Source: Candidatus Saccharimonadota bacterium
Lineage (GTDB): Bacteria > Patescibacteriota > Saccharimonadia > Saccharimonadales > UBA4665
Direction of reading: 5' to 3'
Assembly (NCBI GenBank): GCA_028286245.1
Contig: JAQBRY010000003.1
Span: 1 to 55,952, forward strand
DNA: 55,952 bases
Shown: positions 1-55,952 of the stretch, piece after piece
Layout: the number at the start of each line of letters is the position of its first letter
How positions within the stretch are numbered: position 1 is the first letter of the stretch
Notes under the pieces: model-generated
What the model was told of the DNA's origin: nothing
Seen by the model: the letters and a program-made list of their open reading frames with translations, nothing else
Databases searched by the model: none
Position numbers and translations under genes: made by a program

Positions 1-350
<350 letters not shown>

Positions 351-382
351 AAAGAATGTGACCTTGAACTTCAATCGAACAT

Positions 383-486
383 GAAGATTTTTGAAATGAC
401 TCCCAAAAATCTTCACTGACTAATTTCTAAAAAACAATTCTAATCGTATTCCCGAAGGAATACTTTGAACTTCAACTTTCGTTGAA
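383..486 (-). promoter_or_regulatory. 16S leader hairpins (processing/antitermination region)
   Basis: The 16S leader holds three hairpins. 383-393 pairs with 404-414 (11 perfect bp). 446-452 pairs with 457-463 around a loop that reads C(UUCG)G on the transcribed strand, an exceptionally stable tetraloop. 471-476 pairs with 481-486 around a 4-nt loop, resembling a boxB hairpin. Leaders of rRNA operons commonly carry RNase III processing stems and antitermination elements. Assigning these particular stems to those roles is inference. Confidence 0.55.
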
Positions 487-628
487 AACTCGATTCCTAC
501 CGAAGTAGAAAACAAGCTTGACGTTGATTTGCACTATTCAATTTTTAACGTCCCTGCGTTACCTGCTAACGCATTACAATACAGAATTCGAGAGACACTT
601 GAAGAGACCTCAAAAACGCATTCCTCTG

Positions 629-658
629 ATCATACTCCAAAACATCCCTGTAGGTCAA
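629..658 (-). promoter_or_regulatory. rRNA operon promoter
   Basis: On the minus strand TTGACC (658-653) is followed after 18 nt by TATGAT (634-629). It points at the 16S gene and would start transcription near 622, giving a leader of about 270 nt. No other good promoter was seen between 351 and 709. That stretch has no convincing gene; a hairpin at 688-703 (CCCACA/TGTGGG) could end the gene at 710. Confidence 0.65.
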
Positions 659-709
659 GGGGTAAAGCGACAATGCCTGTAGTAATTCCCACATTATTGT
701 GGGCAGTCA

Positions 710-1054
710 TTATTGGGCTTGAGCGCGTCGTCCAGAAATGCCGGCGGCAGCGCAAGCTTTCTGGGCCAGATGCGCGCTGATTGTAGCGTGCATATCACCA
801 AGATGTTCCGGCAAAGCCTGGGGCGGCTGTAAGGCAGCTAAGGCTCGGTCTTGGTCCTCAATAGTGGCAGCCAACACTTGGAGATGTGTATCAGACATAC
901 TGAACGCCTTGGGCAGATAGCCCGCCAGAGAAACCCTGCCGGCAAAAAGACCATATCCCTGTTCCCTAGCCGCCGCAACAATAAAGTCCTGCTCATGCCT
1001 ATCTTCAATAAGTACTCTTTGGCTCTTGTGCATCAAGCCCCGGCGTATAATCAT
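710..1054 (-). CDS. hypothetical protein, 114 aa
   Basis: I do not recognise the family. The protein is soluble, has no signal peptide or membrane segment, is Ala-rich toward the C-terminus and ends in a short basic stretch. It lies between the rRNA promoter and the GH71 gene on the same strand. The ATG at 1054 has no Shine-Dalgarno but sits 8 nt after a TATATT box with TTGTTA 17 nt further upstream, so transcript and coding start nearly coincide, a pattern repeated in this window. An internal ATG at 1033 is the alternative start. The promoter arrangement is the main reason for accepting it as a gene. Confidence 0.6.
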   Translation of the reverse strand: MIIRRGLMHKSQRVLIEDRHEQDFIVAAAREQGYGLFAGRVSLAGYLPKAFSMSDTHLQVLAATIEDQDRALAALQPPQALPEHLGDMHATISAHLAQKACAAAGISGRRAQAQ

Positions 1055-1062
1055 AATTTTGT

Positions 1063-1091
1063 AATATATACTAAATGTATCATTATAACAA
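1063..1091 (-). promoter_or_regulatory. promoter giving a nearly leaderless mRNA for the 710-1054 gene
   Basis: TTGTTA (1091-1086), 17-nt spacer, TATATT (1068-1063), then 8 nt to the ATG at 1054. The predicted transcript starts within one or two bases of the start codon. Confidence 0.55.
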
Positions 1092-1108
1092 GCATGAGCA
1101 TTCTACCT

Positions 1109-4100
1109 CTAGCGAGGTTTTGTATCGTTCTTATCTTGATTCGGACCAATTACCGAACCAGGTGCCAGCGGATCACCAGGGAGTCCCCGCAGATCAATGT
1201 CGTCGCCTTCGGCTGCGGCCGGTACCAGCTTTATAAAGCGCCGACGCAGGAAACCTAGGATATGGAAGTGGACGATCACCAGGCCAGCAACAGCAGTAGC
1301 AGAGAGGACCGCCCCAGTCCCGACCGCGTGGGTACGCACCCGGTTGGCAACATCACGCAGTACACCATTGTGAACGATAACCTTCTGGGTGGTAACTTCA
1401 CCGGTTTCATCATTGGTAATCGTAATAGTGTGCACGCCATTGGTAAGCGCTGCCGTATCAATAGTTATACCCGGCGTATCGGTGGATGCTCCGTTGCTAC
1501 CACTTTCATCAACGGATACTTTCACATTATCAACCCGAATGGTCACACTCGAGCCATTAGCGGCCTTGGCCGGAACCACAATCTTAGTACCACCACTCAC
1601 CTTAATAGGCGCTGGTGCCGGGTTATCAACCGAAATGACTTTGGTGGCACCCGGTGGAACAGTAACCGGTACTGGGTGAGGTGACGGAATCGTGGGTGGC
1701 GGACCATTAGTTGGGCCGTCCGGATCCACAACCGTTACTACCGTCAGTGGCTTAGTAAGCGTGTTATTGCTCTCGTCGAGCTCATTTTTGATGCGGTCAA
1801 TATCATCAACATAGGCCAGTACGCTGCGAACGCCAATGCCACTGGCCTTCCATACCGCGGAACCGCTTGGACCCGAGTTAGCCGTGAGCTTAACAGAAGC
1901 GCCGGCGGCCAGTGATGTCGTTCGCCCGTCGCTCCAAGAGACCTGTTTGCCGTCTACCGAGAAGCTCACACCCATAATGGTACCGCTCGGCGTGGCAGCG
2001 GTTCCCTGGTTTTTTACCGTGGCGCTAAAGGTTACATTTTCGCCGGCCTTAGGTGTGAATGGCGACCAGCTCAGATCAGTGAGAACCAGATCAGGCCGAT
2101 TGGTAGGCAGTGGCGTCGTTGGTGGCGGTGTAATAACTGACATGGTTGTAGTCAGCGTGTTATTTGTCTCGTCAAATTCATTTTTGATGCGGTTTATGTC
2201 GTCCACAAAGGCTAGAACGGTTTTTGTACCGGCGGTGGCTGGCCAAACCGCTGACTTACTAGGACCATTGTCGGCAGTGGCTTTTACCGAAGCACCGGCT
2301 GCTAATGGGGATGTAATATTGTCGCTCCAGCTCACTTGTTTACCGTCTACCGAGAAGCTCACACCCATTATAGTATTGGCAGGAGTGGCAGCGCTACCAA
2401 TGTTTTTGACGGTGGCACTAAAGGTCACGTTATCACCAGGCTTTGGGCTGGCGGGCGACCATGTTACATCAGACAGCACTAGATCGGGCTTAGGGGTTGG
2501 CGTGTTTACTGTCAGAACTCGAGTAAGTGTGTTGTTGTTCTCATTGGATTCATTTTTGATGCGGTTTATGTCGTCCACTACGGCAGCAATTGTTTTGGTT
2601 CCGGCGGTTGAGGCGGTCCAGAGAGCCGACTTTGTAGGGCCGGAGTTTGCCGTCACCGTTACCGATGCACCCGGTGCGATGGCTCCTGTTTGCGTATCAC
2701 TCCAAGCGACCTGCTTACCATCAACTAAGAAACTAACGCCGGCAATAATCCCGCTGGTGGTGGCAGCCGTCCCCTGGTTTTTAATAGTAGCCGTAAAGGT
2801 AACTTTGTCATTCACGAGCGGTGAGGCGGGCGACCAGTTAAGCGCAGTCACCACCAAATCCGGGCTGCCGGCAGTTGTAGTAGGAGTTGTAGGAGTGGTT
2901 GGCGTAGGAGTGGGGGTAGGAGTCGGCGTTACTGGCGTAGGAGCTGGAGCCGCTACCGTGGTACCGTCTCGAGCCGAGTTAGCATAGCGGTACATAAAGT
3001 CTTGCACTAATGGGTTTGGCGTTACCGTAGTGCCGTTTACGACCCGCTTAGTGCCATTAGCATAATTAATACTCGCCGATACGGCTCCGTTCTTAAGATC
3101 AAACAGCTGCACGCTTTGCCCGGCTGGCGCGGTATAGCTTTGGGTAACTCCACCTATTGTCACCGAGATTGATTGCGGCGCCGTCAAAAAGCTCACTACC
3201 TCCACCTTGTTACGAGCCGGCCCGCCACTGTTAAGCTTCATAAAGTAGAGCTCCGCCGCGCTCTGGACCGTCGGTTTAGTCGGCGGATAGGTACCAGCAA
3301 ATTCATCACGATTAGAAACGTAGATAACATCACGTTTTATGGCCGGATAAGCACCAAACTTAAAGCGGTGGATGTAGTAGGCGCTTAGATCAAGTAAGCT
3401 GTACCCAATATGGGTTGAGGGGGCGATCTCCGATGTTTCGGCGTAGTCGTTCCAGGTCATCAGCTCAACCCATTCAGCATTATCAATAGCACCGTTCCAG
3501 GTGTTGCGCAGATTTTCTGAGTTATTAGCTTCCCAGTAAGTGCCGTCGGCAATTCCTGCATTACCGCTACCGCCGCGCGGGCGGGTATCTTGTGCTCGCA
3601 CCGGCTGCAGGTAAATAAGCTTGTTGCCGGACTTACCGGTTCGGGCGTGTGCCCGATCGGCAAAGGACTTCATATTAGCAGCTGTATTAACTGTGGCGGA
3701 AGCATCTCCCCAACGGCCCATACCTTCGCTTATGGGGGCATAGGCATTAGCGTTAGTATCGTTAAAGGTTAAAAAGGTGGGCACAAAGTAGGTACCAATT
3801 CCTCGGACTGCCAACTGGGCAATAACTGCCTTCCAATAGTTAACCCCGGCGTCGCCACCTACGTCCTTAGATTCGGGATAAAACGGTGCCATTACAACTT
3901 TGCCGTTCACCTGATAGACAGCACTGCCGTACGGTCCAAGCACCATGTTAGCAATGTAGTCCCCGAGGGCCGTACCATTGGCGTTACCGTCCGGGAGCAC
4001 ACTGGCGTCCGGGACCAGCATAATCTTAAACCCATTGTTCAGTTGGGTTGCTCCTTTTAGGAGCGCTTGTAGGGTTTTATCATTCTGGCTGCCAGCCGTT

Positions 4101-4612
4101 TGGGTTAATAAATCAACGGCAAAGCCGTCAATACCGGCACTGGTAGCATTGCCGATTTCTAACTTAGCATCTTCCGTCTGCCAGTCGACGTTGGCCGGAT
4201 ATTGGCTGCGCTTAAGCGGTCGTTCGCGCCACATGCCGCCTACCTGAGCGTAATCCTTAGCCCCAGCAAAGTTTTCTACCAAACCGGGTGGCACAAAGTG
4301 AGCATCATAGTAATCAGCGCTGCCCATCGGACTATTGCTCTGAGAGATCGGATAGGTCTCCATATAGTGCGCAAAAACTTTTTTGCTAGCGTTTCTAAAT
4401 GTTGCCGTAGACGCCGGATCAAATGGTAACGGGTTAGCCGGCGTACCGCTATCAGCCGAAGCACCCAAATTAGTAATCTTTTTGCCATGAGTGACTTTAT
4501 TGGGCAGCCCAAAGGTCATAATCAGGCCAAAGCCCGTTATCAGGAGCAACAGCAGCGCGCTACTCATGTAAGCCTTTAGTGCCTGGGGATGAATATTACT
4601 TGGTAGTTTCAT
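1109..4612 (-). CDS. surface GH71-family glycoside hydrolase with triple CARDB stalk
   Basis: A 1167-residue protein. Residues 17-35 form an N-terminal hydrophobic segment. Residues 73-540 match GH71 (fungal endo-1,3-alpha-glucanase, mutanase): KKVFAHYMETYP at 77, AGIDGFAVD with D162, and the hallmark TWNDYAE at 386-392 with candidate catalytic E392, followed by a beta domain as in family members. A Pro/Thr linker (551-583) leads to three near-identical CARDB Ig-like repeats (584-703, 708-827, 839-961), then a Pro-rich linker and a beta domain (990-1085). The C-terminal membrane helix (1096-1117) is followed by RRRFIK and a short cytoplasmic tail. The design is a membrane-anchored enzyme or adhesin held off the cell by a stalk. 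There is no LPXTG motif. A paralogous GH71 domain is fused to a pilin at 49773-52346. No clear Shine-Dalgarno is visible. GH71 membership is strong; the substrate is inferred. Confidence 0.85.
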   Translation of the reverse strand: MKLPSNIHPQALKAYMSSALLLLLITGFGLIMTFGLPNKVTHGKKITNLGASADSGTPANPLPFDPASTATFRNASKKVFAHYMETYPISQSNSPMGSADYYDAHFVPPGLVENFAGAKDYAQVGGMWRERPLKRSQYPANVDWQTEDAKLEIGNATSAGIDGFAVDLLTQTAGSQNDKTLQALLKGATQLNNGFKIMLVPDASVLPDGNANGTALGDYIANMVLGPYGSAVYQVNGKVVMAPFYPESKDVGGDAGVNYWKAVIAQLAVRGIGTYFVPTFLTFNDTNANAYAPISEGMGRWGDASATVNTAANMKSFADRAHARTGKSGNKLIYLQPVRAQDTRPRGGSGNAGIADGTYWEANNSENLRNTWNGAIDNAEWVELMTWNDYAETSEIAPSTHIGYSLLDLSAYYIHRFKFGAYPAIKRDVIYVSNRDEFAGTYPPTKPTVQSAAELYFMKLNSGGPARNKVEVVSFLTAPQSISVTIGGVTQSYTAPAGQSVQLFDLKNGAVSASINYANGTKRVVNGTTVTPNPLVQDFMYRYANSARDGTTVAAPAPTPVTPTPTPTPTPTTPTTPTTTAGSPDLVVTALNWSPASPLVNDKVTFTATIKNQGTAATTSGIIAGVSFLVDGKQVAWSDTQTGAIAPGASVTVTANSGPTKSALWTASTAGTKTIAAVVDDINRIKNESNENNNTLTRVLTVNTPTPKPDLVLSDVTWSPASPKPGDNVTFSATVKNIGSAATPANTIMGVSFSVDGKQVSWSDNITSPLAAGASVKATADNGPSKSAVWPATAGTKTVLAFVDDINRIKNEFDETNNTLTTTMSVITPPPTTPLPTNRPDLVLTDLSWSPFTPKAGENVTFSATVKNQGTAATPSGTIMGVSFSVDGKQVSWSDGRTTSLAAGASVKLTANSGPSGSAVWKASGIGVRSVLAYVDDIDRIKNELDESNNTLTKPLTVVTVVDPDGPTNGPPPTIPSPHPVPVTVPPGATKVISVDNPAPAPIKVSGGTKIVVPAKAANGSSVTIRVDNVKVSVDESGSNGASTDTPGITIDTAALTNGVHTITITNDETGEVTTQKVIVHNGVLRDVANRVRTHAVGTGAVLSATAVAGLVIVHFHILGFLRRRFIKLVPAAAEGDDIDLRGLPGDPLAPGSVIGPNQDKNDTKPR

Positions 4613-4693
4613 ATTGTATGGAGTGGTTTTGGTACTTTATTATTTCGCTAGTTACTAGCTCATACTACTTATGCTATCACATTTTAAAATATT

Positions 4694-4721
4694 AAAGGAA
4701 CCGGCTAATCCCGGTTCCTTT
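4694..4721 (-). terminator. intrinsic terminator after gyrA
   Basis: An 11-bp inverted repeat (AAAGGAACCGG, 4694-4704; CCGGTTCCTTT, 4711-4721) with a 6-nt loop lies just past the gyrA stop and is flanked by A/T runs. Confidence 0.8.
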
Positions 4722-4739
4722 TTACTACCGTTATGTGAG

Positions 4740-7364
4740 TTAGCTCTCGGATGGTTCGATAACTACGTCCTCATCACCGTCAGGGCCTAAATCATCCAGC
4801 TCATCGGTTTTGTCGACAAGCGCCAATGATACCACTTGGTCACCATCATTGAGGCGCATAATTCGAACACCTTGCGTAGCTCGGCCGAGCGCCGGGATGT
4901 CCTTGAGTCCAAGTCGGATCGTCTGACCCTGCTGGCTAATAATGATGACTTCTTGGTCATCACCGGTCAGCGTCTTAACGCCCATCAACTCACCAGTCTT
5001 AGCACTAGTAACTGCCGAACGGATACCGACACCACCGCGGGCGTGCGGCGTAAACTGGGCAACCTTAGTGCGCTTACCATAGCCAAACTTACTAATTACA
5101 AAGATGCTACTGCCCTCTTCTACTACGTCCATACCAATTACCTGATCATTAGGTCGCAGACGAATACCACGTACACCACGACTGACGCGGCCCATTGGGC
5201 GGGCATCCTTTTCGTGGAAGCGAATTGCCTGGCCCTGAGAGGTCGAAATAACCACTTCGTTGTCGCCACTGGTCATACGGATCCACTTCAGCTCATCACC
5301 CTCATCAAGGTTAATGGCAATCAGACCGCTCTGGCGCACGTTCTGGTACTGGTCAAATGGCGTTTTCTTAACCACGCCACGAACGGTACACATAATTAAG
5401 TTCTTGGCATCATGTGTCTTAGAGACGTTAATGACTGCGCTAACCGTTTCTTCCTGCTGCAACTGCAAAAGGTTAACAATGGCAACACCCTTGGCATTAA
5501 GGCCAACGGCCGGCACTTCGTAGGTCTTCATCCGGAAAACGCGACCCTTGTTTGTAAAGAACAGTAAAAAGTCATGAGTGCTGGCGTTTACCACGTGTTC
5601 AATCACATCTTCTTCGCGAGTAGCCATACCGCGGCGTCCCTTGCCACCACGTCCCTGCTTCTTGTACTCATTGAGCGGGCTGCGCTTAATGTAGTTAGCA
5701 GCGGTCAGCGTAACGGCAACCTGTTCATCGGCAATCAGGTCCTCGTCGCTCATTTTTCCGAGCTCGTAAGGCATCACCTGGGTACGACGTTCGTCGCCGT
5801 ATTGCTTTTTGAGCTCAAGCAGCTCGGCCTTTACAATCTTTAAGATCTTTTTTTCGTCAGCCAGGATAGTCTCCAGCTTTTCGATGAGCTTCATGAGTTC
5901 AGCTAATTCATCTTCAATTTTCTTGCGCTCCAGGCCGGCCAGCGTGCGAAGCTGCATAGCCAGGATAGCCTTGGCTTGAATTTCGCTGAGCGTAAAGCGC
6001 TCAATCAAGTTCTTTTGAGCTTCTTCGGTAGTCTGGGAGGCACGAATCACGGCAATCACCTCGTCAATATGATCAAGGGCAATCTTGAGCCCTTCCAAAA
6101 TGTGAGCCCGTTCCTTAGCCTTACGGAGTTCAAACTCGGTGCGGCGTCTAACGACCACCTGACGGTGCTTAATGTGTTCCTGCAAAATGTCCTGCAGCCC
6201 GAGCACGCGGGGTTGGATACCGTCAATCAGCGCCATCATATTAAAGTGGAAGGTCGTCTGCAGCGGTGTCATCTTATACAGCTGGTTTAAGAGCTTCTTG
6301 GGGTAGGCATCCTTTTTGAGGTCAATTACCACACGCACATTGCCACGGGCCGTTTCATCGCGCAGGTCGGCAATACCGGAAAGTTTTTTATCACGTACCA
6401 GATCGGCAATCTTAAGCACCAGACTCTCTTTGTTAAGACCATACGGAATTTCCGTAATAATAATCTGATTGCGGCCCTTTTTGTTCTCCACAATTTCGGC
6501 GATACCACGGGTAACCACGCCACCACGTCCGGTTGCATAGGCAGTCCGAATGGAGTCTTTTCCATAAATAACACCACCAGTTGGAAAGTCAGGGCCCTGA
6601 ATGTGCTCCAAGAGGTCGTCCAGAGTGGCCTGAGGGTTATCTATGAGGGTAACCTCGGCGTCAATAAGCTCGGTTAAGTTATGTGGTGGTATATTTGTGG
6701 CCATACCGACGGCAATACCGAGTTGTCCGTTTAACAACAGGTTTGGCAATTTAGCAGGGAGAACGGTTGGCTCGGTAGTAGTACCATCGTAGTTATCACG
6801 GAAGTCAACGGTATCTTTATCGATATCAGCCAAAGTTTCATCAGCCAGTCGAGCCATTTTGGCCTCGGTATACCGCATGGCAGCCGGAGGATCTCCATCC
6901 ATGCTACCAAAGTTACCCTGCCCGTTTACCAGCATGTAGCGCATAGCCCATGGCTGTGCCATACGCACCATGGCGTCGTAAATACTGGAGTCACCATGCG
7001 GGTGATAACGACCCATCACGGCACCAACCACATTGGCACTCTTACGGTGGCGAGCGCCAGAACGCAGACCCTCTTCACTCATTGAGTAAAGGATACGTCG
7101 GTGCACAGGTTTCATACCATCCCTGACGTCAGGAAGGGCTCGATCAATGATCACACTCATGGAATAACGCAAATAGCTATCTTCCATGACGTTTTCTACG
7201 GTTCGCTGCTCAACGCTCCGTGAGTGGCCGCTGTCCATGATGTCAGCAGCATTCTCAACGCCGCGGCGGCGGTCTTCCATCGACTGTTCGCCAGCCGGCT
7301 GGTTGACTATATTCGGTTCGTTAATTGCATCGTTCAGGTCGTTTGAAGTGTCATCTGGTTCCAT
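4740..7364 (-). CDS. gyrA: DNA gyrase subunit A
   Basis: An 874-residue GyrA, the DNA-cleaving and rejoining subunit of gyrase. The catalytic tyrosine is Y165 in [10 protein letters not shown]. The quinolone-determining region reads [10 protein letters not shown], with the wild-type Ser126 and Asp130 positions. The GyrA box is QGRGGKG rather than the usual QRRGGKG, followed by the C-terminal beta-pinwheel. The first 50 residues or so are an acidic extension absent from E. coli GyrA, and the C-terminus ends in a short acidic tail. The ATG follows the gyrB stop by one base, so gyrB-gyrA is a translationally coupled operon, with a terminator downstream. Confidence 0.98.
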
Positions 7365-7365
7365 A

Positions 7366-9360
<1,995 letters not shown>

Positions 9361-9418
9361 TCAAAGCTTTCGTCTATTATTAGTTTTGGAAGCTTCCCTT
9401 TAAGAATATTTCCCACTC

Positions 9419-9424
9419 ATTATA
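9419..9424 (-). promoter_or_regulatory. probable gyrB -10 box
   Basis: A perfect TATAAT lies on the minus strand upstream of gyrB, giving a leader of about 70 nt. No convincing -35 is seen at 16-18 nt; TTGTCG lies 22 nt away. Confidence 0.4.
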
Positions 9425-9602
9425 GTATAAACGATTTGCCTCCTCTCGACAATATAAGCACACCTGTTACGCTTAATCCGACATGGGTACCTGCATTTGT
9501 ATGCAATATCACCCTTGCGTGAACAATCATACTTATGCTTAAATAGCGTGGATACCTAAAAAATAAAAACAATACAAACATAAAAAAAGACAAAGCATTA
9601 CT

Positions 9603-11105
9603 ATGTTCGAAAAACTCGTCTCCGCGCTCCCCTATAACCCTAGCCTGATACACCAGCTGGGATTTTATAGTAAACGACTCCGTCAAGAGCAAGCTATTCG
9701 TCGTTTTGGTCTGATATTTATTCTTTTAGCCTTCTTTATACAGTTCTTTGCGGTTATCAGCCCGCCACAGCAGTCGGTGGCTGCCTCGCCAAACGATCTT
9801 ATTAACAATGGTATATCTTCGGCCGCGGATGCCGCCAACCACTGTCGAAACAACGCCCTCGAAGGCTACGGCGACATTATGAAAAACTACGGTATTAGCT
9901 GTGATGCCATTGCTGCCGCTCCCACGGTGACTATCAAGTCTACTGATTATAACCGTAATCTGTATTCAATGGGTCACAATCCCTACGGCAAAGCCGGTGA
10001 AACGCCCGTCAACGTCTTTGGAAAGACGCTCTACGTGCGCTACCTTTGGTCATGGGATACCCATGCTTCGTCAAGTTACAAAGCCCTCAAAGTAACCGTT
10101 GGTGCTACAACCTACTTTATTCTCTACAACTGTGGTAACCTGACCTCAATTGGGCTCCCCCAACCCGTTCCGCAGCCCGTACCATGTCCTTACAATAGCG
10201 CTATCTTTACCGGTGATGCCGCCTGCGTGCCGCCACCGCCACCAGCCTGCCCACAGGATCACTCCATCCCGGCTACCGATGCACTCTGCAAAGCCTGCCC
10301 GCAGGACACTACTATTCTCAAAAAGAATCCACTCTGTGTCCAGTGTCTCAACCCTCGCTATCCAAATGTTCTAAATTCCAGTCCCGACTGTAAAGAAGTG
10401 TGTAAGCTCGATAACTCACTCGACACAGACAACAAGCTCTGTAAAGTCTGTGAATACAAAGCCGACATTCTACAGTCCAGCCCTGACTGTAAGGCCTGTG
10501 ACAAGTCAGCCAACTCTACTGACGTCAGCTCATGTATCTATGTCCGTAAATCAGCCGCTAACCTCACCCAGGGTCTGGCTGATGCAACCACCCGCAAAGC
10601 TGCCGCCGGCGATAAGATTGACTACACCCTATACGCTGTAAACGGTTCAAAGGCAGACGTTAAGGACTATGTATTCCAAGAAAGTATTAATGACATTCTG
10701 GACTACGCAAACATCCTCGACCTCCACGGTGGCACCAAGGACAGCGACGGCCTTGTTACCTGGCCAGCTGTTACCATTAAGCCCGGCCAAACCGTTATGC
10801 AGCGTGTCAGCGTCCAAGTAATGCAGGTCATTCCGCAAACACCTCGCTCATCTTCAGACCTTGGTCACTTTGACCTCGTTATGAGCAATACTTACGGTAA
10901 CACTGTTGAGATCGGCCTGCCTGCCTCACCACCTAAGGTAGTCGAAGCAGTTGCCGGTACCGAGCTGCCGCACACCGGTCCCGGTTCAAGCATGATAGTG
11001 GCCGGTATGATTGCCGTCTTTGCCGCCTACTTCTTTGCCCGCACCCGATTACTCGCCCAAGAGACCAAGTTAGTAATGCAAGAAAACAGTAACGGAGGAT
11101 TGTAA
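9603..11105 (+). CDS. LPXTG-like, Cys-rich surface protein
   Basis: A 500-residue secreted protein. A long basic N-region precedes a hydrophobic segment at 33-52. Residues 60-190 form a globular domain, 195-311 a Pro/Cys-rich region with repeated CxxC-type pairs, and about 330-445 a beta domain resembling the DUF11 fold. The C-terminus has a sorting signal: LPHTG (455-459), hydrophobic stretch (463-479) and ARTRLL, then a longer tail than usual after the basic residues. LPXTG proteins are normally attached to the wall by sortase; no sortase gene is in the window. It is translationally coupled to the next gene by a two-base gap. The promoter is not clear. Confidence 0.8.
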   Translation: MFEKLVSALPYNPSLIHQLGFYSKRLRQEQAIRRFGLIFILLAFFIQFFAVISPPQQSVAASPNDLINNGISSAADAANHCRNNALEGYGDIMKNYGISCDAIAAAPTVTIKSTDYNRNLYSMGHNPYGKAGETPVNVFGKTLYVRYLWSWDTHASSSYKALKVTVGATTYFILYNCGNLTSIGLPQPVPQPVPCPYNSAIFTGDAACVPPPPPACPQDHSIPATDALCKACPQDTTILKKNPLCVQCLNPRYPNVLNSSPDCKEVCKLDNSLDTDNKLCKVCEYKADILQSSPDCKACDKSANSTDVSSCIYVRKSAANLTQGLADATTRKAAAGDKIDYTLYAVNGSKADVKDYVFQESINDILDYANILDLHGGTKDSDGLVTWPAVTIKPGQTVMQRVSVQVMQVIPQTPRSSSDLGHFDLVMSNTYGNTVEIGLPASPPKVVEAVAGTELPHTGPGSSMIVAGMIAVFAAYFFARTRLLAQETKLVMQENSNGGL

Positions 11106-11106
11106 T

Positions 11107-11688
11107 ATGAGTGAATTTGCACCCAACACCAACGAAAAAGAACCACAACCTATAAGCCGAGCCGAGTTAACCCTTCCTACTGCCGAACAGGCAGAGGCAC
11201 TTCGCCCCGGCGAAAAAGATCCGCTTGACGCCCTGCTCGCCAAGCAAGAGGACGTCGCCGAGGCAGCTCGCGATACTGTAGAACAGATTAGCAACGAAGA
11301 TCCGCGCGAGCGCTTCCAAGCCTTGCAGGATGCCGCTCAGCCGGTTCAGCAAGTCATCATCGATACCAAGCTTAGCTTCCGTCAAACTATGCAGAGCGTG
11401 CACCGCAGACAGTCTAAGGCCGTCGCCGCTGTTAGCTCGGCGCTACACAATCCTATTGTGAGCACCGTTAGCGATGCCGCCGGCAAAACTGTCAGCCGGC
11501 CATCCGGCCTGGCCGGTGGTGGCCTGATGGCACTGCTTGGTACCAGTGGCTACTTATACATGGCTAAGCACTATGGCTTTAGCTATAACTACTTTGTATT
11601 CCTAGCCCTCTTTGTCGCCGGATTCGGTGTCGGACTAGTTATCGAGTTGCTCACCTGGGCAGCCGTGAGCCGTCGCAAAACTGCTTAA
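11107..11688 (+). CDS. membrane protein, partner of LPXTG-like protein
   Basis: A 193-residue protein of unknown family. The first 125 residues are acidic and rich in Glu, Ala and Gln, with helical, possibly coiled-coil character. Two transmembrane segments lie near 137-155 and 160-186, followed by a short basic end. The start is two bases after the previous stop, with GGAGG upstream, so it is co-translated with the surface protein and probably works with it at the envelope. A bidirectional terminator follows. Confidence 0.8.
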   Translation: MSEFAPNTNEKEPQPISRAELTLPTAEQAEALRPGEKDPLDALLAKQEDVAEAARDTVEQISNEDPRERFQALQDAAQPVQQVIIDTKLSFRQTMQSVHRRQSKAVAAVSSALHNPIVSTVSDAAGKTVSRPSGLAGGGLMALLGTSGYLYMAKHYGFSYNYFVFLALFVAGFGVGLVIELLTWAAVSRRKTA

Positions 11689-11709
11689 AATACCTACCTA
11701 GTACAAATT

Positions 11710-11737
11710 AAAAGACCGGATCATAATCCGGTCTTTT
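11710..11737 (+). terminator. bidirectional intrinsic terminator
   Basis: The stem AAAAGACCGGAT/ATCCGGTCTTTT has a 4-nt loop and T runs on both strands, between convergent genes. Confidence 0.85.
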
Positions 11738-11759
11738 TAGTACGCCTGGCGCGGCGTGC

Positions 11760-14700
11760 CTAGTGCTCAATGCTCTGTATAAAGTTGCCGTCACGGTCAA
11801 TTAAGATAGTGTCACCCTCAGCTGGCTTGGGTGCAGGTGCAGCCGGTTTTTGTGGAGGAGCGGCTGCGGGAGGAGCGGCCGGAGCTGACTCCGTTGGCAG
11901 CTTAGGTTTAACATCCTTAAGTTGCTGGCGCAACTCGTTAGCAATCTTATCAATCTCATTCTCTTCCAAGGTAGCGCTAGAGATATTATTAGCGCCCTGT
12001 GACGGCGTTTGGGACTGATTTGCGGGATAAGGACTTGTAAACGCAGAAGCCTGTCCTGCAGCCTTAAAATGGTCCTCAGGGATTGCCGCAGGCATGGGCT
12101 GAGACATAGGTTGCTGCATGGACTGCGCAGCACCAATCACCGGCGGCGCGGCGACAGCTGGAGCTGCTTGCATGGGCTGCGCAGCTAGTGGAGCGCTGGC
12201 AGGTTGCACTGGCGCTGACATAGCCGCCGCTGGAGCCGGCGCAGTCTGAACGGGAGCCATTACTTGCGGTGCAGCGGGAGCAAAGCTTGGCGATGGCGTA
12301 CCGGCCTTACGCTTAGTGAGCCAGTCATCAAGGAAGGAGCCGCTTGGCGCCGGTTGACTCGGGGTTGGGGCCATACGGGCCGGAGCGGATGCTGCAGCAC
12401 CAGGTGTTGCAAACGGCGAAGCCGCCGCCGGAAAGGCCGGTTTAGGTACTTCTTTAACCGTCATACGGGCAAAGATCTCTTTCTCGACAATGGCCTTTGG
12501 CCGGCCAAACTTAGCTGATGATAACTGCTTGAGGGCTTCGCCAAGCTGCTTGTTTGGGCTGCCAAGTGGCGGCAGCGTCGTCATACTAAACGGCTGCGTC
12601 GGCACGCCGCCCACCAGCGTTCGAACAATGGCGTTATAGTTTGGCACGCGTAGGAGATCATCAACATCAAAGGTTGGCTGGAAGTACTTACCCAGGCTAT
12701 CAACGTCATTCTGGCCAATACGGAAGCCCACCACGGTACCCATGTTACCAAACACAGCGTCGCGAATTTCCTGTGTTAACTGGGTAGTAAACTGGTTAGC
12801 CACAATTAAGTTCAGGTGATATTTTCGGGCCTCGGACATGATGGTTGCAAAGCTATCGGTAGAAAAGTTCTGGAACTCATCCACGTACAGGCTAAAGTCC
12901 ACGCGGTCCTCTTCGTCAATCGAGGCCCGGCTCATGGCCGCTGCCTGGAACTTCATCACAAAGATCATACCAAGTAATTTGCTGTTCAAGTCCCCTGTTC
13001 GCCCCTTACTCAGGTTTACCAGCAGGATTTTCTTGTTATCCATAATATCGCGTAGGTCAAAGGCCGATTTAGTCTGACCAATGATATTACGCATCATTTC
13101 GTTGCTTAAAAAGGCACCGAACTTACTCACAAACCAGGCTGTCACTTCGCCGGACTCATTAGAACGCTGCGAGTTCGGGAACTGCTTGAGCCAGAAATCA
13201 CGAACCGTCTTATCGGTAACATGCTCCAGCTTTTGCTTCAAAAATTCCGGATCCCGGAACAGCTGCGGAATATCCACAAAGGTACCACCGGCCGGGTCAG
13301 CCATAACGGCTAGGGCGGCGTTACGGAACATATCCTCGTAGCGTGGCCCCATAATTCCCTGGTGCTGCGGATCGTACAGCTTATACAACATGTTCAAGAC
13401 TTCCTGCACCAGAAAGTCTTTTTGATCCGGAGTACTAAATTCAAATAGGTTGAGCCCCATCGGAAAGTCCATATCGGCCGGGCTAAAGTAAATAACATCT
13501 TCGGTACGCTCCTTTGGTACCATGGACAGAAGTTTTTCGGCTGTGTCACCATGCGGATCTACAAAGGCAAAGCCATTACCGTTCAGCATGTCTTGTAGCG
13601 CCAGGTTTTCTAGATAGGTCGACTTACCGGTACCCGTCTGCCCTACCACATACATATGCCGTTGACGGTCACCAAGTGCCAAACGAATCGGCTTTTTAGC
13701 ACCGCGGAAAACGTTGTAGCCCAGCAACAAACCATCATCCGGCATATTACGAGGACCGTCTACCTGTTTAGAATCCTGCCGAACGAGCTGCGTCGTAGGA
13801 ATATTACGCTGATCCGGAAAGTGGAAGAGGGTCGCCAGCTCTACGGAGTTAAGGATGGTCTTGTTACTCTGTTGCGGGAAAAAGCGCATAATATATGCCG
13901 TTGCCAGTGCCGTCGTATCTTTAGCCGGCGAGTACTTAAAGCCATTCTTACCCTGGGAATCGTACAGTGAAAAGCTAGCCACAATACTCTGGAGCACGCT
14001 TTGGGCGCGCTGAGATATGTTAGATGAGGCTACCACTCGAATAAGCACTTCGTAGCCGGGGTGCCGCGTCTTGTCGTCAATGGCATCAAGCACCGCCTGA
14101 TCCAAGTTAGACAGATCCGGGCCCTTAGAATCCCCACCCTCCTTGTGCTCCGGCGGCTTATTAAAGGCAACAATCAGGCTCTTTAGCAGATCACCGCCGC
14201 CCGTCTTCTTATCATTACCCTTGCGCTTTTTGCTGGCAACGCCATGAGCTGTCTTGCGCCACGACGGGTTGGCAGGACGCATTAGTATCTGAATGGCGGC
14301 GCCATCTTCTTTATCGAGTGTCGATAAAGAATTGAGCAGTGACTGCATAGCATCACGCTTAAGGTCAGTATAGGTAGCAATCGGATAGGCAAACGACTCC
14401 TTAAGAGTAAACTCACCACCAAGGGTGGCATTTGCCTTACCTACCGGGTTAAAAATATTGTGTTCAGATACTTCTTCCAGCCGCGCTGCCGGGTAGGCAC
14501 TACTAATGGCTTGCTTTACCACCTCCACGAGCGCAATCGGCACGGCTGCATATAACTGCACAAAGCCTTTTGTACCTACAATCTCAAAGCCAAAATGACG
14601 CTGACCATAGAAGGTGCTCTTAAAACCCTTCTGCGTAGTGCTGGCAATAATATTGTAAATAATCTCTGCCTTACTAATCGTCTCCTGCGTAACATCACGG

Positions 14701-14888
14701 GCATCCCTGCCACCAATATCAATGTCGTCAGAAGTTGGCGGCAAGTGGATTAAAAGCGGGACAATCTTGAGCCCACGCTCATAGTTTTTTTGCTCACGAA
14801 ATGAGCTGCGAATTCGCATAAAAACAAGCGGAGCCGCGATTGCTGCCAGTAGTAATAGTGTCCCAATAATTATTAAGAATGTTGTCAT
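11760..14888 (-). CDS. VirD4/TraD-like type IV secretion ATPase
   Basis: A 1042-residue membrane-anchored ATPase. One transmembrane helix (3-24) precedes a cytoplasmic region. Walker A is GQTGTGKST at 416-424 and Walker B is SLYVDEFQNF at 666-675, in the arrangement of T4SS coupling-protein and HerA-like DNA-pumping ATPases. Residues 840-1042 form a Pro/Ala/Gln-rich low-complexity tail. No other T4SS genes are nearby. The small gene 14895-15302 lies 6 bases upstream on the same strand. Such ATPases move DNA or protein across membranes; here the role (DNA uptake, conjugation or effector export) is open. Confidence 0.85.
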   Translation of the reverse strand: MTTFLIIIGTLLLLAAIAAPLVFMRIRSSFREQKNYERGLKIVPLLIHLPPTSDDIDIGGRDARDVTQETISKAEIIYNIIASTTQKGFKSTFYGQRHFGFEIVGTKGFVQLYAAVPIALVEVVKQAISSAYPAARLEEVSEHNIFNPVGKANATLGGEFTLKESFAYPIATYTDLKRDAMQSLLNSLSTLDKEDGAAIQILMRPANPSWRKTAHGVASKKRKGNDKKTGGGDLLKSLIVAFNKPPEHKEGGDSKGPDLSNLDQAVLDAIDDKTRHPGYEVLIRVVASSNISQRAQSVLQSIVASFSLYDSQGKNGFKYSPAKDTTALATAYIMRFFPQQSNKTILNSVELATLFHFPDQRNIPTTQLVRQDSKQVDGPRNMPDDGLLLGYNVFRGAKKPIRLALGDRQRHMYVVGQTGTGKSTYLENLALQDMLNGNGFAFVDPHGDTAEKLLSMVPKERTEDVIYFSPADMDFPMGLNLFEFSTPDQKDFLVQEVLNMLYKLYDPQHQGIMGPRYEDMFRNAALAVMADPAGGTFVDIPQLFRDPEFLKQKLEHVTDKTVRDFWLKQFPNSQRSNESGEVTAWFVSKFGAFLSNEMMRNIIGQTKSAFDLRDIMDNKKILLVNLSKGRTGDLNSKLLGMIFVMKFQAAAMSRASIDEEDRVDFSLYVDEFQNFSTDSFATIMSEARKYHLNLIVANQFTTQLTQEIRDAVFGNMGTVVGFRIGQNDVDSLGKYFQPTFDVDDLLRVPNYNAIVRTLVGGVPTQPFSMTTLPPLGSPNKQLGEALKQLSSAKFGRPKAIVEKEIFARMTVKEVPKPAFPAAASPFATPGAAASAPARMAPTPSQPAPSGSFLDDWLTKRKAGTPSPSFAPAAPQVMAPVQTAPAPAAAMSAPVQPASAPLAAQPMQAAPAVAAPPVIGAAQSMQQPMSQPMPAAIPEDHFKAAGQASAFTSPYPANQSQTPSQGANNISSATLEENEIDKIANELRQQLKDVKPKLPTESAPAAPPAAAPPQKPAAPAPKPAEGDTILIDRDGNFIQSIEH

Positions 14889-14894
14889 AGTTAC

Positions 14895-15302
14895 TTATTC
14901 GCTCAACTTAATCGACTTGTTGTAACGTTTTTGCATATAGTCAGCTTTAAAAACAGTCATGTCTTTACTCTGTTGATACGGATCTTCACGGGTTCTTTCT
15001 ACAATTTGCTTGGCTTTTGTGACCCATTCCTTTTCGATGAGGTCTGTGTCATCTGCTACAACAGGCGCGCCTGATTGTGTTGTGCTACTAGCAACGGCCT
15101 GTGCGTCATTAGCCACCGGTGCGCTAGGAATCGGCAATGGATACGTCGGCAAAAGCGGCAGTGCCGCGGACGATCCGGGCTGATTTTCGGCAGTGGCAGT
15201 CATAGCTTCAGGCGGCTGTTTCATAGCAACATTCTGGAGCTCAGGCGCAATAGGCGGAGGTAAATTATTACCGCCAAGCTGGTTATTAGTAGATGGATCC
15301 AT
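14895..15302 (-). CDS. small conserved-looking protein upstream of VirD4-like ATPase
   Basis: A 135-residue protein. Residues 1-80 are Pro/Ala-rich and disordered; 85-135 form a charged helical segment (DLIEKEWVTKAKQIVERTRE) followed by a basic end. I cannot name the family. It ends 6 bases before the VirD4-like gene, so the two are probably one operon. The ATG at 15302 lies 6 nt after TATAAT (15314-15309), giving a leaderless start. The intervening AGGAG is too close to act as a normal ribosome binding site. Confidence 0.75.
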   Translation of the reverse strand: MDPSTNNQLGGNNLPPPIAPELQNVAMKQPPEAMTATAENQPGSSAALPLLPTYPLPIPSAPVANDAQAVASSTTQSGAPVVADDTDLIEKEWVTKAKQIVERTREDPYQQSKDMTVFKADYMQKRYNKSIKLSE

Positions 15303-15339
15303 ACTCCTATTATACAGTCTTACAAGATAAAGAATAGCC

Positions 15340-15711
15340 TTAGTCGTGGGCTGGGACAGGCTGACGCTTTTGGTAGTTTACATACCAGTACATCGCGGCC
15401 GTAGATAATAGCAAAACCATAAAATCACGACTGGTCATTTGGCCGATTGATTGCAATCCAAGCGTAGCGCAAATCAGGCCCGTGATACACACGTCTAGAT
15501 GCTTGTGCCGCGCCAGAGTGGGCGACCATCTTTGCATAATAAGGCGCGTCAGGCGCGTTAACAGGAACAGCGTCGCCACCACCAACGAAAACCCAAGTAT
15601 AAGCATGGCCGAGCCCAACTCCTTGGGATCAGTTAAGCCAAAGAAAAGACTATCGGCGATAATAATTGCCACGAGCGCTACAAACGGTGGTTTAGATAGA
15701 TAGTGTTTCAT
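15340..15711 (-). CDS. small integral membrane protein
   Basis: A 123-residue protein with about four hydrophobic segments separated by short basic loops and no recognisable motif. The ATG at 15711 is preferred over an upstream GTG at 15729 because AAAGG lies 6 nt before it. It lies 37 nt upstream of the 14895-15302 gene and may be co-transcribed. A candidate structured RNA lies upstream of it. Confidence 0.65.
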   Translation of the reverse strand: MKHYLSKPPFVALVAIIIADSLFFGLTDPKELGSAMLILGFSLVVATLFLLTRLTRLIMQRWSPTLARHKHLDVCITGLICATLGLQSIGQMTSRDFMVLLLSTAAMYWYVNYQKRQPVPAHD

Positions 15712-15775
15712 GGGTACCTTTATTAGCACTTCAGCGGTTTAGAGGAGGCTGAGGCAGTTTATATTGGTAGAGGAG

Positions 15776-15955
15776 TAATAAAATGGAGCCAGGGCGATAA
15801 ATCCGCTCATAATAGTAAGAATATTTAGCGCTTATCGCCCGTGGCTTGCACACCCGAAGGTATGCTGACTGACCGCTCTGATTGCCTTTAGGGCAAGACA
15901 GAGCGTTATACATACTCCCGCATGTGAGAGGTGTTCCAGAAGACCGGAACCTAGA
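15776..15955 (-). ncRNA. candidate structured RNA or 5' leader
   Basis: Read on the minus strand, this gene-free stretch folds into consecutive stems. GGTTCC/GGAAC comes first. CGCTCTG (15905-15899) pairs with 15880-15874 and contains an inner TTGCC/GGCAA stem. GCATACC/GGTGTGC is closed on a C(UUCG)G tetraloop at about 15848-15865. Last is a 9-bp stem, 15840-15832 with 15800-15792. TACAAT at 15961-15956 could be its -10. It lies 65 nt upstream of the membrane protein gene at 15711, so it may be a cis leader. The UUCG loop favours the minus strand. I could not match it to a known family. Confidence 0.35.
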
Positions 15956-15975
15956 TTGTAAGTGTTTTTTTTGTT

Positions 15976-16395
15976 TTTGTGACTTACAGGTAACAATATA
16001 GCACGGAGGTGCCTTACTGTCAATCCGCTAGCGGCTATTAACAGATGGGCGCTCAAAAATCGCTTACAACAGTAAGTTAACTTAGTTAACTATCACTAGG
16101 TGTCAGTTCCGTGGCAAACTAACACTCAGCAAGGCTGTCACCCTTTAGAATCGTAGCTAATCTAACCACTCATTGCTAAACCGCTTAATCTCTCGGCAGC
16201 TTATCTAGTCCCTATTGTTGGGTTGCGGCACGATATCCACAGAAAGTGCCAGAAATTGTAGTAAGAAAATCATTAATTAGTGCAATAAAACATGTGTTCA
16301 ATATATATCCTCTAAGGTGTTATTCTGGGCCTGAACAACGATAAACAGGGGTAAAAGTTATACACAGGTAGGGGTAAAAGTAAGCATAATTGTTA
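15976..16395. other. gene-free stretch, nothing convincing seen
   Basis: Short open frames here have no ribosome binding site or coding character. GTTAAC is repeated near 16078-16092. No terminator, tRNA or known RNA motif was recognised. Confidence 0.4.
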
Positions 16396-16424
16396 TTGAC
16401 GTGGGCCACTGTATCTACTACTAT
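16396..16424 (+). promoter_or_regulatory. promoter of candidate RNA upstream of comM
   Basis: TTGACG (16396-16401), 17-nt spacer, TACTAT (16419-16424). Predicted start is near 16431. Confidence 0.65.
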
Positions 16425-16430
16425 AGGCAT

Positions 16431-16594
16431 AGCGCTTGAATAAATTAAGTGCTCAAAAACAAAAACGACATTGAAACAGCGGTTTCTCGCAAGCCGCTGT
16501 TCCATCCTAAAAGTCGTTACAACACAAACTAAAAGCAAAACAAACCTTAATTATTCCTTAAACACCTTGGTACTTGAGACACCAAGGTGTTTTT
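16431..16594 (+). ncRNA. candidate small RNA or attenuator leader of comM
   Basis: About 164 nt run from a promoter to a strong intrinsic terminator with no ORF. Stems seen: 16431-16437 with 16447-16453; 16464-16469 with 16513-16518, enclosing 16475-16482 with 16494-16501 (8 bp); and the terminator 16560-16571 with 16581-16592, followed by a T run. The comM start is 45 nt past the terminator. It could be a free small RNA or a transcription-attenuating leader. No match to 6S, tmRNA or SRP RNA was apparent. Confidence 0.5.
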
Positions 16595-16638
16595 ATATAT
16601 TCTAGAACTATTTATAAGGGCTGGGAGTCAGGAATACC

Positions 16639-18189
16639 GTGTCTGTACAGGTGCAAAGTATCATCAATAAGGGCTCAACCGGCTTAGTGGTCGACATTGA
16701 GTGCCATTTATCAAATAATCTGCCCAACATTGTCATAGTTGGCTTTGCCAACAAAGCCGTAGACGAGGCCAAGGAACGCCTGCGTGGTGCCTTTGCTAAC
16801 TGCAAGCTGCAAATGCCACGTAAACGCGTCATCATCAACCTAGCGCCAGCCGACGTGCCCAAAGCCGATAGCGGCTTTGACCTGGCCATCGCCGTCGCCA
16901 TTCTGGCAGCCAGTCAGCAAATCCAGATTGCCACATTTGGCGACGCGGTATTCATAGGCGAACTGGGCCTCGACGGTACTACCAGAGCCGTTCGTGGCAT
17001 TATCGGCAAAATCTTGGCAGGCCGCTCTCACGGCATTGATACATTCTATATTCCTAGGGCTAATATGATCCAGGCTCAGCTTGTACCCGATATTCGGTTG
17101 TACGCCGTTGAGAACCTCAGCCAGCTGTACGCACATTTTAATGGCATTGAACCGCTTGCAGTCAGCCTGACGGGCCATGGCCAACTTCCAGAGCTACCCG
17201 ACCGAATTATAAGTGCTAAAGACGAGCCCCCGAGCCTCAGCGAGATAGTCGGCCAAGAGAATGCCAAGCGGGCGCTGCAAATCGCTGCCGCCGGCGGCCA
17301 CAACATACTCTTAAACGGGCCGCCCGGTACGGGCAAAAGTATGCTCGCTAAAGCGTTGCCCAGTGTTATCCCGGCCATGGACCGCGAAGAAATACTAGAG
17401 GTCACCCATTTGCACAGCCTGGCTAGTCACAACTATGAGCAAATCATTACTGAGCGGCCGTTTCGGGCCCCACACCATAGTGCTAGTCATATTGCCGTGA
17501 TTGGTGGTGGTTCGGCTCTCCGGCCCGGCGAAATTAGCCTTGCGCACCGGGGAGTCCTGTTTTTTGACGAGCTGCCGGAGTTTAGCCGCCCTACCCTCGA
17601 AGCGCTCCGGCAACCCCTGGAAGACCGCATCATTAGCGTTGCCCGAGCTAAAGACTCCGCCGACTATCCGGCCGACTTCATACTGGTTGCTACCGCCAAC
17701 CCCTGCCCCTGCGGCTACTACGGGACGAGCGGCGAGTGTACCTGCGCGCCGCAGCTGATTGCCCGTTACCAACAAAAACTCTCCGGTCCCATCCTTGATA
17801 GGATTGACCTTTACAGCGACGTGCACGAGGTCAATCATCGCAAATTGCTCGGCAATCCTGCTAATCCGTCAGCCGACGCTGACACTCGGGAGCTGATACG
17901 TAAGGCGCGCCAGCGCCAGGCGGCCCGCTACGGCAGTAATCAACTCAATGCGGCCATGTCTAACAGCGATATTAAACGCCATGCCCTCCTTGAGCCGGAA
18001 GCACGTGATGTATTAAATACTGCAGCTGTCCAGCTTAATATTTCGGCGCGGGCATACATGCGTACCATTAAAGTTGCCCGCACCATTGCCGACCTGGCAG
18101 GGTCAGAATCGATTACCCTGCCCCACATTACCGAGGCTCTGGCCTACCGGCCACAGCGGATAACCAGCCAAAATCAGGCTAGGGTTTGA
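16639..18189 (+). CDS. comM: ComM/YifB AAA+ ATPase (Mg-chelatase-like)
   Basis: A 516-residue protein with the ComM order. A Lon-like N-terminal fold (1-170) is followed by a Mg-chelatase AAA+ core with Walker A GPPGTGKS (227-234) and Walker B VLFFDE (306-311). After that come ATANPCPCG with a Cys cluster (CPCG...CTC) and a C-terminal helical lid. ComM is a hexameric branch-migration helicase that extends incoming DNA during natural transformation, which would fit DNA uptake through the type IV pilus encoded in this window. The GTG start is chosen because AGGA lies about 6 nt upstream. The stop TGA overlaps the infC -35 box. Confidence 0.93.
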   Translation: MSVQVQSIINKGSTGLVVDIECHLSNNLPNIVIVGFANKAVDEAKERLRGAFANCKLQMPRKRVIINLAPADVPKADSGFDLAIAVAILAASQQIQIATFGDAVFIGELGLDGTTRAVRGIIGKILAGRSHGIDTFYIPRANMIQAQLVPDIRLYAVENLSQLYAHFNGIEPLAVSLTGHGQLPELPDRIISAKDEPPSLSEIVGQENAKRALQIAAAGGHNILLNGPPGTGKSMLAKALPSVIPAMDREEILEVTHLHSLASHNYEQIITERPFRAPHHSASHIAVIGGGSALRPGEISLAHRGVLFFDELPEFSRPTLEALRQPLEDRIISVARAKDSADYPADFILVATANPCPCGYYGTSGECTCAPQLIARYQQKLSGPILDRIDLYSDVHEVNHRKLLGNPANPSADADTRELIRKARQRQAARYGSNQLNAAMSNSDIKRHALLEPEARDVLNTAAVQLNISARAYMRTIKVARTIADLAGSESITLPHITEALAYRPQRITSQNQARV

Positions 18190-18214
18190 CCTCTGTTGTC
18201 TAATCTGTTAAAAT
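18186..18214 (+). promoter_or_regulatory. infC operon promoter
   Basis: TTGACC (18186-18191), 17 nt, TAAAAT (18209-18214). The -35 overlaps the comM stop codon. Predicted start near 18221 leaves a leader of about 31 nt. Confidence 0.8.
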
Positions 18215-18251
18215 GCCTTTACGTTAAAATCAACAATTAAGGAGTGAACTT

Positions 18252-18800
18252 ATCGCTAAATTTACGCGCTTGAATGGACAAATTCAGGCACCACAACTAA
18301 GGGTTATCGACGAAGAGGGCAAGCAGCTCGGCGTCCTTTCCAGGACCGAGGCTTTACAGCTAGCCCAGGAACGGGAGCTCGACCTAGTTGAGATCTCTCC
18401 AGACGCGAACCCACCAGTGGTAAAAATCGTAGATTGGGGTAAGTTCAATTACCAGCGCACCAAGCAGTTGCAAAAAAATCGCAAAACGGCAAAAGCAGCA
18501 GAAATGAAGCAGATGCGGTTTGGTCTTAAGATCAGCGATCACGACTTGGGCGTCAAAATGGGTAAGGTCACGAAATTCCTAGAAGATGGCCATAAGGTCA
18601 AACTTACCATCTTCTACCGAGGTCGCGAACAAGCCCACAAGGAAATCGGCTTTAAGCTCGCCGACAAGGTAATCACCGATTTTGGTGATACAATAGCAGT
18701 CGACCAACAGCCACAACTATCAGGTAAACAATTAAACTTCGTGATTCGAAGCAGCGGAAAGACCGCAGGAGCAACAAATGCCAAAACTCAAGACGCATAG
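18252..18800 (+). CDS. infC: translation initiation factor IF-3 (AUC start)
   Basis: IF-3 binds the 30S subunit and polices start-codon choice. The body matches the family (RLNGQIQAPQLRVIDEEGKQ; DLVEISPDANPPVVKI; FYRGREQAHKE). The frame has no ATG or GTG near the right place. A TTG at 18270 is 25 nt from the only Shine-Dalgarno (GGAG, 18241-18244), whereas the in-frame ATC at 18252 is 7 nt away and gives the usual N-terminus (IAKFTRLNGQ). A rare AUU/AUC start is the known autoregulatory device of infC in other bacteria. The resulting protein is 182 aa. It overlaps rpmI by 23 nt in an infC-rpmI-rplT operon. Confidence 0.9.
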   Translation: MAKFTRLNGQIQAPQLRVIDEEGKQLGVLSRTEALQLAQERELDLVEISPDANPPVVKIVDWGKFNYQRTKQLQKNRKTAKAAEMKQMRFGLKISDHDLGVKMGKVTKFLEDGHKVKLTIFYRGREQAHKEIGFKLADKVITDFGDTIAVDQQPQLSGKQLNFVIRSSGKTAGATNAKTQDA

Positions 18801-18972
18801 CGGCACCAAAGACCGTGTCAAAATCAGCAAGAACGGTAAAGTCCGTGCCGGCCACCCAAACATGAACCACTTTTTGGGCAAAAAGAGCGGCAGCCGTAAG
18901 CGCAGTCTTACCGGCCTGACTACCCGAACCGGCGGAGACGCCAAAGCAATTAAGCGCAACCTAGGCGTATAA
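18778..18972 (+). CDS. rpmI: 50S ribosomal protein L35
   Basis: A 64-residue basic protein with the L35 signature (MPKLKTHSGTKDRVKISKNG; HFLGKKS). GGAG precedes the ATG. It begins inside the end of infC and is the second gene of infC-rpmI-rplT. Confidence 0.96.
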   Translation: MPKLKTHSGTKDRVKISKNGKVRAGHPNMNHFLGKKSGSRKRSLTGLTTRTGGDAKAIKRNLGV

Positions 18973-18978
18973 GCCGAC

Positions 18979-18998
18979 GAAAGCGCGGACGCGCTTTC
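18979..18998 (+). promoter_or_regulatory. hairpin between rpmI and rplT
   Basis: A perfect 8-bp stem (GAAAGCGC/GCGCTTTC) with a GGAC loop lies 25 nt before the rplT start and has no T run. L20 autoregulates this operon in other bacteria by binding mRNA hairpins; that role here is inference. Confidence 0.5.
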
Positions 18999-19022
18999 CG
19001 ACAATATGATTAAGGAGATATC

Positions 19023-19370
19023 ATGAGAGTAAAACGAGGCGTTACCAGCCGAGCCAAACATAATAAGATTCGCAAAGCGACTAAAGGCTACAGCCACCCT
19101 AACCGGGTTAGCATCAAGCGTGGTCGCCAAGCTGTTACCAAGGGTCTGCAATTTGCTACCCGCGACCGCAAGAACCGCAAGCGAACTTTCCGCGAGCTGT
19201 GGAACACCCGCATCAACGCCGGTGCCCGCCTAAACGGCACCACCTACAGCAAGCTGATCGCCGGCCTCAAGGCCGCCGGAATCACCCTCGATCGCAAGAT
19301 CCTGTCTGAACTGGCCGTCAACGAGCCTGCCGCCTTCACCGCTGTTGTCAAAGCCACCGAAGCCAAATAA
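19023..19370 (+). CDS. rplT: 50S ribosomal protein L20
   Basis: A 115-residue basic protein with L20 features ([41 protein letters not shown]). The Shine-Dalgarno AAGGAG precedes the ATG. It is the last gene of the infC operon, followed by an intrinsic terminator. Confidence 0.97.
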
Positions 19371-19388
19371 TCACCGCTTCGAACAATT

Positions 19389-19416
19389 AAAAAGACCCGC
19401 ACTGGCGGGTCTTTTT
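19389..19416 (+). terminator. intrinsic terminator of infC-rpmI-rplT
   Basis: The stem AAAAAGACCCGC/GCGGGTCTTTTT has a 4-nt loop. Nearly the same arms recur at the rnpB and rpmB terminators. Confidence 0.9.
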
Positions 19417-19441
19417 AATTGCAGAAAAGTAACAAGTTGTA

Positions 19442-20191
19442 TTAGTAGCGAGCATCGGTGATAGCAACGGCGGTTGCAAAATCGGCTTGTGCTTGAGTGA
19501 CAGATTTTTCATAGATCTTTAAGTCAGTTGCAGGGCCGCCTAGTAATATTCCATACGTCGCATCAGCTGCATCACGTTCCTCTTGACTGATATCAGCATA
19601 ACCGTAAGCAAGGTCAACCTTCCCATCATACTGGTTTGCAGTAGGATCAGTAGGAACATGATCTATACTTTCGTAACGCTCGTTCTCATCGTAAATGACG
19701 TGTTGCGCACTTGCTTCACCAGGCTTACGGATATATACGCCGACGGCGGTCACAATGTTGTTTGGTGAGCCCAGAGCGTTCTGGAAGGCAACTTCATCGG
19801 TGTAAACAACACCGCCCTCCCCCCTCACTACTAGCCGACGAACGTTTTTAAGACGGCTATCGGTGTAAGCATCGGGGCTTGTCGAAAGTATGGAAACAAA
19901 TTCGTTCATCTTAGCGGCACTAACGGCGGTCAGCCTAGCTTGGACAGCGGCGGCACGGGCCTGTAACTGCTCGGCGATAACTTTAGAGTCTGGGGTTGGT
20001 GTAGGGGTTGGAGTAACTTCGTTAGGGGTTGGCTTTACAATCGGGCAGTTGGGATTATTAGCCCGAATGCTAGCGTCGTAGGCGCAATCAAGCTTGGTGG
20101 GTGATGGGGTTGGGGTAGTTTCGTGCCCTGCTCCGCAAGCCGCTGTGAGGGCTGCACCTGTTAACATAAGTCCGGCAATGCCTGTTTTCAA
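19442..20191 (-). CDS. putative lipoprotein
   Basis: A 249-residue secreted protein of unknown function. The TTG at 20191 is chosen because GGAGTG lies 6 nt upstream and the N-terminus then becomes a compact signal peptide (MKTGIAGLMLTGAALTAAC). That peptide ends in a lipobox-like TAAC with Cys19 as the probable lipidation site. A Pro/Thr-rich linker with PTPTPTPT repeats follows, then an Ala-rich helix and a mixed C-terminal domain from about residue 90. A strong promoter and a 39-bp palindrome lie upstream. Confidence 0.8.
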   Translation of the reverse strand: MKTGIAGLMLTGAALTAACGAGHETTPTPSPTKLDCAYDASIRANNPNCPIVKPTPNEVTPTPTPTPDSKVIAEQLQARAAAVQARLTAVSAAKMNEFVSILSTSPDAYTDSRLKNVRRLVVRGEGGVVYTDEVAFQNALGSPNNIVTAVGVYIRKPGEASAQHVIYDENERYESIDHVPTDPTANQYDGKVDLAYGYADISQEERDAADATYGILLGGPATDLKIYEKSVTQAQADFATAVAITDARY

Positions 20192-20218
20192 AATACACTC
20201 CAATAAATTACTACTTCC

Positions 20219-20247
20219 AGTATACCATAAACATCATCAAATGTAAA
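20219..20247 (-). promoter_or_regulatory. lipoprotein promoter
   Basis: TTTACA (20247-20242), 17 nt, TATACT (20224-20219). The start would be near 20212, about 20 nt before the TTG codon. Confidence 0.8.
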
Positions 20248-20301
20248 TAGCAGCCCACGCCGCTACTGCCCTGAACAAAAGTTCACTTCTCCCATTCCAC
20301 T

Positions 20302-20340
20302 ACTTTTAAGGTGTATTACATTGTAATACACCTTAAAAGT
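20302..20340. repeat. 39-bp perfect palindrome (19-bp arms, 1-nt centre)
   Basis: Bases 20302-20320 are the exact reverse complement of 20322-20340. There is no T run on either side, so it is not a standard terminator. It lies 55 nt upstream of the lipoprotein -35 and 36 nt from the rnpB terminator. A large operator, a processing stem or a mobile-element remnant are possible. Confidence 0.9.
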
Positions 20341-20375
20341 GCCAATCTTGCCATACAAAACTGTTTCACCCCATG

Positions 20376-20403
20376 AAAAAGACCCGCCGGAGCGGGTCTT
20401 TTT
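20376..20403 (-). terminator. rnpB terminator
   Basis: The stem AAAAAGACCCGC/GCGGGTCTTTTT with a CGGA loop lies directly after the RNase P RNA 3' end. It could work in both directions. Confidence 0.85.
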
Positions 20404-20407
20404 AGGT

Positions 20408-20765
20408 GCCAGATTATCTGTAAGCCGGGTTCTGTAGTCCAAGGACTGCTAATCATCTATCTAGGCCTACGATTGCTCGCAGGCTCGAGCGGTTCTTGTG
20501 ATGAATCCTCAGCGGGATGCTTCGAGCTTTAGGCTCGAGAGAATCCATCTCCTTGCAGCAGGCAGGGTTTACCGACTCTCTACGTCACCGTAGAGCGTTG
20601 TGAGCTTTTACCTCACTCTTTTCACCCTTACCAGCAAGCTGGCGGTTTTGTTTCTGTGGCACTTTCCCTAGGGTCGCCCCCGGTCGCCGTTAGCGACTGC
20701 CCGTCCCTATGCTGCCCGGACTTTCCTCGTAGGCCGAAGCTCACGCGATTAGCCAATAATCTGGC
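20408..20765 (-). ncRNA. rnpB: RNase P RNA, A-type
   Basis: The catalytic RNA that matures tRNA 5' ends. The minus strand shows the conserved GAGGAAAGTCCGGGC near the 5' end and ACAGAACCCGGCTTAC near the 3' end, with CACAGAAAC and GGTAAACCC in between. The terminal GCCAGATTAT pairs with ATAATCTGGC. Length is about 358 nt. TATACT at 20777-20772 places the start at the 5' end, and a terminator follows. Confidence 0.97.
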
Positions 20766-20771
20766 CTTAAG

Positions 20772-20777
20772 AGTATA
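20772..20777 (-). promoter_or_regulatory. rnpB -10 box
   Basis: TATACT lies 6 nt before the mature RNase P RNA 5' end. No good -35 is seen. Confidence 0.5.
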
Positions 20778-20790
20778 CACTAATTCGCGC

Positions 20791-20819
20791 TTGCATTCGC
20801 GATATAGTAGGCATACAAT
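20791..20819 (+). promoter_or_regulatory. promoter of 20858-21325 gene
   Basis: TTGCAT (20791-20796), 17 nt, TACAAT (20814-20819). It diverges from the rnpB promoter. Confidence 0.7.
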
Positions 20820-20857
20820 GCAAAAAGCGTAAGCACAAACATAAAAGGACCAAAAAC

Positions 20858-21325
20858 ATGGGAATACCAGAAACAGCAACTGCCCCTCCAATGGTGGAGG
20901 CGGATTTCCTGTTTACTGTACCCGAACAGCCCGCTGCACCCGATGAGTGGCCCACCCCTACCCTGAGGCTCGTCGAAGACATCGAAACCGAAAAACCCAA
21001 AACCGAACCGGAACAGGCCATACCGGAACCCGAAGTTAAAATCGAAGAGCCTAAACCGCCTGAGCCACCCGCAGACGTACGCGCCGCAGCACTTTTCGCA
21101 GAACTTGTACCTGTCGAACCAGAACGACCGGAGTTTTATGCGAGAATTGAATTTTTCAGTGATGCCCTAGCTCACGCTTCAAGGCACATGGATGCTCTAG
21201 AAAGTGCTGCTCACGGTGCCGCACAGCACAGCCCAGAATTCCGAACGCATCTAAATAAGGCACTGCGCGCGCTATGCGAGGTCGAAAGCTATGTCAGTCG
21301 ACAGGAACGGATGCACGACGCTTAG
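20858..21325 (+). CDS. hypothetical Pro/Glu-rich protein
   Basis: A 155-residue soluble protein. The first 75 residues or so are a Pro/Glu-rich tract; the C-terminal half is helical and rich in Ala, His and Glu. No family was recognised. AAAGGA lies upstream of the ATG and a good promoter further upstream. Its end overlaps the end of the convergent PCD-RNase H gene by 4 nt. Confidence 0.75.
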   Translation: MGIPETATAPPMVEADFLFTVPEQPAAPDEWPTPTLRLVEDIETEKPKTEPEQAIPEPEVKIEEPKPPEPPADVRAAALFAELVPVEPERPEFYARIEFFSDALAHASRHMDALESAAHGAAQHSPEFRTHLNKALRALCEVESYVSRQERMHDA

Positions 21326-22035
21326 TCGTCCAGCTGAACGCGGGTCGGGTGCGTAATACCTAACTCATCATCCATGGCCTTGTTCACCTGAATATCAGCC
21401 AACTTATTAAGTTCCCGCGGCACGTGCACGTAATCAATGTGCTTAAAGCTCTTGGCTAGCTCTTTAATTGCGTCGTGTATAAGCCAAAGGTCACGGTTTT
21501 TGACCTTAAAAATGCCCTTCATCTGGTTAATTACCAGCATGCTGTCCATGTGCACGTAGATTTCGCGGGCCCCGATGCGCTGGCACTCTTCGAGTGCTAG
21601 TTTGAGTGCCGTGTATTCGGCCGTGTTGTTAGTGGTAATGCCCAGATACACCCCTTTCTCTACTAGGACTTTGTCGTCCATATCGAGTATCACGAAGCCG
21701 CTGGCCGACGGGCCGGGGTTTCCGCGCGAACCACCATCGGCGTACACCTTTACTTCATCTTCTTGAACGGTTTTTATCTCTGGGAGCTCCGGTGCCGGGC
21801 CGCTCTCCACGAGCTTATCGATAGCCTCAGCCAATCGGTAATCTTTTTCGGTGATTTTTAGATCGCCTTCGTGCGTCAGTAGCCAGATTTGTACCACACT
21901 CCACTCATTTTCCCAGCGCGGGTGATGGTGGTGCTCGTTCGCAAGCTCTGCCACGCGCGTCATAAACGCAAAGGCTTCTTTAAAGTTACCGAAGTTAAAT
22001 TGTCTATATAATCCGTGATTTGTTTCTTGCCACAT
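21322..22035 (-). CDS. pterin-4a-carbinolamine dehydratase / RNase HI fusion
   Basis: A 237-residue two-domain protein. Residues 1-80 match PCD: FGNFKEAFAFMTRVAELA, then the active-site HHHHP (35-39), TH at 54-55 and a C-terminal ITEKDYRLAEAID. The first helix of standalone PCD is missing. Residues 94-220 match RNase HI, with the DEDD residues D100 (YADGGSRGNPG), E140 (NTAEYTAL), D164 (VHMDSML) and D214. PCD handles hydroxylated pterins; RNase H cuts RNA in RNA:DNA hybrids. A functional link is unclear. The ATG lies 6 nt after TACCAT preceded by TGC, suggesting a leaderless start. Confidence 0.85.
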   Translation of the reverse strand: MWQETNHGLYRQFNFGNFKEAFAFMTRVAELANEHHHHPRWENEWSVVQIWLLTHEGDLKITEKDYRLAEAIDKLVESGPAPELPEIKTVQEDEVKVYADGGSRGNPGPSASGFVILDMDDKVLVEKGVYLGITTNNTAEYTALKLALEECQRIGAREIYVHMDSMLVINQMKGIFKVKNRDLWLIHDAIKELAKSFKHIDYVHVPRELNKLADIQVNKAMDDELGITHPTRVQLDD

Positions 22036-22064
22036 CCCCCTATGGTAGCACAGCCCGCTTTTGG

Positions 22065-22370
22065 TTATTTAGAACTTGAGCGGCGGACAGTACGGGCAGC
22101 TGTCGGGCGCGGCTGTGGAGCGCGGGCATCGAGCTTATCGAGCAGCGTGGTGCGGAGTAGGCTCCAGGCGACAAAATTAGTAACAAAGGCGGTTACCAGA
22201 ATAAAGACGGCGTATACGGCTTGCCTGCTAAAGTCGGCGTTGAGCAAGCTTATAATTCCGGCAACAAAGATAGCGGCAACAATGAGCACAAGATAGGCTG
22301 ACTGTAGCTTCTGCCGATCAGTCTTAACTGCGTTCCACTCGCTCAAACTATCTAATAGGGCCTGGTACAT
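22065..22370 (-). CDS. small two-helix membrane protein
   Basis: A 101-residue protein: a cytoplasmic N-terminus, membrane segments near 25-44 and 50-72, and a basic Pro/Arg/Ser-rich tail. The family is unknown. GGAGATGT lies just before the ATG, and a good promoter (TTGACT, 17 nt, TAATAT) is upstream. Confidence 0.75.
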   Translation of the reverse strand: MYQALLDSLSEWNAVKTDRQKLQSAYLVLIVAAIFVAGIISLLNADFSRQAVYAVFILVTAFVTNFVAWSLLRTTLLDKLDARAPQPRPTAARTVRRSSSK

Positions 22371-22396
22371 TACATCTCCAAAGGGTTATTACGTAT

Positions 22397-22425
22397 ATAT
22401 TACCACATCACTAGTATTTAGTCAA
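22397..22425 (-). promoter_or_regulatory. promoter of small membrane protein gene
   Basis: TTGACT (22425-22420), 17 nt, TAATAT (22402-22397). Confidence 0.75.
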
Positions 22426-22439
22426 TGTTCGGGCATGAT

Positions 22440-22468
22440 TTGTTCGTTCCGCGTCACTAAGCTAAAAT
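22440..22468 (+). promoter_or_regulatory. tRNA-Pro promoter
   Basis: TTGTTC (22440-22445), 17 nt, TAAAAT (22463-22468), about 15 nt before the tRNA. Confidence 0.65.
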
Positions 22469-22483
22469 AAGATGACCAAACAA

Positions 22484-22559
22484 CGGGGTGTAGCGCAGTT
22501 GGTAGCGCGTACGGCTGGGGGCCGTGAGGTCGCAGGTTCAAGTCCTGTCACCCCGACCA
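22484..22559 (+). tRNA. tRNA-Pro (GGG)
   Basis: A full cloverleaf with acceptor CGGGGTG/CACCCCG, including the C1-G72 pair typical of tRNA-Pro, and D arm GCGC/GCGC. The anticodon loop is CTGGGGG, with anticodon GGG at 22517-22519. The T arm is GCAGG TTCAAGT CCTGT, with A73 and an encoded CCA. Confidence 0.96.
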
Positions 22560-22600
22560 TTCAAAGATTTTGCATTCGACTGATGATAACTCAGCACTTA

Positions 22601-22629
22601 TTGACATATATTAACTTTAGTTCTATAAT
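22601..22629 (+). promoter_or_regulatory. perfect-consensus promoter
   Basis: TTGACA (22601-22606), 17 nt, TATAAT (22624-22629): both hexamers match the sigma-70 consensus exactly at the optimal spacing. Confidence 0.9.
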
Positions 22630-22660
22630 CGCAAATAGTTGTTTTACTAAAGGAGATCCT

Positions 22661-23035
22661 ATGGCTAGTATTTTAAGCAGAGTACACACAGTTGGAATAT
22701 CAGAGAATGGTAGTACTTACCTGACCGTTGAGGCCTACTATGGTGCCGATAACCAAGCGGTTCCTATTGAACCACCTATTAGAGTTGTTTTTGAAGGTGA
22801 AGCTGCAAACGTTGCCGTTACGCAAGGTGCGCTCGCTGCCCGTTATAACGATGACGAATTACGCCAAATTGGTGAAGGTAGCTCCATGCTCGGTCTTGAC
22901 CGTGTTATTGGTGATATTGCCATGAACGGTAATCTCACGCGTGGTGCCATTAAGCCGTTACACCCAAACGTTTTTGAAAGCATGGTTGTTGACGCGCTTG
23001 AGCTTACCGCTCCTGTTCGCGAGCTCACAGCTTAG
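22661..23035 (+). CDS. hypothetical protein with strong expression signals
   Basis: A 124-residue soluble protein of unknown family with no membrane segment. The N-terminal half looks beta-rich, the rest mixed. The ATG at 22661 has AGGAGA 6 nt upstream; the open frame extends back through the tRNA, which is not coding. A perfect-consensus promoter and a strong ribosome binding site suggest high expression. A hairpin at 23040-23070 follows. The next gene is also an unknown soluble protein with a good ribosome binding site. Confidence 0.85.
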   Translation: MASILSRVHTVGISENGSTYLTVEAYYGADNQAVPIEPPIRVVFEGEAANVAVTQGALAARYNDDELRQIGEGSSMLGLDRVIGDIAMNGNLTRGAIKPLHPNVFESMVVDALELTAPVRELTA

Positions 23036-23039
23036 TAGC

Positions 23040-23070
23040 TTTACTCCTTGTATTTATTTCGTGGAGTAAA
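23040..23070 (+). terminator. weak terminator-like hairpin
   Basis: TTTACTCC (23040-23047) pairs with GGAGTAAA (23063-23070) around a 15-nt loop, followed by TCCTTTT. Confidence 0.45.
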
Positions 23071-23123
23071 TCCTTTTGGCTGCTATAATCCCAGTAGGTC
23101 TTGCAAAGGATTAGGAGAATTAT

Positions 23124-23612
23124 ATGGGAGTGGACAAAGAATGGCTCAGAACTGACGGCAAAGCTGGCTCAGTAGATTTATCAATTTTGGCTGGTGACGA
23201 AACAGCACGCATAAAATCCATTGCTCTCAGAACAGTGAGCGAGCTATGGTATAGCCTATCTCCGCTAGAAGAAACCGCACTGCAAGCCGACGGCACTATC
23301 TCGCCGGTCTACTTACAATTTGACCCCTGGGCAAGGATTACCGGCGGACCTATAGAAGAAGCTGGCCTGGCTCTAAAGTTTATCAAAAAATGGGCTACCG
23401 AACGACGGCACTTCCCTCGCTGCGGCGCAGTTGCCATCACCAACGCAATCATCCACGAAGGCGAACCCCTCACTATTAATGGGCACACCACTAGTCCCGT
23501 TGATGTAGCATGGGTAACCGAATATGTTAACGACCCTAGCGAAGCCATTACTAGCACATACGATAGAGAAACAGGCGTCTGGACCAGCTACACTTCTTTC
23601 GCCAATTTTTAG
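23124..23612 (+). CDS. hypothetical protein, 162 aa
   Basis: Unknown family. The protein is soluble with no signal peptide. The middle contains FIKKWATERRHFPRCGAV and a HEGEPLTING segment. AGGAG lies upstream of the ATG, and a TATAAT preceded by TGC near 23083 may be the promoter. No functional motif was recognised. Confidence 0.75.
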   Translation: MGVDKEWLRTDGKAGSVDLSILAGDETARIKSIALRTVSELWYSLSPLEETALQADGTISPVYLQFDPWARITGGPIEEAGLALKFIKKWATERRHFPRCGAVAITNAIIHEGEPLTINGHTTSPVDVAWVTEYVNDPSEAITSTYDRETGVWTSYTSFANF

Positions 23613-23735
23613 CTTCAGGCCCGCTACAGATTTTACCATTCAAGGTGTATATTGAGGGCATGATTAATGGCACGCCGGCATGACAGAACACGACCCAAGC
23701 ACTGCCTTAGGGGCCGAGTAGCGCCTAGGCCTTAA

Positions 23736-24599
23736 ATGAGTAAAAAGCATTCCCTGCTAGGTGCCGGCGTAATCCTATTGCTGCTTATGAGTGTGGTATT
23801 TACTCGTTTGCCCGCCACGCTGGATAACACAATGCCGAGTAACCCCAAGGCCACGCTTAGCAAGCAAGTCACGCTTGGTATCGTCAAGATCACTCCTAAG
23901 GTGGTGGATGTCCCGGTTGTGTCGCCACCGACTGCGACTGTCACACCGCCTAAGCGGATGGCAGCACCGCCGGTCAAGGTAAGTCCGGCAATACCGGTAG
24001 CCCCCGTGACGCATTATGATTCGTCGTACTGCCCGGTAGATTTTAGCCAGGCGCCGGATCTGGCCAGCGCTGCCAAAATTGCCCAGCAGGTCTGCCTGAC
24101 GAGCTTGCCGCAAGTGTTTGCCTATTTGAGTCCGGCGCCGCAGGCGCCGCCCTACCAGATTATTTTTGACACTAATCAGTACGCGGCCTATGTGCAGTAC
24201 AACCAGATCCACATTAGCATTGCCTACGCCCGGTCCTATCCGAATGGCATTGCCTCGACGGTGGGCCACGAAATTACGCACCTGGATCAAAACTATCCGG
24301 CCAGTAGTCCGTCGTGGGCCACCGAAGGCATTGCTGACTTTATGCGTAACAAACTCGGCTACACCTGGGACTATTTTAACTGCAAACCTACCGAGCGCTG
24401 GACCTCCGGCTATGGTTGCACGGCCAAATTCCTAACTTTTGTGAGCAATCGTTACGACGCGCAGCTGGTGCACAATATCCACCTGGCAATTAAAGCCGGA
24501 ACCTACAGCGACAATATTTTTGTATCAGAAACAGGCAAAACTGCCGAAGCACTCTACGCCGACTGTCGCTTGAGTGACTGCTACGGTGGCGGCCAATAA
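23736..24599 (+). CDS. secreted zinc metallopeptidase, basic-secretory-protein (BSP) type
   Basis: A 287-residue protein. A hydrophobic signal or anchor lies at 7-23, a Pro/Val/Thr-rich linker follows to about 92, then the catalytic domain. HEITH at 178-182 supplies the two zinc histidines and the catalytic Glu. About 15 residues later PSWATEGIADFMR is the second hallmark of the BSP peptidase family, best known from plant defence proteins. Several Cys residues suggest disulfides outside the cell. No Shine-Dalgarno is seen; an imperfect hairpin lies just before the ATG. Substrate unknown; a role against host or competitor proteins is speculation. Confidence 0.8.
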   Translation: MSKKHSLLGAGVILLLLMSVVFTRLPATLDNTMPSNPKATLSKQVTLGIVKITPKVVDVPVVSPPTATVTPPKRMAAPPVKVSPAIPVAPVTHYDSSYCPVDFSQAPDLASAAKIAQQVCLTSLPQVFAYLSPAPQAPPYQIIFDTNQYAAYVQYNQIHISIAYARSYPNGIASTVGHEITHLDQNYPASSPSWATEGIADFMRNKLGYTWDYFNCKPTERWTSGYGCTAKFLTFVSNRYDAQLVHNIHLAIKAGTYSDNIFVSETGKTAEALYADCRLSDCYGGGQ

Positions 24600-24611
24600 G
24601 TATTCATAAAA

Positions 24612-24757
24612 TCGCCGGGTACCGAGGTGATCTACCTGAGGAATCCCAGGTGGGAAAGCGCACTGCAGCCCACGGGCCACAAAATCTTGCTCTCCCTAAT
24701 GACTAATATTCAGATAATCATTACTCGGCGAGGGAGCATTGCTGCCCTACCCGGCGA
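24612..24757. ncRNA. candidate structured RNA closed by a 10-bp stem
   Basis: Bases 24612-24621 and 24748-24757 form a perfect 10-bp stem (TCGCCGGGTA/TACCCGGCGA). They enclose several hairpins: ACCTG/CAGGT, GTGGG/CCCAC, and TGCTC(T)CCC with GGGAGCA followed by an inner TAATGA/TCATTA. It lies between convergent genes. On the minus strand the closing stem is followed by ATTTTAT; on the plus strand by another small hairpin. The strand is undecided. It lacks the SRP GGAAGGAAGCAGC core and the tmRNA ends. The family is unknown. Confidence 0.45.
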
Positions 24758-24806
24758 CCTATTATTATATAGGAATTTAGCACCGGCGATGTAGTAATTT
24801 GGATTG

Positions 24807-25421
24807 TTACGGCAAGAAGTTGAGGATGGCATCGTTTAGGTGAGTAATCACGCCGCCAAAGCCGCCAATAAAGACCAGGAAGATTATAATAAAGAATCCG
24901 TAGGGTTCGATCTGCTCCATAAACTGCTGCACTGGCCCAGGTGCAAAGGCGTAGAGGACTCGCGAACCATCGAGCGGTGGGATTGGAATGAGGTTAAACA
25001 CAAAGATGGCAACGTTTAAGCCGGTAAAGATGTTGAGAATCTGCTCCGGCAAGCTGCCGTCCATGAGCAGGCTGGCCACCAGGGCCGAAATAACTGCCAT
25101 TGCCAAGTTAGACAGCGGCCCGGCGATGGCAATTAAAGCGCCGCCGTACTCCTCGAACTTTACAAAGTTTGGATTAAACGGCACCGGCTTGGCCGCCAGC
25201 ACCGGGGCTCCGATGAATACTAAGGTGATAATTGGCAGTATTACCGTCATAAACGGATCAATGTGCCGCAACGGATTTAGACTGAGGCGGCCATCTTGTT
25301 CGGCCGTAGTGTCACCCAATTTGTAACCGACTAGGGCATGCATAAATTCGTGCACAGACAGCGAGATGAGGATTGATACAATGAGTACAATCAGCGTTAG
25401 AGCGTCAATATTTCCGAACAT
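24807..25421 (-). CDS. site-2 protease family (M50) intramembrane metalloprotease
   Basis: A 204-residue polytopic membrane protease. HEFMH (24-28) in the first helix region gives the zinc site, and NLIPIPPLDG (143-152) supplies the Asp ligand and substrate loop. There is no PDZ domain, so it belongs to the short S2P group. Such enzymes cut membrane-spanning regulators. It starts 5 bases after folP. TATACT overlaps the folP stop 7 nt before the ATG, so it may also have its own leaderless promoter. Confidence 0.9.
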   Translation of the reverse strand: MFGNIDALTLIVLIVSILISLSVHEFMHALVGYKLGDTTAEQDGRLSLNPLRHIDPFMTVILPIITLVFIGAPVLAAKPVPFNPNFVKFEEYGGALIAIAGPLSNLAMAVISALVASLLMDGSLPEQILNIFTGLNVAIFVFNLIPIPPLDGSRVLYAFAPGPVQQFMEQIEPYGFFIIIFLVFIGGFGGVITHLNDAILNFLP

Positions 25422-25426
25422 TCCCT

Positions 25427-26170
25427 CTAGTATAACAGCTGACTATGGCCTTTGACATCGTGGACTCGCAGATAGCTGGCGCCGCTGTCGATGGCAATTT
25501 GGCCAGCCCGCAAGTTGGGTGCTAACTCCATACGGTCTTCGCCTAAGAAGCGTTTTCTTGAATAGCCAATCATCACCTTATGGCCCGGCATCAGACGGGC
25601 AAACGACAGTAACCGTTTATTGAGTTCAGGTGTTTTTCCAAAACCAATGCCCGGATCAAAAATTATACTGCTCGGGTCAACTCCCTGGGAAGCAAGTAGC
25701 TGCCGTTTGGCCAACAGAGCTTGCAAGACTATATTTTCGTCATCAATAAGCGTGCCCGTATGAGCTGCCTGAACACCACCAGCGGCAAGCTGACTGATAA
25801 TGCAGCGGGCCTTATGCTGTACTATCACCGCTACCATAGCCGGGTTGGTCATACCCGTAACGTCATTAATGATAATGTCGCCCATAGTCAGGGCTTTCTG
25901 GGCATTTTCTGGATGATAGGTGTCGAGTGACAATTTACCGTCAAAGCGCAGCAGCAAGTCCGCTAAAACCGGTTCAAGCCGCTCCCATTCTTGCTGAGCC
26001 GTTAAGGGCGTGGCGCCCGGACGCGTGCTCTCTGCCCCTATGTCAACCAGGCTCGCACCATCGCTAAAAAGCCGCTCGGCGTGCCTGATAGCGGCCTCGG
26101 CGGCAAAATACTGCCCACCGTCGCTAAAACTATCCGGTGTAACGTTTAGAATACCTACCAACTGGGTCAT
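25427..26170 (-). CDS. folP: dihydropteroate synthase
   Basis: A 247-residue DHPS, which joins p-aminobenzoate to the pterin diphosphate in folate synthesis. Hallmarks are GILNVTPDSFSDGG (6-19), DIGAESTRPGA, FDPGIGFGKT and a terminal RVHDV. The start is ATG 26170, giving MTQLVGILN, rather than a farther upstream frame start. TATGAT preceded by TGC lies 6 nt before it, so the mRNA is probably leaderless. No other folate genes are in the window apart from the PCD-like domain at 21322-22035. Confidence 0.93.
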   Translation of the reverse strand: MTQLVGILNVTPDSFSDGGQYFAAEAAIRHAERLFSDGASLVDIGAESTRPGATPLTAQQEWERLEPVLADLLLRFDGKLSLDTYHPENAQKALTMGDIIINDVTGMTNPAMVAVIVQHKARCIISQLAAGGVQAAHTGTLIDDENIVLQALLAKRQLLASQGVDPSSIIFDPGIGFGKTPELNKRLLSFARLMPGHKVMIGYSRKRFLGEDRMELAPNLRAGQIAIDSGASYLRVHDVKGHSQLLY

Positions 26171-26201
26171 CGGCCTATCATAGCAAATTTGGTGATTTAA
26201 G

Positions 26202-26230
26202 TTGACGGAAAGCAAGTATTCCGCTACAAT
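26202..26230 (+). promoter_or_regulatory. rpmB promoter
   Basis: TTGACG (26202-26207), 17 nt, TACAAT (26225-26230), divergent from folP. Confidence 0.8.
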
Positions 26231-26266
26231 AACACCTTGAATCTATATAAATCTTAAGGATTAATT

Positions 26267-26491
26267 ATGCAAAAGTGTGAACTCACCGGCAAAGGCAAGC
26301 AATTCGGCAGCAATGTCAGCTTTTCTCAGCGCCACACCAAGAAAGTTTGGAAGCCAAATCTACAAAAGAAGACCATCATGGTTGACGGCCGTAAGGTAAC
26401 CATGAAGATCAGCACCCAAGCTATCCGCACGCTCAAAAAACACGGTCTTTTGATTGCACCCGGCCAAGAAACCCAAGCCGCTGCCAAATAA
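26267..26491 (+). CDS. rpmB: 50S ribosomal protein L28
   Basis: A 74-residue basic protein with the L28 start MQKCELTGKGKQFGSNVS and RTLKKHG near the end. It has AAGGA before the ATG, its own promoter, and an intrinsic terminator just after the stop, so it is a single-gene unit. Confidence 0.95.
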   Translation: MQKCELTGKGKQFGSNVSFSQRHTKKVWKPNLQKKTIMVDGRKVTMKISTQAIRTLKKHGLLIAPGQETQAAAK

Positions 26492-26506
26492 TAACGCCCA
26501 GTTATT

Positions 26507-26537
26507 AAAAAAGACCCGCCAGGAGCGGGTCTTTTTT
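26507..26537 (+). terminator. rpmB terminator
   Basis: The stem AAAAAAGACCCGC/GCGGGTCTTTTTT has a 5-nt loop. Confidence 0.9.
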
Positions 26538-26563
26538 ATTGGCTTGGGAGCTGCCTAAGTGTC

Positions 26564-27190
26564 TTAGGATTTTTCTAGGACAACAAGATGAGTACCCTCG
26601 GTCAGGTCCGATGACTTGAGTTTGAGCTTGGTGGTGCGCTCTTTAGGCTCCATGCCCAGGTCTTTAATGGCGCTCTCCAGGTCAGTTTGCGGGACTGGGT
26701 AGGTGATGCCGGGCAGGCTGTAGTGCGTGGGAATAACCAATTTAGGTTCAATTTCACGGATAACTTTGGCGGCACCAAGCGGATCAAGGGTATAGCCGCT
26801 ACCGCCCACGGGGATAACCAGCACATCTACAATACCAATGTCTTCCAGGTCGGCCTCAATACTGTCAGGGTGTGGATGGCCGGCAATCAGCACGCTGATA
26901 TCGCTGCCGATAATTTTATACATGGTGTTGCTTAGGCCACCGGCTTCATCCATGTGGCTGCGAGTTGGCACACCCACTACAGAAATATTAGAGACTTCGT
27001 ACTCGCCAGGGCCGTCAAAATCTAAGCGGATGCCCTTGGGTCGAGTGGTCTGCCGCGAGCTGTAGAGCGCAACATCACCCTCTTTGAGGATGCTTTTGCT
27101 GCCGAGCTCAGCCAGGTTGTCGTCGGTTACAAAACGAACACCCTTATAGGTAATTGCCACGCAGTTTGCACCGTAAAATTGTATTTCCAT
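26564..27190 (-). CDS. MBL-fold protein lacking the HxHxDH motif
   Basis: A 208-residue protein that resembles UlaG/YhfI-type metallo-beta-lactamase-fold hydrolases (EIQFYGANCVAITYKG at the start; DGPGEYEVSNISVVGV; VIPTHYSLPG near the end). The canonical metal-binding THxHxDH, expected after GDVALYS, is replaced by SRQTTRPKG. At least half the metal ligands are missing, so hydrolase activity is doubtful. GGGAGA precedes the ATG, and the regulator gene at 27207-27824 lies 16 nt upstream, probably in one operon. Confidence 0.75.
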   Translation of the reverse strand: MEIQFYGANCVAITYKGVRFVTDDNLAELGSKSILKEGDVALYSSRQTTRPKGIRLDFDGPGEYEVSNISVVGVPTRSHMDEAGGLSNTMYKIIGSDISVLIAGHPHPDSIEADLEDIGIVDVLVIPVGGSGYTLDPLGAAKVIREIEPKLVIPTHYSLPGITYPVPQTDLESAIKDLGMEPKERTTKLKLKSSDLTEGTHLVVLEKS

Positions 27191-27206
27191 CAGTTATCTC
27201 CCTTTT

Positions 27207-27824
27207 CTAGTCTTCTTCTAATAAGTTGTGGACGTCCACCAGAACTTGCTTTTTGGCCTGAATAATCGAGACTGCAAAGCGGTCTCTTATCGACTTGCGG
27301 TATTGGAAGTCCGGCAAACTCATGACAGTATAGCGTAAGCTCTTGTTTTCTTGCTTTTCCAGCTGATCAACGTACTTCTGGAGGGCGTTAGTGTTCACCT
27401 CACCAACAATAAATACATCCACATTGGCAGTTTCGTCGCGAGTAAACTGGCCGGTGTAGACAGCCAGATCAATGTGACCAACGGCCTTTAGGTCGCTGTT
27501 CGCGGCGGTTTCGTCTACCACCTGCTCTTCGCCCTCAACGGCAACTTTTTTAGGTGCAGTCTTTTTGACACCGCCACCGAAAATTATTTGTAATGGATCA
27601 TAAAATTCATACTTTTGATTGACCTCGTAATAGAGCTTGTTGTTTGTATTGTCGGACGTAATAATACCGATGCTCAGCAGATTGCTTAGCTCACGGCGAA
27701 CCGAGTTAATTTGCTCATCAATCTTACGGGTAATCTCCCGAACGTAAAATGACCGATTTGGATTGCTATAAAATAACTGCAAAAGCTTTACACGAGTTTT
27801 AGATCCAAAGAGTTGTTCAACCAT
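27207..27824 (-). CDS. winged-helix transcriptional regulator
   Basis: A 205-residue protein. Residues 1-75 form a winged helix (GSKTRVKLLQLFYSNPNRSF; VREITRKI; recognition segment VRRELSNLL). Residues about 120-200 resemble a nucleotidyltransferase-like or substrate-sensing domain without evident catalytic residues. The ATG lies 6 nt after TACAAT preceded by TGC, so the mRNA is likely leaderless. It may regulate itself and the downstream MBL-like gene. Confidence 0.75.
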   Translation of the reverse strand: MVEQLFGSKTRVKLLQLFYSNPNRSFYVREITRKIDEQINSVRRELSNLLSIGIITSDNTNNKLYYEVNQKYEFYDPLQIIFGGGVKKTAPKKVAVEGEEQVVDETAANSDLKAVGHIDLAVYTGQFTRDETANVDVFIVGEVNTNALQKYVDQLEKQENKSLRYTVMSLPDFQYRKSIRDRFAVSIIQAKKQVLVDVHNLLEED

Positions 27825-27861
27825 AAACCCATTGTAGCAAGACTGAGCACAATATGAAACG

Positions 27862-28737
27862 TCATTTATTCAAAAATGTTGTTGCTAAATCTACAGCCTC
27901 AGCACTTTTATCAGAGGTAGAAAGCCATCGAATACTTTTGTTACGTTTAAACCAAGTCCGCTGTCTTTTAGCCAAATCCATGGTTGCCTTGATGATTTTT
28001 AGCCGAGTTTCCTCGATATTTTGAGTACCTTGGAAGTACTTCTGCCACTGCGCATAGCCCACGCCCTTAAGCGCTTCGCACTGCCAACCATATTCTTTCG
28101 CCAAGCCTGCTACTTCCTGCTCAAGGCCCGCAGCCAACATGGCATCGGTCCGGGCGCTCACGCGCTGACGCAACGTTTCGCGGTCCGTCTGGATCCCCAA
28201 AATGAGTGTATTCTGGCGCAGCTCTTTGTGCGTCGGCTGAGCACCGTCCGACTCAATAAGGCGGATAAGCCGGCGCTTATTACGGGTATCGACGTCGCCA
28301 AGTTCTAGGCCTAGCTCAGCGATTTGTTGCAGTAACTGCTCTACCGACAGGTCGTTGAGGGCATGCCGGTCCTGCCGGTCGCCAGCGGGCAGGAAGCCAT
28401 AATCATATAAAATACCATCTATATACAAACCCGTGCCACCGGCTAAAATGGGCAGCTTTCCTCGTGCGCTTATATCTTTAATTTTTTCTTGTGCCAAACG
28501 CTTAAATACGGCTGCCGTAAAATCCTCATCCGGGCCGACTATATCCAGCAAGTGGTGCGGTGCGGCCGCCCGCTCCGCCAGCGTCGGCTTAGCCGTACCG
28601 ATGTTGACTTCCCGGCGGACCGTCCAGCTATCGGCGCAAATAATCTCGCCGTCAAACTTTTGAGCAAGACTAATAGCCAGCGCCGACTTGCCACTTCCCG
28701 TCTCGCCGACTATTACAATCAGCGGTGAAATTTTCAT
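27862..28737 (-). CDS. miaA: tRNA dimethylallyltransferase
   Basis: A 291-residue MiaA, which adds the isopentenyl group to A37 of UNN-reading tRNAs. Walker A is GETGSGKS (11-18). NIGTAKP and HHLLDIVGPDEDF follow, then LAGGTGLYIDGILY. The usual DSRQVY reads DSWTVR here, a departure in a normally conserved stretch. The ATG overlaps the stop of the ATL gene (ATGA). It is the last gene of thrS-HAD-ATL-miaA and so falls under the T-box of that operon. Confidence 0.93.
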   Translation of the reverse strand: MKISPLIVIVGETGSGKSALAISLAQKFDGEIICADSWTVRREVNIGTAKPTLAERAAAPHHLLDIVGPDEDFTAAVFKRLAQEKIKDISARGKLPILAGGTGLYIDGILYDYGFLPAGDRQDRHALNDLSVEQLLQQIAELGLELGDVDTRNKRRLIRLIESDGAQPTHKELRQNTLILGIQTDRETLRQRVSARTDAMLAAGLEQEVAGLAKEYGWQCEALKGVGYAQWQKYFQGTQNIEETRLKIIKATMDLAKRQRTWFKRNKSIRWLSTSDKSAEAVDLATTFLNK

Positions 28738-29099
28738 AACAGACTGACCTGTGACGCAGACGGAGCACTCGGTTCTTCACCAGGCGGCCACCAGATGAGC
28801 GCGGCCACGTCGACCTGATCCTTGTCATCAAAGCTAAAGCCCTCGGCTGCCAGCACTTGCTTGTGGCCGCTGCGACCGCCGGGATAGCCAGCTGCCAGGC
28901 CACCTTGCTTATTGACTACTCGTTGCCAAGGCAGATCCGGATCTCCAAAGTGAGCAATGCCGCCCACCACGCGTGCAGCCCGGGCCGCCCCGGCCAGCGC
29001 CGCCAGTTGGCCGTAGGTCATCACCCGGCCACGAGGAATCTGCCGCACCAGCGCCTCAACCCGGCGCCGGAAATCCGGTTCCACATCGTCATTTGGCAT
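28734..29099 (-). CDS. alkyltransferase-like (ATL) DNA repair protein
   Basis: A 121-residue protein with the MGMT C-terminal domain fold (RRRVEALVRQIPRGRVMTYG; ARAARVVGG). The active-site PCHR is replaced by PWQR, with Trp in place of the methyl-accepting Cys. That is the defining change of ATL proteins such as YbaZ, which bind O6-alkylguanine and recruit nucleotide excision repair without alkyl transfer. The ATG at 29099 is inside the end of the HAD gene. The C-terminal 30 residues (DVAALIWWPPGEEP...) extend past the usual domain. Confidence 0.85.
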   Translation of the reverse strand: MPNDDVEPDFRRRVEALVRQIPRGRVMTYGQLAALAGAARAARVVGGIAHFGDPDLPWQRVVNKQGGLAAGYPGGRSGHKQVLAAEGFSFDDKDQVDVAALIWWPPGEEPSAPSASQVSLL

Positions 29100-29688
29100 C
29101 AAAATACTCCCGAACCGCCTGCCAATCGTTACAACGAGTTACGCCTTCTGGCAGCACATCGGCTTGGTTCCACTTATAATCGCCAAAAAGGATGGCCTTT
29201 ATGCCGCCATCGGCGGCCGCAAAGCAATGCTTGGTTAAATCATCTATCAAGTAGCTGGCGCCAACGCTTCGGCACATATCAAGTTTAGTTTCAGTATAAG
29301 AAGATTCTTTATAATCATCGAAGATACCGGCAAAATGTATTTCATCAAATATATTCGGAAAATATTTTTCTATCCAGTCGAGCGTTACCTGATAAATCCT
29401 TTTGCGCCGTGACGTAATTACTACTAAGGAGTAGCGTTCTTTTAACTCCTGCAGTACCGGCAGCGCTTCGGCAATATGCTCATACTCGGCTATAGCTCCA
29501 GAGTCATGAAATTCAAGTCCTCTCTGCGCTATAGTGGCATGATCAACATCCCATAACTTATTCCACTCGTCGCGATAGTCACTCCAGTGCAAATTAGTGC
29601 CGTAGTGTTTGTTGCTGTACGCAGTGAAGGCATGGGCATTCAGGGCTAGAACATCGTCTACATCAATTGCTATTACTTGCTTGGTCAT
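29089..29688 (-). CDS. HAD-superfamily 5'-nucleotidase
   Basis: A 199-residue protein of the NT5C/deoxyribonucleotidase type. HAD motif I is DVDD (D9, D11), motif II is ITSRRK, and motif III/IV is YLIDD. Members remove phosphate from (deoxy)nucleoside monophosphates, which fits nucleotide salvage. It lies two bases after thrS and overlaps the ATL start, as part of the thrS operon. Confidence 0.8.
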   Translation of the reverse strand: MTKQVIAIDVDDVLALNAHAFTAYSNKHYGTNLHWSDYRDEWNKLWDVDHATIAQRGLEFHDSGAIAEYEHIAEALPVLQELKERYSLVVITSRRKRIYQVTLDWIEKYFPNIFDEIHFAGIFDDYKESSYTETKLDMCRSVGASYLIDDLTKHCFAAADGGIKAILFGDYKWNQADVLPEGVTRCNDWQAVREYFDAK

Positions 29689-29690
29689 GT

Positions 29691-31538
29691 TTAGAACGAC
29701 GTTTTTAAAACCCGACTCTTAGCTTCGCTGGCAACCGTATTTAGGAAATTTTCGAGACTCAGTGAGGTACTATCCTCACGGGTGGCTAGATCCTTACGAA
29801 TACGAGGTGTTACCTGGCCGTTTTCCATCTCTTTTTGGCCCACAACGATGGTATAGGGAATTTTATACATCTCGGCAGCCCGGATCTTTTTGCCAACTGA
29901 TTCGCTGGCGTTATCGACGGTTGCTCTAAGTCCAAGGGCCTTGGCCTGCTGTAGTACGTCGGTTGCAAAGGCCACCGTAGCGTCCTCTTGGTTCAGGCTG
30001 ATAATCCGGATCTGCTCAGGGGCCGTCCAGACGGGGAATTTCCCGGCTGTATGCTCAATATAGACGCTCAAGAAGCGCTCGAACGAGCCGAGTAGCGCCT
30101 TGTGGATCATAACGGGTGTCTGCAGTGAGCCATCTTCGGCGGTATAGCCCAGCTCAAACCGTTGCGGCTGCACAAAATCGAGTTGCTCAGTGGCTAGTTG
30201 CCATTCGCGGCCAAGCGCGTCGGTAGCCATAATATCAATCTTGGGGCCGTAAAAGGCGGCGTCACCTTCCGCAACAAAGTAATCGAGCTCTAGTTTTTTA
30301 GCAACTCGCTCAATGGTGGCCTGTGCTTCTGCCCACACCTGGGGGTCACCCAAATACTTATCGGTGTCGTCCCTAAAGCTCAGTCGAGCACGCCATGATA
30401 GCCCAAAAACTTCGTACATCTCTCGGATCATATTCATGATTGAGGTAAATTCCTCTTCGATCTGATCGAGGCGGCAAAAGACGTGCGCATCATCCTGCGT
30501 GGCAGCGCGGACGCGGCTGAGCCCGTGTAGCTCTCCGGCCTTTTCATCTCTGTACACCACCGTATTTTCCATGTAACGGATTGGCATATCGCGGTAGCTC
30601 CGCGGACGCGAAGCAAAAATCTGGGTGTGGTGCGGGCAGTTCATGGGTTTCATCATAAATTCATCGTCACTCTCGGCACTGGTAACCGAAAACCGCTCCG
30701 GATACTTATCGTAGTGACCCGATTTCTTATAGAGCGCCACTTTAGTAATGTGCGGGATCGAAACCCTTTCGTAGCCCGCCCTCGCCTGTAACTCCTGAGA
30801 AAATGCGCCAATCTGTTCCCTGAGTATGGTGCCGCGTGGTGTAAACAAGGGCAAGCCTGGGCCGACCAGATCAGAAAATACAAACAGGTCGAGTTCTTGA
30901 CCTAGCTTACGGTGGTCGCGCTTTTTTGCTTCTTCGAGCATGTCGAGGTGTTGGCGTAGCTCTTTGGGGGTAGCAAAGGCAGCACCGTATATTCGCTGCA
31001 TCTGGGGATTACCCTCTTTGCCTCGCCAGTACACGCCGCCGATACGCATCAGCTTAAAGGCGCCGACCTTACCCGTTGATTCAACGTGAGGCCCGCGACA
31101 CAGGTCGGAAAAATCACCGTTCTTATAAAAAGACACTTCCTCAACCTGTGACGCACCACTAGCGATCGTGCCAAGCTCATCGGCGTTTAAATCCTTGGCG
31201 ACAGTGGTACCTGAGCGCTTAAGATCGTTGAGAAGCTCCACTTTATAGGGTTGCTGGGCCTGCTCTGCCCAAGCAATCGCGTCGTCGACCGGCATCGTAA
31301 AGCGCTCAAAGGTGTCGTTGGCTTTAATAATTTCCTGCATCTCGGCTTCAATTTTGGCAAAGTCTTCTTCGGAAATTTTAGTTTCGCCCAGATCCACGTC
31401 GTAGTAAAAGCCACTTTCTACCACCGGGCCAACACCAAATTTAGCTTCCGGCCAGAGCTTTTGAATGGCAGTAGCCATAATATGCGCCAGTGAGTGCCGC
31501 ATGGCATACAGTTGTTCCGATTGATTCTGATCCGACAT
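29691..31538 (-). CDS. thrS: threonyl-tRNA synthetase lacking the TGS domain
   Basis: A 615-residue class II synthetase. The N-terminal TGS domain is absent. The protein begins at the editing domain, whose catalytic residues are present (HSLAH, H15 and H19; CRGPHV). Class II motifs follow (MKPMNCPHHTQIF; YRDEKAGELHGLSRVR; GSFERFLSVYIEHTAGKFP) and then an anticodon-binding domain. AAGGAG precedes the ATG. It heads the operon thrS-HAD-ATL-miaA, and a T-box leader controls it. Confidence 0.96.
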   Translation of the reverse strand: MSDQNQSEQLYAMRHSLAHIMATAIQKLWPEAKFGVGPVVESGFYYDVDLGETKISEEDFAKIEAEMQEIIKANDTFERFTMPVDDAIAWAEQAQQPYKVELLNDLKRSGTTVAKDLNADELGTIASGASQVEEVSFYKNGDFSDLCRGPHVESTGKVGAFKLMRIGGVYWRGKEGNPQMQRIYGAAFATPKELRQHLDMLEEAKKRDHRKLGQELDLFVFSDLVGPGLPLFTPRGTILREQIGAFSQELQARAGYERVSIPHITKVALYKKSGHYDKYPERFSVTSAESDDEFMMKPMNCPHHTQIFASRPRSYRDMPIRYMENTVVYRDEKAGELHGLSRVRAATQDDAHVFCRLDQIEEEFTSIMNMIREMYEVFGLSWRARLSFRDDTDKYLGDPQVWAEAQATIERVAKKLELDYFVAEGDAAFYGPKIDIMATDALGREWQLATEQLDFVQPQRFELGYTAEDGSLQTPVMIHKALLGSFERFLSVYIEHTAGKFPVWTAPEQIRIISLNQEDATVAFATDVLQQAKALGLRATVDNASESVGKKIRAAEMYKIPYTIVVGQKEMENGQVTPRIRKDLATREDSTSLSLENFLNTVASEAKSRVLKTSF

Positions 31539-31561
31539 AGCGACACTCCTTAAAAATAATT

Positions 31562-31736
31562 ATAAAAAAGACACGTCCTGGGGATTATGTGCTCTCGCAT
31601 TGCATACAATCCATTGGACGTGTCTCGGTCCGCTTGAGCGGAGGTTCCACCTCGACATTACTCTTGCAACAGTCAAATTCGTTCGTTGTTGCCACTGCTA
31701 CGAAGCTCAGTGATTGGTGAGGTCACTTCACAGCTT
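31562..31736 (-). promoter_or_regulatory. T-box riboswitch of the thrS operon
   Basis: Reading 5' to 3' on the minus strand: a short stem I (31736-31732 with 31707-31703) whose loop carries AGTGA and the Thr codon ACC followed by A (31718-31715). Stem III is GCAACA/TGTTGC (31692-31687; 31671-31666). AGAGTA is followed by the T-box AGGTGGAACC (31652-31643). The antiterminator pairs TGTC (31657-31654) with GACA (31624-31621). That GACA is also part of a 10-bp terminator, 31625-31616 with 31578-31569, followed by TTTTTT. The bulge UGGA complements UCCA, and the tRNA-Thr at 38466-38541 has U73-CCA. A likely -10 (TACAAT) is at 31748-31743. Confidence 0.88.
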
Positions 31737-31754
31737 AACCTTATTGTACTACAA

Positions 31755-32942
31755 CTACACCAAAGATAAAAGCTGTTGTACAAAACTCTGCAACATTGGC
31801 AGATCTACAGGGGTAGTCTGGGCAGATGCAGGGTCATCCAGCTGGCTGCTCAGCGCCAGTAAGCTCACCACATTGACCACTCCCTGGCTGGCTTGGTGGA
31901 CGGTAAAGTAGGTTCGGGCGGCAATGTCTCGCTGCGGACGTTGTGCCATATACTCATGTAGGTCGTCGCGGGTGGTCAGCTGTAGTGCACGCTGCAAGGT
32001 CGATTCCAGGTCGGCCGCAATCGTCTCCACGGTAACTGGCACAAACTGCGGTGCCTCAAAAGTTTGACGCGGCCGTTCTGGCTGGTCTTCCGCTACGCGC
32101 CCACCACGCTCGGCAACCGGTTCTGTGGCTATAGGTTCAGGCCTAATAACCGTACCAGGCGCAACCTGCTGTTCTGGCTCTTTAAAGAGCTCGAGCGTTG
32201 CTGCGTCCGGGGTAACCCTCGCCGTGCCGGTAACTTCTTCATAATACCTGCCTGCTACGTCATAAACAGGCTGGGTAGCCTCGCCATCAAGCACAGCTTC
32301 TGCCTCCGCTACTGGAGCTATATCTACCGGAGTCGCCTGGGGCGTTTCGGGTAATTTGGGCAACTCAGGTGCAGTAACCGGCCTTGCCTGGACTGGTATA
32401 AGTTCACGAAGTGTAGCGGCGGGCAGTGCCACAGCCCGGCGGGCCGATTGGATGACTGGCCCGAGACCTGCCTCCCGGACGTCTGTCACCTGCTCGGACG
32501 AGGCAGCAACCGTCACTGGCTCGTCAAATTGGGCTACCGCTTCGGAAACTAAGGGTTCTGGAGGTTGGGATGCAAGTACCGTCTCCATCCCAACATTAAA
32601 TATTCTGGCGGCATCGAGAGTTTGGTCCAGCGTTCTGACGGCCGCCTCGACCGCAGCTTCTATACGGGCTGACTCTAATAGAGACTCCAGGCTGGTAAGT
32701 GGCAGGTTACTCAGCTGCGTCATTCCCTCATCAGAAATAGCAAGCGGCAGGGCGTCGCTGGCATTGTCGACTACTCCTCTGACCAGCTGTTGGGCCGCCC
32801 AGAACTGACTGCCATCGTCAGTATTTGTCTCTGCCTCTTGGGAACCGGCAACTTCTGCCTGCTCCTCGCGTACTACAAGAGCGATGTCAGTTTGATCTGG
32901 CATCAGAACATCAACCACCTCTATAGGGCTCTGCTCATTCAT
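31755..32942 (-). CDS. hypothetical acidic protein, 395 aa
   Basis: No family recognised. The protein is acidic and rich in Ala, Val, Glu, Pro and Gln, with no membrane segment. A Pro-rich low-complexity middle (about 170-310) separates two more ordered ends, and the C-terminal 90 residues look helical. The ATG has no Shine-Dalgarno and lies 6 nt after TATAAT preceded by TGC, with TTGCTA 17 nt upstream, so the mRNA should begin at the A of ATG. It ends 7 nt before the probable thrS -10. Confidence 0.8.
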   Translation of the reverse strand: MNEQSPIEVVDVLMPDQTDIALVVREEQAEVAGSQEAETNTDDGSQFWAAQQLVRGVVDNASDALPLAISDEGMTQLSNLPLTSLESLLESARIEAAVEAAVRTLDQTLDAARIFNVGMETVLASQPPEPLVSEAVAQFDEPVTVAASSEQVTDVREAGLGPVIQSARRAVALPAATLRELIPVQARPVTAPELPKLPETPQATPVDIAPVAEAEAVLDGEATQPVYDVAGRYYEEVTGTARVTPDAATLELFKEPEQQVAPGTVIRPEPIATEPVAERGGRVAEDQPERPRQTFEAPQFVPVTVETIAADLESTLQRALQLTTRDDLHEYMAQRPQRDIAARTYFTVHQASQGVVNVVSLLALSSQLDDPASAQTTPVDLPMLQSFVQQLLSLV

Positions 32943-32948
32943 AGGATT

Positions 32949-32977
32949 ATTATAGCATTTTTATTGATATTTAGCAA
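32949..32977 (-). promoter_or_regulatory. promoter giving a leaderless mRNA
   Basis: TTGCTA (32977-32972), 17 nt, TATAAT (32954-32949) with an extended TGC, and 6 nt to the ATG at 32942. Confidence 0.8.
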
Positions 32978-33010
32978 TAGAATAGGCATTTTCAACAGAT
33001 TGCGTGGAAT

Positions 33011-33150
33011 TAAAAAAGCGATTGAATGATCTCGCATTTCATTCAATCGCTTATAGTCGATGTCTCGACGAGAAAAACTCTCTCGACAAAACCTCGCCTC
33101 ACCTAAGTACTATAGCAAGGTTAGTACTATATGGCTAGTATATAAATGCT
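33011..33150 (-). other. inverted-repeat cluster ending in an intrinsic terminator
   Basis: No gene is seen in 32978-33250. On the minus strand a 13-bp perfect stem (33051-33039 with 33029-33017) is followed by TTTTTTA, a good terminator. Upstream of it lie AACCTTGC/GCGAGGTT (about 33119-33090), a GTCGA/TCGAC hairpin (33056-33069), and an AGTACT repeat. The minus strand may carry a short structured RNA ending here. No convincing promoter was found. Confidence 0.45.
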
Positions 33151-33254
33151 GTATTTGCTACATATCTACATGGGGATAACTCATTTCATATAACGTCATG
33201 CATGGCGTTATTTTAATTTCTACCCTTATAGCATCTGCGAGGCCACAAGTTCAA

Positions 33255-33282
33255 ATAAAAACACCCCCTTGGGGGTGCTTTT
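33255..33282 (-). terminator. tRNA-Val terminator
   Basis: The stem GCACCCCC/GGGGGTGT with a 2-nt loop is followed by TTTTTATTT on the minus strand, directly after the tRNA CCA. Confidence 0.85.
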
Positions 33283-33284
33283 AC

Positions 33285-33361
33285 TGGTGGGCGATATAGG
33301 ATTCGAACCTATCACCTCCACAACGTCAATGTGGCGCTCTAGCCAAATGAGCTAATCGCCC
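33285..33361 (-). tRNA. tRNA-Val (GAC)
   Basis: A full cloverleaf with acceptor GGGCGAT/ATCGCCC-type pairing, D arm GCTC/GAGC, and anticodon stem CCACA/TGTGG around TTGACGT (anticodon GAC). The T arm is present, with A73 and an encoded CCA. Confidence 0.96.
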
Positions 33362-33388
33362 GGTTAGGCAGTACGGAGTACTCGAAAA

Positions 33389-33417
33389 ACTATAGCGCAC
33401 CTCCCCTGTAAAAGCAA
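33389..33417 (-). promoter_or_regulatory. tRNA-Val promoter
   Basis: TTGCTT (33417-33412), 17 nt, TATAGT (33394-33389). Confidence 0.7.
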
Positions 33418-33472
33418 GTTAGAAATGCTTATGTTACCTCTGTTATAAGCACTAGCGTTTACATGGGTTATG

Positions 33473-33501
33473 TTGACTAGTAAGGTTTTTTCCTGTAGTA
33501 T
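33473..33501 (+). promoter_or_regulatory. promoter of small ORF
   Basis: TTGACT (33473-33478), 17 nt, TAGTAT (33496-33501). Start near 33508. Confidence 0.75.
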
Positions 33502-33525
33502 TAATCAGTTAAACAAAGGGTTTTG

Positions 33526-33630
33526 GTGAGTACCAAAAAAACCGGTGTCCTAGACGCCTTCCAGTTGTTTTACGAAGAATTAGCTTCGAAACCAACGAAT
33601 CGAATCCGTCGACTACGCGCAAGCAGTTAG
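33526..33630 (+). CDS. predicted 34-aa basic small protein
   Basis: A GTG-started frame encodes a 34-residue protein, beginning MSTKKTGVLDAFQLFYEELA and ending in an Arg-rich segment (RIRRLRASS). AAAGGG lies 5 nt before the GTG. The frame is enclosed by a good promoter (33473-33501) and an intrinsic terminator (33651-33678), so transcript and ORF fit each other closely. A non-coding small RNA over the same interval is the alternative. No homologue is known to me. Confidence 0.6.
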   Translation: MSTKKTGVLDAFQLFYEELASKPTNRIRRLRASS

Positions 33631-33650
33631 TTAACGGATACGGTCCATAG

Positions 33651-33678
33651 AGCCTCTCTTTAAGGGAGGCTTTTTTTC
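33651..33678 (+). terminator. terminator of small ORF transcript
   Basis: AGCCTC (33651-33656) pairs with GAGGCT (33666-33671), with inner CTT/AAG pairs, followed by TTTTTTT. Confidence 0.85.
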
Positions 33679-33731
33679 GTGCTTATCCCCCATCAACGCA
33701 GTACTTATCCACTAGCTTTTTCTCTAGCGAT

Positions 33732-33749
33732 ATGACAATATGTAGTCAT
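33732..33749 (+). promoter_or_regulatory. inverted repeat overlapping the nrdR start
   Basis: ATGAC (33732-33736) and GTCAT (33745-33749) flank 8 nt that contain AATATGTA. The second arm covers the start codon. A site for self-repression is plausible but unproven. Confidence 0.35.
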
Positions 33750-34146
33750 GGTATGCATCTACTGTTCCGGCAACACCCAGGTCATCAACTCCCGTTTGCA
33801 AAAGCGGGCTAATAGCGTCTGGCGGCGGCGAAAGTGCCTCAACTGTCAGGCTGTCTTTACAACTAGTGAGGTCGCACAATATGACGGCAGCTGGCGCGTG
33901 CAGTCAGGCAAGCAATTGATAGCCTTTAGCCGCGACAAGCTATTACTCAGCATTTATGAGAGTGTGCGGCATCGTCCGGAAGCCCTCCAGGACGCCAGCG
34001 CTCTGACCGAAACAATAATTGGTAAGCTACGGCACACCGCTTCTGACGGGCTCTTAACAATTAAGGATATAATTGTGGTAGCCCAAGCGATACTGAACAA
34101 TTTTGATGATGCGGCATACGTGCATTACCGGGCATTTCACCAATAA
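33748..34146 (+). CDS. nrdR: NrdR-type ribonucleotide reductase regulator
   Basis: A 132-residue protein, slightly shorter than the usual 150. The N-terminal zinc ribbon has CIYC (3-6) and CLNC (30-33) with the typical VWRRRKC. Residues 50-130 are an ATP-cone (LIAFSRDKLLLSIYES...). NrdR senses (d)ATP and represses nrd genes; none is in the window. No clear Shine-Dalgarno is present, and a dyad overlaps the start. Confidence 0.88.
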   Translation: MVCIYCSGNTQVINSRLQKRANSVWRRRKCLNCQAVFTTSEVAQYDGSWRVQSGKQLIAFSRDKLLLSIYESVRHRPEALQDASALTETIIGKLRHTASDGLLTIKDIIVVAQAILNNFDDAAYVHYRAFHQ

Positions 34147-34155
34147 TTATCAATG

Positions 34156-34740
34156 TTAATTGAGACGGTTATGGGGACCGCAGAGCTGCAGAACCTTCAT
34201 AGCCTCATCAAAATGGGCCATGGTAAAACGATTAAGTTTCATGGCCTCTCGTAGCTGGGTTAATACTTGAAACTGCATGCCGTCAAACGGATCAGCCTGC
34301 TCCACAGGAGCGTCGGCTGGGGCTGGGACTGGGTTGGAAGTTACGTCGGGATCGGAAAGTGGTCGAGTCACTGTTTTTTCATCACGGCGAGCTCGCTCGC
34401 CGTGAGTGCTTACTTCGTACTCTTCTCGTTTAGTAACCCGGGTAAGGCTGGCAACATCCACGCTGGTAGTATCGACAGTCATGGCAACGTTGCCCTCAAC
34501 CACCCCTGTAAGGTCTAGCTCTTCTGTGAGCAATACCAGGCTGCTGCCCACGTAATACTCCGCCTTTCTATCGGCGTCGACTGCCAGGTGCTGCTCCGGA
34601 CTAATGTTGCCGGGCGTGGCTAGGACATCACTGGTTACTTGAACGCTATTGCCGAGCAAGGAGCGCACGGTGGTGAGAAAGTGCTCTTTTTGCGTAGCGG
34701 AAATTTCGTGGTCAGGTGAGGGTTGGGCTTCTCCGGTCAT
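34156..34740 (-). CDS. hypothetical protein, 194 aa
   Basis: Unknown, soluble and acidic. A charged disordered stretch (about 115-150) separates an N-terminal domain from a C-terminal helical segment. The promoter is TTGACA, 16 nt, TATAAT, then 7 nt to the ATG with no Shine-Dalgarno, so the mRNA is probably leaderless. It belongs to a run of unknown soluble proteins with the same promoter geometry (31755, 36817, 37282, 43891). Confidence 0.8.
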   Translation of the reverse strand: MTGEAQPSPDHEISATQKEHFLTTVRSLLGNSVQVTSDVLATPGNISPEQHLAVDADRKAEYYVGSSLVLLTEELDLTGVVEGNVAMTVDTTSVDVASLTRVTKREEYEVSTHGERARRDEKTVTRPLSDPDVTSNPVPAPADAPVEQADPFDGMQFQVLTQLREAMKLNRFTMAHFDEAMKVLQLCGPHNRLN

Positions 34741-34747
34741 GACAGAG

Positions 34748-34775
34748 ATTATATAACTAATACTGTATATGTCAA
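34748..34775 (-). promoter_or_regulatory. near-consensus promoter giving a leaderless mRNA
   Basis: TTGACA (34775-34770), 16 nt, TATAAT (34753-34748), 7 nt to the ATG at 34740. The -35 lies inside the 3' end of the GT2 gene. Confidence 0.85.
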
Positions 34776-36400
34776 TCGGGATTAGCGTTGGTACTTATAG
34801 TCTTGCCTTCGGCAGTGACGACAGCTTTTTCGGTGACATCGAATTTGCTGATATATTTACCGAGCATCAGCCTGGTCTGTGAGTAAAATGCCGCGGTTGC
34901 GCCATAGCAAATACTGGTTACCGGGAGTAAGGCCCATTGCAGCAGCATGAGGATTGAACGGTGACGGCGGTAGCGAGCTGGGCGTGGTGGCAGCGTTACC
35001 AAGCAGACGTAAATGGTTATGAGCAACCCGAGGATACCGATACGCTGGATACTGCTCACTATCAATGGCAGCTCATTGGCTGCAAAGTTTGCCGGGTGAA
35101 AGAACGACGGCACGAAAGCCGCAAAGTATACCAAGAACGTACCGGTGGCCCAGGTAACATGGCCTTCGAGGGTTCGTAAAAATTTAATAAGTACGTCAAA
35201 CTTTGACGCCTTGTTGGGGTGGAAAAAGCCCTTGCTGGCAATATAGGCAACATCCGAAGCCCCATAGGTCCAACGCCGCAGCTGTATAAACTGGGCCTTG
35301 AGTGTACGGATGTAGCCATCGGCTAGGACGGCATCTTGGTATATGGGAATGCTGAGCGGGTATACTCGGTAATCGCCATCAAAGTGAAAATACGATCGCC
35401 AAAAGTGATGACCGTCTTCCACAATAGTACGCACGCTCCAAAAATCCATTTCTATAAGTGACTTCATGCTCTGGGCGTGGGCCGAAAAGTTGCGCGCCAG
35501 ATGCGGGCGTTGGGTGGATACAATGTAGAACAAATTATTACCAACGGCTATTACGCGCATGAGCGTGGGGGCATCCCAAATATTATTAGTAAACATTGGT
35601 AAGGGTTGGAATGATGCCCGGAATGGATCAGCCACCACGCAGAACATATAGCTTAAGGCAGCAAAATAACGGCGGTCGGGGCGATTATCGGCATCCAGCG
35701 TCGTTACAATGACATCGGCTGGATCAATCTCGGCTTCTTTAAGGTATTTCTGGAGCTCACGGCCAGCAAAAGTAACATTGCCGCCCTTTCCTATGATTTC
35801 ACCGGGAATATTTGCCGGGTGTGCAACGGCCATGGCGTGTGCGAAGTGCTTACCATATACCTCAAGCAACTCCTGTACTCGGTCGTGGGCCGCCTTGCCG
35901 GCGCGGCCTTCGTAGGCGAACACTAGTATCATCTTTTTATGATCGTAATCGGCATTGAGTACCGATTGGATGGTGGGTTCAAGCACTTCCCGGCTCTCGT
36001 TAACCGTGGCAATAATAACCGCATGCATAAGTTGGCTGGGCTTAATTCTGTGCGGGTATGTGGCGAGGCGTTTTAGGCTGCCGTAGTGCCAGCCGGGCCG
36101 TTCGAATACTTTATCCGTCACCTGGCCAGCCTCAACATCGGCGAGTAGACCCTGCCAATCAAGCTTCATGTGCTTTTTGTGCGTTCGATAGCCACTAATT
36201 GACCGAGCGCTGTAGCCGAGCGAACGAACAAAGAAAATTAATAGATAGGCAAGGATGGCAAAAACAGCGACCGTAACGTTTATAAAGCTCAAGATAAGTG
36301 GTAAAAACAGTACCGTCCAACTGAGCGCGCCCGGTAGGATTTCGAAAAAGCGATAATGCCCTTTGCGGTCCTTTTCGAAAGGTATCTCAATATCTGTCAT
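34772..36400 (-). CDS. membrane GT2 glycosyltransferase (processive synthase-like)
   Basis: A 542-residue protein. Two N-terminal membrane helices are followed by a GT-A domain with TTLDADNRPD (nucleotide-sugar DxD, about 233), VEDG (about 327-330) and QLRRW (about 373-377). This is the D,DxD,ED,QxxRW set of cellulose/hyaluronan synthase-like enzymes. Further C-terminal membrane helices follow. It likely polymerises and exports a sugar chain; the sugar is unknown. The ATG at 36400 is one base past the stop of the 36402 gene, so the two are coupled. Confidence 0.88.
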   Translation of the reverse strand: MTDIEIPFEKDRKGHYRFFEILPGALSWTVLFLPLILSFINVTVAVFAILAYLLIFFVRSLGYSARSISGYRTHKKHMKLDWQGLLADVEAGQVTDKVFERPGWHYGSLKRLATYPHRIKPSQLMHAVIIATVNESREVLEPTIQSVLNADYDHKKMILVFAYEGRAGKAAHDRVQELLEVYGKHFAHAMAVAHPANIPGEIIGKGGNVTFAGRELQKYLKEAEIDPADVIVTTLDADNRPDRRYFAALSYMFCVVADPFRASFQPLPMFTNNIWDAPTLMRVIAVGNNLFYIVSTQRPHLARNFSAHAQSMKSLIEMDFWSVRTIVEDGHHFWRSYFHFDGDYRVYPLSIPIYQDAVLADGYIRTLKAQFIQLRRWTYGASDVAYIASKGFFHPNKASKFDVLIKFLRTLEGHVTWATGTFLVYFAAFVPSFFHPANFAANELPLIVSSIQRIGILGLLITIYVCLVTLPPRPARYRRHRSILMLLQWALLPVTSICYGATAAFYSQTRLMLGKYISKFDVTEKAVVTAEGKTISTNANPD

Positions 36401-36401
36401 A

Positions 36402-36758
36402 TTAGCGGAGCGCAAGCAATGAATTACTGACGATAATTGCCAGTAGCAGTAATAAAATGCCCAAACTTAGTATAGCTAGCGCCAGCTGACGGCGGATGTG
36501 GTAGGCCCGCATACTAAGTAACCCGTGAGCTACCGCTACCAGGATGGCAAAGCCGGCAAAGCTAATCAGCTCAAAAACACTGCCGGACTGGTAAGCGCCA
36601 ATACCGAGCGTAGGCCGAAACTGTATGATGTAGCCGCCACCTTGGCTCGATACCAACCGGAGCAGCACGGAAACAACTGCAGCCAATGCCAAAAAGACGT
36701 TGACGCTGAGCAACAATAGTACTAAATGATCGTGAAAATACTTCTTAGGAGTAGCCAT
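36402..36758 (-). CDS. small polytopic membrane protein, GT2 partner
   Basis: A 118-residue protein with three membrane segments (about 12-33, 60-82, 90-114) and no known motif. It is translationally coupled to the GT2 synthase, so it may be an accessory subunit. TACAAT and TATAAA lie close before the ATG; no Shine-Dalgarno is seen. Confidence 0.8.
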   Translation of the reverse strand: MATPKKYFHDHLVLLLLSVNVFLALAAVVSVLLRLVSSQGGGYIIQFRPTLGIGAYQSGSVFELISFAGFAILVAVAHGLLSMRAYHIRRQLALAILSLGILLLLLAIIVSNSLLALR

Positions 36759-36816
36759 GGATTTATACTATTGTACCATTTAGCAAGCACCTAAACTAAC
36801 TTGTTGTTCGGGTGTG

Positions 36817-37188
36817 TTAAGCGGATTTTTTTGTGGAATCAATCACCTGTGGGCGATCTTCTAATGGTTGGCCGGCTAATAATGCCTGGATACGGGGTAT
36901 GGTTTGTTGACATGGCTCGATTTTACTCTGATCGGCAAGACTAATGAGTTTACCGCCTAGGTTACGAGCCTCTTTAGCAAGTGGCACCAGCTCGTCGAGT
37001 CCATAAGCCACAGGATGGAGACCTGAGGCATCGAGTAGATGTGCAATGCCGCTAAACTCGCTCTGTAAATTTGGATCGTATTCTACAGCGCCGGCTGGTG
37101 CTGTGGCAGTGGCCTGGTCTAATAAAGCCACCGCCTCTGGCTGGGCGACAATAATGTGTCTGAATTCATGTGCAGTGTTAAGTGGCAT
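36817..37188 (-). CDS. hypothetical protein, 123 aa
   Basis: Unknown, soluble and helical. The promoter is TTGACA, 17 nt, GATTAT, then 6 nt to the ATG with no Shine-Dalgarno: a leaderless start. The sequence has AHEFRH near the start, not enough to call a metalloenzyme. Confidence 0.75.
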   Translation of the reverse strand: MPLNTAHEFRHIIVAQPEAVALLDQATATAPAGAVEYDPNLQSEFSGIAHLLDASGLHPVAYGLDELVPLAKEARNLGGKLISLADQSKIEPCQQTIPRIQALLAGQPLEDRPQVIDSTKKSA

Positions 37189-37194
37189 ATGTAT

Positions 37195-37223
37195 ATAATC
37201 TACCCTAAACGTCTAAGTGTCAA
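37195..37223 (-). promoter_or_regulatory. promoter giving a leaderless mRNA
   Basis: TTGACA (37223-37218), 17 nt, GATTAT (37200-37195), 6 nt to the ATG. Confidence 0.7.
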
Positions 37224-37281
37224 GACGACGTGGTGCAGCACAGTATCAAAAGTTATAACCGTCTTACGGAGCTATAAAAGT

Positions 37282-38085
37282 TTATGCTGCTTTTAAAGCT
37301 TCTATCTTTGGCTTTAAATCTTCTAAGTAGTTGGCAGTCATCTCGGCTATCGGAAGCTGCTGCTTTTTCATCGTTGGTATCCATCCTGAACCTTTCAGTT
37401 TCCAGAATGCTGGGTGAAGCATTGCCCCGGAATATCTCTGCAGTGGCCGTATGGCATCCTCCATTGATATTTCACCATCTTCTACTGCGCTTAACCGATC
37501 GACGAGTCGCGCATAGAGCGGCATTGTTTGCTGAAATTCAGTGGCAACATACCCCCTGTGCTTCTTACTAGTTGTCGTATCTGCGATTCTAACGACTGCA
37601 TCAGTTACTGACGGCGGAAGTAGCAATGAGCCTAGCGCTTCTTGATGAATATTTGAACTTATTTTAGGTGTGACCGAAACGGGATATTCCCCTACCTTCA
37701 ATCTGTCATTATAGCCATCACTCCAGCCACGGGCCCCCTCATAGTGGGTCGCTCTCAATACATTGTGGCCCGGCTCGAGCCCCAACGCGACAGCCAGACC
37801 ATTGAGTGCAGCAGGCGATGGGTACCACTGTAAATCTACGACTCCAGCATCTGTTTCAAGTCCAAACAACGATTCTGTTAAGTACAAATCACCCATGAGT
37901 CGACTAACTTGTTGGGAAACATGGCCAACTTTATCCGGGTCTTGCCGACCTCTTTTGTATACTTCGACGTCAAAATCTGCCCCTGAAAGTAGCTCAGTCT
38001 GACCGGGTGATAGGGTGTCTAATAATGCAGTAGAGGATTGCAGAAACTCAGCTGGATTAATTATATTTTCTTGCGTAGTAATCAT
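37282..38085 (-). CDS. hypothetical protein, 267 aa
   Basis: Unknown, soluble, mixed composition with no signal peptide. TTGCAT, 17 nt, TTTACT and 6 nt precede the ATG; no Shine-Dalgarno is seen. It is followed on the same strand by another unknown gene with the same promoter geometry. No functional motif was recognised. Confidence 0.75.
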   Translation of the reverse strand: MITTQENIINPAEFLQSSTALLDTLSPGQTELLSGADFDVEVYKRGRQDPDKVGHVSQQVSRLMGDLYLTESLFGLETDAGVVDLQWYPSPAALNGLAVALGLEPGHNVLRATHYEGARGWSDGYNDRLKVGEYPVSVTPKISSNIHQEALGSLLLPPSVTDAVVRIADTTTSKKHRGYVATEFQQTMPLYARLVDRLSAVEDGEISMEDAIRPLQRYSGAMLHPAFWKLKGSGWIPTMKKQQLPIAEMTANYLEDLKPKIEALKAA

Positions 38086-38091
38086 AGAAAC

Positions 38092-38120
38092 AGTAAATCA
38101 TAGTCAGTTGCGCCATGCAA
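38092..38120 (-). promoter_or_regulatory. promoter giving a leaderless mRNA
   Basis: TTGCAT (38120-38115), 17 nt, TTTACT (38097-38092), 6 nt to the ATG. The -10 is a modest match. Confidence 0.55.
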
Positions 38121-38220
38121 AAGCACTTTAAAAAGTACGGTTTGTATATTTTGGGTTATAACCGACACCGAGATCGATAGATATAGGGCGCCGAGCAAGG
38201 AAATTTTTCAAAGTGTCAAA

Positions 38221-38295
38221 TGGTGCGGGTGGCGGGAGTCGAACCCGCGTCTCAGCCTTGGGAAGGCTACATAATGGCCGTTATACGACACCCGC
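38221..38295 (-). tRNA. tRNA-Gly (CCC)
   Basis: Acceptor GCGGGTG/CACCCGC, anticodon stem around TTCCCAA (anticodon CCC), T arm GCGGG TTCGACT CCCGC, A73 and encoded CCA. It lies downstream of tRNA-Thr on the same strand. Confidence 0.95.
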
Positions 38296-38427
38296 TGATA
38301 GGTTAACCTCTTCCTGCCGGGATATGTCGCTACGCGCCATAGAATCTTGCGGCGTGCTCGGAGCAAGCTCCTGCGCGCGTCCTCGATTATCGAACCGCTA
38401 CTACGTAGCAGTTCGCTCCCGTCAGTA

Positions 38428-38468
38428 CCAAACTAAGTAATTTACCAAAGGTAAATTACTTAGTTTGG
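38428..38468. repeat. 19-bp perfect inverted repeat starting at the tRNA-Thr CCA
   Basis: Bases 38428-38446 and 38450-38468 are exact reverse complements with a 3-nt loop. On the minus strand the hairpin begins at the CCA of tRNA-Thr, so the tRNA 3' end is inside the stem. No T run follows. It could be a processing stem, terminator or attachment-site remnant. Confidence 0.9.
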
Positions 38469-38541
38469 AGCCACCTGCCGGGATCGAACCGGCGACCTTC
38501 TCGTTACGAGTGAGACGCTCTACCAACTGAGCTAAGGTGGC
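38466..38541 (-). tRNA. tRNA-Thr (CGT)
   Basis: Acceptor GCCACCT/AGGTGGC, D arm GCTC/GAGC, anticodon loop CTCGTAA (anticodon CGT), T arm GCCGG TTCGATC CCGGC. The discriminator is U73, followed by an encoded CCA. The last pair of the anticodon stem is an A-C mismatch. TATAAT preceded by TGC lies at 38570-38565. U73 matches the UGGA bulge of the thrS T-box. Confidence 0.95.
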
Positions 38542-38575
38542 ATGTAATTAACAGATCAGGGAGTATTATAGCAAA

Positions 38576-39277
38576 CTATCGCTGACGAAATGCGGCAAAT
38601 TCAGGTTCTAGCTCACCGGCCCGACGATATAAATCAAAGAATAGGCCACCGATTCGCTCTGGGCTGACCGGTCGTACGCCCCTGCCTACCAACTCAGCAT
38701 ACAGGTTGCGCTCAGCTTGTGGTTTGTTGTGGCGGGGAGCCCTAAAGTACGGGTGATTAGCTGCAGTCATTGCTTGCAGGCGTTCGTATGCGGCTACAAA
38801 ACACTCCTCTAGAAACTCAGCCGTAATCAGCCGGCCATCAGGCGTAGGATCAGCGCAGTAAGGCAGCTTGCCTTCAGTTTGAAACTGGTCGATGTAGTGG
38901 GCCAACATTCCGGTGTCGGCGGCGTCGATTTTATCTGCCAAATCAACTGGATGGCTGTCACCTAGTGCGCCCACGAGTTCAAGATCGAAGACCTCGGTAA
39001 GTGCATCGATGGCGCCAACATATCTGACAAAACCTTCATCCAGCACTACTGGCAAAAATAATTTGAAGCCGTGTTGCAATGCCCACTCAGCGTGACCTTC
39101 GTCATTCAAGGTGGCTAGAAATTCGCTTACTTGCGCCTCGTTCGGCTCAAGCATATCTACGGGGTAGCCGAGCTGCTTAAGCGCAGCGAACTCGTGTAGC
39201 AGGCCTACATATGGATCAACCACACTAAGAAACGTCAAGTCGCCAGGGGGAGCCATACGATAGGGTATTTCTGACAT
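38576..39277 (-). CDS. hypothetical protein, 233 aa
   Basis: Unknown, soluble and acidic, rich in aromatic residues with a helical C-terminal half. No signal peptide or membrane segment. An extended -10 (TGG-TATAAT, 39292-39287) lies 9 nt before the ATG and no Shine-Dalgarno is visible, so the leader is about 3 nt. It ends just before the tRNA-Thr promoter. Confidence 0.75.
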   Translation of the reverse strand: MSEIPYRMAPPGDLTFLSVVDPYVGLLHEFAALKQLGYPVDMLEPNEAQVSEFLATLNDEGHAEWALQHGFKLFLPVVLDEGFVRYVGAIDALTEVFDLELVGALGDSHPVDLADKIDAADTGMLAHYIDQFQTEGKLPYCADPTPDGRLITAEFLEECFVAAYERLQAMTAANHPYFRAPRHNKPQAERNLYAELVGRGVRPVSPERIGGLFFDLYRRAGELEPEFAAFRQR

Positions 39278-39317
39278 AATAATGCAATTATACCATTAAT
39301 ATTGACATTTTACTAAT

Positions 39318-40358
39318 TTACGAGACGCTGCGACGGGAGCTGTCGCGGATTTCGCCGACCAGCTCTTCTAGGGTGTCTTCTAGCATGACTACGCCTAGGA
39401 GGCGGCCTCGGTTATTGACTACCTGGGCCATGTGCGCGCCGGCGTGTTGCATGGTGCGCAGGGCGTCTTGTAGGCTGTCGGCCGGCTTAATGACGGGCAG
39501 CGGGCGGACTTCGCGGCGATCGAGCGGTTGGTGATACTCCTTAGGATCAACATCAAGTATGTCCTTGAGGTGAATGTAGCCAGTTAGCTGCTGCTTGTTG
39601 CGTACCGGAAAGCGAGAAAAGCCGGTCCGGGTCACCAAGGCTTCAATTTCTGCCGGCGTCATGGCCACCGTGATGGTTACGAGCTGCTCCAGCGAAAGCA
39701 GCAGTGGCATAACGGTTTTTTCATCAAATTCTAGTGAGCCCTTTACGAGCCGTTGTTCGTCCCTGCTGAGGAGCCCTTCCCTATGTGACTCTTCCACAAA
39801 ACCGGCCACTTCGTCGAGCGTAAAGGCACTAGAAATTTCGTTTTGAGGCTTTACGCCGAGTAGTCGTAGGCCGATATTAGCAAAGCCGTTCAAGAAAATA
39901 ACCGCTGGGTACAAAAGTTTAACAATACTGAGTAAGGGCGGCGTTAACAGCAGCGAGACCCGCTCCGCCCGGGCCAGAGCAATGTTTTTAGGGATCATTT
40001 CACCGAAGACCACGTGCAGATAGGTCATGGCCAGGAGGGCTATAAATATCGATAATGGGTGTAATAATCCAGTTGGTACATGCAGGGCGTGGAACGGCGA
40101 CTCTAAAAAGTATGCAATAAACGGCTCGCCAATGGCACCCAGTGCCAGTGAACAGAGCGTTACGCCCAATTGGGCAGCGGCCAGCATGAGCGACACCCGT
40201 TCCATGCCCCGGAGGGTGGTTTTGGCGAGCCGTGAGCCGGTCTGGGCCCGTACCTCTATTTCGGTGCGGCGAGCCGACACCAGGCCAAATTCGGCCGCCA
40301 CAAAGAACGCGTTGGCGGCAATGAGCAGAATAATGCCTGCCAGGCTCCAGAGCGTCAT
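39318..40358 (-). CDS. CNNM/DUF21 membrane protein with CBS pair
   Basis: A 346-residue protein of the CorC/CNNM (hemolysin-like) family. The DUF21 membrane domain (1-180) contains NAFFVAAEFGLVSARR and VFGEMIPKN. A CBS pair follows (about 215-335). It lacks the C-terminal CorC_HlyC domain that its neighbour has. The family is linked to Mg or Co export. It overlaps the upstream paralogue by 4 nt, so the two are co-translated and may form a complex. Confidence 0.9.
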   Translation of the reverse strand: MTLWSLAGIILLIAANAFFVAAEFGLVSARRTEIEVRAQTGSRLAKTTLRGMERVSLMLAAAQLGVTLCSLALGAIGEPFIAYFLESPFHALHVPTGLLHPLSIFIALLAMTYLHVVFGEMIPKNIALARAERVSLLLTPPLLSIVKLLYPAVIFLNGFANIGLRLLGVKPQNEISSAFTLDEVAGFVEESHREGLLSRDEQRLVKGSLEFDEKTVMPLLLSLEQLVTITVAMTPAEIEALVTRTGFSRFPVRNKQQLTGYIHLKDILDVDPKEYHQPLDRREVRPLPVIKPADSLQDALRTMQHAGAHMAQVVNNRGRLLGVVMLEDTLEELVGEIRDSSRRSVS

Positions 40359-41692
40359 GATTTGGGCTCCTTTTGGACTTCTAGATGCAACCGGTCAATG
40401 CGCCGGCCGTCCATACGTTCAATAGTCAGCAGCACCCTAATGTGCTCGGATTTGATATCAATGGCATCAATACAGACGTTTTCGCCTACTTTGGGCAAAT
40501 GGGCCAGCCTATCAATAACCAGGCCGCCAATCGTCTCATAATCGCTCTCCTCGGGCAAGAAAATACCGAGCTCGTGGCCGACTTCGTCGGGGCGTAGTAA
40601 CCCGGATATAAACCAGCCGCCGCTATTACGTTTCCTAATGAGTGAGCGCGCCGTGTCGTGCTCGTCGTATACTTCCCCCACCAGCTCCTCAATAAGGTCT
40701 TCTATGGTCACAATGCCGTCAGCACCGCCAAATTCATCTATAATCACTGCCATTTGCAAGCCATTGCCACGCAGCTCTTGCAGCAAGGGATCGAGCTCAA
40801 TGCTCGAAGGCACAATTAGAGGCTGTTGCATGATTTGCTCGACTGACGTTTTGGTACGGAGCTTGGGCGCAACGCCCACGGCTCGTTTAATGTGCACCAT
40901 GCCAATTACTTCGTCGAGGCCACCCTCTTTCACTACTGGGAAGCGGGAAAAACCCGTTTTGTTCGCAAGCGCAATGACTTCGCTCACCGGATCGTCATAC
41001 TGCACGGTTTTTACCCGAATCCGGGCCGTCATAACGTCCAGAGCCGTCAGATCACCGAATGCCAGCGAGCGTTCCACCATGAGGGCAGTCTCTTTAGGCA
41101 GCGTCCCTTTGGCGGCCGAGCGGCGTACCAATGACCCCAGTTCGTCAGCCGATCGAGCCGAGGCGAGCTCCTCTTGGGGTTCGAGCCCAAAACGGCGGAT
41201 AAAAAAGTTTGCGCTGCCATTAAGTATCCGAATAGGCCCTGACATTACGCGGCTAAATCTACGGTGAATAGCCTGCACTGCCCGAGCGGTTCCGAGCGGC
41301 CGGGCAATCGCTAAGTTCTTAGGGATTAGCTCACCAAACACCATAGTAACCAGCGTAGCAATAGCCACACCGAACACCACGGCCACGTTCTTGGCCGAGG
41401 CATCACTGAGGTTAAGCGACCGTAAAGGCCCTTCTAAGGCCCGCGAAATTACCGGCTCGGCTAAGAAACCCAGGGCCAGATTGGTGATAGTAATCCCGAC
41501 CTGAGCGCCGGATAGCTGGGTAGACAGCGAGCGCAGCGCATGGCTGACGCCCAGAGCCTGTTTATCGCCCTTGGCGGCTTGCTTGTCTACGCTGGCCCGG
41601 TTAACGGTTATAAAGGCAAATTCGGCCGCCACAAACACTCCACAGAGTGCCACTAACAATATACTGAGTAATAAAAGGAGCAATTCACTCAT
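40355..41692 (-). CDS. CNNM/CorC-family transporter, full length
   Basis: A 445-residue paralogue of the next gene. DUF21 membrane domain (VFVAAEFAFITVNR; VFGELIPKN), a CBS pair (about 205-335) and a C-terminal CorC_HlyC domain (about 355-435). Likely ion transport (Mg or Co) at the membrane. It is the first of two overlapping genes. TATAAG lies 7 nt before the ATG, a possible leaderless start. Confidence 0.9.
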   Translation of the reverse strand: MSELLLLLLSILLVALCGVFVAAEFAFITVNRASVDKQAAKGDKQALGVSHALRSLSTQLSGAQVGITITNLALGFLAEPVISRALEGPLRSLNLSDASAKNVAVVFGVAIATLVTMVFGELIPKNLAIARPLGTARAVQAIHRRFSRVMSGPIRILNGSANFFIRRFGLEPQEELASARSADELGSLVRRSAAKGTLPKETALMVERSLAFGDLTALDVMTARIRVKTVQYDDPVSEVIALANKTGFSRFPVVKEGGLDEVIGMVHIKRAVGVAPKLRTKTSVEQIMQQPLIVPSSIELDPLLQELRGNGLQMAVIIDEFGGADGIVTIEDLIEELVGEVYDEHDTARSLIRKRNSGGWFISGLLRPDEVGHELGIFLPEESDYETIGGLVIDRLAHLPKVGENVCIDAIDIKSEHIRVLLTIERMDGRRIDRLHLEVQKEPKS

Positions 41693-41784
41693 TCGATACC
41701 TTATACTCTAACGGTATCGAGAGAAATGTGCAATGTACATAAACTTGCTACGGCTGCTATACTCTTATACATAAGAGGTACCAC

Positions 41785-42237
41785 ATGGTTATTAATCCAA
41801 ACGATGAAATAAAGCGATTTTTATCACTCAACGATAAGATGGCCGAAAAAGTAACAAATATGGCCGGCTCGGCCTGGTTTTTAACCGTTAACTTTATTTG
41901 GTTTGCGGTTTGGTTAGCCGTCAACACCGGCGTATTTGGCCAAGACATGGTATTTGATAAATTCCCTTTTGGCTTTTTGACGCTGGCCGTGTCGCTAGAA
42001 GCAATCTTTCTGTCGATCTTTGTGCTCGTAAGCCAAAACCGCCAATCCAAGGTATCGGATATACGCGCCGAGCTTGATTACCGAACCGATCTGCAGACCC
42101 AGTCAGATATTGATATTGTGCTGCACATTCTGGCACGCGTGGCCGAGGCGCAAAACGTGGACGTCAGCGACCTTACCAAGCAAATTACTACTAATCGTCG
42201 TCGAGTGACACGAGAACACCCCGTAGTAGAAGACTAG
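41785..42237 (+). CDS. DUF1003 membrane protein
   Basis: A 150-residue protein with the DUF1003 order: GSAWFLTVNFIWFAVWLAVN (first helix), FDKFPFGFLTLAVSLEAIFL (second helix), SQNRQ, then a cytoplasmic helix with the conserved LDYRTD. AGAGG precedes the ATG. Function of the family is unknown. The PAP2 gene starts two bases after its stop. Confidence 0.88.
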   Translation: MVINPNDEIKRFLSLNDKMAEKVTNMAGSAWFLTVNFIWFAVWLAVNTGVFGQDMVFDKFPFGFLTLAVSLEAIFLSIFVLVSQNRQSKVSDIRAELDYRTDLQTQSDIDIVLHILARVAEAQNVDVSDLTKQITTNRRRVTREHPVVED

Positions 42238-42239
42238 CC

Positions 42240-42935
42240 TTGCAAGTACGCAATAAAATTTCCAAGCAGCTACTAGTTCGGTTGGGGCTTCTCTTCTTAG
42301 TATTCTGGTTACCAGTAATTATTTTTGCCCAACTGGCAGATAGCGTCATAGACCATAGTGCCATCCCGGGCGATGTCGCCACCCTCGATGCCTTACGTCG
42401 CTTGGCGACTCCCTGGCTCACTGATGTGATGATTTTTATTTCTAACGTTGGCAATGCTGCCCTCATAATTTCTGTGACTATACTTGGCAGCGTCCTGCTC
42501 TTTTATCGGTACCATCATCGCCGCCAGGCCTTGGTACTGCTGTTTGGCGTTGGTGGCGCCGGGGCGGCGAATATCTTGCTCAAGGCGCTGTTTGGCCGGA
42601 CTCGCCCCACCGAAGTGGCCCACTTGGTATCTGAGCAGTCATACTCCTTTCCCAGTGGACACGCCATGGGCAGCAGCGCCCTAGCCTTTAGTATTATCGT
42701 CATATTATGGCACAGTCGTTACCGCTGGCCAGCCGTATTACTCGGTGGGCTCTACACGCTAGCAATTGGCCTATCAAGGCTCTACTTAGGTGTCCACTAT
42801 CCGTCCGATGTCATAGCAGGATGGTGTATTAGCCTGGCCTGGGTATTACTTGTTTCCTCTGTTATAAGTGGCTATCCGTTTCGTTCAGTTTATTGGCAAA
42901 AACTTACATTTACTAGAGCTCGCAACAACAGGTAA
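42240..42935 (+). CDS. PAP2-family membrane phosphatase
   Basis: A 231-residue polytopic protein with the three PAP2 signatures: KALFGRTRP, PSGHAMGSS and SRLYLGVHYPSDVIAGW. The family removes phosphate from lipid phosphates such as undecaprenyl diphosphate or phosphatidic acid. The TTG start, two bases after the DUF1003 stop, implies coupling; no Shine-Dalgarno is seen. Confidence 0.9.
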   Translation: MQVRNKISKQLLVRLGLLFLVFWLPVIIFAQLADSVIDHSAIPGDVATLDALRRLATPWLTDVMIFISNVGNAALIISVTILGSVLLFYRYHHRRQALVLLFGVGGAGAANILLKALFGRTRPTEVAHLVSEQSYSFPSGHAMGSSALAFSIIVILWHSRYRWPAVLLGGLYTLAIGLSRLYLGVHYPSDVIAGWCISLAWVLLVSSVISGYPFRSVYWQKLTFTRARNNR

Positions 42936-42973
42936 CCTGTTAATCCATTAGTCAAAATGCTAATGTATAGGTA

Positions 42974-43609
42974 ATGAAGACACGCATTCTGGGTTTTTTG
43001 TTGCTTGCAGCGCTTATTATTATGCCTGGACGGGCCCTGGCAGCCGGCTGCACGAGCAGTGCTCCCTACGGGACCGTCAGTGGGAGCCTCAACATCCCGC
43101 TAGCGGGCAATTACGTTCTGTGGTCACGGATATATATACCGGATACGAGTCATACTACCTACCAATTAGACGTCGACGGTGGCAGCTGTTTTCGGGTTGG
43201 CGGCAGCGCCCTCAAAGCCAACACCTGGACCTGGGTTAACTACCAAAACGGCCATACGGCCAGCACCATCACCTACAACTTTAGGACGACCGGCAGCCAC
43301 AGTATTACTCTGATCGGCGTTCAACCCGGCGTTATTGTCGATAAGGTCATTGCCCTGGGCAGTTCAGAACGCTGTTCGTCAAACGGCAACGTACCAAAAG
43401 ACAGCGGTGACAACTGTGCCAGCGCCGCGGCCGTTACCTCTCCCCGCGAAAAGACTCAAAGCTTTGTAAGTCAACACCATTCAGCGTTATTGTCATCCTT
43501 TGGCATTACCATATTACTGGCTGGCGCCGTAGCCCTGTATATTGTCCGTAAGATCCGCCGGCACCACCGTTACTTAATCGCCCACGACATGAAGGTGCCC
43601 AAGTTATGA
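42974..43609 (+). CDS. membrane-anchored beta-sandwich surface protein
   Basis: A 211-residue protein. Signal peptide 1-23 (ending ALAAG), a beta-rich domain (about 25-140) with YVLWSRIYIPD, YQLDVDGG, TWTWVNYQNG and GSHSITLIGV, then a linker, a transmembrane helix (about 170-190) and a basic tail. The domain looks like a carbohydrate-binding beta-sandwich (CBM6/35-like), but I cannot assign a family. It overlaps the next gene by 4 nt. Confidence 0.7.
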   Translation: MKTRILGFLLLAALIIMPGRALAAGCTSSAPYGTVSGSLNIPLAGNYVLWSRIYIPDTSHTTYQLDVDGGSCFRVGGSALKANTWTWVNYQNGHTASTITYNFRTTGSHSITLIGVQPGVIVDKVIALGSSERCSSNGNVPKDSGDNCASAAAVTSPREKTQSFVSQHHSALLSSFGITILLAGAVALYIVRKIRRHHRYLIAHDMKVPKL

Positions 43610-43881
43610 GTGCCCACGATGATGCACAAATAGCGGTTTACGGGGCGGTAGACAGCCGGGCGCTGCTCACCAACCATCGCAGTCAGCTCACAAAAACATT
43701 CTGCGTGCTGTTTTTTGCTGTCGCCGGCATTATTATAACCAGCGCTATTAGCGCTGACAGCGTCCGACCCTACGCCGCCTTTGAGCCGGAAAGCGGCCGC
43801 AAAACTGGCCCTGTGATAGACATTATTGATCCTGCTGCCAGTGGCGACGCGGCCGTTAGATTTACCGCACCCGCCAACTAG
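43606..43881 (+). CDS. small membrane protein with truncated CBM-like start
   Basis: A 91-residue protein. A cytoplasmic N-terminus, a transmembrane helix (about 30-50), then a short outside part (AFEPESGRKTGP...ASGDAAVRF) that resembles the opening strands of a CBM6/35-like module and then stops. Either it is a truncated relic or a small peptide unit. It is co-translated with the preceding surface protein. Confidence 0.6.
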   Translation: MSAHDDAQIAVYGAVDSRALLTNHRSQLTKTFCVLFFAVAGIIITSAISADSVRPYAAFEPESGRKTGPVIDIIDPAASGDAAVRFTAPAN

Positions 43882-43890
43882 CTTGGTAGC

Positions 43891-44148
43891 TTAAGCGTCA
43901 GTAGGAGGATTAATAATTAATTCAGCCTCTTGCTCTAGGGCCACTGCCATACCAGCGGCAACAATCTTAGACACATTGCTACCCAAAGTTTTGGGAAATT
44001 CACCGCCCTGCGTCATAGGGTAGGACATAATTGACGAGCCTTCGGGTACCCGCCCACCGCCAGTAATCCAAGCCTGGTTAGCCTCGAGTACATCGCTCCC
44101 ATCTTCTAGGATTATAACCAGCTGATTGTTGTTATCGACTAATCTCAT
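43891..44148 (-). CDS. hypothetical protein, 85 aa
   Basis: Unknown, soluble, 85 residues. TTGACA, 18 nt, TATTAT and 6 nt precede the ATG, with no Shine-Dalgarno: a leaderless start. Its stop lies 9 nt from the stop of the convergent small membrane protein. Confidence 0.7.
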   Translation of the reverse strand: MRLVDNNNQLVIILEDGSDVLEANQAWITGGGRVPEGSSIMSYPMTQGGEFPKTLGSNVSKIVAAGMAVALEQEAELIINPPTDA

Positions 44149-44154
44149 AACATG

Positions 44155-44184
44155 ATAATATCAATCTTTTTGCTTATTTGTCAA
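44155..44184 (-). promoter_or_regulatory. promoter giving a leaderless mRNA
   Basis: TTGACA (44184-44179), 18 nt, TATTAT (44160-44155), 6 nt to the ATG. Confidence 0.75.
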
Positions 44185-44190
44185 TAGCAC

Positions 44191-44706
44191 CTAATCTACA
44201 AAGGTGGTTGGCACAACTACATATTCATCCTCGTACACACCCTCGAGTAGCACACTAAGTGAGGCATCGGCAGCCTCTTTTAGTATCCAGCGGAGACTAA
44301 TTCCCTGCTGCAGTATTCGTTGCCGAGGAGTTGCTAGTACTCGGCTGAGCTCGTCCAGCTCTTTTAGGGCCGTCTCAGGTAGCGGCAACCCTACTCTACT
44401 GGATTCTTGCGCAAATGGATCCTCAACTGATAGCTGTGGCACAGCGGGCAAGGCGCCAGCTGAGCTCGTTAAGGCCTCCATAAAATCATACGTCTCGTAC
44501 CCCTTGCGGCTGTGGTGTTCCACCAGCATTAACGTTGGCGACTGCTTACCTTCGGCCCGATTCTCTTGGGCAGTCCGCACGCACAATAGTACGCTCAAAA
44601 TACTGTCTTCTAAAAATTGCTCAAGTGAGCAGCCCGTTGCATGAGCTAGCTCCTCAAGCGTAACACCACCTTCAAAATTGGTCTGGAATTGTATGGGTGC
44701 AGTCAT
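44191..44706 (-). CDS. hypothetical protein, 171 aa
   Basis: Unknown, soluble and acidic, mostly helical. It starts 11 nt after the 44718-45071 gene with no Shine-Dalgarno; TAATAT lies 8 nt before the ATG. Probably a two-gene unit with that neighbour. Confidence 0.7.
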   Translation of the reverse strand: MTAPIQFQTNFEGGVTLEELAHATGCSLEQFLEDSILSVLLCVRTAQENRAEGKQSPTLMLVEHHSRKGYETYDFMEALTSSAGALPAVPQLSVEDPFAQESSRVGLPLPETALKELDELSRVLATPRQRILQQGISLRWILKEAADASLSVLLEGVYEDEYVVVPTTFVD

Positions 44707-44717
44707 TAGGTTAAATA

Positions 44718-45071
44718 TTACCGCTGTGGTTGTCTAGACGCAACATAGCGGGCAGCCTCTAGATCCGCAGTAAGCAGTTCAGCTGTTTCTGGGACACCTA
44801 AGGTTAAGCTACCCACGGTGTAAGATCCCCAATGTGGCAGGAACTCTACTTCTGTCCCACCAAAATCGTAGGCCTGAGGCACATTAGTTGCATAGTCGTT
44901 GTCTATAAGTTTCGTTGGCGTACCGCCCTCAGCAATAAGTAAGCGCATCGTAGCTAGATTGCGTTGCAGCAGCTCCTGATCGCTTAACACTACGGGGCCC
45001 TTCCATACTATATCTTCAAAACTAAAGGGCCGTAGCATTTCGCCACTATCGTGATCGTGTTCTAAACTCAT
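44718..45071 (-). CDS. hypothetical protein, 117 aa
   Basis: Unknown, soluble and acidic, with a His/Asp-rich N-terminus (EHDHDSGE). TTGACA, 17 nt, TACTAT lie 10 nt before the ATG, so the leader is at most about 4 nt. It is followed by the 44191-44706 gene. Confidence 0.7.
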   Translation of the reverse strand: MSLEHDHDSGEMLRPFSFEDIVWKGPVVLSDQELLQRNLATMRLLIAEGGTPTKLIDNDYATNVPQAYDFGGTEVEFLPHWGSYTVGSLTLGVPETAELLTADLEAARYVASRQPQR

Positions 45072-45081
45072 TATGAAATGA

Positions 45082-45110
45082 ATAGTACAATACTAATATT
45101 ATAGTGTCAA
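45082..45110 (-). promoter_or_regulatory. promoter giving a nearly leaderless mRNA
   Basis: TTGACA (45110-45105), 17 nt, TACTAT (45087-45082), 10 nt to the ATG. Confidence 0.75.
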
Positions 45111-45147
45111 CATTCCAGCCCAGGTAAAAATTCTTTGGCTACAGTAC

Positions 45148-45717
45148 CTAGGCTGCTTCGAGCTGTGGCAAGACTATGCCGAGTAAAATGCCAACACTGC
45201 GCCACTCGTGCATCTCGCCGTTGCTAATGGCTTGCCTAATTTCGATGGGCAATAATGCTACCCGCTCGATTTCTTCACCATGTTCTAAATTTTGACCGGC
45301 GGGATTCTCTTGGTAGTCGCGCGTCATAAAGTACAGTAAATCCCATTCCACCGTGGCACCGGCGGGAGCGTTTGCGAGTAATACCAAATTACGGGCCGTT
45401 ACTCCTACCTCTTCAGATCCTTCCTTAATAGCCGCAGTGGCAGCGACAGCAGTAATATCCTGGCCACTGGCCAGCAGCTCGTGGTACTCCTCCAGGCTGT
45501 CGCGCACTTTTCCGCCCGGTAGTCGTAAATCAGTGCCACCCGTTTCCTGGCGACGCTCACGAGTCATGATAACCTTCTTATCAGGCGTAACAATCACCAA
45601 TCGCACACCTGGCGGCCGCCGGTAACGCTCAAATACCCGCCCATCCGGCTGAGTAGTATGGATCACTTCGCCGATTTTACCGCTAAAGACAACGTCTTCT
45701 CTTAAATTCTCGCTCAT
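45148..45717 (-). CDS. NUDIX hydrolase
   Basis: A 189-residue NUDIX-fold protein. The Nudix box begins LPGGKVRDSLEE and, after an insertion, continues AAIKEGSEEVGV. The Arg of the canonical REUXEE is Lys here. NDP-sugar pyrophosphatases (ADP-ribose type) are the closest general match. The ATG at 45717 is preferred over an upstream GTG. TAATAA lies 7 nt before it, and a compact palindrome at 45751-45769 is upstream. Confidence 0.85.
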   Translation of the reverse strand: MSENLREDVVFSGKIGEVIHTTQPDGRVFERYRRPPGVRLVIVTPDKKVIMTRERRQETGGTDLRLPGGKVRDSLEEYHELLASGQDITAVAATAAIKEGSEEVGVTARNLVLLANAPAGATVEWDLLYFMTRDYQENPAGQNLEHGEEIERVALLPIEIRQAISNGEMHEWRSVGILLGIVLPQLEAA

Positions 45718-45750
45718 ATACACATTATTACACGCTTAGCCTCTAATCAA

Positions 45751-45769
45751 ACTACTTTGCCAAAGTAGT
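45751..45769. repeat. 19-bp palindrome upstream of the NUDIX gene
   Basis: ACTACTTTG and CAAAGTAGT (9-bp arms) around one base, about 34 nt upstream of the NUDIX ATG. The same one-base-centre geometry as the palindrome at 20302-20340. Possibly an operator. Confidence 0.6.
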
Positions 45770-45847
45770 AATGAATCAGGCGTACCACTCCAACTGGATC
45801 AAGGCCATAGAAATATACATTATAAACTATATTTATTAGAAAGCTAA

Positions 45848-45903
45848 GGGCCCGCCAATAGAAACACCCATCGGCGAGGATGGGTGTTTCTATTGGCGGG
45901 CCC
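45848..45903. repeat. 25-bp perfect inverted repeat overlapping the tRNA-Asp 3' end
   Basis: Bases 45848-45872 and 45879-45903 are exact reverse complements with a 6-nt loop. The right arm contains the tRNA-Asp GGGCCC acceptor strand, discriminator and CCA, so the left arm holds an inverted copy of the mature tRNA end. After the left arm the minus strand reads CTTAGCTTTCT, a weak T run. Confidence 0.95.
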
Positions 45904-45969
45904 GACCGGACTTGAACCGGCGATCTCCTCCGTGACAGGGAGGCGTGATAACCGCTTCACTACGAGCCC
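45894..45969 (-). tRNA. tRNA-Asp (GTC)
   Basis: Acceptor GGGCTCG/CGGGCCC (one G-U), anticodon stem CCTCC/GGAGG around CTGTCAC (anticodon GTC), T arm GCCGG TTCAAGT CCGGT-type, G73 typical of tRNA-Asp, encoded CCA. The 3' end sits inside a 25-bp inverted repeat. Confidence 0.96.
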
Positions 45970-45999
45970 ACGGTTTCAACTATCTGAAATACAGGGGTA

Positions 46000-46028
46000 A
46001 TGATACCAATTTTGGGCCGGAATTGCAA
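46000..46028 (-). promoter_or_regulatory. tRNA-Asp promoter
   Basis: TTGCAA (46028-46023), 17 nt, TATCAT (46005-46000) with TGG before it. Confidence 0.75.
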
Positions 46029-46041
46029 ACCTGATTGCCGG

Positions 46042-47118
46042 TTAGACTTTTATATAGTGCTTGGCGGGCTGCTTGGCAGCCAGCGGCTTGATGGCACCGT
46101 TGATGTCTTGGATATTGAACTGGATGTGGGCGGCCGTGACAGTGCTGTCGGTAACGGTGATGGCCTTGACGATCTCAAGCGTAAAGCCGGTGTTGATAAT
46201 GCCTGAGGTTTCGCCGGCCTTGAGGCGGGTGAGTTCGGCCATTACCTGGGGCACAATGGTGTGGTCGGTGCGCTTAATGGGCTGCGGGTACTGGCCGCCG
46301 CTCGCCTTGGTGGCTTGGTCTTCGGAGAACTGGGCGGCTAGGGAGGCAAAGTCTCCCCCACCCTTTATTTGTGCCAGGACGTTCTCGGCACGGGCGGTAC
46401 TGGCCGAGTCGAGCTTGCTGGCAACTTTTTGCTGCAGGAGCTGCTGGCCGAGTTCACGCTCAAAGTCCGAAACACTCCAACCCCAGAACTCATTTAAGAC
46501 GTCACGGAAAACTCTATCGTTGCTACCGAGGCGGTTTTGACTACGGACGAGTTCAACTTGGTCGCGAACTTCGCGGTTACTAACCGTAACCTTATTCTTT
46601 TTGGCGAGCTGCTTTACGTAGGCGTCTTGAATGACTGAGTCCATGGCTTGCTGTTTAAGTCGAGTAAGCTGGGTTTTACCATCCTTGGTGTCAAAGTTGG
46701 TGTTTTGCTGGGTTTCGTAATAGTGCATGTTACGGCGCAGTTCAAACAGGTAACTCTCGTAGCTGACCCATTTATCGCCGGTCTTGGCAACCGGTAATGG
46801 TACAACACGGGTAACATCATACATAAAGCCGGAGGTTGACTGGAATCTGTAGAGCGAAAGGCCAACGTATGCAAAAAAGAGTATCAAAACACTCGCAAAA
46901 AGAACGGCCGAGATACGGACCACGCGGTGTTTGGAGTGCTGCAATGGGTAAATATACTTACGGGCGCCGCGCAGGATCTCTTCGCGGTGCTCGGCCACGG
47001 TATCGTTAGTAATTTTTGGTACGTTAGCAAAGGCCTCGTTTACTCGCTCTTCGGCGGCCTTACGGCGTTTAAACGGGCGCTTTATCTGCTTAGCTGCTTT
47101 GATGGTAGGTTTCTTCAT
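46042..47118 (-). CDS. membrane-anchored parvulin-type foldase (PpiC/SurA-like)
   Basis: A 358-residue protein. A long basic cytoplasmic N-terminus (1-65), one transmembrane helix (67-90), a SurA-like N-terminal chaperone region (about 105-240), then a PPIC-type rotamase (about 245-345) with GGGDFASLAAQFSED and the late THxxF-like AAHIQFN. It would fold exported proteins outside the membrane, as PrsA does in Gram-positives. It overlaps the bPH2 gene by 4 nt. Confidence 0.88.
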   Translation of the reverse strand: MKKPTIKAAKQIKRPFKRRKAAEERVNEAFANVPKITNDTVAEHREEILRGARKYIYPLQHSKHRVVRISAVLFASVLILFFAYVGLSLYRFQSTSGFMYDVTRVVPLPVAKTGDKWVSYESYLFELRRNMHYYETQQNTNFDTKDGKTQLTRLKQQAMDSVIQDAYVKQLAKKNKVTVSNREVRDQVELVRSQNRLGSNDRVFRDVLNEFWGWSVSDFERELGQQLLQQKVASKLDSASTARAENVLAQIKGGGDFASLAAQFSEDQATKASGGQYPQPIKRTDHTIVPQVMAELTRLKAGETSGIINTGFTLEIVKAITVTDSTVTAAHIQFNIQDINGAIKPLAAKQPAKHYIKV

Positions 47119-47738
47119 TGGTTTTGTTTGGCCGATTGTGAAGGGATAATGGCGTCAATGCCAGCAGTAATACCCTCGGCACGCATAATAGTCATAAACT
47201 TTTTTTGGATCTTATTTGGATGATGCACATCCTTAATTACCAAGTCTCCGACATATGTTTGCATCTTTATTGTACCAAATCCTAGTAATGTTTCCTGCAA
47301 TCCGGCGATATCGTAGTTGATTGACTGGATTTGTTTAAGCCCAATGTCGGCAACTGACCGATGGAAAAGGCCCTTTTGGGCAATTTGGATAAAGCGCTGG
47401 TCGGTAATAATAAAGACACTAAAATTCCAAGCAATCCAGGATGGCAAAAAGACTAGTAACCCCAGAAGACAGCCGGCAGCTAGGCCGCCAAAAAAGTATA
47501 CAAAACCGAGTTCTGGCTTAACGGCGGCCGGGATAATCCCGATCAGCGGACCGAACATGCCAAAAACGAGACCCTTGCGCATAACAATTGGGTGATGGCG
47601 GAAAACATAGAGCACTTCTTCGTCGTCAAACTGGTCCGGAAAATACTTAACATGCGTTTTACTTGGAGACTGCGCAACTACCTGGTCAGCGTCGTCTATG
47701 TCGTCGTTATCATCATCGGAATAATTCCGTATTTCCAT
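47115..47738 (-). CDS. bPH2 (YdbS-like) domain membrane protein
   Basis: A 207-residue protein. A very acidic Asp-rich N-terminus (YSDDDNDDIDDAD), two membrane segments (about 60-105), then a bacterial PH domain (FIITDQRFIQIAQKGLFHRS...). The ATG at 47738 lies 7 nt after TATAAT preceded by TGG, with no Shine-Dalgarno, so the mRNA is leaderless. It is co-translated with the foldase gene. Confidence 0.85.
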   Translation of the reverse strand: MEIRNYSDDDNDDIDDADQVVAQSPSKTHVKYFPDQFDDEEVLYVFRHHPIVMRKGLVFGMFGPLIGIIPAAVKPELGFVYFFGGLAAGCLLGLLVFLPSWIAWNFSVFIITDQRFIQIAQKGLFHRSVADIGLKQIQSINYDIAGLQETLLGFGTIKMQTYVGDLVIKDVHHPNKIQKKFMTIMRAEGITAGIDAIIPSQSAKQNQ

Positions 47739-47768
47739 AAGCGGTATTATACCAGGGTTGTAACAGTT

Positions 47769-47843
47769 TGGTGCCCCCACCGCGATTCGAACGCAGATCT
47801 ACACCTTAGGACGGAGTTGTTCTATCCATTGAACTAAAGGGGC
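47769..47843 (-). tRNA. tRNA-Arg (CCT)
   Basis: Acceptor GCCCC.../GGGGC, D arm GTTC/GAAC, anticodon loop GTCCTAA (anticodon CCT), T arm CTGCG TTCGAAT CGCGG, A73, encoded CCA. It has a T-T mismatch in the anticodon stem and a weak seventh acceptor pair. It lies 8 nt past ndk and may be co-transcribed with it. Confidence 0.92.
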
Positions 47844-47851
47844 GTGCCAAA

Positions 47852-48316
47852 CTACTCGCGTTCGTTACCCTCGTAAATGTGCATGTACTCAGACTTGTCG
47901 TAGCTAAACAACTCATCATCGTCAAAGAAGTTAGCAACTTCGGTTTCACCACTATCTTTGCTATCGGAGGCGTGAATGAGGTTACGGCCGGTACCGATTG
48001 CCAGGTCGCCACGGATAGTGCCAGAGGCGGCTTGGCGCGGATTTGTTGAGCCCACCAGAATGCGAATGGATTCCACGCACTGGTAGCCTTCCCAGGCCAT
48101 CAGAACTACGGGTGAACTCTTCATAAACTCTTCGAGGCCGGCGTAAAATGGTTTTTCGGTGTGTTCGGCGTAGTGTATGCGAAGCATGGCCTCGTCTAGA
48201 CTGGCCATCTTTAGACCGATAAGCTTGAGCCCTTTCCGTTCAAGGCGCAGGATAATTTCTCCGACGAGTCCGCGCTGTACGGCATCCGGTTTGGCAATAA
48301 TGAGGGTTCGTTCCAT
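47852..48316 (-). CDS. ndk: nucleoside diphosphate kinase
   Basis: A 154-residue NDK, which balances nucleoside triphosphates by ping-pong transfer. MERTLIIAKPDAVQRGLVGE start; catalytic His115 in NLIHASDS; EIxxFF near the end. AGGAAC precedes the ATG. tRNA-Arg follows at once. Confidence 0.97.
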   Translation of the reverse strand: MERTLIIAKPDAVQRGLVGEIILRLERKGLKLIGLKMASLDEAMLRIHYAEHTEKPFYAGLEEFMKSSPVVLMAWEGYQCVESIRILVGSTNPRQAASGTIRGDLAIGTGRNLIHASDSKDSGETEVANFFDDDELFSYDKSEYMHIYEGNERE

Positions 48317-48350
48317 AAAAAGTTCCTGTTTATAGTACTAGGATACCAGA

Positions 48351-48653
48351 TTACAGCTGAATGTTTACATCGAGAGCACGGTAAACTTTAAGAATTGTCG
48401 TTAGCGACGGATTTGCCCGGCCCGACTCTAGCCGTGCAATCGCCTGCTGCGCCACCCCTGCCCTCGTCGCCAACGTGGCCTGCGTTAAACCTGCCTTTCG
48501 TCGGGCATTAAAAACGGTGAAAGCCATGGCATGCCGCTGCACTGAAAAATTACCGGTCTTGCGCAGCGCTTTTTCTTGCGCCGCTGCCTCCATATCGCGC
48601 AGTAACTGCGCATACAGCTCGCCTTGGTAGGCTTTTAGTTCTTCATTCCGCAT
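48351..48653 (-). CDS. XRE-family HTH regulator
   Basis: A 100-residue protein. The C-terminal 60 residues form an XRE helix-turn-helix (ARRKAGLTQATLATRAGVAQ; AIARLESGRANPS). The N-terminal 40 residues are helical. It resembles HigA/antitoxin-type regulators, but no toxin gene adjoins it. Three ATGAGT/ACTCAT half-sites surround its likely -10 (TATAAA preceded by TGG, 48695-48690), consistent with self-control. Confidence 0.85.
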   Translation of the reverse strand: MRNEELKAYQGELYAQLLRDMEAAAQEKALRKTGNFSVQRHAMAFTVFNARRKAGLTQATLATRAGVAQQAIARLESGRANPSLTTILKVYRALDVNIQL

Positions 48654-48661
48654 TTGCCATT

Positions 48662-48707
48662 ACTCATTTATGTGTATGTAACAGATGAGTTTATACCATT
48701 TATGAGT
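48662..48707. promoter_or_regulatory. candidate XRE operator sites
   Basis: ACTCAT (48662-48667), ATGAGT (48685-48690) and ATGAGT (48702-48707) flank or overlap the -10 box of the XRE gene. Inferred operator. Confidence 0.4.
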
Positions 48708-48763
48708 ATTCACAAATGTTGTGTCAGAAAAGTTAAGGTTTGCAGGGTGCCAGTCAATCTAAT

Positions 48764-48792
48764 CAGCACCGGCCGGCTAGGAGTCGGTGCTG
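48764..48792. repeat. GC-rich inverted repeat upstream of the Xer gene
   Basis: CAGCACCG (48764-48771) and CGGTGCTG (48785-48792) around 13 nt, just upstream of the Xer -10 region. Role unknown. Confidence 0.6.
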
Positions 48793-48826
48793 GCCGCGAA
48801 GAGGACGACGGCGTACAATAAGGCTT

Positions 48827-49744
48827 ATGTTATTCGCAAAAGCAAAAACGGATTTTTTAGAATATTTAGAGATTGAACAAAACCGTTCGCAGCGGACAAT
48901 TGCCAATTATGATCACTACCTCACCCGGTTGCTGGATTTTGCCGGTGACATTGAAATCCATGAGATTGATGCCGAGCTGATTCGTAAGTGGCGCTTGTGG
49001 CTGAATCGGCTGGGGACTAATACCAGCGATGAGCTGGGTAAAACGACGCAGAATTATCATTTAATTGCGGTGCGCAGCTTTTTAAAGTTTTGCGCTAAGC
49101 GTGATATTACGGCTATGACGGCCGATAAGATTGAGCTGGCCCGTACGCAGCGCAAGCAGGTAACATTTTTAAACGAAGATGAACTGGCGCGGATTTTTGA
49201 GCGCCCGGACATTACCACGCTGGCAGGGCTGCGCGATCGGGCCATTTTGGAGCTGCTCTTTAGCTCGGGGCTGCGTGTGAGTGAGCTGGTGGGGCTTGAT
49301 AAAGATCATATTAATCTCAAGCGCCGGGAGTTTATGGTACGCGGCAAGGGGCAAAAGGATCGGCCAATTTTTATTAGTGCCGAGGCGGCCAACTGGATTC
49401 AAAAGTACCTCGATATGCGAGACGATAATACCCGTCCCCTGTTTCTGCGCTACAGCGGCACCAAAAAAGTTGATCTTAGCGGTAATTATCACCGCTTAAC
49501 TGCCCGCAGCGTGCAACGGTTGGTGGGACGTTACGCACTGATGGCGGGCATTACTAAACACGTTAGCCCGCACACCATGCGTCACTCGTTTGCCACAGAT
49601 TTACTCATGAATGGCGCTGACCTCAGGAGCGTACAGGCCATGCTCGGCCACAGCAACATCGCCACCACACAGATATATACGCATGTAACCGACCCCCATC
49701 TTAAGAGTATCCACGAACGATTTCACGGCAAAGCCGCCCAGTAG
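48827..49744 (+). CDS. XerC/XerD-type tyrosine recombinase
   Basis: A 305-residue recombinase with the N-terminal SAM-like DNA-binding domain (1-95) and the full catalytic set: R150, K174, H249, R252, H275 and Y284 (HTMRHSFAT; LGHSNIATTQIYTH). It most likely resolves chromosome dimers; the orphan context does not suggest a prophage. The ATG at 48827 lies 7 nt after TACAAT with no Shine-Dalgarno; the open frame extends farther upstream but without support. Confidence 0.92.
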   Translation: MLFAKAKTDFLEYLEIEQNRSQRTIANYDHYLTRLLDFAGDIEIHEIDAELIRKWRLWLNRLGTNTSDELGKTTQNYHLIAVRSFLKFCAKRDITAMTADKIELARTQRKQVTFLNEDELARIFERPDITTLAGLRDRAILELLFSSGLRVSELVGLDKDHINLKRREFMVRGKGQKDRPIFISAEAANWIQKYLDMRDDNTRPLFLRYSGTKKVDLSGNYHRLTARSVQRLVGRYALMAGITKHVSPHTMRHSFATDLLMNGADLRSVQAMLGHSNIATTQIYTHVTDPHLKSIHERFHGKAAQ

Positions 49745-49772
49745 TCCCCCGCTGACGGCCCTACCCCGGCTC

Positions 49773-52346
49773 TTATGGCTCGGTTAGCACACCTGTTCGG
49801 CCCGAGGTATCAAAGAAGTAGTGCAAGTTTTGGACTACAAGCGTTGGCTGTACGTTGTAGGCTGATGTTACCGTAATTTTAGACCCGTCGGAACGATCAA
49901 TTTCGGCACTAACCTCACCCGTATTGAGTGGAACAAGTTTGGCAGAGACTCCTGCCGGTGCGTTATAGGTTGTTACCTGCCCCCCGACTGAGATCTTAAC
50001 TGTGGCTGGATTTGTGAGAAAGGTGAGCGCTTCTACAGTGTCGCGTGGGGCGATTACGCAAGGGGGCTTACCACATTGGGTGGACGGCTTCATAATGAGC
50101 GTCTGTGGACCACTTGGTTTGGCCGCCCACGGCTGGATACGGTGTGAAAGGTAGACGACATCGCGCACAATTGCTGGTGCTCCAAGCTTGTACTTTGTTA
50201 AATAGTACGACGCTAAATCAGTCAGCGACCAACCGATATGCGACGAGGGTCCGATTTCTGAGTTTTCGTAGTAGTCATTCCAGGTGGGGATTTGCACCCA
50301 ATCTGCATTGCCATCAATGGCAGCCTGCCAGGTGACGCGGAAGTTTTCGCTGTTGCCTGCTTCATTGAAAAGACCTGAATATGGACGCTCATCCTGCACC
50401 GATACTGGCTGCATCCAGATCTTGCCAGCTGCGTGTGCGCTGTTAGAAAGCCCTACTTGGCTGCCCTCCTGCCCTGGGTTACGGCTACCCCAAATAGAGT
50501 ATCCGTAGCTAATGGCCGCATACTTGGCTGCATTTGAATAGTTCAATGAGCATGGTATGAAGGCAACTGGTACGCCATTAGCCCTCATTCTGTTTACGAA
50601 TTCAGTCCAATAAGCGACCGTGTCGCCTGAGCCCTTACTGAGCGCTTCCGGATCAAACGGTGACACCACGAGCCGGCCGTCGGGCAAGAACTTTAAGCCA
50701 TTCCGATTGGGGCCCTTGGCCACTGCCGATAAGGTATCTGCCAGAGAGTCTGCCGTATTGCCGAGCGTAGTACCATCAGGCATAAATATAATCTTAAAAC
50801 CGTTATTGAGCTCACTGGCGGCCTGCACCAAGGCCTGTACACGCGGCCAAGTGTTGTTACTAACACTCAACACATCTGTAGTAAAGCCGTCTATGCCGGC
50901 ACCGCTGGCTCGAGTAATTTCGGTCTTCATGTCGGTAAGCAACCAGTCGCCTGGCAGCGGTAATCGTGAAAGCGGTCGGTCACGGATATAACCACCGTAG
51001 GCAGCATGCTTGCCACTCTCACCGTTGACCGTCAAAAAGTTATTGGCATAGTAGTCGTGAGCCGGGTCTTTGTTATCAATAGATATTGGGAAGGAGGGTA
51101 TATAGTGGGCAAAGACTTTTTTAGATGCAGCTTGCAATGTAGTTCTAGAAGGCAGGTCAAATGGTAGTGGGCCAATATCGCCTGATACCGGTACGGTAGG
51201 CGGCGGAACGGTGGGGGGGAGCGGGTAAGGATTTGTTGGTGTTTTAAGGGGCTGGCAGGTATCAAACGTGGACTCGGGACTCATAACGAGTTTTTTACAG
51301 ATACCGCTCAAGCTCTCGAGCCCATACTGAGGATAGTAGGTATTTTTATCCGAGGGAAGGCGAACTTGAATACGCTTAAGGACACCACGGGCGTTGCCAG
51401 TCGAATCGACTGATGTTTGAGCACCGGATATGCGCATAATGTGACCTCCGGCATCGTAGGCCTCTACTTTTACCTTAGAGTTACTATACAGAGAGTTTAA
51501 GCGTAGTAAGTATGATACTGCATTAAGTCCGTTAATTGAGACTGAACAGAAATATGGCCCTTTGGTTGTAGAGCATTTACCATCGTATATCTTACCGGCT
51601 AGTGCCCCCTTGCTGTCCCCGTACGTAGACTGGCCGTCTATCGTACCACTACCATTATCTGCTGGATAGAGGTACGAAGTGTAGGCCTCAGTGGTGAGCG
51701 TGTCGCGCGAAACGGTGGTGAGTGGCGCTAACTGTACACGCAGGATACCGGTGTTAGGATAACCAGTAACGGCGTTCTTCCAGTTAGCTGCCCCAGGGAA
51801 GCTGCCGGCAGCAAACTGTGCGTTTGTAGCAAACGTACTGCCCTCTTTTGTATCTGCCCAGCTCACTACCAATCGAGCAATTGGAGCTGGGGCACCGGTT
51901 ACCGTACTAATACCGGTAATCTTTGCCACTTTACTATTACTATCCTCCGATCCAACGGGTTCATAGAGCAAGTCAGTTGGAGAGGGATCAATAAGGAGAC
52001 AGCTGTAGGTTACCGGGTCGGTAGACGTTGTATCAACGGTGTTATTGGTTAAAAAGCTGACACCCGGATCTGGAGAAGCAGGCAGTGGGGCACAATCAGG
52101 CTTTGCTGAGTTAAAACCGGCATTAATGGCAGCAACGGCGTCGTTAATACCGGATTCAGCGGCATAGTAGGCAGTGTTTGCCAGCTGCTTGTCGAGCGCT
52201 GATTTTTGTTCTTGATTCATGAGCTGGGCAAAGCCGATAGTTAACAGGCTCAAGACTGTTACCAGCACAATGGCAATCACAATCGCAGCAAAGCCGCCCT
52301 CAGAATTCCTCAGCTTTTTACCCATAGGGTTGATGTGAGTAATCAT
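49773..52346 (-). CDS. PilX-like minor pilin fused to a GH71 glycoside hydrolase domain
   Basis: An 857-residue fusion, last gene of the pilus operon. Residues 13-65 are a PilX-type prepilin start (SEGGFAAIVIAIVLVTVLSL, then a helix with QLANTAYYAAESGIN). Residues 85-365 form a pilin-like region with paired Cys. A Pro linker (369-388) leads to a GH71 domain (403-735): KKVFAHYIPSFP, AGIDGFTTD with D486, and TWNDYYE with candidate catalytic E694. A beta domain (770-857) is shared with the GH71 protein at 1109-4612. PilX-type minor pilins sit at the pilus tip, so the enzyme or lectin could be tip-displayed. Co-translated with the upstream PilW-like gene (3-nt gap). GH71 assignment is strong; glucanase activity and tip location are inferred. 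Confidence 0.85.
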   Translation of the reverse strand: MITHINPMGKKLRNSEGGFAAIVIAIVLVTVLSLLTIGFAQLMNQEQKSALDKQLANTAYYAAESGINDAVAAINAGFNSAKPDCAPLPASPDPGVSFLTNNTVDTTSTDPVTYSCLLIDPSPTDLLYEPVGSEDSNSKVAKITGISTVTGAPAPIARLVVSWADTKEGSTFATNAQFAAGSFPGAANWKNAVTGYPNTGILRVQLAPLTTVSRDTLTTEAYTSYLYPADNGSGTIDGQSTYGDSKGALAGKIYDGKCSTTKGPYFCSVSINGLNAVSYLLRLNSLYSNSKVKVEAYDAGGHIMRISGAQTSVDSTGNARGVLKRIQVRLPSDKNTYYPQYGLESLSGICKKLVMSPESTFDTCQPLKTPTNPYPLPPTVPPPTVPVSGDIGPLPFDLPSRTTLQAASKKVFAHYIPSFPISIDNKDPAHDYYANNFLTVNGESGKHAAYGGYIRDRPLSRLPLPGDWLLTDMKTEITRASGAGIDGFTTDVLSVSNNTWPRVQALVQAASELNNGFKIIFMPDGTTLGNTADSLADTLSAVAKGPNRNGLKFLPDGRLVVSPFDPEALSKGSGDTVAYWTEFVNRMRANGVPVAFIPCSLNYSNAAKYAAISYGYSIWGSRNPGQEGSQVGLSNSAHAAGKIWMQPVSVQDERPYSGLFNEAGNSENFRVTWQAAIDGNADWVQIPTWNDYYENSEIGPSSHIGWSLTDLASYYLTKYKLGAPAIVRDVVYLSHRIQPWAAKPSGPQTLIMKPSTQCGKPPCVIAPRDTVEALTFLTNPATVKISVGGQVTTYNAPAGVSAKLVPLNTGEVSAEIDRSDGSKITVTSAYNVQPTLVVQNLHYFFDTSGRTGVLTEP

Positions 52347-52349
52347 AGT

Positions 52350-53162
52350 TTACAGCCTCCTCGTAACAGTAATACTTAATTGACTGGTAGCACAGTATTC
52401 TTGCCCAATACCGCTATTACAGTGCACGTATCCCGCACAGCTTGATTTACCACCCTGCCCGGGGTCACAGACCCCTACCGGTGTTGCCGCCGAAGTTTTA
52501 GCAATTGTTAATAAATCATCATCGCCATAAGCGAGCCAGGCATCTATGCCATAGGTATCACCCGTCGCGTCAATAGACTGTATGAGGAATCTGGTGAGCC
52601 GCATATTTTGTGGGATCAGTTCCTTACCGGTATTAGCAGTGGTGGCGCACAGGCTTGTTGATACCCCCGGGCAGGAACTGGGAGTGGCTGCAGTATTAAT
52701 ATTGAGTGGATAACAGTTACTCGAAGTAGACATTCTGTCTTGCCATAAAACGTGGTAGGCGCCCTGGGCATTTGGCGCTGAAGAGAGTTTAGAACCCAGC
52801 ACGTACGTATACCGAGTAGTACCTATGCAGTAAGCGTAAACGATTTGATTATCACCTCCCGGGCGCGTCTCTACGGCGCTGTGTGCAGCACAGGTGACAA
52901 TACCGGTAGCCGGCATAGCCGCGCACGATGAGGGATCGTCACCGCTAAACTGGAGCGTGTTACTAATTGTACCCACAATGTCCCTGGCAGTCGTTTGAAC
53001 GGCCGCCGAATTAACGCCCTTAGAGTACATCTTGCCGATTTGCAGCATGATAACGCTAGCCATTACCAATAAGACGGATAGCACAGCCAACGAAATCATT
53101 AATTCGACTATGGTAAAGCCAGCCTGGCCGTTACGCGTAGTAGTAGATTGTATTATTTTCAT
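52350..53162 (-). CDS. PilW-like prepilin
   Basis: A 270-residue type IV prepilin. Leader ending in G, then FTIVELMISLAVLSVLLVMA (type III signal with Glu5), followed by a C-terminal domain with several Cys. Minor pilins of the PilW type prime pilus assembly. It overlaps the PilV-like gene by 4 nt. Confidence 0.85.
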   Translation of the reverse strand: MKIIQSTTTRNGQAGFTIVELMISLAVLSVLLVMASVIMLQIGKMYSKGVNSAAVQTTARDIVGTISNTLQFSGDDPSSCAAMPATGIVTCAAHSAVETRPGGDNQIVYAYCIGTTRYTYVLGSKLSSAPNAQGAYHVLWQDRMSTSSNCYPLNINTAATPSSCPGVSTSLCATTANTGKELIPQNMRLTRFLIQSIDATGDTYGIDAWLAYGDDDLLTIAKTSAATPVGVCDPGQGGKSSCAGYVHCNSGIGQEYCATSQLSITVTRRL

Positions 53163-53653
53163 GATTTGTACTGCCTAACGGTAATAGATTCTTGCTGAGG
53201 ACCTCGGCTGCCCGGACCATCCCAGCGAACATAGACTTTAAAGCGATTTGTAAGCGCATCATAGGAAATACTAAGGCGATATAAACCCTGCCCGTTGCCC
53301 TCCAGATCAAGGCCTCGAGTACAAGCGACCGGATATTTGGTGGCATCGTCGGCTGCAGCCGTTGAGGGAGCAGTATAACCGCCGTTTAGGTGCACCGCCG
53401 TGTTTGCGCCAGTCATGCAAAAGCTGCCCTTGCCAGTGTCATACGCCAGGCTGGTGTTGTCCACATTGCGCAGGAGTTCTACCTGTGAACTAATAAATTG
53501 CAGGGCTTCGGAATGCTCCTGCGCTTGGCGAGCGGCCGACAATCCGCGGGTGGCAGTTGAGTACGCCAGAGCAAAAGAAGTGCTGAGGATGGCCAGCACA
53601 ATTAAAACCTCAATAATGGTATCCCCGGCTTGAGCTCGAGAATGGCTTAGCAT
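53159..53653 (-). CDS. PilV-like prepilin
   Basis: A 164-residue minor prepilin. AQAG is the leader end, followed by DTIIEVLIVLAILSTSFALA, then a helix (AARQAQEHSEALQFISSQVE) and a beta domain. The first mature residue is Asp rather than Phe. It overlaps the upstream prepilin by 7 nt and PilW by 4 nt, so all are co-translated. Confidence 0.85.
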   Translation of the reverse strand: MLSHSRAQAGDTIIEVLIVLAILSTSFALAYSTATRGLSAARQAQEHSEALQFISSQVELLRNVDNTSLAYDTGKGSFCMTGANTAVHLNGGYTAPSTAAADDATKYPVACTRGLDLEGNGQGLYRLSISYDALTNRFKVYVRWDGPGSRGPQQESITVRQYKS

Positions 53654-54507
53654 ACCGGATCCCCTACTTTGAGTGTCACCGCTAATTGTTGTCCGTTGGC
53701 GCCGCCAATGGTTATCGATGCCGTATTGTTGTGGCCACCGTCAAAACAAATCTTAAAATTGACACTACCGTACACATCGGCCCCGACGATGTTTTGGATA
53801 TTAGTGAGGGTTGTTGCGACTGGCTGGTTGAGGCTGGAGCCAGGGACACAAGTCATGACAATACTCTGGGCACCGGATTCCAGCTTATTGCCGTTATAGC
53901 TCCCAAAGCCGCCAAAAATACCAATCGCACCCGGATTAGCTGTCAGGCAAGCGGCCGGCAGCGCCGAGCCGGTTGAGCCCTTAGAATTATCAATTATTTT
54001 GGTGGCGACGCTGCCAAAGTGAACCTGATTGTACTCAGTAAGATCGGCTGCCAGCGGATCGGGCGGGCTGGCTATGGCACGCTGATAGGCAGTACCGGCT
54101 GTCCGCCCAAACTCGGTTGCTAATTTACTCTTTGTGTCGTCAGAAAATTGGCGGCCTGCCACCGTAAAGACATTGTATTTAGCACCATTAAACTGCACCA
54201 CCTTGCCCATAAATATGCAGCCCTTGCTCTGCCCTTGCTTGGCACCGGCCACTGTAGTCACCTTGAGGGGACCGGCGGCGGTAGCTGTACAAAAAGTATC
54301 ATTAGCTAGTGTAAAATTGCCATTAGAGACGTCGTCTATAGCACCACGAAGGTGCGTGACCATATCGTTCATGCTTTGCCTAAATTCGGCATTGGCTTGC
54401 TTGCCATTTACAAAGACTCCAGCCACTAGGAACATGCTGCCTGAAATAGCCATGAACAGCATGACTTCAACAATGGTATACCCCCGCGGCAATCGGCCAC
54501 CTTTCAT
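53647..54507 (-). CDS. minor prepilin
   Basis: A 286-residue prepilin. The start is ATG 54507, giving MKGGRLPRG and the mature N-terminus YTIVEVMLFMAISGSMFLVA. A large C-terminal domain with scattered Cys follows. The ATG lies 6 nt after TATAAT preceded by TGC, so the minor-pilin operon has its own leaderless promoter here. Confidence 0.83.
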   Translation of the reverse strand: MKGGRLPRGYTIVEVMLFMAISGSMFLVAGVFVNGKQANAEFRQSMNDMVTHLRGAIDDVSNGNFTLANDTFCTATAAGPLKVTTVAGAKQGQSKGCIFMGKVVQFNGAKYNVFTVAGRQFSDDTKSKLATEFGRTAGTAYQRAIASPPDPLAADLTEYNQVHFGSVATKIIDNSKGSTGSALPAACLTANPGAIGIFGGFGSYNGNKLESGAQSIVMTCVPGSSLNQPVATTLTNIQNIVGADVYGSVNFKICFDGGHNNTASITIGGANGQQLAVTLKVGDPVC

Positions 54508-54568
54508 GGGCCTATTATAGCACAAGCACTATTAGTAACTAGCCCCGTTTCAAGATAAAATTAGCCCA

Positions 54569-55411
54569 TTATTGGAGGATAAAAAATCGTTTGTACCAGT
54601 CTAAAATGTCTGCACCATACAGCTGGGCTATAACCGCTCCGGCTATTAAAAATGGCCCAAAAGGAATAGCTTTTGTAACCTTGATACTGCCTTTTAGGAG
54701 TAACGGCAGCGAATAAAGGGTTCCTAGCAGTGCGGCCGCAAATATAAATAAAAAGCTGAGCGCCGGAGTCCCCACCAGCAGGCCCAGCAACCAGCCCAGC
54801 TTAACGTCGCCGCCGCCGATCCACTTGCCGCCGGATACCTGGAATAGTATGTAAAAGATGCCGCCGCCGAGCATTACAGCCAATAGGGTCAGCACCAAGG
54901 CCTTTGTTGGCTCATCTGCAGCCAGAATATTACTACCAGCAAACACCCCGGCTAAGCAGCCTAGAGGGTACATAATCCGATTAGGCAGCAGCATCCAATG
55001 CAGGTCGTAGACGACTAGGGCCATCAATCCGGTTAGGATGGGTAACCATAGCACAAAGGCAGCTGTACGCAGCCCGTGCAGGTCGTAGGGCCACCAAAGA
55101 TATGAGACGACAAACAGTGTCGCGGTAAGGAGCTCCACTACAGGGTACTGTACCGATATAGGGGTGCGGCAGTAGCGACACTTGCCCCTTAAGAATACCC
55201 AGCTGAGTACCGGAATGAGATCCCAAGCGCTGAGCTCATGCGAACAGTGTGGGCACATGGAGCGGCCCTTACTAATTGACAAGTCCTGCAAGCGCTGCTT
55301 ACTAGTCTTTTTCTTGGCCTGCTCGGTCTCCTGCTCATGGAGCCGCCAGGCCAACGCGTTTACAAAGCTCCCCAGGCATAGCCCAAACACAACCATCATG
55401 GCAATAATCAT
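54569..55411 (-). CDS. pilD: prepilin peptidase
   Basis: A 280-residue polytopic aspartic protease that cuts and methylates prepilins. Zinc-binding CPHC and CRYC pairs, catalytic Asp in VVYDLHWMLLPNR and in GGGDVKLG, and multiple membrane helices. The ATG at 55411 lies 7 nt after TACTAT preceded by TGC; an in-frame TTG 6 nt upstream is less likely. It sits between the major-pilin-like gene and the minor pilins. Confidence 0.93.
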   Translation of the reverse strand: MIIAMMVVFGLCLGSFVNALAWRLHEQETEQAKKKTSKQRLQDLSISKGRSMCPHCSHELSAWDLIPVLSWVFLRGKCRYCRTPISVQYPVVELLTATLFVVSYLWWPYDLHGLRTAAFVLWLPILTGLMALVVYDLHWMLLPNRIMYPLGCLAGVFAGSNILAADEPTKALVLTLLAVMLGGGIFYILFQVSGGKWIGGGDVKLGWLLGLLVGTPALSFLFIFAAALLGTLYSLPLLLKGSIKVTKAIPFGPFLIAGAVIAQLYGADILDWYKRFFILQ

Positions 55412-55432
55412 TAGCAATATAGTAGCACAAAT

Positions 55433-55460
55433 AAACAGAGGCTCCGGAGAGCCTCTGTTT
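55433..55460 (-). terminator. terminator after the pilin gene
   Basis: A 12-bp stem (AAACAGAGGCTC/GAGCCTCTGTTT) with a 4-nt loop lies directly after the pilin stop. It separates the abundant pilin transcript from pilD. Confidence 0.85.
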
Positions 55461-55477
55461 AGGACAGCCGTATTAGA

Positions 55478-55952
55478 CTAGTTGTCGAGACACTTAAGGA
55501 CGTTGCCGCCTGAAGTTTCACTTGCGTAGTAGATTGAAGCGGCTCGTGATGAGTCCTTAAAGGTACCACCGGTAGCAGTGCTACAGGTCTTACCGAGGTA
55601 GACCGCAATTTTTCCAGGAACAGCAGCGCCAGTATCAGCAGTGGTAGGTGCAACTGTCACCGTAGACACTACTGTGCCACCCTGAACTTTAGTAGTCTGC
55701 GTAACTGGAGGGGTAGCAGAATTTTTAATAGTAACTGTCCCCGTACCAGCAACACTGGTAGCAACTGCACCATCATTGTTTGATGCAAATTCACCCAGCC
55801 CACCAGCGATGGCTGATGCGTCGTTCTTCATGGCTGTGTTACGGCTGTTACGCTGCAATGCAGGCACGGCCAATAAGACAATCAAAATAATCAATCCGGC
55901 GATGGCCAGTACGATCATAACTTCGATAATGGTAAATCCACTATCTTTCTTG
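55478..55952 (-). CDS. pilA: major pilin-like protein, 5' end outside window
   Basis: The frame continues past the window edge. The visible N-terminus is KKDSG|FTIIEVMIVLAIAG, a class IVa prepilin cleavage site and hydrophobic helix, followed by a small Thr/Val-rich domain with two Cys near the end (typical PilA disulfide). The internal ATG near 55918 is not the true start. It is followed by a terminator, so it may be the abundant major subunit. Confidence 0.85.
   Translation of the reverse strand, partial: KKDSGFTIIEVMIVLAIAGLIILIVLLAVPALQRNSRNTAMKNDASAIAGGLGEFASNNDGAVATSVAGTGTVTIKNSATPPVTQTTKVQGGTVVSTVTVAPTTADTGAAVPGKIAVYLGKTCSTATGGTFKDSSRAASIYYASETSGGNVLKCLDN

Follow-up and report, generated by a model that had tools for sequence, protein, structure and literature searches.

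Modular type IV pilins are already known. Streptococcus sanguinis PilB and PilC consist of a pilin N-terminus, a linker and a C-terminal module, which is a vWA domain in PilB and a lectin in PilC; the heads bind ligands and have been proposed to be displayed at the filament tip (PMC8179133, PMC9934059). A survey of 2021 lists 264 modular-pilin architectures that include lectins, vWA domains and predicted peptidases, and the word hydrolase is absent from its main text (PMC8179133). In the same phylum as the organism analysed here, Nanosynbacter lyticus TM7x likewise has PilX-type minor pilins with C-terminal domains, a jelly roll on PilX1 and an RCC1-like beta-propeller on PilX2, neither of which is an enzyme (PMC12206443). 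Deletion of TM7x pilX2 roughly halved host binding, and T4P locus one of this organism, which has a retraction ATPase and is essential, is thought to power twitching (PMC12206443).

Glycoside hydrolases of family GH71 are known as free fungal enzymes such as AnGH71C and Schizosaccharomyces pombe Agn1. The assayed GH71 enzymes described in one study cleave alpha-1,3-glucosidic links, and the two fungal members examined acted well on soluble oligosaccharides and little on insoluble alpha-1,3-glucan (PMC12394665). In AnGH71C, mutation of either acid of the dyad D265/E268 reduced activity 6,000- to 15,000-fold. Bacteria account for about half of GH71 diversity, and none of the bacterial members has been assayed (PMC12394665).

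Here, we analysed a stretch of 55,952 nucleotides from a Candidatus Saccharimonadota genome (contig JAQBRY010000003.1), referred to as the window, in which a gene that we term pilX1-GH71 joins a minor pilin to a complete GH71 module. The encoded protein meets the modular-pilin architecture: it has a prepilin N-terminus, a Pro-rich linker and a C-terminal module that is not specific to type IV pili. It differs from PilB and PilC of S. sanguinis in that its head is a complete glycoside hydrolase with a catalytic pair, and from AnGH71C and Agn1, which it resembles in fold and catalytic motif, in that these lack a pilin. Stand-alone GH71 proteins of Actinobacteria and Saccharibacteria carry CBM96, CARDB or PA14 domains in place of the pilin module.

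The author of the preliminary description of the gene was not aware of any described pilus-borne GH71, the novelty being unchecked at that point. No described GH71 pilin or other glycoside-hydrolase pilin was found by title or abstract in the literature searched, which left most subscription papers outside. To our knowledge, pilX1-GH71 would be the first pilus-borne glycoside hydrolase described. The survey signature is IPR012902 and the N-terminus of pilX1-GH71 is matched by PilX_N instead, so that such a fusion would probably not have been counted there, and it is possible that other enzyme-bearing PilX_N fusions exist that the survey does not list.

A minor pilin fused to a complete GH71 module

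The gene and its parts are the following:

49773..52346, minus strand: pilX1-GH71, modular minor pilin with a GH71 head; single ORF with Pfam PilX_N and Glyco_hydro_71 matches
52356..52361, minus strand: AGGAGG ribosome-binding site of pilX1-GH71, read from the sequence, located within the 3' end of the preceding pilin gene
52293..52346, minus strand: leader, residues 1-18, ending in RNSEGG and followed by FAAIV; prepilin-type cleavage site inferred from the sequence, PilX_N match begins at residue 18
52122..52292, minus strand: N-terminal pilin helix alpha-1, residues 19-75 (AlphaFold2 helix 16-75; sequence)
51261..52121, minus strand: globular pilin module of PilX1 type, residues 76-362, common to most genomes of the family; model confidence low
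51177..51260, minus strand: Pro-rich linker, residues 363-390, the junction for grafted heads, where relatives end or switch head
49776..51176, minus strand: GH71 head, residues 391-857, (beta/alpha)8 barrel with C-terminal beta-sandwich (Pfam, AlphaFold2, Foldseek/VIA)
50265..50276, minus strand: D691-Y-Y-E694 catalytic dyad (DxxE), invariant in 86 GH71 rows; dyad role taken from AnGH71C mutants

One continuous ORF of 857 codons starts with ATG 3 bases beyond the stop codon of the preceding pilin gene. PilX_N matched residues 18-67 (E 2.4e-8, 34.3 bits against a cut-off of 25.5) and Glyco_hydro_71 (PF03659) residues 471-820 (4.7e-29, 101.8 bits against a cut-off of 34), the latter near full length, covering profile positions 16-370 of 375. 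The region between the two matches contained no Pfam domain and NCBIfam offered no model for the product. With a GC content of 0.498 and 0.514, the two halves are like the window (0.505). We conclude that pilX1-GH71 is a true fusion of a minor pilin and a complete GH71 module. If the inferred cleavage site is correct, the mature protein lacks Glu at position 5. Tip-type pilins, GspK and PilX among them, characteristically lack this residue.

Alignment with stand-alone relatives showed that the GH71 module is larger than the Pfam match: these proteins share two blocks that precede the match, KKVFAHY and RDRP. The module thus begins at about residue 391 and comprises about 465 residues (391-857), including 80 ahead of the Pfam start. 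A sequence-only search against solved structures retrieved S. pombe Agn1 (5.5e-14) and AnGH71C (2.3e-5). In an AlphaFold2 model built from a 23-row alignment, pLDDT was mostly 85-98 from residue 391 to 857; confidence was low in the globular pilin part, for the folding of which only three sequences were available. The modelled head superimposed on Agn1 (8yfh) with Z 36.9 (378 residues, 2.4 A) and on AnGH71C (9fnf) with Z 35.2, the superposition spanning residues 407-854 at a sequence identity of only about 20%; Foldseek gave a concordant result. The head is therefore predicted to adopt the GH71 fold, a (beta/alpha)8 barrel packed with a C-terminal beta-sandwich.

The motif TWNDYYE occupies residues 688-694. 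In an alignment of 86 bacterial GH71 rows, D691, E694 and also D524 were invariant. Residue 690, N in pilX1-GH71, is S in eight other rows and D solely in the orthologue of a sister species, the motif of which reads TWDDFYE. The GH99 endo-alpha-mannosidases were the next structural relatives (Z 24-25, compared with 35-37 for GH71). Assignment to GH99 was rejected because of this lower score and because the catalytic pair is DxxE and not ExxE, residue 691 being D. That the head hydrolyses alpha-1,3-glucosidic links is inferred; no assay is available, and both the substrate and the cutting itself remain open.

Most of what the preliminary description had claimed about the gene was confirmed. Its position, 49773-52346, held exactly and the strand, which had not been given, is minus; a PilX-like prepilin start in the last gene of a pilus operon was borne out by the PilX_N match and the run of pilin genes, and a complete GH71 domain with TWNDYYE and a C-terminal beta domain by Pfam, the model and the motif. 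The region proposed for a GH71 check, residues 400-860, contains the strong Pfam match. Three outcomes had been named as refuting, namely no significant GH71 match, loss of the catalytic acids or separation of the two halves, and none applied: the match is strong, both acids are kept and the halves form one protein. The statement that GH71 enzymes are mainly fungal failed, given that about half of the diversity is bacterial.

The pilus locus and the orthologue of a sister species

pilX1-GH71 closes a run of genes that begins with pilA, truncated at the contig end, and continues with pilD and three minor pilin genes:

52350..53162, minus strand: minor pilin (N_methyl, Pfam 6.1e-8), directly upstream of pilX1-GH71
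53159..53653, minus strand: minor pilin, PilV-like (N_methyl and TIGR02532, both weak)
53647..54525, minus strand: minor pilin (weak N_methyl; position)
54569..55417, minus strand: pilD prepilin peptidase (Peptidase_A24 and A24_N_bact)
55478..55918, minus strand: pilA-like major pilin, 5' end lost at the contig end (sequence; synteny with positions 14311-14784 of the sister-species locus L009)

A gene for a XerC/D-type recombinase (48740-49744) lies convergent to pilX1-GH71. The neighbouring contig C2 of the same genome (L142) terminates in pilM, N, O, B, T and C, so that pilins and machinery reside on two contigs, linked by synteny only. In the sister species RYN_414 (JAQGGT010000003.1, L009), which is represented by a different MAG within this genus, pilB, T, C, A and D, the pilins and pilX are contiguous without a gap. 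The two contigs of the window genome (C2 and C3) most likely abut between pilC and pilA, with the junction at window position 55952 and the end of L142. Because pilM-N-O-B-T-C ends one contig, pilA lies at the end of the other and the arrangement matches TM7x locus one, we assign the genes to the Saccharibacterial T4P-1 locus. TM7x PilX1 belongs to locus one, to which this operon corresponds; the designation of the pilin as PilX1 is putative and rests on locus layout, not on a sequence alignment with TM7x. Just before pilM, a gene for a secreted-looking protein of 870 residues without Pfam match is present (L142:2510-5122); its C-terminal part resembles, by eye, proteins near pilin genes in another genus member (G003, L026:5625-7535).

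RYN_414 carries the same domain fusion at the corresponding locus. End to end, the two proteins share 71% identity, distributed unevenly as 83% in the GH71 head, 55% in the globular pilin part, or stalk, and 46% in the linker. For reference, PilA is 50%, PilD 68% and GyrA 85% identical between the two species, and the GH71 modules of two stand-alone proteins are 68-70% identical to their RYN_414 orthologues, which makes the pilin-borne head the best kept of three GH71s. A head that approaches GyrA in conservation and exceeds its own stalk, PilA and the stand-alone enzymes is under strong constraint. dN/dS could not be used for this pair since synonymous sites are saturated.

Directly after the fusion gene, RYN_414 has a second PilX1 copy (L009:6188-9061, also in L031), placing two heads next to each other. 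Its pilin part is 46% identical and is followed by a vWA domain and a lengthy C-terminal stretch, the latter having by eye the look of a parallel beta-helix.

Proposed exchangeable heads on PilX1 and the distribution of GH71

Residues 1-368, the PilX1 part, were matched in 78 of the 93 genomes of the family. For the 75 matches of nearly full length, the open frames had a median of 380 residues and only five exceeded 420: the two GH71 fusions, the vWA copy of RYN_414 and proteins of two further genomes, G029 (623 residues) and G020 (513). Three members of the genus, G001, G003 and G005, encode a bare PilX1 pilin at comparable loci. As the headless form is the family norm, the bare pilin is likely ancestral and the heads are likely grafts. 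We consider it likely that PilX1 serves as a platform on which GH71 is one such graft, with vWA and others placed at the same junction. The head of the G020 protein (L117:1426-2964) contains a weak PKD-like domain and that of G029 (L125:1417-3285) a domain without assignment, about 230 residues long. In G005, a PilV-like pilin (L025:6681-8435) has PA14 and carbohydrate-binding CBM60 domains, placing a head on a different minor pilin.

GH71 matches above the cut-off were present in four of 393 genomes of the class, the window genome included, and in one of 380 genomes drawn from the phylum, which was again the window genome. With 1.13 Mb, this genome encodes three GH71 proteins; RYN_414 has four, one of them below the cut-off. 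A search of genome contigs with the GH71-domain alignment yielded 79 loci; a whole-protein search of the same contigs returned no matches, the back-translated peptides probably being too specific. About 60 of the GH71 relatives have an N-terminal extension, in which PilX_N occurred in the window and RYN_414 only and CBM96 in 25, so that within this set the architecture was confined to these two species.

One of the non-pilin GH71 genes lies in the window itself:

1109..4612, minus strand: second, non-pilin GH71, with GH71 and three CARDB domains (Pfam, genome search); not part of the pilus

Its product has a signal-like start and a TM-like C-terminal end, and it has an orthologue in RYN_414, with gyrA as neighbour in both. 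The third GH71 of the genome (contig C4, L013:3123-5849) combines a long Pro-rich linker, CARDB and PA14/GLEYA, and likewise has an orthologue in RYN_414.

Stand-alone GH71s (of Nonomuraea and others, L011 and the two just described) are about 40-54% identical to the pilin head in the GH71 module. In a tree the pilin heads fell among Saccharibacterial GH71s, near actinobacterial ones, which are also the closest relatives outside the Saccharibacteria; since the node is weak (80/73), the donor remains unresolved. A course in which a stand-alone GH71 was gained from Actinobacteria, duplicated and then fused to PilX1 is plausible, donor and order being inferred. Weak GH71-like matches in G092 (contig C19, L030) and G309 (L029) lie on foreign-looking contigs and may reflect MAG contamination.

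Putative function of the GH71 head and alternative explanations

What is shown is the fusion itself, its fold, a dyad that is intact, the setting in the operon, conservation across two species and constraint on the head. On this basis we consider it likely that pilX1-GH71 is a T4P-1 minor pilin displaying a GH71 enzyme or adhesin for alpha-1,3-glucan-like glycans; assembly, tip placement, catalysis, substrate and role are inferred. In this reading an ordinary PilX1 would have received a stand-alone secreted GH71 at its C-terminus by way of the Pro-rich linker. Helix alpha-1 and the globular module would be processed by PilD and built into the T4P-1 filament, most likely at or near its tip, a place suggested by the missing Glu5 together with the bulky head, which would be displayed extracellularly. 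There it would attach to alpha-1,3-glucan or a similar alpha-glycan, be it of a host cell, fungal wall or biofilm, and cleave it by the inverting DxxE mechanism, and PilT-driven retraction would draw the cell towards that surface. The preliminary description had suggested gripping or digesting of glucan-coated hosts or biofilm, which remains inference as far as activity, substrate and pilus assembly are concerned. The low identity to solved GH71s and the N690D exchange of the orthologue next to the dyad call for caution.

The head could instead be a lectin-like adhesin that grips alpha-glucan, with hydrolysis weak or irrelevant. This is possible, given that those modular pilin heads whose function has been tested are ligand binders, adhesive vWA and ConA-like modules among them (PMC8179133, PMC9934059), that the neighbouring PilX1 copy of RYN_414 carries a vWA domain and that the orthologue has an unusual residue beside the dyad. 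However, DxxE and D524 are invariant, orthologue included, a dyad would be superfluous for a pure lectin, and evolution of the head has been slower than that of the stand-alone GH71s. It is also possible that the substrate is another alpha-glycan, such as a glycan of an actinobacterial host, the capsule of the cell itself or a mannan-type glycan as in GH99. The GH99 endo-alpha-mannanases come next in structure (Z about 24), the specificity of bacterial GH71s is unestablished (PMC12394665), and the nearest outside relatives are actinobacterial while cultivated Saccharibacteria live on Actinobacteria (PMC10633639). Against this, fold and DxxE are those of GH71 and not of GH99 with its ExxE, Z being about 12 higher for GH71, and the assayed GH71s cleave alpha-1,3-glucosidic links.

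We regard it as unlikely that the protein is not assembled into a filament at all and that the N-terminal helix serves merely as a membrane anchor for a GH71 ectoenzyme or that the head is cleaved off and released. In favour of this idea, TM7x PilX1 and PilX2 lack a predicted PilD signal (PMC12206443), the long Pro-rich linker is potentially cleavable and stand-alone extracellular GH71s occur in the same genome. On the other hand, a whole PilX1 module of about 360 residues that is found family-wide has been retained in a pilin operon beside pilD, and the leader and alpha-1 helix are prepilin-like, which a simple anchor would not need. An assembly chimera or two separate genes can be all but excluded. 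Apart from the draft status of the genome (4 contigs) no support was found for it; a single ORF with one ribosome-binding site, recurrence of the junction in a second MAG and a GC content of both halves like that of the window speak against it. The RYN_414 orthologue refutes a chimera unless both assemblies share one error.

We therefore retain the pilus-displayed GH71 as the preferred reading, with a fusion that is solid and unusual and an enzyme action on the pilus that is unproven and inferred. A bolder version, for which we would not go as far as calling it probable, is a retractable pilus tipped with an alpha-1,3-glucanase that would open the glucan coat of a fungus, actinobacterium or biofilm while retraction pulls the cell through, PilX1 heads being swapped to alter host or surface range. 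The way in which ultrasmall epibionts find and contact their hosts is still mostly unsettled, and PilX1 heads bear on this question: at the same operon place, most relatives encode this pilin without a head and a few encode it with GH71, vWA or another domain attached. This suggests head exchange as a means of changing the target surface. The GH71 head predicts a specific, directly testable ligand. If the preferred reading is true, the bacterial GH71s would gain a clear biological setting.

No GH18 chitinase was found by domain search in the window genome and a complete fungal-wall arsenal is hence unsupported. Genes for a polysaccharide deacetylase, a glycosyltransferase 2, a GH16 and a GH6 cluster on contig C4 (L143:960-7269). 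Attack on extracellular polysaccharide fits with the GH16, the GH6, the deacetylase and the two further GH71s, and such a lifestyle appears likely, with a fungal host merely one option. In G092, another Saccharibacterial MAG, a stand-alone GH71 gene (L028:2-967) follows a GH16 gene, bringing two glucanase-type families together.
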